Part shown: in pieces, positions 1-30,140 of the stretch
Numbering within the stretch: position 1 is the stretch's first letter
Layout of the letters: each line of letters begins with the position of its first letter
Virus record (IMG/VR): IMGVR_UViG_3300032020_000035
Location: 1-30,140 of that record
DNA length: 30,140 bases
Source of the DNA: a virus
Strand: one strand, 5' to 3'
Position numbers and translations under genes: made by a program
The notes under the pieces: model-generated
Told to the model about the DNA's origin: nothing
The model's input: only the letters and a program-made list of their open reading frames with translations
The model's database searches: none

Positions 1-127
1 AACATCTACCATGTTTAGCTACCTCCCTTCCACTTCTTAGCAACAGGGTCCCATTCGCCAACTGAAAGCATTGGTTCTTTCCTTTTTTCTGCCGCATCAA
101 GTTGTGCCGAGACGCTTAAGAAGTCCT
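1..127. repeat. Terminal direct repeat (assembly overlap), left copy
   Basis: Bases 1-127 are identical to 30014-30140. The repeat covers the start of the decoration-protein gene (its ATG at 12 on the minus strand) and the 3' end of the scaffold-candidate gene, so both copies lie inside the same continuous gene context. A 127-base exact overlap is what a de Bruijn assembler using k=127 leaves on a circular or circularly permuted molecule. A true viral terminal repeat is possible but less likely. Confidence 0.95.
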
Positions 128-509
128 TTGGTTTAGCGGCATCAATTGCTCTTTTCATTGTGTCGAGAGATTCAGGTGATTCTTTCATTAGTTCAGCATA
201 TTTCAGATTGCCATGACTGTCTCGTTCAAGTTCAACTGCGACGCGATGTTTGTTTCCTACTGCTTCTGCTTCGTCTTTTTCTTGGTAGTGCTTTATGATC
301 CTTGTGGCTTGAGCGAGATAAGCTACATTTTCGTCATCCTTTGCTTTGAGTAGTTCATACTTGCGAATTAAAGTAGCATAATCACCTGCTTGATGTGCTT
401 CGTTCCATGCTGTTTCGCATTCTTCTTTGGTTTTGCCGCCTGTTACGCATTCGGTGATGTATTCTTCTTTGGTTTGTTGGTCAGTTGTCTTTGGTTCTGT
501 TTTTGACAT
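15..509 (-). CDS. Probable capsid scaffolding protein
   Basis: This 164-residue, highly charged, mostly helical protein has no recognisable catalytic motif. It lies between the prohead protease gene and the decoration and capsid genes, the usual place of a scaffolding protein in HK97-type viruses. It carries a small Cys pair near residues 20-32 (CVTGGKTKEEC) and ends with VGEWDPVAKKWKGGS. The frame is open up to 596, but I chose the ATG at 509 because a strong Shine-Dalgarno sequence (AGGAG) lies 8 bases before it, and the upstream stretch falls in a structured leader. Only 2 bases separate its stop from the decoration gene on the joined circle. The scaffold role is inferred from position and composition. 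Confidence 0.6.
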   Translation of the reverse strand: MSKTEPKTTDQQTKEEYITECVTGGKTKEECETAWNEAHQAGDYATLIRKYELLKAKDDENVAYLAQATRIIKHYQEKDEAEAVGNKHRVAVELERDSHGNLKYAELMKESPESLDTMKRAIDAAKPKDFLSVSAQLDAAEKRKEPMLSVGEWDPVAKKWKGGS

Positions 510-550
510 TTTTCTTTCTCCTTTTGGTTTTTGTTGTGGTTTATTCATAG

Positions 551-601
551 TCAGCCATGCCACAGGCTGAAGGTTTAGTTTAGTCTCGTTCCACAACGAG
601 A
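551..601 (-). promoter_or_regulatory. Two successive hairpins in the leader of the scaffold-capsid genes
   Basis: The 184-base gap between the protease stop and the scaffold ATG holds two perfect inverted repeats. TCTCGTT / AACGAGA at 584-601 has a 4-base loop, and TCAGCC / GGCTGA at 551-570 has an 8-base loop. In the minus-strand transcript both lie upstream of the AGGAG ribosome-binding site at the head of the most highly needed structural genes. No T-run follows, so an mRNA stability, processing or attenuation element fits better than a terminator. A weak TATA-like stretch (TTTTATCA) lies further upstream near 660-670. Confidence 0.5.
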
Positions 602-693
602 ATCACAATGAGTGAATGCAACGATAGGATAGTTTTGAGTGGTTTAGCCTAGGGTACTTATGATAAAATGGGCTACTCTTTCTCGAAGAACCA

Positions 694-1743
694 TCATTGT
701 TGAATCCACGATTTTTCCTTTTCAGCAAGTTGCTTAGCCGCAACTTCTATTACCTTGCGAGCTTCTAACAAGATTTCTTCTTGGCTTTGCTTTTGCTCTT
801 TGACTTCTTCATGTTTGATTTCCTCACCTCGAATGATGGTTACCACGTCTTTGCCATACGCTTTAACAAGCCGTTTAGCAGATTCTAGCAAACCTACCTT
901 CTCAATTTCTCGACAGACCCCACACTTACCCATCGCAATTAATTCATCAGCGCCCTTATCCTTGTGGCTGCTAAACCAGTTCTTAGCTTTCTCCATCGTC
1001 CACTCTTTCGCCTTGCTGAACAAGTAACTTTGAATGTCCCATTTGTCGCCGTATTTGCAGTAAATCGCCTTGATGCCTTCACTTTCGCTGATGTCTATGG
1101 TGCGGCAGTTATCAGAGGGTTCTTTGTGTCCACTGCGAATATAATCTTCCGTGTCCTCCCAAGGATCACCAGCAACCTTCCGCACAACAGAATCCACAGC
1201 TATGCCGCAGAGTGGGCCGGGGCAACGGCCTTCCTCGATTGGTGCGGCTACGTGGTCTATGAAGATGTTGCGCTGAACAAAATCGTAGTTTATTCCTTGA
1301 AACTCGCCTTTCGTAGCGTCGGTTTCGTAGGTGAAGCCTATGCTCACGTTTCGTAAGTCTCCCGACTTGATTTTCTCAATGATGTCTGTGGGCACTTTGT
1401 TTTTGAACCAGCGAATGTCAGCGCGTATGCCTTTTCTGCAGGGGCGTTTGGTTTTTGGGTCCATGAGGTCTTTAACATATTTTGGGTTTTCAACTATGCC
1501 GTAGATGTCGCTTGCTTGTTGAAGTAATGCTGTGTCGGGATGGGATAGGATTTTTACCCATCTGTGGTCTGCTGTCCACGCTGCTTTTTCAAGTTCGTCT
1601 GCGGGTTTGTAGGCCCATCCTTCGGGGTATTGGTGTACGATTTCGCTGGCTATGACTGCTGGCATGACGAGGTAGTTGTCGTCATCTAATAGGATTTTGT
1701 TGTCTAGGGTTGCTCTGTCAAAACAGATTTTGCGTTCATTCAT
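694..1743 (-). CDS. Prohead maturation protease, DUF2213-like, with extra C-terminal domain
   Basis: This 349-residue protein matches the DUF2213/XkdF-type prohead protease pattern. The N-terminal half has His68 (SHPDT), Ser134 in NVSIGFTYE and His164 in FIDHVAAP, consistent with a herpes-assemblin-type Ser-His-His site. It would cut scaffold and capsid protein during head maturation. Residues ~190-265 form a second module (RSGHKEP, CRTIDISESEGIKAIYC, QSYLF, EWTMEKAKNWF) often found fused to phage proteases and other head proteins, whose role is unknown. The C-terminus is a charged coiled coil, possibly a built-in scaffold segment. The start is supported by GGAG before the ATG, one base after the upstream gene's stop. 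The family call is from memory of motifs. Confidence 0.75.
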   Translation of the reverse strand: MNERKICFDRATLDNKILLDDDNYLVMPAVIASEIVHQYPEGWAYKPADELEKAAWTADHRWVKILSHPDTALLQQASDIYGIVENPKYVKDLMDPKTKRPCRKGIRADIRWFKNKVPTDIIEKIKSGDLRNVSIGFTYETDATKGEFQGINYDFVQRNIFIDHVAAPIEEGRCPGPLCGIAVDSVVRKVAGDPWEDTEDYIRSGHKEPSDNCRTIDISESEGIKAIYCKYGDKWDIQSYLFSKAKEWTMEKAKNWFSSHKDKGADELIAMGKCGVCREIEKVGLLESAKRLVKAYGKDVVTIIRGEEIKHEEVKEQKQSQEEILLEARKVIEVAAKQLAEKEKSWIQQ

Positions 1744-1744
1744 T

Positions 1745-3283
1745 TTATGCTTTCTCCACTTTCCAATTGTAGGTTTTCAAGTTAGTGGCTGTAACATAAA
1801 TGTTAGTGGCATCTGGTGCAGCCGATTGATAAGCCAATGCTCCTCCAGTGCTTCTTTCAGAAAGGAACACTTCATCATAAGTTGGAGTAAAAGCGCATCC
1901 ATGTGGGATTGTTTGTTGTGCGCCTGTGCCAGTGCTGGTTCCACTGTTCTCAGTAACAAAACCAGTGTTGAATTTAGTGATTGTTCCTGTACCAGCATCG
2001 CTTATTGCTACTGCAACATTTAATAAATTGTTGTGTTCTATTCGATTTCTATCTGCTCCAGCAGTAAGACGAACACCTATAGCTCCTCCAGTGGCACTTC
2101 TTATTCTGTTGCCAATAACAATGTTGTCGTCTACCGCATCTAAATTGATGCCATAAAGGTCTGATTCGCTTACGGCATTCCCATCTATCACGTTATCAAT
2201 GCTTGTGCCATCCAGCTTTATTCCTTGTAACCGATTGTCCCATAAGCTGTTACCAACAACTGTCGCACGGTTACAATCTTTAAGCCAAATTCCAGCGTAA
2301 TCATTAAGTTTGAGAAAACACCCCGAAACAACATAGTCTATTCCTGTGAGGTATATGCCATAGTTTTTCATGTTCAAAACCTCTGTTCCAACAATTTCTG
2401 CTCCACTTGTTTCCACTCGGATTCCTTGTAATGTTGTTTGGTCACCCCACGTTGTTACTCCAACAACTCTCGCACTTCCATATTTTAGCCATATACTATA
2501 GTTAACAGTTGGACCAAGAAGTGCATTTATTATTTGAGTGCTCGCCGTATAGGTATCACTAACAATATTACTATTTCCCGACAATGCAATATAGACGTTT
2601 TCAATGCGCATTACACTAACTGTTTTTGCAACTGTTCCTCGATAGTGTATCCCATACGTTTTAGCATTAAGGATTGCAACATCCTTTATGGAACTTCGTG
2701 ACGCCCACAAGTCAATGCCATCACCAGAAGCCTGACTGTCTTTATTGCCATCAATTATTCCGCCAATGATGTATATGTACTCTCGTCTATCGCTCGGCTC
2801 CGACTCGATAACATTACAATCAGCATTATTAGCCAATGTTATTCTACCCTGAATCTCCAAAACTGTATAAGAGTAGATTTGGATAGCAGTTGTAGTCGTA
2901 AAATTACTTTTTAACACAACTTTCTCCAACCATGTTCTTCCACTCGTCAAAGCATTCAACGCCGCTCGTATCACCGCACTGGCGTCTATTCCACTTACTC
3001 CACCAGCATTTCCAGGACCACCATAAGCTATTTTGCCAGCTTGGTCAGAACCTGAACCATATTGAGCATAATAATATATAGTTCCACTAATGGTTCTTGT
3101 GAAAACTAAGAAACTGTATGGTTTTTCAAGTGCTAGATCTCCATACCATAATCCGCCTCCACCATACATGCGAGCCTTATCCAAAATTTGCTGAAGGTGC
3201 AAGCCGTCTACTGTGTCAGCGTCTAAGCCTTCGCCATGACCAGGATACACAAGGTTTCCTTTAGCCAAGTTTTTATTCACCAT
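1745..3283 (-). CDS. Right-handed beta-helix tail-spike/fibre protein
   Basis: This is a virion fibre or spike of about 512 residues. Residues ~15-30 carry the GHGEGLDADTVDGLH motif typical of tail-fibre N-termini. Residues 55-80 (YSFLVFTRTISGTIYYY) form a module shared with the secreted beta-helix protein at 22979-24733. From ~120 to ~430 there are short repeats with stacked N/D/G turns (GNSLWDNRLQGIKLDG, GNAVSESDLYGINLDA), the signature of a parallel beta-helix as in pectate lyase-like and NosD-like proteins. The last ~70 residues (TGTGAQQTIPHG, YVTATNLKTYNWKVEKA) look like the small C-terminal domain of phage fibres. A GTG at 3304 is an alternative start. Its place between the MuF-like gene and the protease gene is unusual for a fibre. 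It probably binds or cuts a surface glycan. Confidence 0.75.
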   Translation of the reverse strand: MVNKNLAKGNLVYPGHGEGLDADTVDGLHLQQILDKARMYGGGGLWYGDLALEKPYSFLVFTRTISGTIYYYAQYGSGSDQAGKIAYGGPGNAGGVSGIDASAVIRAALNALTSGRTWLEKVVLKSNFTTTTAIQIYSYTVLEIQGRITLANNADCNVIESEPSDRREYIYIIGGIIDGNKDSQASGDGIDLWASRSSIKDVAILNAKTYGIHYRGTVAKTVSVMRIENVYIALSGNSNIVSDTYTASTQIINALLGPTVNYSIWLKYGSARVVGVTTWGDQTTLQGIRVETSGAEIVGTEVLNMKNYGIYLTGIDYVVSGCFLKLNDYAGIWLKDCNRATVVGNSLWDNRLQGIKLDGTSIDNVIDGNAVSESDLYGINLDAVDDNIVIGNRIRSATGGAIGVRLTAGADRNRIEHNNLLNVAVAISDAGTGTITKFNTGFVTENSGTSTGTGAQQTIPHGCAFTPTYDEVFLSERSTGGALAYQSAAPDATNIYVTATNLKTYNWKVEKA

Positions 3284-3590
3284 ACTTGAGTAGTAACGGT
3301 TCACCTGTTTTTCTCGGGTCCATAATGTTCACGGTGCGAACCAAATAACATCTGCAACGTGGATGCACATTAGCGTAGATTAAGTCTTCATCGATGATTT
3401 CAAGATAGGGAAAGGCTACTCTGAGGTCGTTGCCCGCGTATAAACCTGCATGTGGCAAGCATCTTTCGCAGGTGCGGTCGTCAAACACCATGTGCATTTC
3501 CCACTGGTCAAACCTGCTGAAGAATGTGACCAGTTCGTATTCACTGGGTTTCCGCGTTACCGCGTCCACTATTCTTGCTGCTTTCACCAC
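3273..3590 (-). CDS. MuF-like minor head protein (C-terminal domain only)
   Basis: The sequence FDDRTCERCLPHAGL followed by HPRCRCYLVR is the Cys/His signature of the C-terminal domain of Mu gpF / SPP1 gp7 minor head proteins, which sit near the portal inside the procapsid. Typical members exceed 250 residues, so this one of about 105 residues is a minimal version. The frame is open to an ATG at 3683, which would overlap the portal gene by 143 bases. I prefer the GTG at 3590 (or 3587), still inside the portal's 3' end, although no clear ribosome-binding site marks it. It is followed directly by the beta-helix spike gene. Confidence 0.7.
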   Translation of the reverse strand: MVKAARIVDAVTRKPSEYELVTFFSRFDQWEMHMVFDDRTCERCLPHAGLYAGNDLRVAFPYLEIIDEDLIYANVHPRCRCYLVRTVNIMDPRKTGEPLLLKYGE

Positions 3591-4995
3591 GTTTATTAAC
3601 TGTTGTGACAAGGTAGCTGTCTCCTTCTCCAGCGAAACCGAATGGTTGAGGCTGTTTGGCTTGAAGAGATGCGCCTTCACCATTAGGTAATGGTTTAAGC
3701 TCGTTTAATGCACGCACTTCATCAACAGTCATGTACTGTAGGCGTGTTTGATTAGCTTGTTCCTTCAATAATTCTGCGTTTGCTTCGTCCAATTCGGTGA
3801 GTTCAAAAGCACTTACCCACTCGACTTTGTATTTAAGTGCTTCATGTATTGGTTGTGCATCGTGGCGTATCCAACGCTTCACTTTCTCGCTAAGATCCAC
3901 ATCAGTTGTTTTGGCTAATCCTTCAATTTGCCCAGCCTCAACCAAACAGTCAATAACCCAGCGCACACAATCTTCAAGACTGGCTTGAATACGGCTGATC
4001 ACCTTGTAGTATTGTTGCTGGTTCACTTCGCTGCCCGTTAATGCGCCTGCTTGAGCGCCCCTTAGGATAGGCTCGGGCACGCCACTACCAGCACTGATTT
4101 GTTCAAGGTTCGTGTGAAAGAAAGGCACTGGATCAAGAGCACGTCCCTGTGCGCCTCTGAAGTCAAAGTCCATGTCGCCCGTGATGCCAATGTATGTGCG
4201 AGCCATCAAATTGGTGAAGGCGCTACTGTCAACCCATTCTTCCAGTTGCTCCTTGGTTGTGCCGGGTGGGAATTTGATGACTGGGAAGCCTCCGCCATTG
4301 CGGTACATCCATTGACTTGCTCCCCATCTTATGTTGCGTCCACATGTGAGGTCGTCCCATATTGGGTCGAGTACGCTTAAGCCTGTGCTTCTTGTTTGCA
4401 ACTTGAAGCAACGACTGTGATGTATGTAGAGGTATTTGCCGTCTCCACGGTCAACCTTGTAGGTTAAGGCTTCGCCGAATCTTCGGCTATTTTCATCCTC
4501 ATCTTTTATCCATACTTGAACTTTCGTCTTAGGGTAGGCGGCGAGTTGAAGCAGTTGGCTGCCTTGATTTAGTGAACTCTCTAAATTGTTAACGTCATTT
4601 ACATCGTTGAAGCTACCGACAAGAAGGCTCCAACCATAAGTGCGCTCATACTCCAATGCCTTCGTGAAGATTGCTTTAGCCTTCAACTTTGTTAATGTGT
4701 TCTGCACGGCCTCGTCTATTTTTGGGTCTCCGCCCTCCGTAGATAGGTCGTCAACTTTGAACCATTTGTCAAACACATCGTTTGCTATGCCATAGGTTAA
4801 GAAGTGGGCTACTGGCTCGCGCTCTGCAGCGAATTCGCGGTCAACGTTGGTGATTGTGTCTCCGAAGCCCGCGCCCAATTCAGTGCTGACTTGTGGAATG
4901 CGTATGGATGAGCCTTCGCTGGTGTCGGCGGCGGGATGAATGAATAAGCCACCGTCTTTTGTAACTCGGATGCCCTTAGGTAACTGTTTAACCAT
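3541..4995 (-). CDS. Portal protein, DUF1073-like
   Basis: This 484-residue protein is the dodecameric DNA gate at the capsid vertex. It shows the DUF1073/SPP1 gp6-like pattern: an N-terminal segment ending NDVFDKWFKVDD, a central ALEYERTYGWSLLVGSF segment, the HHSRCFKL clip-region motif, and SAGSGVPEPILRGAQAG...LTGSEVNQQQYY before the long helical stem. Its length fits the family. The ATG overlaps the end of the small methyltransferase gene by 8 bases, and its 3' end overlaps the MuF-like gene. The order terminase, portal, MuF is classical apart from the inserted methyltransferase. Confidence 0.88.
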   Translation of the reverse strand: MVKQLPKGIRVTKDGGLFIHPAADTSEGSSIRIPQVSTELGAGFGDTITNVDREFAAEREPVAHFLTYGIANDVFDKWFKVDDLSTEGGDPKIDEAVQNTLTKLKAKAIFTKALEYERTYGWSLLVGSFNDVNDVNNLESSLNQGSQLLQLAAYPKTKVQVWIKDEDENSRRFGEALTYKVDRGDGKYLYIHHSRCFKLQTRSTGLSVLDPIWDDLTCGRNIRWGASQWMYRNGGGFPVIKFPPGTTKEQLEEWVDSSAFTNLMARTYIGITGDMDFDFRGAQGRALDPVPFFHTNLEQISAGSGVPEPILRGAQAGALTGSEVNQQQYYKVISRIQASLEDCVRWVIDCLVEAGQIEGLAKTTDVDLSEKVKRWIRHDAQPIHEALKYKVEWVSAFELTELDEANAELLKEQANQTRLQYMTVDEVRALNELKPLPNGEGASLQAKQPQPFGFAGEGDSYLVTTVNKRGESSKNSGRGNAETQ

Positions 4996-5419
4996 GCCTT
5001 AACTTCCTTATTCTTATCCGCAGATTACTTTCACCCGTGTATTCAGCATTCTCGATTTTGAGCCCCGCACCAGCGAGTAAACGAGCAAATGTGTTCATGT
5101 TCCAGAAGTGTTTATGAAGGTGAAGTTGCATAGAGGGCGGTTTAATGTTTGAGTTGGGGGCTTCAAATGTGGCGTTGCCGTTGCTTCGTAGTACACGCTT
5201 CATTTCGCAAAGTGCCAAGGGTGGATTATCTAGGTGTTCGAGTGTGTGAGAACAGTAAATGGAACCGAAGACTTCATTTTGGAATGGGAGATGGTGGGCG
5301 TCAGCTCTTATTGTTGGTTTTTTAATTACCATTTCAGCATGTGGGCTATAGCCTGTGTGTATGTCTAGGTTTACGTCGCCATGTGGGTTAGCGCCAGAGC
5401 CAACATCGAGTGTGCTCAT
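4988..5419 (-). CDS. Small class I SAM-dependent methyltransferase
   Basis: This 143-residue protein has the SAM-binding motif LDVGSGANP at its very N-terminus (residues 4-12), an acidic strand-2 end (NLDIH), an RADAHHLPF motif and CSHTLEHLDNPPLAL, as in Methyltransf_11 enzymes. It lacks a target-recognition domain and has no DPPY/NPPF or PC motif, so the substrate is probably not DNA. A sugar, lipid or protein is more likely. It is wedged between terminase and portal with a 1-base gap upstream and an 8-base overlap downstream, so it is made together with head proteins. It could modify a virion component or the glycans made by the two glycosyltransferases; that link is speculative. Confidence 0.75.
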   Translation of the reverse strand: MSTLDVGSGANPHGDVNLDIHTGYSPHAEMVIKKPTIRADAHHLPFQNEVFGSIYCSHTLEHLDNPPLALCEMKRVLRSNGNATFEAPNSNIKPPSMQLHLHKHFWNMNTFARLLAGAGLKIENAEYTGESNLRIRIRKLRHG

Positions 5420-5420
5420 T

Positions 5421-6743
5421 TTATCTTAACACCCAAGCTGGTTTCGCCACAGTCCGCAACTGTTGAAATGCTCCACTCACCGCGTCCACTTGGTCATCGT
5501 GCATTCCTTGTGGAAACGCTTCAAACTCATCCAATAATACACCAATCCAACTCATTTCTGCTTGGGTATATAGCTTGCTTCTAACAAGTTTTATGTTGCC
5601 TGCTTCAGCCGCGCTACTCACTGGCGTCGCTCGTTCCTGTTTGGATCCTGTGGTTTTAACTCCCCAGAAACTGTAGCCGTTGAGCACCTGTCTTGCGTAA
5701 TAGTCCACTTGACTGACTCCGCTACTGCCAGGTTCTTGTTCCATGTAGATTCTTGTGGATACTCCGTCGAGTTCGGCGGTTTGTTTGATGAGGGCTTCAA
5801 CTTGTGGCGGTGCTCCTCGCATACGACGGATATCGAGTAGGTGATAGATGCCTTGTTTTTCTCCAAGTAAAGCGCCAACGGTGTAGTCTGGGTCTTTTCC
5901 CTCTTTCGGTTTGGTTGCGGCTAAATCCCAAAAACGAACCTTGCGCAAGTCTGCGGGTGCTTCATCGACGATAGTGAACCATTCTCGAAGGAAGATTGAG
6001 CCTCCATGCCTCGCTGTCCAGTCGCCATCTAAGTATTGTCGTCTTGTGATTGGGTCGAGCTCTCTTAAACTTTCGATGTATTTTGCTTGGTCAAGATTAG
6101 GGTTGTCTGCTAATTTGGCTGGAACAAACACTCGTCCATAGGTTGCTCCTTCATCTATGAATCGGCGTTTTACCCAGTCGTGGCCAATGTTGCCTGGATT
6201 ACTTGCACTACGCATTCGTAGGGGAATCTGACTGTTTTCCAATCTACGCAAACGACTGAATAAGTACCTGTATTGCGATTCTGTGAATTGCGTGAGTTCG
6301 TCGAATCCGATGTATTGGAATGCTGCTGATTGGTATCGGTATTTGTCGTTTTCATGTTCCATGTTTCCAAACGCTAAACTGGCGCCGCTTGGGAAGCGCC
6401 AGATGTGGTTGATTCCATCCCATCGGGCCTGTGTTGGTTTCAGCCACTCGATTGACCGTGCGATTAACGCTTCGGGAAGTGTAAGGTCACTGTAGGTGCG
6501 TCTAAATAAGATGGCGTTGTAGTTGGGTATGTTGGTGAACATGAGGGCTGCCATGAGTAGGGCATCTGATTTGCCTCCGCCTGCGGCTCCTCCGTATAGG
6601 GCTTCTGTGCATGTTAGGCAGAGGAACTCCGCTTGTTTTTGTGTTAAGCCTTTGCCGTCAAGTTGTGGTTGTCTGTGGTTCTGTGGTATCCATTTGTTTT
6701 CGAGTACGTAGTGCTTCAAGGTCTCGGTTAATTGCTGCTTCAA
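5421..6743 (-). CDS. terL: Terminase large subunit
   Basis: This 440-residue packaging motor pairs an ATPase with a nuclease. Walker A is GAAGGGKS (residues 52-59) and Walker B is YIGFDE (144-149). A coupling motif (SASNPGN) follows near 179. The RNase H-like nuclease domain has FWDLAAT with Asp273, MEQEPGSSG with Glu335 and HDDQVDAVS with the final Asp pair (417, 420). It cuts concatemers and pumps DNA through the portal. The ATG at 6743 lies 86 bases inside the small-subunit gene and no later start keeps the N-terminus, so the overlap appears real and implies translational coupling. Confidence 0.95.
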   Translation of the reverse strand: MKQQLTETLKHYVLENKWIPQNHRQPQLDGKGLTQKQAEFLCLTCTEALYGGAAGGGKSDALLMAALMFTNIPNYNAILFRRTYSDLTLPEALIARSIEWLKPTQARWDGINHIWRFPSGASLAFGNMEHENDKYRYQSAAFQYIGFDELTQFTESQYRYLFSRLRRLENSQIPLRMRSASNPGNIGHDWVKRRFIDEGATYGRVFVPAKLADNPNLDQAKYIESLRELDPITRRQYLDGDWTARHGGSIFLREWFTIVDEAPADLRKVRFWDLAATKPKEGKDPDYTVGALLGEKQGIYHLLDIRRMRGAPPQVEALIKQTAELDGVSTRIYMEQEPGSSGVSQVDYYARQVLNGYSFWGVKTTGSKQERATPVSSAAEAGNIKLVRSKLYTQAEMSWIGVLLDEFEAFPQGMHDDQVDAVSGAFQQLRTVAKPAWVLR

Positions 6744-7086
6744 CTGCTGTAGTGTAGTCTGCGATGATTGTGATATCTCTATTTTCAGTTACCTCCTTCG
6801 TGATGGTTAAGGCTTCTATTCGGCGTGTAAGCATGTTACTTACAAGTTTGGTTAGGTTGCGGTAGGCTTCCGTTGGGTTTTCATGTATGATTATGTAGTG
6901 TATGCGCATCCATTCTTCTTTTAGCCATTCTTCGAATTCGCCGCTGTTGCGGAATTTGGCGAGGTCTCGGTCTATGGTTTTGTCTTGTACTCCGCAGTGT
7001 TCAGCGATTTGTGTTATGGTTTGGCCTGAGAGTAGGTCTTGTTTTATTTTTGGTAGGCGTTGAAGTGTTTGTGTGGAGAGGGACAT
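6658..7086 (-). CDS. terS: Terminase small subunit
   Basis: This 142-residue protein has an N-terminal helix-turn-helix (residues ~20-47, GQTITQIAEHCGVQDKTIDRDL), a central helical hairpin and a Thr-rich tail, the layout of small terminase subunits that recognise packaging sites. It lies directly upstream of terL and overlaps it by 86 bases. Its own start follows the last micro-gene by only 6 bases, tying the micro-gene array to the packaging operon. The call rests on position and the HTH. Confidence 0.75.
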   Translation of the reverse strand: MSLSTQTLQRLPKIKQDLLSGQTITQIAEHCGVQDKTIDRDLAKFRNSGEFEEWLKEEWMRIHYIIIHENPTEAYRNLTKLVSNMLTRRIEALTITKEVTENRDITIIADYTTAVEAAINRDLEALRTRKQMDTTEPQTTTT

Positions 7087-7092
7087 TCTGGG

Positions 7093-7224
7093 TCACGTTT
7101 TTATTTTTAGTAGTTCGTCTGCGGCTTGGAGTTCACGGAGGATTTTGCACATTGAGTTAGCGTAGCAGTTTTCGCATGAGGGTACGTCTTTTTGTTCTGC
7201 GAGGTAGCAGGGAGGCGTAGTCAT
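7093..7224 (-). CDS. Cys4 microprotein with C-x10-C-x2-C-x5-C pattern
   Basis: This 43-residue protein has Cys at 6, 17, 20 and 26 (PPCYLAEQ, PSCENCYANSMC) followed by an amphipathic helix (KILRELQAADELL). The spacing of the last three Cys (C-x2-C-x5-C, with one more Cys upstream) resembles the Fe-S ligand set of Cas4/AddB-type proteins, but no nuclease is present, so this could be a free Fe-S or Zn mini-domain. An in-frame ATG at 7236 would add four residues including another Cys. It lies 13 bases after the preceding micro-gene and 6 bases before terS. It was identified by manual translation of a stretch with no longer gene. Confidence 0.6.
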   Translation of the reverse strand: MTTPPCYLAEQKDVPSCENCYANSMCKILRELQAADELLKIKT

Positions 7225-7237
7225 GAGAGAGCACATC

Positions 7238-7360
7238 CTAAGCCTTACGATTGCGCTTTCTATCAAGGTCTTCGGTTACGCTTGCGGTGAAGCAGTATCC
7301 CCAGAAAAACCATGCAAATGTCCAGATGGCTATGAATCCAAGTTCAGAGAACAATATCAT
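7238..7360 (-). CDS. 40-residue single-span membrane microprotein
   Basis: An aromatic-rich hydrophobic segment (residues 2-25, with FIAIWTFAWFFWGY) is followed by a basic tail ending DRKRNRKA, so it should sit in the membrane with the tail inside (positive-inside rule). Its ATG overlaps the stop of the upstream Zn-ribbon microprotein as ATGA, which strongly supports translation of both. The function is unknown. Hydrophobic peptides of this size can act as holins, antiholins or membrane adaptors, but nothing here decides between them. Confidence 0.6.
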   Translation of the reverse strand: MILFSELGFIAIWTFAWFFWGYCFTASVTEDLDRKRNRKA

Positions 7361-7458
7361 TTGTCATTCACTTTCCTGCATCGTGGGCATCCTAAGTCAC
7401 CTTGCCTTGCTGAGTATGAATAGTAGTTGTTGTGGATGGGGCAGTAGTAATTTGTCAT
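7357..7458 (-). CDS. 33-residue Zn-ribbon-like microprotein (CPIH...CPRC)
   Basis: The sequence carries YYCPIHNNYY and GCPRCRKVNDK, giving a C-x2-H and a C-x2-C knuckle 14 residues apart, enough to bind one Zn ion. Both ends overlap neighbouring micro-genes by an ATGA junction. Such a short autonomous Zn ribbon could bind RNA or DNA or act as a small adaptor. The paired knuckles and coupled start make chance unlikely, but expression is unproven. Confidence 0.6.
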   Translation of the reverse strand: MTNYYCPIHNNYYSYSARQGDLGCPRCRKVNDK

Positions 7459-7619
7459 ATGTTACTACCACTCGAAAGGGTGTACCAATATGATTGACAA
7501 GCCTTATCATGTAAGAGTTCGTTGCACCATGGGCATTCAAGAAACAGGTTGTTAACCCATCTGCCACAATTTGGACACTTGATGAGTAATACCTGACATC
7601 CAGTTGCAGAAGTGCTCAT
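7455..7619 (-). CDS. 54-residue Zn-ribbon protein
   Basis: The motif IKCPNCGRWVNNLFLECPWCNE contains two CPxC knuckles (Cys15/18 and Cys29/32), a classic double-knuckle Zn ribbon, preceded by a short N-terminal strand and followed by a 20-residue tail. It starts 6 bases after the stop of the 36-residue membrane peptide and overlaps the next micro-gene by ATGA. The likely role is nucleic-acid or protein binding; no partner can be named. Confidence 0.7.
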   Translation of the reverse strand: MSTSATGCQVLLIKCPNCGRWVNNLFLECPWCNELLHDKACQSYWYTLSSGSNI

Positions 7620-7625
7620 CTGTAT

Positions 7626-7736
7626 CTACGCCTTTGTTTTGCGTTTCAAATACTCAACTACACAACGAATGATGTAGCCTGTGACCAACATTCCATAGGC
7701 GACTGCTACGAAAAGAGCTGTTTCTAACCCGTCCAT
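7626..7736 (-). CDS. 36-residue single-span membrane microprotein
   Basis: MDGLETALFVAVAYGMLVTG begins a hydrophobic span (residues 4-28), followed by a basic end (EYLKRKTKA). The ATG is 2 bases after the stop of the secreted beta-sandwich gene, so it continues the same transcript. It is the first of five micro-genes filling 7093-7736. It is probably a small inner-membrane partner of the neighbouring membrane proteins. Confidence 0.6.
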   Translation of the reverse strand: MDGLETALFVAVAYGMLVTGYIIRCVVEYLKRKTKA

Positions 7737-7738
7737 TG

Positions 7739-8188
7739 TTATGCCTCTGTTGCAGTTATGGTCATGATGAATGTGAAGGCATCAATGTTTTCTATTTTAG
7801 GCTTCACATGCAACGTGAAGGTTGTGGATTGCAACGCATTTGGGGGTAATGGTGTGTCCGTGTAGTTCCAAGTTAATGCTATAAAATTTGAAGCATTTAT
7901 TGGTTGCCAATCACTTGTGTTCAAGGCTAAAGTAGCGATTGTATTGTTTACGTTTTTGATGTATGCTAAGACTGTTTTGTTTTCGCCTGGTGCCAATGTG
8001 CCCCAGTTGATGCTTGTTAATCTTGTGGTTTGGTTTGCGTCGGTGTAGATTTCAACGCCAATTGTTCGAATGTTAGATGATGGGGGAAATAGGTTCGATC
8101 CAACTGCAATAAGAGCAGTTACCAACACTACGCCCAAGCAAATCATTATGTTTCTTAGGCGGTTGCTCTGTTTTTGCTGGTAAATCAT
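7739..8188 (-). CDS. Membrane-anchored beta-sandwich protein, Bathyarchaeia-like type
   Basis: This 149-residue protein has one N-terminal membrane span (residues ~15-33, MICLGVVLVTALIAVGSN) and a single extracellular beta-sandwich: IGVEIYTDANQTTRLTSINW, LAPGENKTVLAYIKN, LALNTSDWQPINASNFIALTWNY. Four or more NxS/T sequons suggest surface glycosylation in an archaeon. From memory this fold and wording (IYTDAN...TSINWG) recur in Bathyarchaeia and other Thermoproteota proteins related to small surface or pilus-like subunits. I use it as the main host clue. It overlaps the upstream coiled-coil membrane gene by 4 bases. It may be taken from the host and shown on the cell or virion surface. Confidence 0.65.
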   Translation of the reverse strand: MIYQQKQSNRLRNIMICLGVVLVTALIAVGSNLFPPSSNIRTIGVEIYTDANQTTRLTSINWGTLAPGENKTVLAYIKNVNNTIATLALNTSDWQPINASNFIALTWNYTDTPLPPNALQSTTFTLHVKPKIENIDAFTFIMTITATEA

Positions 8189-8733
8189 TTGTAAATCGTC
8201 ACAGTTTCTTGTTTCAGCTTTAATATTTGGTTTTGGAGAGTTTGCTCCATAATGTTGTAGTCGTTCTGCAATTTTTCATAGTTGCTCTTCCATAATGCTG
8301 CGTTTTCCTGCTCTGTTGTGGCATCTGCCAGTTTCTGTTGAGATGTGGCGAGTTCGCTTTGAAGACCCGTGATGGTTTTTCCTTGCGTAGTTATTGCGTT
8401 TTGCATGGTTACGTATTGTTGAGTGGCATTGCTCTGCACAGTGTCTATTTGTGTTTCTGCTGCTTGCTTGGTTGCGGTAACTCGGTTCTGCATTAACCGG
8501 TAGGTAGTGGCGATGGCGGTTATTGCCGCGCCTACTCCACCTATAACTAATTGTAGTTTATCTTGGATGTAAGATGTGACTGTGTTGACTGTGTTCAATG
8601 TGGTGTTAAGTGTGTAGGATGCGAAGCCTTGTGGTGTGAGTGGGTTTCCAGCGAGGTAAAATTGAATGGCCATTGCAACCGCGTAGGTAGCTGCAATGAG
8701 GAAGAGTATGGTTATGATTAGTTTCCAATTCAT
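8185..8733 (-). CDS. Two-span membrane protein with long coiled coil
   Basis: This 182-residue protein has an N-terminal span (residues ~4-27), an extracytoplasmic stretch with three NxT sequons, a second span around 62-82 (LQLVIGGVGAAITAIATTY), then about 95 residues of heptad-like coiled coil rich in Q, T, A and E, ending KLKQETVTIYK. If both ends face inside, the coiled coil projects into the cytoplasm, where it could meet the GTPase encoded two genes upstream. A ribosome-binding site (AAGGTGA) precedes the ATG. No enzyme motif is visible. Confidence 0.6.
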   Translation of the reverse strand: MNWKLIITILFLIAATYAVAMAIQFYLAGNPLTPQGFASYTLNTTLNTVNTVTSYIQDKLQLVIGGVGAAITAIATTYRLMQNRVTATKQAAETQIDTVQSNATQQYVTMQNAITTQGKTITGLQSELATSQQKLADATTEQENAALWKSNYEKLQNDYNIMEQTLQNQILKLKQETVTIYK

Positions 8734-8745
8734 GGTTTTTCACCT

Positions 8746-9084
8746 TTAAATAGGATTGATTGGTTCAAAGATTTCAGGAAGTTTATTGAGGATAGGTTCA
8801 AAATATTTGGTGAAGTTGTCTCGAGTTAGCCGTATGTAGTCATGAATGGGAATTAGCAAAGTTTGGTTTTGCACCCATGACCTACCATCGCCATCCTGCA
8901 CTTTCTCAATATGCGATAATGCCACTACTTGTTCTGTGGATAACCACCATTCAGTAGGATCAGTATGCGTCAACTTTCTCAGGAATTGCAAGCTTGTATC
9001 GGACATGATTTCATTTACGCGCACCGTCTTCAACAGTATGATTTTGCCGTCGATCATGCCATAGAAGAAGCGTTCTATCTTCAA
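8746..9084 (-). CDS. Hypothetical protein, GTPase neighbour
   Basis: This soluble protein of 112 residues opens with a beta-rich segment (IERFFYGMIDGKIILLKTVRV), then helices, and ends in a Pro/Glu-containing tail (LPEIFEPINPI). I do not recognise the family. Its ATG overlaps the stop of the GTPase gene by 4 bases, so equal production and a physical link to the GTPase are plausible. It could be a regulator or effector. Confidence 0.55.
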   Translation of the reverse strand: MKIERFFYGMIDGKIILLKTVRVNEIMSDTSLQFLRKLTHTDPTEWWLSTEQVVALSHIEKVQDGDGRSWVQNQTLLIPIHDYIRLTRDNFTKYFEPILNKLPEIFEPINPI

Positions 9085-10058
9085 TCGCCAAACGACCCAA
9101 GATCTTCAACTAAATTACGGTATTCGAGGTCGCTGAAGCGTGGCTTAAACCGTATGTAACTTGTTGGATCTTCATACACTTCGATTATGGGTTTCTTTGA
9201 TTCGGATGGATCTGTGACTGGCCAATGCATGGGGTTGCCTTCTTCATTCTTTTTGATGTTGAACCAACTTCGGTAATATTTGACCATGCCTTTGTCTCGA
9301 AGTGGCTTTAGGAGCATGCTTGTGGCAGGGAACCCGTTGGCGAGGAATCTGTCAAGTTGATCTTGGCTGTCATAAACATCCATTTGGATGTCTTGCGCTT
9401 TCTCAACGACTTGGTCCCATTTAGTTAAGATGACTCTAACATGTGGATCTGGCTTGTGGTTTCTTCTCCTGTACTCCAGAATGTCATTCATAACTGTGTG
9501 TGTGTAAACATCTGGGTCAAAGGTGGATGGATTGCCCCTGAACATTAATGCGTCTAGCGCAGATAAGGCGATGAGAAAGCCCTGACAGTCCTTGATGGTT
9601 GCCACGACTTCAGTGTTCACGCTTTGTAAGCGTTGCATGATGATTTGGCTAGGCGTAAACCCTGATGCTCTGGTTGCTATGTAATCGGTGATTTCGCCTG
9701 CTACATCGCAAATGGGCACTTGCACTTTCTTTTCTCGCCATCCACGTTGGCAAATAAGCAATCCTGCTTCTGGGGCACGTGGCAAATATGGGTCGGTCTT
9801 TTCTGGGAAGTGACCAAGTCGCAAGTTGTTAGCATCTGAGAGGATGTGCGTACTTGTAGGTAGAACCCGACAGTAAAAGTTGGGCTGTAAAGAACTGAGG
9901 GTTTCACATGTGTGAACTATGGCTGCTGCTATCGTACTTTTGCCACTCATGACTGGGCCGAGCATGCCAAAGCGTGTTTTTACCTTGTAGCTTTTGGTGT
10001 AGTCACCCATCATGTCAACTGGCTTCGGCTTGGCCCACTGGGGAATATACTTGCTCAA
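9081..10058 (-). CDS. TRAFAC-like P-loop GTPase
   Basis: This 325-residue protein has G1/Walker A GPVMSGKST (34-42), G3 DVAGE (118-122, of the DxxG type) and G4 TKWD (212-215, of the [NT]KxD type), so GTP rather than ATP is the likely nucleotide. The DxAGE form is reminiscent of the double-GTPase (DO-GTPase) families described around membrane and conflict systems, though I see only one GTPase domain. The last 90 residues form a separate domain (WFNIKKNEEG, PIIEVYEDPTSYIRFKPRF). The start is TTG, two bases after the stop of a two-span membrane protein, with GGAAG upstream. Flanking genes encode membrane proteins, suggesting a membrane-remodelling, trafficking or signalling role. This is the largest unexplained enzyme of the genome. 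Confidence 0.7.
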   Translation of the reverse strand: MSKYIPQWAKPKPVDMMGDYTKSYKVKTRFGMLGPVMSGKSTIAAAIVHTCETLSSLQPNFYCRVLPTSTHILSDANNLRLGHFPEKTDPYLPRAPEAGLLICQRGWREKKVQVPICDVAGEITDYIATRASGFTPSQIIMQRLQSVNTEVVATIKDCQGFLIALSALDALMFRGNPSTFDPDVYTHTVMNDILEYRRRNHKPDPHVRVILTKWDQVVEKAQDIQMDVYDSQDQLDRFLANGFPATSMLLKPLRDKGMVKYYRSWFNIKKNEEGNPMHWPVTDPSESKKPIIEVYEDPTSYIRFKPRFSDLEYRNLVEDLGSFGD

Positions 10059-10060
10059 GT

Positions 10061-10444
10061 TTACGCTTCCTTCTTAGCTTCAACAGGTATAGGAACTGGC
10101 GGTGCTGTAGCGGGTGATGGTGTCTGTGATGGAGGAGTTGTCTGCCACCCAACTGCTTTTGCGCCTTCTTGAACTGAACTTCTGATTATTTTGAATTTGC
10201 CCTTGTAATACAACGCTGACAATAACATGCCAGTGAAAAGCATTCCGCCACCTATTATGTAGACACCATAGCTCATCCACCATGCTGATGCTACGAGGCT
10301 TGCATGAGTTTCACCGAGGATTATCCCTGCCTGTGTGAACGTGCCTATTAGCATGGGGCGTGTTGGATCGTAGAGTGCTAAGCCAGCGATGGTTGCGAGG
10401 CTAATGATTACAATGAGTAAGAATAGTTTGGTTTTGAAACCCAT
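10061..10444 (-). CDS. Two-span membrane protein with Pro-rich cytoplasmic tail
   Basis: This 127-residue protein has spans at ~6-26 and ~52-79 (WWMSYGVYIIGGGMLFTGMLLSAL), a basic juxtamembrane part (YYKGKFKIIR), then a Pro/Thr/Ala tail (TPPSQTPSPATAPPVPIPV) like an adaptor docking segment. It has a strong ribosome-binding site (GGAGGTGA). It is immediately upstream of the GTPase gene and likely made at similar levels; it could recruit the GTPase to the membrane. The function is unknown. Confidence 0.6.
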   Translation of the reverse strand: MGFKTKLFLLIVIISLATIAGLALYDPTRPMLIGTFTQAGIILGETHASLVASAWWMSYGVYIIGGGMLFTGMLLSALYYKGKFKIIRSSVQEGAKAVGWQTTPPSQTPSPATAPPVPIPVEAKKEA

Positions 10445-10445
10445 T

Positions 10446-10715
10446 TTAATGATTCACCTCCACCACTTTTTGAAATGATCCTCTTCCCCGACTGTCCACT
10501 AATACGTCGCCTCGTTCTATTTCGGCTTCGACAAAATAGTGGAATTCTTGACCGTATGGTTTGATGACTGTTTCTTCATTGTAGAATTGAGCTGGCATCA
10601 TGGCAACTGTTTCCGCTTTTTCATGGTCAAAGTAAGCATAGGTTAAGAGAAGGTGTTTAGCGTCTCGACGTTGCTGCGCTAATTCGCTGCGTTTTCCTCG
10701 ATGACCTTTGGACAT
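10446..10715 (-). CDS. Hypothetical basic-N-terminus protein
   Basis: This 89-residue protein has a basic N-terminus (MSKGHRGKRSELAQQRRDAK) and a small alpha/beta body (HYFVEAEIERGDVLVDSRGRGSFQKVVEV). The later ATG at 10715 is preferred over 10724 because GAGG lies about 10 bases before it. It is the first gene of the GTPase/membrane module and follows a 145-base gap, so it probably heads a transcript. The basic start hints at nucleic-acid contact. The family is unrecognised. Confidence 0.5.
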   Translation of the reverse strand: MSKGHRGKRSELAQQRRDAKHLLLTYAYFDHEKAETVAMMPAQFYNEETVIKPYGQEFHYFVEAEIERGDVLVDSRGRGSFQKVVEVNH

Positions 10716-10860
10716 TCCGCACATTCCTCAATGGTTTTGAGTGGCAGACAGTATTATTCCTTAAGCATTGAGTCTTATTATGGTTTTCGCTGTTTATGGT
10801 TGTGTCAAGTCAAGTCTCCAAAAGTTTCTTTTGATTGGAATTATGTTCTTTAGTTAAAAT
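10716..10860 (-). promoter_or_regulatory. Leader of the GTPase/membrane module
   Basis: This AT-rich non-coding gap follows the methyltransferase gene. CTCAATG at 10727-10733 and CATTGAG at 10766-10772 are exact inverted repeats. In the minus-strand mRNA the downstream arm includes the GAGG ribosome-binding site of the following gene, so folding could hide it. AT-rich stretches near 10750-10770 (GGAATAATAC) could act as a TATA element. The evidence is only sequence symmetry and position. Confidence 0.35.
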
Positions 10861-11412
10861 TCAATCAAGAGTAGTATTTCCCTTGTACCCTTTTTCCCAA
10901 ATTATCCAACAAAAACACATGATAGCATGAGCGTTTTTATTTATATGAAAGGGAACACATGAAATTCGGTCTGCAAAAACATAAATTCTGATTGGAGGAT
11001 TTTTTCTATAAAATTTGTATCGTGCTTTTCCTTCAAGTGCTTGGAGTCGACAAAACAAGGCAATTTTGTTAGCACATTCTAAACTATGCTCCATAAAAGG
11101 AAGTAGAAGAGAAAAGGGTGGATTAGTTATAATAAAATCGACTTTCCGTTCAGTGGCGAGAAAGTTTATGCCTTTTTCACCATAAACAGTATCATCTTTC
11201 CGTATATCAGATGCAATAATATTAGGGAAAAATTTTGCTATAGCTCCATCTCCACTTGCACATTCCCAACCAATACCCTCAAATTTTTCTCTTTTTAATA
11301 GTTCTTCTATAGCAATACTAGGAGTTATATAGAAATCTTCAGGGCTTCTAACCGTTCCTTCGTTGAAGCCAGTTTGCCTTAAAATATCTTTGAGTCGACT
11401 CATTTTGGGCAT
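10861..11412 (-). CDS. DNA methyltransferase (NPPF-type, probable adenine)
   Basis: This 183-residue protein has SAM-binding motif I ECASGDGAIAKFF (50-62), an acidic SD (69-70) at the end of the next strand, and catalytic motif IV ITNPPF (95-100), as in N6-adenine or N4-cytosine DNA methyltransferases. The N-terminal DFYITPSIAIEELL matches the usual lead-in to such domains. It ends CWIIWEKGYKGNTTLD. Relatives as I remember them continue with a Trp after this point, and here the codon is TGA. I chose the ATG at 11412, just past the upstream stop; a TTG at 11439 is the other option. There is no partner nuclease, so protection against host restriction or gene regulation is likely. Confidence 0.75.
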   Translation of the reverse strand: MPKMSRLKDILRQTGFNEGTVRSPEDFYITPSIAIEELLKREKFEGIGWECASGDGAIAKFFPNIIASDIRKDDTVYGEKGINFLATERKVDFIITNPPFSLLLPFMEHSLECANKIALFCRLQALEGKARYKFYRKNPPIRIYVFADRISCVPFHINKNAHAIMCFCWIIWEKGYKGNTTLD

Positions 11413-11416
11413 ACTC

Positions 11417-11749
11417 TCATTTTTTTGTGTCTCCCCCAAACAACTTCGGATTCACCATATACAAACCCGCGCTAACAGCCACAATCTTAGGCTTACCACC
11501 CGTAAACAACGGTGAAGCAGCCTCATTCACACGGCGGTCAACGGTGCGTTTGCCATGATGCGTCTTAGCCTTGACTATGTTCCAGATTTCACTGAGTTGC
11601 GCGGGCCTGTGTTCTGTGTTGTGGATGCTGAACACGGCTTCTATGCAATATTGCATTAGCTGTTGTCGTTCTTGTTCTGTTATGGGGATGCCTTGCGGGC
11701 GCCAGCATGGCAACTTCTCGGTGGCGCCAGAAAGTAACTGCTGAGTCAT
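11417..11749 (-). CDS. Probable winged-helix DNA-binding protein
   Basis: In this 110-residue protein, residues ~28-75 contain helices and a wing-like layout (QYCIEAVFSIHNTEHRPAQLSEIW, ...KRTVDRRVNEAASPLF) followed by a strand pair (KIVAVSAGLYMVNP), suggestive of a winged helix. It is encoded between the two DNA methyltransferases, overlapping the cytosine enzyme gene by ATGA and ending 4 bases before the adenine-type gene, so it may act in the same modification process. The call is structural guesswork from helix patterns. Confidence 0.45.
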   Translation of the reverse strand: MTQQLLSGATEKLPCWRPQGIPITEQERQQLMQYCIEAVFSIHNTEHRPAQLSEIWNIVKAKTHHGKRTVDRRVNEAASPLFTGGKPKIVAVSAGLYMVNPKLFGGDTKK

Positions 11750-12378
11750 GCCTTATTCTCCGTTAGTTTTTGTTTGCATGCTTGGGCGAAGGCTCGGCTA
11801 CAAGACAAAGGAATCTTGGCAGCTTCCCAACTTCTCAGCTTTCCATCAGTTGTGGGTTCATCACGCCCATATTGATTGAGTTTTCGGGTTTTTATTCGCA
11901 TGTCTCGAGGCATTAGGAAAAGAGGATAGTCCCCATAAAAGACATGGCGTTTCCCAAATGTGATATAAGTTTCCGTTCTCGGTTGCAGTTCCTTAAAGTA
12001 TTTTGTGAGTAACGCCACATTTTCCATTATCCAACAAGTCGGTTTTGCATCTTCCACAAACTTGAGAAAGCCCTTGATTAATGATATGCCATTGTTGGGA
12101 TTTGGTGGGTTCTTCCATTTTTTACCATAAAGCACGCCAATTTGCGAAAAGTCTCGACATGGTGGGCTTCCCCAAACCACATCATAACCTTGGAAGTCTG
12201 CGCCTTTAAGGCGCAACATGTCTGCTTGAATGAACTTGTGCTTGTAACCCAACATTTTAGGAGCATCCACAATATCAATGCCCGTAACATCAAAGTCTTC
12301 TATTGCGAAGCCGTCGCTTACGCCTCCCATGCCACAGAAACAGTCAAGCATTTTAAACTTCAAAACTTGCTGACTCAT
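11746..12378 (-). CDS. C5-cytosine DNA methyltransferase
   Basis: This 210-residue protein has motif I LDCFCGMGGVSDGF (11-24), motif IV GSPPCRDFS with catalytic Cys74, and motif VI ENV (119-121). The C-terminal KLRSWEAAKIPLSCSRAFAQAC matches the last helix motif of short viral enzymes. The target-recognition region is very small and the usual QxRxR motif is replaced by KRHVFYGDYPLF, typical of compact phage-type enzymes rather than a broken gene. It would methylate cytosine in viral DNA and so evade host restriction. Both ends are coupled by ATGA overlaps. Confidence 0.85.
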   Translation of the reverse strand: MSQQVLKFKMLDCFCGMGGVSDGFAIEDFDVTGIDIVDAPKMLGYKHKFIQADMLRLKGADFQGYDVVWGSPPCRDFSQIGVLYGKKWKNPPNPNNGISLIKGFLKFVEDAKPTCWIMENVALLTKYFKELQPRTETYITFGKRHVFYGDYPLFLMPRDMRIKTRKLNQYGRDEPTTDGKLRSWEAAKIPLSCSRAFAQACKQKLTENKA

Positions 12379-12599
12379 GTTTTCACCCGCTTCACCAAGA
12401 ACTTTTTGCCCCGCGGGGCAAAACCTTCACTAAAAAGGATTTGTTGATGAGGATGCTTACTTGCAAGTTCTCTTTGCCGTTTTACCTCTCGTTCAGGAAG
12501 TATACAATAAGCAGTGGGGCTCCAATACATCCATTGAAGACACATCCAACAATCATTAGGCACATCTTTTTCGTATGGTTTAAAATCTGGGCATATCAT
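12375..12599 (-). CDS. Cys-rich small protein
   Basis: This 74-residue protein has Cys at 3, 17, 20 and 32 (MICPDF, DCWMCLQW, AYCILP) that could form one metal site, then a basic C-terminus (PRGKKFLVKRVKT). It overlaps its neighbours on both sides by ATGA. Cys plus basic tail suggests a small nucleic-acid-binding protein of the early region. I do not recognise the family. Confidence 0.55.
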   Translation of the reverse strand: MICPDFKPYEKDVPNDCWMCLQWMYWSPTAYCILPEREVKRQRELASKHPHQQILFSEGFAPRGKKFLVKRVKT

Positions 12600-12827
12600 A
12601 TTCTTACCCGCTTCAAATGACTCAGTTTTTCTATAAGAAGAATAAGTGCCACTAAATCATCTTCTCTTTGGATTTCGTGTTTTATTTTTTCATCTTCCGT
12701 TAGATTGGTTGCTGCCATTCTCAAAACTTCTATACAATCATAGTAACCCCCGAATCCCATTTTGGATAGGAGAGTATCAAGTTGGTTCCAATCTTCTTTT
12801 GCTAACTTCATTTTACCCGCTTCACCA
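12376..12827 (-). repeat. Three-copy translation-initiation junction repeat
   Basis: The minus-strand sequence TGAAGCGGGTRA, followed by 1-6 bases and then ATG, occurs before three consecutive genes (ATGs at 12378, 12599 and 12811). In two cases a longer TTGGTGAAGCGGGT is shared. GGGTGA pairs with the 16S anti-Shine-Dalgarno sequence, so each copy acts as a ribosome-binding site, and in two cases it also encodes the end of the preceding protein. It looks like copies of one gene-joining unit. Confidence 0.7.
12596..12811 (-). CDS. Small helical hypothetical protein
   Basis: This 71-residue acidic helical protein (MKLAKEDWNQLDTLLSKMGFGGYYDC...) has no motif I recognise. I chose the ATG at 12811 rather than 12835 because the same upstream sequence (TGAAGCGGGTAA) precedes the starts of the two following genes at the same distance. 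It ends in LKRVRI, similar to the LVKRVKT end of the next gene because the repeated junction is translated in both. Confidence 0.5.
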   Translation of the reverse strand: MKLAKEDWNQLDTLLSKMGFGGYYDCIEVLRMAATNLTEDEKIKHEIQREDDLVALILLIEKLSHLKRVRI

Positions 12828-12844
12828 AACCACACAATCCTTCA

Positions 12845-13198
12845 TTAAGTTTTCCAGAGGTCGCAGCAACTCGCAGCCAAAACCATCAATTTTCGCTTAC
12901 TACAAAACGCTTCATAAGGAGGTTGAGCTTTTGGTCGTGGTCGCCAAAAGTGGCAATCACTTGGTTTACGAGTCTTATGGTTACTCACCACACTGTACTT
13001 GTCGATGCGAAGTTGCCAATTGCCTTCTCGATGCTGATTATTGTATTCTCGTGCTTTTTCTCTCATCCATTCGGAGAGGCTCTTTCCTTCACGCTTTAGA
13101 ATGTTGAGCAGGGTCTCGAAGTCTTGTTGAAAATCATGTGGGACATAGAAGGTTTTTTCAGGATTCTTTTTTTTGGTTGAAGACATAGACATACACAT
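12845..13198 (-). CDS. Ribbon-helix-helix-like regulator with Cys/Trp-rich tail
   Basis: Residues ~14-52 (EKTFYVPHDFQQDFETLL, REGKSLSEWMREKAREY) match the strand-helix-helix layout of CopG/Arc-type DNA-binding proteins. The tail (SDCHFW, AFCSKRKL, SCCDLW) has four Cys, three of them beside or near Trp, possibly a decayed or variant Zn site. ATGs at 13198, 13192 and 13186 are all in frame. None has a ribosome-binding site, and an A/T tetranucleotide repeat lies 17 bases upstream, so a leaderless mRNA is plausible. It could repress the divergent promoters. Confidence 0.55.
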   Translation of the reverse strand: MCMSMSSTKKKNPEKTFYVPHDFQQDFETLLNILKREGKSLSEWMREKAREYNNQHREGNWQLRIDKYSVVSNHKTRKPSDCHFWRPRPKAQPPYEAFCSKRKLMVLAASCCDLWKT

Positions 13199-13215
13199 AC
13201 CTACATGTACATATC

Positions 13216-13240
13216 ATTTATTTATTTATTTATTTATTTA
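13216..13240 (-). promoter_or_regulatory. (ATTT)6 repeat, candidate TATA element of the minus-strand early genes
   Basis: Six ATTT units occupy 13216-13239. Read on the minus strand this is a TAAATAAAT series 18-42 bases before the first ATG of the ribbon-helix-helix gene. TATA boxes in archaea lie about 25 bases before transcription start, so transcription could begin at or near the ATG. A second TATA-like site (ATTTAAAAG) lies upstream at about 13262-13270. The rest of the 13199-13420 gap holds no open frame that I can support. Confidence 0.4.
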
Positions 13241-13390
13241 GGTGAAAAGAACAAACCATTCTTTTAAATGGACAAGTCTTTCTTATGCAAAAAATTTAAG
13301 TGTGGAACCGAAGAAATAGTGAAGATTGCCCACACAAAACTTTGTTAGACCGTTAGTGATCTCAACTCTCTCAAATAAAATGTCTGCTAA

Positions 13391-13415
13391 GGGGCGTTAG
13401 GGTGGGCAACGCCTC
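13391..13415 (-). terminator. Hairpin after the 66-residue gene, possible terminator
   Basis: GGCGTT (13393-13398) pairs with AACGCC (13408-13413), extendable by a G-T and a G-C pair to 8 bp with a 9-base loop. It lies just past the stop of the minus-strand gene at 13421. Downstream minus-strand sequence becomes T-rich (ATTTTATTTG) within 20 bases. It may end or attenuate the transcript started in the divergent promoter region. Confidence 0.35.
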
Positions 13416-13420
13416 AACAA

Positions 13421-13621
13421 CTAAGGATAGTACTCTTTTATGGTGCACTTGTCCTTTGTTTTCGTTGTCTTCGTTATGCTATGTTTCTCCTCTCGCTTCA
13501 CCTTATGACGTGGAGCAAATACATGATCCCAAAAACCCTGTTTCGTAGCCTTAGGCATCAACCGATCATACATGCTATCTTCAAGGATTCTTTCGGCTTC
13601 ATTCACGTTTTTTGTCTCCAT
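13421..13621 (-). CDS. Small charged hypothetical protein
   Basis: This 66-residue protein is rich in Lys, Glu and Thr (KREEKHSITKTTKTKDK), with a short helical N-terminus (EAERILEDSMYDRLMP). It is the second gene of the minus-strand transcript leaving the divergent region and overlaps the end of an even smaller reading frame by 23 bases. The family is unrecognised. The strongly basic C-terminal half may contact nucleic acid. Confidence 0.4.
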   Translation of the reverse strand: METKNVNEAERILEDSMYDRLMPKATKQGFWDHVFAPRHKVKREEKHSITKTTKTKDKCTIKEYYP

Positions 13622-13706
13622 ACCACTTTAGAATTTCATCAACTGCTTTCGGACTATAGCATTGAAGTTGAAGCCACATCTTCAACATTGTTTTTCGACT
13701 CACCAT
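13599..13706 (-). CDS. 35-residue helical microprotein (tentative)
   Basis: The frame MVSRKTMLKMWLQLQC...SPKAVDEILKWYGDKKRE is a plausible amphipathic helical peptide in the divergent region and overlaps the next gene. An alternative 22-codon frame begins at 13722. There is no clear ribosome-binding site, but proximity to the TATA element would fit a short-leader mRNA. It is kept as tentative because composition alone supports it. Confidence 0.3.
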   Translation of the reverse strand: MVSRKTMLKMWLQLQCYSPKAVDEILKWYGDKKRE

Positions 13707-13740
13707 TTTTATCATTCTCCATTACTACCTATAGCAAACC

Positions 13741-13750
13741 ATATATATAA
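13741..13750 (+). promoter_or_regulatory. TATA box of the divergent promoter region
   Basis: ATATATATAA lies about 25-30 bases before the first plus-strand start codons (GTG 13774, ATG 13783), the spacing expected for an archaeal TATA box serving an mRNA with a very short leader. Because the run is nearly palindromic, it may also serve the minus-strand transcript, whose first ATG (13722) lies about 20-25 bases the other way. Confidence 0.55.
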
Positions 13751-13782
13751 CGTCTTATAAAGGTTACTAATTAGTGATATAC

Positions 13783-13974
13783 ATGTCTACAGAAATTGAA
13801 ATGACAACCATCCAAATAACAAAGGGTCAAAGAAGAGACTTGGAGGCTATGAAAATCATCCCTGAAGAACCAATCTTCAAAGTGATGGAACGGTTGCTAA
13901 AAGAGTTGGCGCGACTTGTTGAAGCTGAGAATGAGTGTAAAGTAAAAGTGTTGAAGGAGAGCGAGAAACAGTGA
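13783..13974 (+). CDS. Ribbon-helix-helix-like small regulator
   Basis: This 63-residue protein opens with a beta strand (MTTIQITKGQ), then two helices (RRDLEAMK...PEEPIFKVMERLLKELARL) and a charged tail. The pattern resembles archaeal antitoxin-type regulators that begin MTTIQ. A GTG at 13774 would add three residues. It is the first gene of the plus-strand operon, right behind the TATA box, so it may autoregulate. The next gene starts with GTG overlapping its stop. Confidence 0.6.
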   Translation: MSTEIEMTTIQITKGQRRDLEAMKIIPEEPIFKVMERLLKELARLVEAENECKVKVLKESEKQ

Positions 13975-14254
13975 AGCGTATTCAACGGAAAAGAACTCTT
14001 TTCTGGCGTATGCCACCTAACACGGTTTATGTTGGGCGACCATCCAAATGGGGAAATCCATACAAAGTAAGTGAATTCAACGACCCTGATGAGTGCCTTA
14101 GACTTTATCGTGATTGGCTCCAACGAAATTTAAATGGTAAACCAGATTTTCTTGACCCATTAAAGGGAAAGGATTTGGCTTGTTGGTGTCGACTTGATAA
14201 ACCCTGCCATGCTGACATTCTGCTTGAATTCTTGGAGGCGAAGAAACAGTGAAG
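13964..14254 (+). repeat. 13-base repeat at two successive gene junctions
   Basis: AGAAACAGTGAAG occurs at 13964-13976 and 14242-14254, each time spanning the stop of one gene and the overlapping GTG start of the next. It is the plus-strand counterpart of the junction repeats in the opposite early operon and suggests gene insertion by copying of a junction unit. Confidence 0.6.
13971..14252 (+). CDS. DUF4326 family protein
   Basis: This 93-residue protein contains the family's hallmark segments: YVGRPSKWGNPYKV, a helix with CLRLYRDWLQ, and LACWCRLDKPCHADIL with the conserved CWC...PCHxDxL set. DUF4326 proteins are common in viruses and bacteria and have no settled biochemical role. The GTG start overlaps the preceding stop (GTGA). 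The AGAAACAGTGAAG around this start is repeated exactly at the start of the next gene. Confidence 0.85.
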   Translation: MKRIQRKRTLFWRMPPNTVYVGRPSKWGNPYKVSEFNDPDECLRLYRDWLQRNLNGKPDFLDPLKGKDLACWCRLDKPCHADILLEFLEAKKQ

Positions 14255-14326
14255 TTGCCACCCTGCTTCGATGCTCGCAACCTACCATGCAAATGTAAGA
14301 AACATTGTTGGAGAGAAAAACCTTGA
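14249..14326 (+). CDS. 25-residue Cys4 microprotein
   Basis: The peptide MKLPPCFDARNLPCKCKKHC and five more residues carry Cys at 6, 14, 16 and 20, sufficient for one metal ion. It begins with GTG overlapping the DUF4326 stop and ends in TGA overlapped by a TTG start of the next gene. The Cys spacing plus coupled junctions on both sides support it despite its size. Confidence 0.45.
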   Translation: MKLPPCFDARNLPCKCKKHCWREKP

Positions 14327-14547
14327 TTGTTGATATTGAAGATGTAAGGCGCCTAATCAAAGACGCATTAGACCACCATGACCGAATCCATGATGCTTTC
14401 TCTGAAGGCCAAGAAATTGCTTTGCGAGAAATCATAAGAGATGAAATAGAAAAGTTAGATGCAGCAGGCTTCTTTAACCATGACCATGAAGAGGGTGAGA
14501 TGAAGCATTATGTTAAACGAGATGAAAAAGACGCTCAGAGCGGTTGA
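14323..14547 (+). CDS. Small acidic helical protein
   Basis: About 74 residues, mostly helical and acidic with a His-rich stretch (HHDRIHDAF...FFNHDHEEGEMKHY). I prefer the TTG at 14323, which overlaps the upstream stop in the same way as its neighbours; a TTG at 14305 is possible. The function is unknown. The His/Asp cluster could bind metal. Confidence 0.5.
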   Translation: MIVDIEDVRRLIKDALDHHDRIHDAFSEGQEIALREIIRDEIEKLDAAGFFNHDHEEGEMKHYVKRDEKDAQSG

Positions 14548-14565
14548 GGAAAAGAGGAATCAAAA

Positions 14566-14847
14566 ATGGTTAAGAAAATGGTGAAATGTGAAGTTTGCGG
14601 AAAAGGCGACCTCGACCAAGGACAAGATTTCTGTTATGGGTGTGGACATATAGTTTGCACAGATTGCTGTTACGATTCAGAATACGATGAGTTTCTTGCC
14701 AGTAACAACTGTGAATGTTGCCCGATCTACGCCGACACATGTGGACTTGTGGGTTTATGCGAAACAGAAACTTGTGCTTGCCTCACCTGCAAGGATGGAA
14801 GCAACAAGTCAGAAAGTTGCGAATTAAGATGGAAGGCGAAACCATGA
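14566..14847 (+). CDS. Cys-rich multi-Zn protein
   Basis: This 93-residue protein has 17 Cys. CEVCGKGDLD and FCYGCGHIVCTDCC form a RING/treble-clef-like first cluster, followed by NNCECCPIYADTCGLVGLCETETCACLTC. It probably binds two or three Zn ions and works in protein or nucleic-acid contacts; a ubiquitin-like role cannot be claimed. The next gene overlaps its stop by ATGA. Confidence 0.65.
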   Translation: MVKKMVKCEVCGKGDLDQGQDFCYGCGHIVCTDCCYDSEYDEFLASNNCECCPIYADTCGLVGLCETETCACLTCKDGSNKSESCELRWKAKP

Positions 14848-15026
14848 CAACTGAAGAAATCTACAAAGATGGTTTATGTGGCAAAAAGCTTCGCGTTAAA
14901 CGGTGGGAACGAGGCTATAGTATCAAATGTTCACGGAAAACCATTGTCTGTAGACCATACTACGAAGACCACTATCAAACGGATATAGGCTCATGGTGTA
15001 AAGGTTGTAAGAAGGCTACCAAATGA
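14844..15026 (+). CDS. Small basic Cys-containing protein
   Basis: This 60-residue basic protein has Cys at 12, 29, 36, 52 and 55 (GLCGKK, IKCSRK, IVCRPY, SWCKGCKK). The ATG at 14844 overlaps the upstream stop as ATGA; an in-frame ATG at 14829 is less likely. It is probably a Zn-stabilised nucleic-acid-binding protein. The family is unrecognised. Confidence 0.55.
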   Translation: MTTEEIYKDGLCGKKLRVKRWERGYSIKCSRKTIVCRPYYEDHYQTDIGSWCKGCKKATK

Positions 15027-15340
15027 AGACTCTTTCAGGCAAACCAGGCGAAAAAACTGAGCACATGGAATACTGGTACTGTCCAAAATGTGGAAGAATA
15101 AAAAGAACCGACTATGAAATTGTCCATTATGAGAATGACTTGTTGATGTTTCATCGTGTTTGTGGAGCTAAATTGAAATCGTTGACTTACACACGAACAA
15201 GCATCTTTGCCACAAAGTCCCAGTTAAGTTTGGTTACCTTAGTTCAAGAGAAGTTGGGAAGACCACCGAAGCATCCTGGGAGAAGGCCTCTTCACGGTTG
15301 GATGGAACCTGACAGTTTAGATGAAGTGTTGAGGAGATGA
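15023..15340 (+). CDS. Zn-knuckle protein with AT-hook-like tail
   Basis: This 105-residue protein has an N-terminal knuckle YCPKCGRIKR and a later VCG that could complete a metal site. A basic segment at ~79-92 (LGRPPKHPGRRPLHGW) resembles an AT-hook DNA-minor-groove motif. It starts with an ATGA overlap. The layout suggests a DNA- or chromatin-associated early protein. Confidence 0.6.
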   Translation: MKTLSGKPGEKTEHMEYWYCPKCGRIKRTDYEIVHYENDLLMFHRVCGAKLKSLTYTRTSIFATKSQLSLVTLVQEKLGRPPKHPGRRPLHGWMEPDSLDEVLRR

Positions 15341-15347
15341 ATAAAGA

Positions 15348-15476
15348 ATGAATTGGATTGATTGGGCATTTGGCATAGTAAACGGTATAATATTTGGCGT
15401 GGTGATTCGTGAGGTTTATCAAAGATGGATTGAAAGTAAAGAGGAGGTGAAAATGGATGACTCCAGTTTTAAGTGA
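15348..15476 (+). CDS. 42-residue single-span membrane microprotein
   Basis: MNWIDWAFGIVNGIIFGVVI forms one membrane span followed by a charged tail (REVYQRWIESKEEVKMDD). It lies 7 bases after the preceding stop and overlaps the next gene by 20 bases, carrying that gene's GGAGGTG ribosome-binding site inside its coding sequence. The function is unknown. Confidence 0.5.
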   Translation: MNWIDWAFGIVNGIIFGVVIREVYQRWIESKEEVKMDDSSFK

Positions 15477-15765
15477 AGTGTTGCAAGTTGTTGAACCATT
15501 CAAAACATTGCTAAGCGTAAGTGAGGAAGGCGACTACATCATAGTCAAACCGAAACAGTACATCGCCGACCAACAAACTTACAGTGACATAGGACGGGCA
15601 ATGCACACTGTCAACGCAGAATACATGCGAGAACACAAAAACATTCATTGGCGCATCTTGAAGGCGGAGGCGAATCCGAAGCTGTCGCTGGCTGTTAACC
15701 ACATTCAAAAAGCACAGGAACTAATGATACAAGCATTGCAGGAACTAAAAGAAGCAGGCTACTAA
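15457..15765 (+). CDS. Hypothetical alpha/beta protein ending the plus-strand operon
   Basis: This 102-residue protein has a helical start, a strand pair (GDYIIVKPKQYIADQQTYSDI) and a C-terminal helical hairpin (NHIQKAQELMIQALQELKEAGY). A strong GGAGGTG precedes the ATG. It ends head-to-head with the tail hub gene, sharing 4 bases of opposite-strand stop codons, so no space is left for a terminator between the convergent transcripts. Confidence 0.6.
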   Translation: MTPVLSEVLQVVEPFKTLLSVSEEGDYIIVKPKQYIADQQTYSDIGRAMHTVNAEYMREHKNIHWRILKAEANPKLSLAVNHIQKAQELMIQALQELKEAGY

Positions 15766-17435
15766 CCACGGCGAATTGCATGATTCCAGAATTGTTTGTT
15801 CTCTGCACTCGCTTGAATAACATCCAATTTTTGCACAAGCAACTCATCTTTTGTACGCGGTGGGAGACTCCGTACATCAGCAGTATTCAGTAATGTTGCA
15901 GACGTTTTGAATCCTTGAGGTTGACTTGCGAAATCATGTTCAACAATTACCACATCAAAGTTGGTTGCAGGGATGTTCTCAGCGGGAATAGTTAGTGAAA
16001 GTCTATCACCAAGTTTTATGTTGGTGTTGCCCTTCGTAACCAAGTCAACTCGAATTGGCGGGTCTTTCAATTGGTATTTTAGGGTTTCTGCGCGTCTGCT
16101 GCATTCTGTGTCATCTCGCAGTTCTTCATCAACAATGGCTTCTTCTCTTACGCCATATAACCCATAACTTGTAGCATCCTCGGCAGTACCTACAAAATTG
16201 CGACTGTCAAAAAATAGTTTATCAATGTAGAAACTACCTGTTCCCGTACCAGAGAACCAAACATAAAATTGGAGAGTTGTTATTACTTCCCAGTTAAAGC
16301 CAGATGTAACATTTTCCCAACTGTCAACATTCTTCTTCCCCGCTGGAATGTTAATTATTATCCAGTTAACGGAGTTGGGGATGTTAAAGTTTTTTAAAGC
16401 AGTTTTGGCGCCGTTGTCCGTTATTAGAAGTTGCCCAAAGGATCCAAGAGATGCTTCACGATAAATTAAGAAATTGATGCTTGGATAATAGTTGAGGTTG
16501 GGACGCATAGCCGCAGGAATGTTAAGTATTACGCTTCCATGGTAGTCTGCGACTGTTGTATTCTGCCGAATAGAATAGGACCCTAACGCTTTTGTTGTAG
16601 GATCCGCGGTTGTTGTACCTGTGCCTGTTCCAGTTACCCAATCGTTTGGTGGAGTGGCATCAACATCTAATGCTTCGGTGAATGTGTCTTTTCCCAAAGA
16701 TGCTCTTTCGAGTGCCCCATAAACATAGATTTTGTTTCGCACAGACTCTAAATCACGCAGAACCGTGTAACTCTCAATGTTCTGCCCTACCGTTAATGTT
16801 TCAACGCTTGCGCCAGAACGAAAAGGAGATGTGCCATCTCGAGAAGCCCAGACAAGATTATTGTTAACGTCAACATACCAATCTTTCTTAACTATGTTAC
16901 TCCCATCATACCAGTGATCACTAATTGTACGTAGTAAATTAAAGTATGATTCATAACGGTCTGGATCAATTTCAATGCTGATTGGCATTGCCCCCGTATC
17001 TGTGTCAATTAGACTCGTGCCCAAACCACAGTCTGTGGCTACAGTTGTTGCAATAGTGTGTGGTGCTACTAAAGTCCATGATGTTTTTCCCTTCAATTTT
17101 CTCAGTAAAACTTCACCTTGGTCTTTGCCGTTGAACTGACGAAAATAACCCTGCATATTCAAAGGTGTTGAAATCTGGCTTATTCTTCCAACAAAAAGTG
17201 GATCACCACTAAAGGAGTCGCCTTCATACCCAAGCCAAATTTTTGCTTTGTCAAAACCCGCAATGTCATAGTATCGATATTTTCCACCAAATTCTGTGGG
17301 TAACAGAAAATTGAAGTTGCCAACCGCATTGGTCAACGACTGTTTAGTGTGAATGTGGGCAACGTTTGTGTTGAAAGTGTAAATTTTGTTTGCGCCATGC
17401 CACACTTCAATTTGGCATTTTGGAGCAAGACTCAA
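15762..17435 (-). CDS. Tail hub/baseplate protein with inserted jelly-roll domain
   Basis: This 557-residue protein begins with a beta-rich hub-like part (KCQIEVWHGANKIYTFNTNVAHIHTK..., residues 1-250) and ends with another (SYGLYGVREEAIVDEELRDDTECSRRAETL...RVDLVTKGNTNIKLGDRLSLTIP) typical of phage tail hub (gpD/Tal-like) proteins that form the tail tip. Residues ~255-412 look like an inserted jelly-roll, ending GSFYIDKLFF, of the kind found in carbohydrate-binding modules. It is the last gene of the tail module and overlaps the tape-measure candidate gene by 4 bases. The probable role is tail-tip assembly with glycan contact. Confidence 0.65.
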   Translation of the reverse strand: MSLAPKCQIEVWHGANKIYTFNTNVAHIHTKQSLTNAVGNFNFLLPTEFGGKYRYYDIAGFDKAKIWLGYEGDSFSGDPLFVGRISQISTPLNMQGYFRQFNGKDQGEVLLRKLKGKTSWTLVAPHTIATTVATDCGLGTSLIDTDTGAMPISIEIDPDRYESYFNLLRTISDHWYDGSNIVKKDWYVDVNNNLVWASRDGTSPFRSGASVETLTVGQNIESYTVLRDLESVRNKIYVYGALERASLGKDTFTEALDVDATPPNDWVTGTGTGTTTADPTTKALGSYSIRQNTTVADYHGSVILNIPAAMRPNLNYYPSINFLIYREASLGSFGQLLITDNGAKTALKNFNIPNSVNWIIINIPAGKKNVDSWENVTSGFNWEVITTLQFYVWFSGTGTGSFYIDKLFFDSRNFVGTAEDATSYGLYGVREEAIVDEELRDDTECSRRAETLKYQLKDPPIRVDLVTKGNTNIKLGDRLSLTIPAENIPATNFDVVIVEHDFASQPQGFKTSATLLNTADVRSLPPRTKDELLVQKLDVIQASAENKQFWNHAIRRG

Positions 17436-17737
17436 GTGATAATCTCCTGTGTGATTTCAGCAGCGGATACAGCGGCCATAACTGCACCACTAATGAAAAA
17501 AGCCCAGCCGATCGGGCCCATACCAGCGTATGCCGCAGCTACAGTAAGTTGAAGCATATGTGCAGTCATGGCGGCTTTTTGCATGAGATTAATCATTTCG
17601 TTAAATTCAGGTGGCAAACCAGCCTTTTGCAAAAGAGAAAGTGCGCGGTTAAGCACCGCAACAAACTGGTATAGTTCTTTCCTTGCGGGTTCAACATCAA
17701 CTGTTAAAGTAAAGTCAAGAACTTGCTCTTCACTCAT
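17432..17737 (-). CDS. Miniature tape-measure-like protein (candidate)
   Basis: This 101-residue protein has two amphipathic helices (ARKELYQFVAVLNRALSLLQK, FNEMINLMQKAAMTAHMLQ) and a hydrophobic helical hairpin (VAAAYAGMGPIGWAFFISGAVMAAVSA), a combination seen at the membrane-active end of tape-measure proteins. It stands exactly where the tape-measure gene belongs, between a gp10-like gene and the hub, and no longer candidate exists in the genome. If it sets tail length, the tail would be only about 15 nm. A holin or pore-forming tail-tip subunit is the alternative. Confidence 0.5.
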   Translation of the reverse strand: MSEEQVLDFTLTVDVEPARKELYQFVAVLNRALSLLQKAGLPPEFNEMINLMQKAAMTAHMLQLTVAAAYAGMGPIGWAFFISGAVMAAVSAAEITQEIIT

Positions 17738-18189
17738 GGATTTTCGCCAGCTTCTTTAACTCGTCTCACTATTGTTTCAGCTCTGCTGATTACTGTGAGC
17801 ATTTGTGAGATTGCTCCAAGCGTCAACAAACCTTCTGTCCGCTGTAAAACTCCACGACTAATTAAGAATCCAAGTTCACCTTTCACTTGGTCATAGGCAG
17901 GTCGCATGTATGGATACTTCGATTCTACAGCAGCAGCATAATTAACAAGTTTACCCGTTTTAGGATTAGTGATGTATCCTCCGGCTCGCAGTCGGATTGA
18001 ACGATAATTTAATTCTTCACCGCCACGCTCAACTCGAATACTATCTCGCAGAGAGCCAGTGTCAACTCGCACATAGACTTGGGCTAATGCCTTCATTAAA
18101 GTTACTGCTTGTATGATTTCTTCCCATGCACCTTCAAGCATTTTCTCAGGTAACTGAGCCACTTCACCTTTTACAACATATAGGCTCAT
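17734..18189 (-). CDS. HK97 gp10-like tail completion protein
   Basis: This 151-residue protein shows the gp10-like pattern YVRVDTGSLRDSIRVER in the middle and VNYAAAVESKYPYMRPAYDQ, where an alanine-aromatic-rich segment precedes the pro-arg-pro-like ending. Such proteins join tail and neck. It overlaps neighbouring genes by 4 bases on each side. Confidence 0.75.
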   Translation of the reverse strand: MSLYVVKGEVAQLPEKMLEGAWEEIIQAVTLMKALAQVYVRVDTGSLRDSIRVERGGEELNYRSIRLRAGGYITNPKTGKLVNYAAAVESKYPYMRPAYDQVKGELGFLISRGVLQRTEGLLTLGAISQMLTVISRAETIVRRVKEAGENP

Positions 18190-19010
18190 TTACCATACCA
18201 CCCTGACGAACCAAACACGCTCGCATCGCCCACATCACACTCTTCTAGTTGAATGCTGTAGTGGAGTTGATAATCGCTATTTTTGTCTTGTGTAAAACTA
18301 AAACCTTCAGGCGCAGGTGTAACTTTAAAGTTGCCTTGGTCACTGGTGAACCATTGAAACTTCTTCTCGCTGAGGATTCGCATGAAAAATTCTCCGTAAG
18401 TTAGGTTAGACCCGCCCCACGATTTGCCACTACGCATAGGACCTTCAATCATGATTGATGTGTTGCCTCGGCCGAGCATCTGAGTGACGTCTGTGTCCCG
18501 TCCTGGTATTGGTGTGATTGCTTTTTTGATTCGGGGTGTAATGATTAGTCTATCATAGTTGTGGAAGGTTTGCGTGCCAGCGAAAATGCTTACGAAGTCA
18601 AAGTAAACGTTGCCTATGTTCTGCGTGGCGTATAGGCGTATCTTGTCGATGGTTTTGCCCGCTGTGATGCTATCGCTGAATGTTGCCCATGTGAGGCTAC
18701 TGGCCTCTGGCATGATGGTTTGTGTACCACTTGTGAAAACTAAGACCACTTTTGCTTTGATGAGTGTGCTTGAAGTCTTGTAGCGAACGATGAATTTGCT
18801 GTAACTGTCACTGCTAATATTGCTGGTTCCTAAGTCGTACTCATAGTAAACGATTTTGTTGCCTACTGCGCTGGCTACGGCTATGTTGAAGACTGTGCCG
18901 CTATCAACGGTAATGGTTGCTGACATGCCATCTTCATGTTCAGTCCAGTCTGTTTTGTCGCCACAGTCAGTTTGCCAAGCGACGCCCCATGTAACTGTGG
19001 GCAAAGTCAA
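18186..19010 (-). CDS. Tail protein with N-terminal jelly-roll module
   Basis: In this 274-residue protein, residues ~1-150 form a jelly-roll-like domain ending NVYFDFVSIFAGTQTF, similar in layout to the insert of the hub protein. The C-terminal part (TPIPGRDTDVTQMLGRGNTSIMIEG, then FSFTQDKNSDYQLHYSIQLEECD) resembles tail tube or baseplate proteins with the PGR...LG...G pattern. It may be the major tail protein with a surface-exposed glycan-binding decoration, or a distal tail protein. The start is TTG overlapping the preceding stop. Confidence 0.55.
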   Translation of the reverse strand: MTLPTVTWGVAWQTDCGDKTDWTEHEDGMSATITVDSGTVFNIAVASAVGNKIVYYEYDLGTSNISSDSYSKFIVRYKTSSTLIKAKVVLVFTSGTQTIMPEASSLTWATFSDSITAGKTIDKIRLYATQNIGNVYFDFVSIFAGTQTFHNYDRLIITPRIKKAITPIPGRDTDVTQMLGRGNTSIMIEGPMRSGKSWGGSNLTYGEFFMRILSEKKFQWFTSDQGNFKVTPAPEGFSFTQDKNSDYQLHYSIQLEECDVGDASVFGSSGWYGK

Positions 19011-19849
19011 GTTGACGCCGTCCTCACATACGTTAACGTGTACTCCATGTCATACATCCACATACCACCCAAATCAATCTTGTTAGTTCTCCGCACATCC
19101 AAATTGCGTTGACTACCTTGTGGATAAGTCTCGCAAATATACTGCAGTTCCGCAGCCATCTTATGTGCTAACCCATCACCACGACAACTGGTACTGTCAA
19201 CCGCCATAACATGAATGGGCACATGATCCTCATAGTCTCTTATGGTTTGGTCTCCATCGCGTAGGGGCGTACTGTTGGGCTGATCAACCACATATAAGCC
19301 TTGAACAGGGGTTGTGACATGTCGAAATTCAAGTGACAGAGGGTAGGGCGGATTGTTAAACATTATGCCATACTCTGCTTCTGTTGAATCATCATCTTTT
19401 GTGATTTGTGAATCTCGTAGGTGAAGTGGCGCTGAACCAATCATCCACGCTTTCATGTTGTATCGTGCGTCTTGAGGCCGTGTTTTAGTCCATGTTGCCG
19501 TGCCAAAATCAGCTTGATACATCTTTGCGTGGTTCATGTGGCAGTCACGATAAATGAAGCCGTCTAAGAGTTTGTGGTCGACTACAGTTTCAACATCCCA
19601 GTAGTTGCCGTCGCCATCAAGTATTTGGTCGCCTATGCTCACGGCATCGGCTGTTCGCCCAACTGCGTCGAGGCTTGGATAAATTCCTGCCAATAGAGAA
19701 AGTCGTATTGCTCCTTTCTTTTGAATCACCATATCTATTGTGCTTGGCGTGTAAGTTTTGGTTCGCCATCCACTCCAACTGTCACGACTGGCATGACTGC
19801 CTAGACTAAGGGTTCGGAGTGTTACTGAGGCGTCGCCAGTCAATGCCAA
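19007..19849 (-). CDS. Neck protein: stopper-like plus tail-terminator-like parts
   Basis: In this 280-residue protein, residues ~30-95 (TPSTIDMVIQKKGAIRLSLL...AVSIGDQILDGDGNYWDVETV) look like a head-completion/stopper barrel. The C-terminal ~80 residues (HVPIHVMAVDSTSCRGDGLAHKMAAEL...GGMWMYDMEYTLTYVR) look like a tail terminator. A fusion of two neck proteins usually encoded apart is my inference from helix and strand patterns. The TTG start has GAGG upstream and lies within the end of the deacetylase gene. Confidence 0.5.
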   Translation of the reverse strand: MALTGDASVTLRTLSLGSHASRDSWSGWRTKTYTPSTIDMVIQKKGAIRLSLLAGIYPSLDAVGRTADAVSIGDQILDGDGNYWDVETVVDHKLLDGFIYRDCHMNHAKMYQADFGTATWTKTRPQDARYNMKAWMIGSAPLHLRDSQITKDDDSTEAEYGIMFNNPPYPLSLEFRHVTTPVQGLYVVDQPNSTPLRDGDQTIRDYEDHVPIHVMAVDSTSCRGDGLAHKMAAELQYICETYPQGSQRNLDVRRTNKIDLGGMWMYDMEYTLTYVRTAST

Positions 19850-22800
19850 TAAACCTCAATTGTCGAGTCATCTGCATAGTTGCTTATTACAACTTGTAGT
19901 ATGTTGGTTAAGCCATTCCAGAACCAATCATCTGCGCCAGTAACCTTGTAGACATCAAGTGTAAATTTAGCTTCAGGATTAACAGTGAAGATTCCAATGC
20001 CTGTGATAGTCAAGGTTATTTTTCGTGATATTTCATCGTAGTTGCTGGTGACTGACCGTATCATTAATGGTGTAGTGCAAGTTTCAATGTAGGGTCTTCC
20101 AGCGCCTATGATTGCTGGGTAAAAATACACTATTATTAGGCCTGTTTGGTATTCTAAAATGTCTACTGAGTAATATGTGGTTTCCCAAGTGTATGATGTT
20201 GCATTTACTATCCACGCGGGGTAGTAATTGCCTGCGGGGGGTGCAATGGTTAAGTGGTTGTTGAAGTTGGTGAGGCTGGGCCATTCGTAGTGGCCGTTTG
20301 CGTCGGTTAACCAAGTGCCGTTGATTAAGACGTTGGCTAATGGTGTGGATGGGTAAACATAGGCTGTTAATTGCCGTATGACTTCGTGGCTGACGAAGAA
20401 GACATTTTGGCTTAGACTCCATTTGCCTTTCGTGTTGTTGGTGTAGATTTTGTATTCGACTCTCGCTCCAGCCACTGAGTCAACTTCGTACCCTAAACTG
20501 GCACTGTTCCAACTCCAATACGTTGGGGTTCCAGCAGGGTTTTGGTAGGTGCTGTTCACCCATGTTTCCGTGTTGTTTGTGCTAAAGATGAGCCCTTCAA
20601 GTCCATAGTCGTCTTGAATGACCGTAGAGAAGGTTATGATTGAGTGCCAAACGGTGGTGCTGTGAGAAAGTGAAAGAATTGTGGGAGAAGTGTAATCTGT
20701 GGTTGTACGCCTCAGAGTTGCTGTAGCCCATTGGTTGTCAGTATCGTTGACATAGACTCTGAAATCAACTATTTTGCCAATTATACCATTCAATGTGTAG
20801 GTGTGGTTGAAATTGCCTGCTGTAGGCGCTCCAGCCCATGCAGTCCATGTTTCGTTGACCCAACTGCCCGAATTGTTTGAGCTAACGATAAATCCTGACA
20901 GACCAACATCATCGATTGCTGAAGCTGTGAGTATGGCTGGCATACTAATTGTTGTTGTGTTTAGCGCCAAACTGTTTATCCAAGGCGGGTCTGAGGTCCC
21001 TGGCGATGCTGAAAGAATTAAGGTTCTCTCACTAACTTCGCTCCATACTCCATCTGTGTCGTTTACCCATGCTCTGAGATGCACGGCGGAAGCCGTGCTA
21101 TTGAGGGTTAATGTTGTTTTCCAACTGCCTGAAGCGCCAGAGCGTATGATATTGTATGCTTCTTTGAATGTTACTACGGATAATCCATTAGATTGAATCT
21201 GGTTTAGAACAGTGTTGAAGTTTGTCGGCGTTATTCCATAGGCTGTAGGAAAAGTTTTTACATCGTGGGTTAGCAAGACAACATATTGAGCAGTTGTTTT
21301 TGCCATCGCAATCGCTGATTGAATGTTCTCTGCATAGTTTGAATTGTAAATCTCGTATGGCTTAATCGCATAGTTACTTGAACCATCCCAAACAGTTTCC
21401 ATCCAAGCGTGTCGAGCTAAAAGATAGTTAGGTGTTACATAGGATAGCACTTCGGAATCATCTGAGCCTTCACCGTATGGATAAGCAAAACTGATGACGG
21501 GAGCACAACCAGCTATATTGGCTTCAAGCCATGTTTTGCTTCCAACAACTTCATCACTGAGGGCGGGACCACTTAGCGTACCTAAATGTGGATGTGTTTT
21601 CGTGTGTGAACCTATTTCCCAATCTGCGTCGGAAAGGGCTTGCGCTATCGCTGTGGCGTTAGCTTTAGTTGTGATGACGAAGGCTACTCCATCATAGCCG
21701 TATGAATTCATGTAGCCAAGTGCGATGTCGCTGAGGCTTTGGTCATTATCGTCAAAAGTGAAAATGATTGCTCCAAAACTGCCCGTGATATTTACTGCTG
21801 TGCCTGTGTTGTTGGTTTCGAGTTTCCAATGGCTCAGTTTCAAAGTAGCGTCGGATGACACCAATCCTGTTATGTTTGCTAATGCGCCTTGAGTGTTATT
21901 GCTAACTTGGATTTCTCCTGCGTGTGGTGGTTCTGGCTCTGGTGGTGGTGGTGGTGGTGGAACATCATGCGCATTATAATTGTAAAGGTATTCTTCGTCT
22001 GCATAATAAATGACTGGCGCATTTCTTAGTTGACTCCACTTATACATTGTACTGCGCACTGAATCAGTTGTGGCTGTTTCGATTCCTTCAATGTTGAAGA
22101 CAAGTCTTGTTGCCCTTTTGCTTGGGTCTGGATTGTTTGGGTCTGTTACCCACCATTTGAATACGCCAGTTTGGGTTACGGTTTTATGGACATAGTATTC
22201 GATGCGGAACCATCGGTCTGCTGGAAGTCCTTGTGGTTGAGCAATAACATTATCTGCATAACTAACGTATCCTGTTCCACGGCCAGCACTCAAACTATAA
22301 GGTATCGCTGCTGAATCTGTGAAGAAATATTTGAATTGGTAAGCAGCTGTTCCAACCGTGGCTCCACCACCACGCAATAACCAACCACCATCAGTTATCT
22401 CGAAATAGAATGGAAACCAGTATTCTCCAGTACCTTCAATATTAGGACTCCATGCTGTGTTGACTGGGTTTCTTTCGTCATATCCACCCCAAGAAGTCCA
22501 ACTACTTCCCATGTAATTGACAAATGCGGAAGGAAAGTAGAGCCACCTTGACTCATAAATGTCTGTGTAGAATTGCCCAGAGAGGTCTTGGCAGTTGAGT
22601 AGGTAAGCGTTTGCTCCGCCTTCACCAATCATTTTTAAAACGTTTGTTCCACCATTCGGTGGACTTGAGATTCCTTGGCTTGCGTACGTTTGAACTTCTG
22701 CGTGCCCGCCTCCAGTATTTCCATATTCTGTTTCTGACCAAGGTGCAGAATTTAGGTTGTCCCATGGGTTCCAGTTTGAAATTATGCCGTAGCCAAAGTT

Positions 22801-22968
22801 GACGGGGGGACTGTATTTTTCCCAACCAGTGTAGGCTAAGAAGTCACTGGACATATCTGGGTCTGGAACAGAATATGCGGGAGGCACATTGAATAGTAAA
22901 AATGGTAAAAGACCGATGAAGAGCAAAATCATTAGTATGATTGGTTTTGCCCTAACAACCCACTTCAA
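19840..22968 (-). CDS. Giant secreted NodB-type polysaccharide deacetylase with Ig-like repeats
   Basis: This 1042-residue protein starts with a signal peptide/anchor (~8-32). Residues ~40-330 look like a concanavalin-like glycan-binding domain, followed by a Pro linker (~336-350). The NodB catalytic domain shows FTFDD (~401-405), EIGSHTKTHPHL (~449-460; metal-binding His pair), FAYPYG (~493-498) and LLTHDV (~565-570). About three Ig/FN3-like repeats follow, marked by YVNDTDNQWA-type segments, then a carboxypeptidase-regulatory-like domain and a final beta domain. More than 20 NxS/T sequons fit archaeal glycosylation. It would remove acetyl groups from surface polysaccharide, either as part of the virion or secreted by the infected cell. 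The start is TTG with AGGTGA upstream. Confidence 0.85.
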   Translation of the reverse strand: MKWVVRAKPIILMILLFIGLLPFLLFNVPPAYSVPDPDMSSDFLAYTGWEKYSPPVNFGYGIISNWNPWDNLNSAPWSETEYGNTGGGHAEVQTYASQGISSPPNGGTNVLKMIGEGGANAYLLNCQDLSGQFYTDIYESRWLYFPSAFVNYMGSSWTSWGGYDERNPVNTAWSPNIEGTGEYWFPFYFEITDGGWLLRGGGATVGTAAYQFKYFFTDSAAIPYSLSAGRGTGYVSYADNVIAQPQGLPADRWFRIEYYVHKTVTQTGVFKWWVTDPNNPDPSKRATRLVFNIEGIETATTDSVRSTMYKWSQLRNAPVIYYADEEYLYNYNAHDVPPPPPPPEPEPPHAGEIQVSNNTQGALANITGLVSSDATLKLSHWKLETNNTGTAVNITGSFGAIIFTFDDNDQSLSDIALGYMNSYGYDGVAFVITTKANATAIAQALSDADWEIGSHTKTHPHLGTLSGPALSDEVVGSKTWLEANIAGCAPVISFAYPYGEGSDDSEVLSYVTPNYLLARHAWMETVWDGSSNYAIKPYEIYNSNYAENIQSAIAMAKTTAQYVVLLTHDVKTFPTAYGITPTNFNTVLNQIQSNGLSVVTFKEAYNIIRSGASGSWKTTLTLNSTASAVHLRAWVNDTDGVWSEVSERTLILSASPGTSDPPWINSLALNTTTISMPAILTASAIDDVGLSGFIVSSNNSGSWVNETWTAWAGAPTAGNFNHTYTLNGIIGKIVDFRVYVNDTDNQWATATLRRTTTDYTSPTILSLSHSTTVWHSIITFSTVIQDDYGLEGLIFSTNNTETWVNSTYQNPAGTPTYWSWNSASLGYEVDSVAGARVEYKIYTNNTKGKWSLSQNVFFVSHEVIRQLTAYVYPSTPLANVLINGTWLTDANGHYEWPSLTNFNNHLTIAPPAGNYYPAWIVNATSYTWETTYYSVDILEYQTGLIIVYFYPAIIGAGRPYIETCTTPLMIRSVTSNYDEISRKITLTITGIGIFTVNPEAKFTLDVYKVTGADDWFWNGLTNILQVVISNYADDSTIEVYWH

Positions 22969-22978
22969 AATGTGTCAC

Positions 22979-24733
22979 CTATGGATAATAGTAACTTTCA
23001 ATGAATTCTGTGTTATTCCATGTGTTTGTTACGACTGTGAAGTTTCCATGCATGCCCATCCAGCCAGCGTATTTGAAGACGCTATTGTAAATTCTGAGTT
23101 GTGTGCCATCGGTGTGTTGAATTAAGGATTCTATGCCATAATTGCCGATTGAGCCATCTCCGCCGAGATAGGCATAGGATGAGGGTGAGCAGAAGACTTG
23201 GGTTAAATCAATAAAGCCTGCTTTGTTAGTGTCATAGACAACTATCCCATTGCCTCCAACACTTTGTATGACAACTTGAGTTAGGGAGATTGTTGCGTTG
23301 TAGTCGCTTGTAATATAAAGGGTCATGCCTCTTTGCCCCGACAATGCGCCGTCTTTACCGTTTTCAATGAAAATGTTTCGTCCACGTACAAATCCAGAAC
23401 TTGCGATTTCTATGGCAGCGGTTTTTGTTACATTGTCATCCCAATCATCTGCGTTGCTGGAGATGCTGTCAAGGTCAATTCCCATTCCTGCAGCATGAAA
23501 ACCTGTTCCATAGTTGAGATAAGTGTAAATGTTTGAAACCTCTACAAATTGGTCTGCACCATCGAGGTAAATACCATATCTGTTGTAACCTGCCCAGAGG
23601 TGATCTAAGATAACGCCATCATTTGTTCCTCCGTTGGTGGTTAACCAAAGTCCATAATAACAGTTGATGAACCCAAGATGGTGGAAATAGCCGTTTATGA
23701 TATTGGTTGCTTTTAGACCAGCATTGCCCGAAGTCATTGTTATGGAAGATGCATATATGTCCAAGTAGGGTAGCGCGTGACCGCTAAAGATTATGTTTCC
23801 CACTTCAACGCCTTTTGTAAGAACTCCGCTGGCTGCATCGTAACCAACATTCAGTATTGTTCCTGTGAAACCATCGGCGGATTGGAAAACAACGCCTTGC
23901 GGAAGGTTTGCAGGCATTGTTTTTGTGGCTAAAACATCAGTGAAAAAAGATTCACCGAGCAATTTTAATGTTTTAGCATAGGTTGTGGCTGCGGCTGGTA
24001 TCAAAATCGAGGCATCAAAAGTGTAAAGCCCCACCTTAAATAAAATGGTTCCACCATCATTAGCAAGCAAAATAGTAATTGCATTGTTTATGATTTGGCT
24101 TGCGTCTGTTCCCACAAAAGGTATGCTTCCATCGGTTCCGTTTTTGGCGAAGTACCACATGGTCCCCGACACGTTTTTAGCAAACACAAGATAGCTGTAG
24201 TCTTCGTTTTGGCTTTCATCCTCAATGAAAGTAGTGAGTAGGCCGTTTTCCCAGTGTTTGAAATCGTAGTTGTGGTAGTCAAGCAATGTGGCTGTGGCGC
24301 CAGAATCAATCGTTACAGAAATGCCAGTGGCCCCTGATTCAAGGATTAATGTAACCTTATTCTTCAATGTGACAGCAGCGTTATAGGTTCCCGTGTAGCT
24401 TGGAGCCTTCACATAGACGGTTCCCCCAAATGTTGTGCTTTTATCTATGCCCCACTGAATAGCAGCATCATCATCTGTGCCAAAATACTCACCTAGCAAC
24501 GTTGACATGTTACGAGTGGCATAGAAAGTGCTGTTGTACTGCCAAGTGATGTAGCTGGCTTCACTCCAAGCCTCAAGCGGGTCCTCGAGTTCTGCTTTGA
24601 TTTTACCAATCATTTCAAACTGGTAATACGCGTAGAGACTTGCGGTTGCAAGCAAGATGATGCTTGCTAACAGCAACGCTATTGTTGTAGTTCGCATTCG
24701 TTTTGTATCCAATTTATTCATCTCCATGATCAT
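22979..24733 (-). CDS. Membrane-anchored/secreted beta-helix protein
   Basis: This 584-residue protein has an N-terminal signal anchor (~17-37) and a DDAAIQWGID/GGTVYVKAP start resembling pectate-lyase-3 domains. A middle module (DYSYLVFAKNVSGTMWYFAKN, 178-198) is shared with the spike at 1745-3283, and a long parallel beta-helix region follows (GLWLTTNGGTNDGVILDHL, YGIYLDGADQFVEVSN, ...). Sequons are frequent. A membrane anchor is strange for a tail fibre and suggests display on the infected cell or membrane-associated assembly. It overlaps the upstream gene by ATGA and precedes the deacetylase gene by 10 bases, so the two probably act on the same glycan. Confidence 0.75.
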   Translation of the reverse strand: MIMEMNKLDTKRMRTTTIALLLASIILLATASLYAYYQFEMIGKIKAELEDPLEAWSEASYITWQYNSTFYATRNMSTLLGEYFGTDDDAAIQWGIDKSTTFGGTVYVKAPSYTGTYNAAVTLKNKVTLILESGATGISVTIDSGATATLLDYHNYDFKHWENGLLTTFIEDESQNEDYSYLVFAKNVSGTMWYFAKNGTDGSIPFVGTDASQIINNAITILLANDGGTILFKVGLYTFDASILIPAAATTYAKTLKLLGESFFTDVLATKTMPANLPQGVVFQSADGFTGTILNVGYDAASGVLTKGVEVGNIIFSGHALPYLDIYASSITMTSGNAGLKATNIINGYFHHLGFINCYYGLWLTTNGGTNDGVILDHLWAGYNRYGIYLDGADQFVEVSNIYTYLNYGTGFHAAGMGIDLDSISSNADDWDDNVTKTAAIEIASSGFVRGRNIFIENGKDGALSGQRGMTLYITSDYNATISLTQVVIQSVGGNGIVVYDTNKAGFIDLTQVFCSPSSYAYLGGDGSIGNYGIESLIQHTDGTQLRIYNSVFKYAGWMGMHGNFTVVTNTWNNTEFIESYYYP

Positions 24734-25095
24734 GCAGTGTAGATATCATAACTGAATGTGACTGAGCCCATGCCACTATGATAAATGTAGATGTTGTTGT
24801 TATCCCAGTTCACGCCGAAAGCGTAGGGTTGCACGGCTTTAGGCGTAGCCTGTACTCGCTGGATGTTTGCGCCTTGACTATGCGCCTTAGTGATTGGCGA
24901 ACTACCTGATACTGTGCCATGTTCCACGCTGCCCGCGGGTGAGGACCCGTTAACGGTTAAGTCGCCTTCGATGGTTAAGTCGCTTACAATTATCTGCGCG
25001 TTTGCGTCAGTCTTGCTGATTGAGTCATCAACCATACCATTTAAGCGTGTGTGGGTTATTTTTTCCATCGCAATCCATTGAGCTGGTTTCGTCAT
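24730..25095 (-). CDS. Small fibre/virion protein
   Basis: This 121-residue protein has a helical N-terminus (MEKITHTRLNGMVDDSIS), a DLTIEGDLTVNGS strand repeat like those of fibre shafts, and a C-terminal beta domain (YAFGVNWDNNNIYIYHSGM). The layout fits a short trimeric fibre. It abuts the upstream microprotein with no gap and overlaps the next gene by ATGA. Confidence 0.55.
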   Translation of the reverse strand: MTKPAQWIAMEKITHTRLNGMVDDSISKTDANAQIIVSDLTIEGDLTVNGSSPAGSVEHGTVSGSSPITKAHSQGANIQRVQATPKAVQPYAFGVNWDNNNIYIYHSGMGSVTFSYDIYTA

Positions 25096-25257
25096 TTAAC
25101 TCGCCTTTTTTAATTCAGTTAGAATTTCAGTCCACAGTTTTGAAGCGTCGACACTTTTGAGTTTAGGCAATATTTCGTTATCCCAGATAGGAACGTAAAC
25201 ATCGCATCGCGCATTGCCACAACGAGCAACACCACAATATGCCTTATCCATGTTCAT
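25096..25257 (-). CDS. 53-residue Cys-containing protein
   Basis: This gene fills the gap between connector and fibre genes. Its ATG shares one base with the upstream stop (TGATG) and its TAA directly precedes the next ATG. The protein MNMDKAYCGVARCGNARC... has Cys at 8, 13 and 18, then a helical C-terminus (LPKLKSVDASKLWTEILTELKK). Three Cys could bind metal together with another ligand. The exact fit between neighbours is the main support. Confidence 0.6.
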   Translation of the reverse strand: MNMDKAYCGVARCGNARCDVYVPIWDNEILPKLKSVDASKLWTEILTELKKAS

Positions 25258-25661
25258 CACTCATTTGGTAATGGATCGTTCGCTATGACAATTGGCAAAC
25301 TCTTTAAGCGTTCAATAGCTTTCTCAATCATCATCATGCTAAGTTTGTAGTCTGGATCAATTGAAACGTAGCCTGCGCTTAACGCTTCAACGCCTATTTG
25401 ACTGCCTTTTTCCTTGTAGGCTTTAAGCATCAAGTTTGTGAGCCATTTCACCACAAAGATTTCAGCGTCTGTGCCAGTGATGGTTTTGGCTCCTGCCTCA
25501 CCACCAAGATCAGCTATGGTTAAGCCCGCTTGCAAGTTTATCCAGTCTATTGCATCGTCGATTTTGTATTCGAGGATGGTTAAGGTTAAGCCGCTGAAGC
25601 TTGCGGTTGTGTAGCCGTTTTCGTCTAGGACTCGTTGGGCAATGTTTGTGATTGTAGTCAT
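25257..25661 (-). CDS. Head-tail connector (gp6/adaptor-like)
   Basis: This 134-residue helical protein has the typical adaptor beginning (IAQRVLDENGYTTASFSGLT...YKIDDAIDWINLQAG), a central EIFVVKWLTNLMLKAYKEKGS helix and a C-terminal helix. Adaptors ring the portal's lower side. AGGAG precedes the ATG. The position after head genes agrees. Confidence 0.65.
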   Translation of the reverse strand: MTTITNIAQRVLDENGYTTASFSGLTLTILEYKIDDAIDWINLQAGLTIADLGGEAGAKTITGTDAEIFVVKWLTNLMLKAYKEKGSQIGVEALSAGYVSIDPDYKLSMMMIEKAIERLKSLPIVIANDPLPNE

Positions 25662-25665
25662 TTTT

Positions 25666-25881
25666 TTATGGTAACTCCTTTACTTTTTCGAGTAACTGTT
25701 GTTTCAACGATTCATAATCTTTTTTGAGTTCTTTCACATCTTCTGCGGGCAAGTGCTTTTTTGTTCCAGCAACAACGTATTCAAGTCGGCTTAAGCTAAT
25801 GTTTTGGGCTATTTTGCGTAGGAGAAGGTTGATTTCCATTAGTTTCTGTTGATTCTCGTATCGGATACAACATTTTTTCAC
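25666..25881 (-). CDS. Small coiled-coil protein
   Basis: This 71-residue protein is almost wholly helical (LMEINLLLRKIAQNISLSRLEY..., VKELKKDYESLKQQLLEKV) and begins MKKCC from a GTG codon preceded by AAGG. An ATG at 25839 could be the start instead. It has the size of small virion assembly factors. The function is unknown. Confidence 0.45.
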   Translation of the reverse strand: MKKCCIRYENQQKLMEINLLLRKIAQNISLSRLEYVVAGTKKHLPAEDVKELKKDYESLKQQLLEKVKELP

Positions 25882-25905
25882 CTTACACTATTGACATCAT
25901 GATTC

Positions 25906-26646
25906 TTAGCCACTTGCCACTTGAACCCAGCTATACGTGTCAGCCGCAGACTTCATGCATTGATAGCTTTTGTCGGCTATGCCTTCGACACCTTCAACCC
26001 GAATCATTGCACCCCGATACTCTTCACCAGCAACGGGCAGTAAACCAGACTCTTCGCGTAACCCAACATTGCCCATATAAAAATATCCTAACTGAGCAAT
26101 GTCTCTCCAAAGATAGACAGGACGCCCTAAATCCCAAGGACCACCACCACCAGGAAGGAAATGGCTGTCAACCGCAAATGTATCACCCGTAAAGTCGAAG
26201 GTCATCAGGGTTTTTAGTGTCAACTCATCTGCAGAGATGCCGTAAATGTAGAAAGTACCATCAAAATTGACTATGAAGTAGCGTGGCAGTTTAGTGCCGA
26301 TGGGATTTTCTGTGTATAGGTCAATGAAAGCACCAGGGTAATTTGGCGGTAGCAGAGGCATGTCGCTCGGCGTTTTACCGCCAACAATCACTCTGGCTAA
26401 GTTGTTGTAGCCTAAACTCCGCCCTTGCCAAATTCCTCGAAGCCACGCTTTAGAATTTGAGCCTATGCTGTATGTTTCGGATGTCGCTGGCAGCAAGTCA
26501 CCGTCAAAAACAAGTTCACCCAAAGGATGCGTGTGCGGACCCCCACCACGATAGGGTTGCGTGATTTGCTGAATAATTCGCGGCTTAGAAAGTTCGTAAA
26601 GCAAGTAAGCGAGAAGTAACCGTTGAGCACGAGACTTCAATGCCAT
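25906..26646 (-). CDS. Virion fibre-like structural protein
   Basis: In this 246-residue protein, residues 34-75 contain RGGGPHTHPLGELVFDGDLLP and a SIGSNSKAWLRGIW segment, a pattern found in phage fibres and head-fibre proteins. The middle is beta-rich. The end (RGAMIRVEGVEGIADKSYQC...YSWVQVASG) is a small domain common at the C-terminus of structural proteins. It is probably a surface appendage of head or neck. It lies 3 bases from the coiled-coil gene upstream. Confidence 0.55.
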   Translation of the reverse strand: MALKSRAQRLLLAYLLYELSKPRIIQQITQPYRGGGPHTHPLGELVFDGDLLPATSETYSIGSNSKAWLRGIWQGRSLGYNNLARVIVGGKTPSDMPLLPPNYPGAFIDLYTENPIGTKLPRYFIVNFDGTFYIYGISADELTLKTLMTFDFTGDTFAVDSHFLPGGGGPWDLGRPVYLWRDIAQLGYFYMGNVGLREESGLLPVAGEEYRGAMIRVEGVEGIADKSYQCMKSAADTYSWVQVASG

Positions 26647-26649
26647 GGC

Positions 26650-26937
26650 TTATTCCTTCTCGATTTTCGCCTTCAACAAATCCATGATTTCCTTCTCGTA
26701 ACCATCCAAATCAAGCTTACTCTTCAACATTTGAATGATTGTGTTCTGCTGCTGTTCAATGTGGGTTAAACGAACTTCGAGACTCACCAAATCCGTTGCT
26801 AACTGCTCTTTAATTTGCCTTGTGTTCTCACGCTTCAAAACTTCAAGAAACTCATCAGTAGCAGACAGAGGATTCTCCAACTCTTTGGTTTTAGTGAGGA
26901 ACTTTTCTATTTCAGGCTTAACCTTACTCATTCTCAT
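26650..26937 (-). CDS. Coiled-coil protein
   Basis: This 95-residue protein is a predicted long helix (VSLEVRLTHIEQQQNTIIQMLKS is the clearest heptad region). It overlaps the end of the second glycosyltransferase gene and precedes the fibre-like gene, so it may be a stalk or assembly factor for that fibre. ATG 26937 or 26931. Confidence 0.5.
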   Translation of the reverse strand: MRMSKVKPEIEKFLTKTKELENPLSATDEFLEVLKRENTRQIKEQLATDLVSLEVRLTHIEQQQNTIIQMLKSKLDLDGYEKEIMDLLKAKIEKE

Positions 26938-27499
26938 TCACTTCTCTAAGGTGACGTAACCAAAACTTTTCAACAAGACTGTAACTTGGGTAGGTGCCAT
27001 CCATCAATCTGCCATACCCGTCAATCAGCAACTGCCCAACATTATGATGTGGCTTCTCGCCTATGTGCCTGCGAATCCACAACCACAACTCTGGCTTACC
27101 ATCTGGCTTGTCGCTATGTCCATGATTCCAAACGCCCCACACATTAACATCACTACTCAAAATTTCATCCTTGTCAAATTCGCCTTCCAACACTTGATCA
27201 GCATCAATCACAAAGTAAACATCGCCTTCTTGCCCCACAAGATAAAGGTCTCGTTGCAAATGCTGAGGCAAATCGGCGGAAAGAATGATTTCGCAACCAT
27301 ACTTCTCCGCAACGGCAACAGTATCATCGGTTGAATGTGGCGTGTTAAATTCGGGTCCAGTGCGCCAATGCTTGCTGAATCTGCCTTCCACAACAACTAT
27401 GCGGTCGGCATACGGCTTAATGGATTCTAAGCATTGTGGAAGCGTTTTCGCCATGTTGTAGGACGCGATGCAAAAGATTAATTGTGGTTTCTTAGGCAT
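26924..27499 (-). CDS. GT2-type glycosyltransferase, copy B
   Basis: This 191-residue protein has a nucleotide-sugar binding start (LIFCIASYNMAKTLPQCLESI), VVVEGRF, TPHSTDDT, RDLYLVGQEGD and the metal-binding DAD (99-101 in VIDADQV). All are paralleled in the neighbouring copy A. The ATG at 27499 lies just before the upstream stop; a GTG at 27520 would add seven residues. It is short for a GT2 enzyme but keeps the catalytic core. It probably adds sugars to a virion protein or host surface glycan. The C-terminal WLRHLREVN could mark the acceptor side. Confidence 0.75.
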   Translation of the reverse strand: MPKKPQLIFCIASYNMAKTLPQCLESIKPYADRIVVVEGRFSKHWRTGPEFNTPHSTDDTVAVAEKYGCEIILSADLPQHLQRDLYLVGQEGDVYFVIDADQVLEGEFDKDEILSSDVNVWGVWNHGHSDKPDGKPELWLWIRRHIGEKPHHNVGQLLIDGYGRLMDGTYPSYSLVEKFWLRHLREVNENE

Positions 27500-28247
27500 C
27501 ACAAACCATCTTTTGCTCACGCGCTAATTCCTGTGCCTTCTGCATAAGCGCGGCAGTGTGCGGGTTGAAGTCTAAGCGTTTGCTAAAGTCGTATGGTTCG
27601 CGGAGTGACTGCGCTAAATGGTGAATCGAAAAGTCAGCTAATGGAAGTTGTGCGCTGGTACGGTTACTGACTGGAATTAATTTACCATCAATATTAGGGC
27701 AAGCGTATGCTGATCCAGCAGTATGCTGCATTCCTTTCTTGAACTTGTAAATGAGATTGAGTAACACACCGTTTGTTTCATACGCGATTTCGGTTGGGCA
27801 TCCATTTGGTGTTGACTCTGCTGGACATTTTAACCAAACTGCCCAAACGTCATTTTCACTTAGTTTTTCTTTTAGCGCATCCTTGTTTGGAGATGTGGTG
27901 TTTAGTAGCCAATCGTCATCCCACACTATAAAGTAGTCTCCTTCTGTGCCTACTAGATACAAGTCACGCGCTCGTAACTGTGACAAATCATCATATGAAC
28001 GAAGCATTATTACTTCTGGATATTTGTCTTGGTATTCAGCGATTATTTGGAGTGTATCATCAGTGCTATGTGGTGTGGGGTACACATTCACGAATTCGGC
28101 GAAGCGCCCTTCCACTATCACTACTTTGTCAGCAAATGGTAGGATTGACTCAAGGGTTTGGCGAAGTGTTTTGGCACCGTTGTATGTGACTATGCAGAAG
28201 ATTAGTTCTGCTTTACTCTCCGAGAACTTCGATGTCTGCGGGGTCAA
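27492..28247 (-). CDS. GT2-type glycosyltransferase, copy A
   Basis: This 251-residue protein has LIFCIVTYNGAKTLRQTLESI, VVIVEGRF, TPHSTDDT, RDLYLVGTEGD and the DXD-like WDDDW (109-113). It adds ~50 residues beyond copy B, including a Cys-containing segment (LKCPAESTPNGCPTEI) and HHLAQSLREP. It starts with TTG inside the end of the upstream head gene. Tandem duplication followed by divergence is the simplest origin of the pair. Confidence 0.8.
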   Translation of the reverse strand: MTPQTSKFSESKAELIFCIVTYNGAKTLRQTLESILPFADKVVIVEGRFAEFVNVYPTPHSTDDTLQIIAEYQDKYPEVIMLRSYDDLSQLRARDLYLVGTEGDYFIVWDDDWLLNTTSPNKDALKEKLSENDVWAVWLKCPAESTPNGCPTEIAYETNGVLLNLIYKFKKGMQHTAGSAYACPNIDGKLIPVSNRTSAQLPLADFSIHHLAQSLREPYDFSKRLDFNPHTAALMQKAQELAREQKMVCDA

Positions 28248-28491
28248 AGAGTTTTAGTCGCTCCCTAGTTACCGTGAATGTTGAGCCTTTTTCGAATGTG
28301 CCTTGCTCGAAGTGTAGTGTACCAACTTTCACCTTCACTGTCACCACGTTGGCTTCCTTGGTTTTAAAGACTGGTGTTTTGACAATGGTTTCTTTTATTG
28401 GTACTATTGGTTCCTCTGGTATCATGAATGGGCCCGCGTACTCTATTGGTTTCTCTTCAGTTTTCGATGCCTCTTTTTTCTTTATTGACAT
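28213..28491 (-). CDS. Small head/structural protein
   Basis: In this 92-residue protein, a Lys/Pro-rich N-terminal half is followed by a small beta domain (VKVKVGTLHFEQGTFEKGSTFTV) and a helix (RERLKLFDPADIEVL), the layout of short head proteins that contain a 'GxxFxxG...L' strand pair. GAGGAGGT precedes the ATG. It is the first gene after the hairpin that follows the capsid gene. Confidence 0.5.
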   Translation of the reverse strand: MSIKKKEASKTEEKPIEYAGPFMIPEEPIVPIKETIVKTPVFKTKEANVVTVKVKVGTLHFEQGTFEKGSTFTVTRERLKLFDPADIEVLGE

Positions 28492-28536
28492 TTTTGGTTG
28501 TTACCTCCTCATATTTTATGTTATGACGAAACCCGT

Positions 28537-28582
28537 AAAAAATGGGGGATTGCGGTTAACTAATGTGAGTGTGCTTAACCGC
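28537..28582 (-). terminator. Hairpin plus T-run after the capsid gene
   Basis: GCGGTTAA (28552-28559) and TTAACCGC (28575-28582) are perfect inverted repeats with a 15-base loop. On the minus strand the hairpin covers the capsid gene's stop and is followed by CCCCCATTTTTT. This fits a transcription terminator or partial attenuator that gives more capsid mRNA than downstream mRNA. An AT-rich stretch (ACATAAAATATG) just after it could restart transcription. Confidence 0.6.
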
Positions 28583-29468
28583 CAAGCACAGTCATCTTGC
28601 AGATTGCGTTTGTATCGTAGACAACTGGTAACCCACGAGCGTAAACTCTGCCGAATAGGCCGCTGCCTTCCCTTGCACTCATTGTTTCAGTGTCAACTGT
28701 GAAGTCTTCTGCCACAACGTACTCGAACATGCCAATTGGGTTTGCTTTGGTTATCATGGCTGTTCCAGCCGTTATGCTTGCGGACACGTAGATTTCTCCT
28801 TGTATGCGCTCTTTGATCCATGTGAGGTAGGGTACGGCTGTGCTTGTGATGAATTTGGCTGCTTGGTTGTATTGTGCTGGGTTGCATGTGAAATTGTAGG
28901 GTGGGAAAATGTTGTCTGTCATAAGTTCCGATATGGCGTCGTTGATGCTTGCGCATATGCCGGTTGTTGCGTGTTCGGGGGCGCTGCTCCATGTGTTGCT
29001 TGTGGATTCGCTGTTTGCAGCCGCGTTGTATAAGCCGTTGATGTCGTAGTTTGTTCCGTCTCTGCTGTAGCCGAGGATGAGCAATTTGTCTTCTTCTAAG
29101 CCTACTTTGTACCCTGCAGATTCAGCGGTTACCGTATTCAATGGTGTGCCACTTAGTCGAGAAGCTGCAAGGTCAAGTTTGTTGATGATGAATTCCTTGT
29201 GAACTGTGGGTATTGCAACGCTTGTTCTTCCAAGACCAATGTTGTCTAAGGCTTCTCTGCCGGGCCATGCGACGTCGATTTGCGCATCTGAAGATTCTGT
29301 TAATGTGTCGTAGCCGAAGGTTTGTGTTGAAGGGTCTATTTTGCGGATGGGTAACAATCTGCGTCCAACGAGTTCTCTGCGGGCTGCGAAGACTACGCGG
29401 TCTAGGATGTATTGGCTTTGCTCTGTTGTTAGTGGTTCGTCGCGTCCAACGTTTCTAAATTTGTTCAT
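28575..29468 (-). CDS. Major capsid protein, encapsulin-like HK97 fold
   Basis: This 297-residue protein has an N-terminal RVVFAARRELVGRRLLPI segment, AWPGREALDNIGLGRTSVAIPTVHKEFII, and a spine-helix motif ESAGYKVGLEEDKLLILG. These are the order and spacing of encapsulin/Linocin-type shells: preparatory N-arm, E-loop region, then Ala/Glu-Asp and 'ilG'. Its length matches the encapsulin class better than HK97 gp5. The place after protease, scaffold and decoration genes makes the capsid role secure. The gene follows the decoration gene by 2 bases. Confidence 0.82.
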   Translation of the reverse strand: MNKFRNVGRDEPLTTEQSQYILDRVVFAARRELVGRRLLPIRKIDPSTQTFGYDTLTESSDAQIDVAWPGREALDNIGLGRTSVAIPTVHKEFIINKLDLAASRLSGTPLNTVTAESAGYKVGLEEDKLLILGYSRDGTNYDINGLYNAAANSESTSNTWSSAPEHATTGICASINDAISELMTDNIFPPYNFTCNPAQYNQAAKFITSTAVPYLTWIKERIQGEIYVSASITAGTAMITKANPIGMFEYVVAEDFTVDTETMSAREGSGLFGRVYARGLPVVYDTNAICKMTVLGG

Positions 29469-29470
29469 GT

Positions 29471-30025
29471 TTAGATTACGCTCCTCACCATGATGTCAAC
29501 GATTTCCGCAATGTCTGCTACTGTTTCTTCTGCGTATGCTACGATTGGTCCGTCTGCACCGTAGGTTCCTGTAGCTGTAATCGTGGGCTGTGCGCTTGTG
29601 CTTGTAACAGCCGTTGTGCCTGAAGCTACGACGGCGGTTGCGACTGCTGCTTTCTTGACGCATCCGCTTGTTCCCATCACGAGGGCATCGCCTTTCTTGA
29701 GGGTTCCTTGGCTTGCTTGAAGCGCAGCTACGAGTACGAAGCCCCCACCGTTTAGAACGGCTGCTTGAGCATTTATGAGGTATATGGTGTCGACAGTTGC
29801 GGGTCTGTGCTTCTTGATTGTGTCTTCGTATCCGAGCCATCCTACTGCCATGCTGTTCAATGCGTAGACGCCTGCAACGGTTACGTCGTCGTCATATGTG
29901 CCTTGAATCACAAGTCTGCCAGCGTACATGTTCGTGGCTGCTTCAACTTTGAGAATCTGCTTCAGTGGGTAACCCGAAACAAGGATTTGGTTTGTTGGTT
30001 TAGGTCCAACTCCAACATCTACCAT
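29471..30025 (-). CDS. Capsid decoration/head protein
   Basis: This 184-residue protein is beta-rich with low-complexity Ala/Thr/Val parts (AAVATAVVASGTTAVTSTSA), resembling DUF2190-type decoration or head-fibre proteins. It lies directly before the capsid gene with a strong GGAGGT site before its ATG; that site is in the terminal repeat. It probably binds the outer shell surface in many copies. Confidence 0.65.
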   Translation of the reverse strand: MVDVGVGPKPTNQILVSGYPLKQILKVEAATNMYAGRLVIQGTYDDDVTVAGVYALNSMAVGWLGYEDTIKKHRPATVDTIYLINAQAAVLNGGGFVLVAALQASQGTLKKGDALVMGTSGCVKKAAVATAVVASGTTAVTSTSAQPTITATGTYGADGPIVAYAEETVADIAEIVDIMVRSVI

Positions 30026-30140
30026 GTTTAGCTACCTCCCTTCCACTTCTTAGCAACAGGGTCCCATTCGCCAACTGAAAGCATTGGTTCTTTCCTTTTT
30101 TCTGCCGCATCAAGTTGTGCCGAGACGCTTAAGAAGTCCT
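30014..30140. repeat. Terminal direct repeat (assembly overlap), right copy
   Basis: This is the exact copy of bases 1-127. It contains a truncated duplicate of the scaffold-candidate gene's 3' end (from 30028) that should not be counted as a second gene. Removing one copy leaves a circle of 30,013 bp in which the minus-strand gene series runs through the junction without interruption. Confidence 0.95.

Follow-up and report, generated by a model that had tools for sequence, protein, structure and literature searches.

The DNA analyzed here, the window, is a viral stretch of 30,140 nt (positions counted from 1), whose minus strand carries at 7093-7736 an array of five ATG-started frames of 36, 54, 33, 40 and 47 codons, lettered A to E, between the gene of an Ig-like protein and terS. 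The first-pass annotation of this DNA had described five micro-genes of membrane and Cys-knuckle type at this place, and all five frames are indeed present. Frame A (7626-7736) is an open reading frame for a 36-aa peptide with a single predicted transmembrane (TM) segment (hydropathy 1.89 over 19 residues), an acidic N-terminal flank (-2) and a basic C-terminal tail (+3). Frame B (7455-7619) is an open reading frame for a 54-aa peptide with a CPNC-x10-CPWC double knuckle and is followed by C (7357-7458), which encodes 33 aa with CPIHN...CPRC knuckles and whose start overlaps the stop of B by four bases. In the same manner, the start of D (7238-7360) overlaps the stop of C by four bases; D would be a second single-TM peptide, of 40 aa and with a basic tail, having a hydropathy of 1.76 and a GES score within the range of the TM peptides of related viruses. 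Frame E (7093-7236), again an open reading frame, encodes a Cys-rich peptide of 47 aa with a C-x10-C-x2-C-x5-C core, and an alternative ATG at 7224 yields a 43-aa product with four cysteines. B, C and E are probably single-domain Cys-knuckle peptides for which zinc binding is predicted from the motifs only, and A and D would insert into the membrane as single-pass peptides with basic C-terminal tails.

From the Ig-like gene (stop at 7739) to the start of terS (7086) there are 652 bases, 637 of which are covered by the five frames. Frame A follows the Ig-like gene at a distance of 2 bases and B follows A at 6, the B-C and C-D junctions are the 4-base overlaps (ATGA), D and E are separated by a single base, or by 13 if the second ATG of E is used, and 6 bases remain between E and terS. 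The ATGA overlaps reported earlier are confirmed, and the gaps are of 1-6 bases, or 13 with the second start of E. Long genes on the same strand show similar spacing (-4, 1, 2 and 3). In 3000 compositionally matched sequences from a first-order Markov model, searched for ATG-started chains of ORFs of at least 30 codons, neither the cover of the array nor its five chained members were ever reached, and one in 3000 contained at least two ORFs with two C-x2-C/H knuckles each.

Codon usage points in the same direction. The codon log-odds of A, C, D and E exceed the 95th percentile of chance ORFs (A, 0.21 bits per codon; D, 0.14; E, 0.11); the score of B is negative overall and below that percentile. 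Synonymous codon choice is gene-like (positive) in all five frames, and since this includes B, its negative overall score fits its Cys/Trp/Asn-rich make-up. Frames competing with A-E on either strand have negative codon scores. A structured RNA or tRNA was rejected as a reading of the array, as Rfam and ARAGORN searches returned no RNA family and no tRNA. Promoter and terminator scans gave signals not above those of shuffled sequences. None of A-E matches a Pfam family above the curated cut-off, and their PHROG matches are weak and of unknown function. Taken together, A-E are very probably five genuine, tightly coupled micro-genes.

The array sits, as initially described, between a GTPase module and terS, with the Ig-like gene and terS as its borders. 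The downstream border, terS (6658-7086, minus strand), encodes an HTH protein directly upstream of terL with weak PHROG matches to the terminase small subunit; in 13 loci a homolog lies upstream of terL, and a separate scan for terS confirmed nothing. The upstream border (7739-8188, minus strand) encodes a TM-anchored, probably secreted protein that appears Ig-like on reading its sequence and that has homologs in contigs L018, L094 and L106. Next to it on the same strand lie the gene of a TM protein with a long coiled coil (8185-8733), which belongs to the module and has homologs in the corresponding position of the other module contigs, and up112 (8746-9084), which immediately follows the GTPase and encodes its small alpha/beta partner (alignment A6 of 13). 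The predicted model of up112 (pLDDT 90) is an alpha/beta domain whose best structural matches, all weak, are TagF, Rag-type GTPases and the longin domain. The GTPase itself (9081-10058, minus strand) carries a P-loop and a TKWD motif (alignment A5), and its model weakly matches TRAFAC GTPases. The GTPase and up112 module (window 8746-10058) occurs in about 17 viral contigs and in none of the phage records searched with the GTPase.

A search with terL recovered 80 viral loci, the closest of which are 79-85% identical, and those with terL above 79% identity begin inside terL and stop short of the array region. In tblastn searches of the fetched loci none of A-E gave a match at E below 0.02, nor did A-E show significant homology to the Zn63, TM42-48 and MIWKC families of micro-genes found there. 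A six-peptide scan of viral contigs likewise produced no orthologs of A-E at the sensitivity used, which is weak evidence since the closest records to the window may be absent from these searches. Short of these thresholds, E pairs weakly with an L093 peptide of Cys4 type (43% across 28 aa, E 0.037). In the case of C, a 32-aa peptide of L093 (6186-6284, CxxHN...CPKC) is comparable in size, pattern and position; the agreement goes no further, as BLASTP gave no alignment between the two.

Related viruses keep the class and place of these genes without keeping their sequence or Cys positions. In L001-L004 the region from the TM coiled-coil gene to terS contains other small zinc and TM frames, and a 63-aa zinc ribbon is common to L003, L004 and L013 (alignment A1); searching with this ribbon recovered L091-L094. 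Further contigs were recovered with a GTPase profile, and 17 module contigs were used, including the window and L013, whose module was deduced from gene order. Genes mostly follow one another as g92, TM protein, GTPase, up112, coiled-coil TM protein, TM and zinc micro-genes, Ig-like protein, further micro-genes, terS and terL, with variations. Of the 17 module contigs (window included), 12 have a zinc micro-ORF in the 3 kb upstream of terL, versus 3 of 39 terL relatives lacking the module, and the density upstream of terL is 0.33 versus 0.03 per kb (Fisher P 3.6e-6, a value that ignores relatedness and includes contigs found through zinc micro-genes among the 17). Over the whole GTPase-to-terS interval, 22 zinc micro-ORFs lie on the coding strand and 8 on the reverse strand, against 0.45 in shuffles. 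TM micro-ORFs do not separate the strands in this way (24 coding, 41 reverse), therefore they are weaker evidence, and their enrichment was dropped as an argument.

Gene order provides further parallels. L093 carries a TM gene, a zinc ribbon and the 32-aa gene in the same order as A, B and C, the last joined by a 4-base overlap like that of B and C, with an extra 51-codon frame between its TM and zinc genes. TM and zinc genes are adjacent in L013, L092 and L103, as A and B are in the window, and L096, L105, L106 and L108 each have a TM micro-gene immediately upstream of terS. The slot before terS in relatives also carries genes for ParB and C5 methylase (L002, 4616-5899), DUF559 (L103, 10264-10674) or MT-A70 (L104, 10613-11431), and therefore has the look of a variable accessory site and exchange hotspot. 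In L091-L094 the GTPase module is kept next to terminase genes (terL) of another type than in L001-L004, hence recombination seems to have taken place at the junction near terS.

Three of the counterpart families in relatives are under purifying selection. The mean pN/pS of Zn63 is 0.30, with 28 of 28 pairs below 1 and dN/dS of 0.16-0.25 for the four closest pairs. TM42-48 has a pN/pS of 0.49 (15 of 15 pairs below 1; 0.09-0.12 for the two closest), and MIWKC, represented by ten sequences with a 23-codon core, one of 0.35 (45 of 45 pairs below 1). Micro-genes of 27-63 codons near terS are therefore real genes in these relatives.

The virus is probably a tailed virus of Bathyarchaeia. Its terL is 48-49% identical to that of the Methanobacterium phages psiM2 and psiM100, and a terL relative (49%) is present in a Bathycorpusculum genome. 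Searching 257 Bathyarchaeia genomes for the GTPase module gave one clear match and 13 others that are weak and short; the up112 profile search of these genomes reported none and missed a homolog present on the contig hit by the GTPase. That contig, L167 (3914-6744), comes from a genome of the class of Bathycorpusculum and has the order g92-like, winged-helix-like, TM, GTPase and a 203-aa up112-like gene; the order adjoins a cation-ATPase-like gene, and L167 may be a provirus or of cellular origin. A host among the Bathyarchaeia is likely because of this module order together with the terL relative. Among archaeal tailed viruses, the window resembles psiM2/psiM100 in terL, whereas neither its GTPase nor the Zn63 family of the related contigs has a relative in 50,697 phage records. 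The main text of a survey of Bathyarchaeia viruses (PMC10848311) does not contain the words zinc and GTPase.

Single-domain zinc micro-proteins are already well known in haloarchaea. In Haloferax volcanii, 282 proteins are shorter than 70 aa and 43 of these carry two C(P)XCG motifs (PMC10716476), and several such haloarchaeal proteins are described as important in stress adaptation, biofilm formation and swarming (PMC6562870, PMC10716476). The array peptides resemble these C(P)xCG micro-proteins in being encoded by separate small genes, probably archaeal, for single domains below 70 aa, a size range that holds for B (54 aa), C (33 aa) and E (47 aa), and, in B and C, in having two Cys knuckles. 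The knuckles are CPNCG and CPWCN in B, CPIHN and CPRCR in C, and a single CENC in E; of these, CPNCG alone ends in G. Unlike the H. volcanii proteins, those of the window are viral, stand in a serial array with TM peptides and include C-x2-H or non-CG knuckles in C, and Pfam gave no sequence family common to both sets. The MIWKC and Zn63 families of relatives share with the array the same slot, size class and double Cys knuckles. B matches zinc ribbons weakly and below the cut-off; it has the CxxC-x10-CxxC spacing of MIWKC and aligns to the MIWKC profile with an hhalign probability of 51%. A likeness to RanBP2-type fingers, below the Pfam cut-off, is seen in some MIWKC members and not in B: as a RanBP2-type zinc finger (PF00641) it was rejected, with no match at E 1 and without the expected Trp and Asn of the pattern W-x-C-x2-C-x3-N-x6-C-x2-C. 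The array is real and ordinary in kind; what sets it apart is that such zinc micro-genes stand in series, coupled to one another and to TM peptides, in a slot that is fixed within the virus family.

Our preferred explanation, which we hold tentatively and would put short of an even chance, is that A-E are genuine late-operon micro-proteins, membrane anchors and zinc adaptors beside the GTPase module. They would be expressed within a late (assembly and packaging) operon, probably by termination-reinitiation coupling. The conserved module comprises a TM protein, the GTPase, its alpha/beta partner, the TM coiled-coil protein and the Ig-like protein, and the slot between this membrane-associated module and the terminase genes is refilled by other TM and zinc micro-genes in relatives. 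During late infection the TM peptides may serve as anchors at the membrane next to the module, where the zinc peptides may bridge components, either proteins or nucleic acids; this presumes a partnership of A-E with the GTPase. The tiling, synonymous codons, spacing, association with the module, selection in relatives, TM-zinc neighbors and order in L093 argue for this explanation. It is weakened because the searches gave neither an ortholog of A-E nor a family above cut-off and B has a negative codon score, because the ParB, methylase and DUF559 genes of the slot fit unrelated accessory genes equally well, and because the coding strand is not enriched for TM micro-ORFs.

Nearly as likely, A-E are moron-type accessory genes that work independently and serve unrelated purposes, for example countering host defenses, taking over the host or regulating genes. 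They would have gathered in a hotspot of exchange ahead of terS, and zinc and TM peptides would simply be frequent among the small proteins of such viruses. The replacement of sequences among relatives, the ParB, C5 methylase, DUF559 and MT-A70 genes in the interval and the lack of homologs of A-E fit this well; yet zinc micro-ORFs track the GTPase module (12/17 versus 3/39) and TM-zinc neighbors recur, which suggests more than a chance collection. A lysis or egress cassette, in which the TM peptides form holin-like pores regulated by the Cys peptides, is an unlikely reading, although two single-TM peptides with basic tails lie in a late operon and four relatives also have a TM micro-gene just upstream of terS; no holin family of Pfam or PHROG is matched, and no endolysin-like gene stands beside the array. 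To our knowledge, archaeal lysis is poorly understood. We regard it as very improbable that the frames are chance or decayed ORFs, functionless remnants of a larger gene: the missing homologs and the negative score of B would agree with decay, but 0/3000 shuffles tile equally, synonymous use is positive in all five, complete TM and double-knuckle units are contained in single frames, and the counterparts in relatives are under selection.

Compared to the bacterial DO-GTPase/GAP1 systems, in which 60% of the GTPases carry zinc ribbons (PMC7159879), the window shares a GTPase followed by a partner gene and TM components, whereas its zinc parts are separate genes and up112 is not GAP1-N by profile. 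Indeed, up112 as GAP1-N was rejected, with no Pfam match in the up112 family and an hhalign probability below 1% against GAP1-N2, and the longer up112 homolog in L167 was negative as well. The window GTPase matches DO-GTPase in Pfam below the cut-off (E 0.22), and those of relatives match DO-GTPase1/2 with E down to 7e-6. We take this resemblance as a lead only. We consider it improbable that the virus carries, in split form, a GTPase-centric membrane signaling system whose zinc ribbons and TM anchors, fused to the GTPase in bacteria, are here separate, co-translated and exchangeable micro-proteins. If so, the virus would swap micro-proteins to retarget the GTPase module.

Annotation of viral genomes commonly omits genes of 27-54 codons. 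In the tailed-virus family described here, micro-genes of this size persist in class and place while their sequences are replaced, and selection is visible in three families of this region, with products as short as 27 aa. The array and its counterparts thus supply a defined group of very small zinc and membrane peptides for testing, and the work points to a GTPase module without a match in the named phage records searched. Elsewhere in the window, the plus strand holds at 13971-15340 a DUF4326 gene together with Cys-rich small genes (14566-14847 and 15023-15340) without Pfam match. In L092 (2973-3326) and L103 (7216-7569) the g92 homolog has a Cys4-type C-terminal extension, where a cysteine module that is elsewhere a separate micro-gene seems to be fused to g92.
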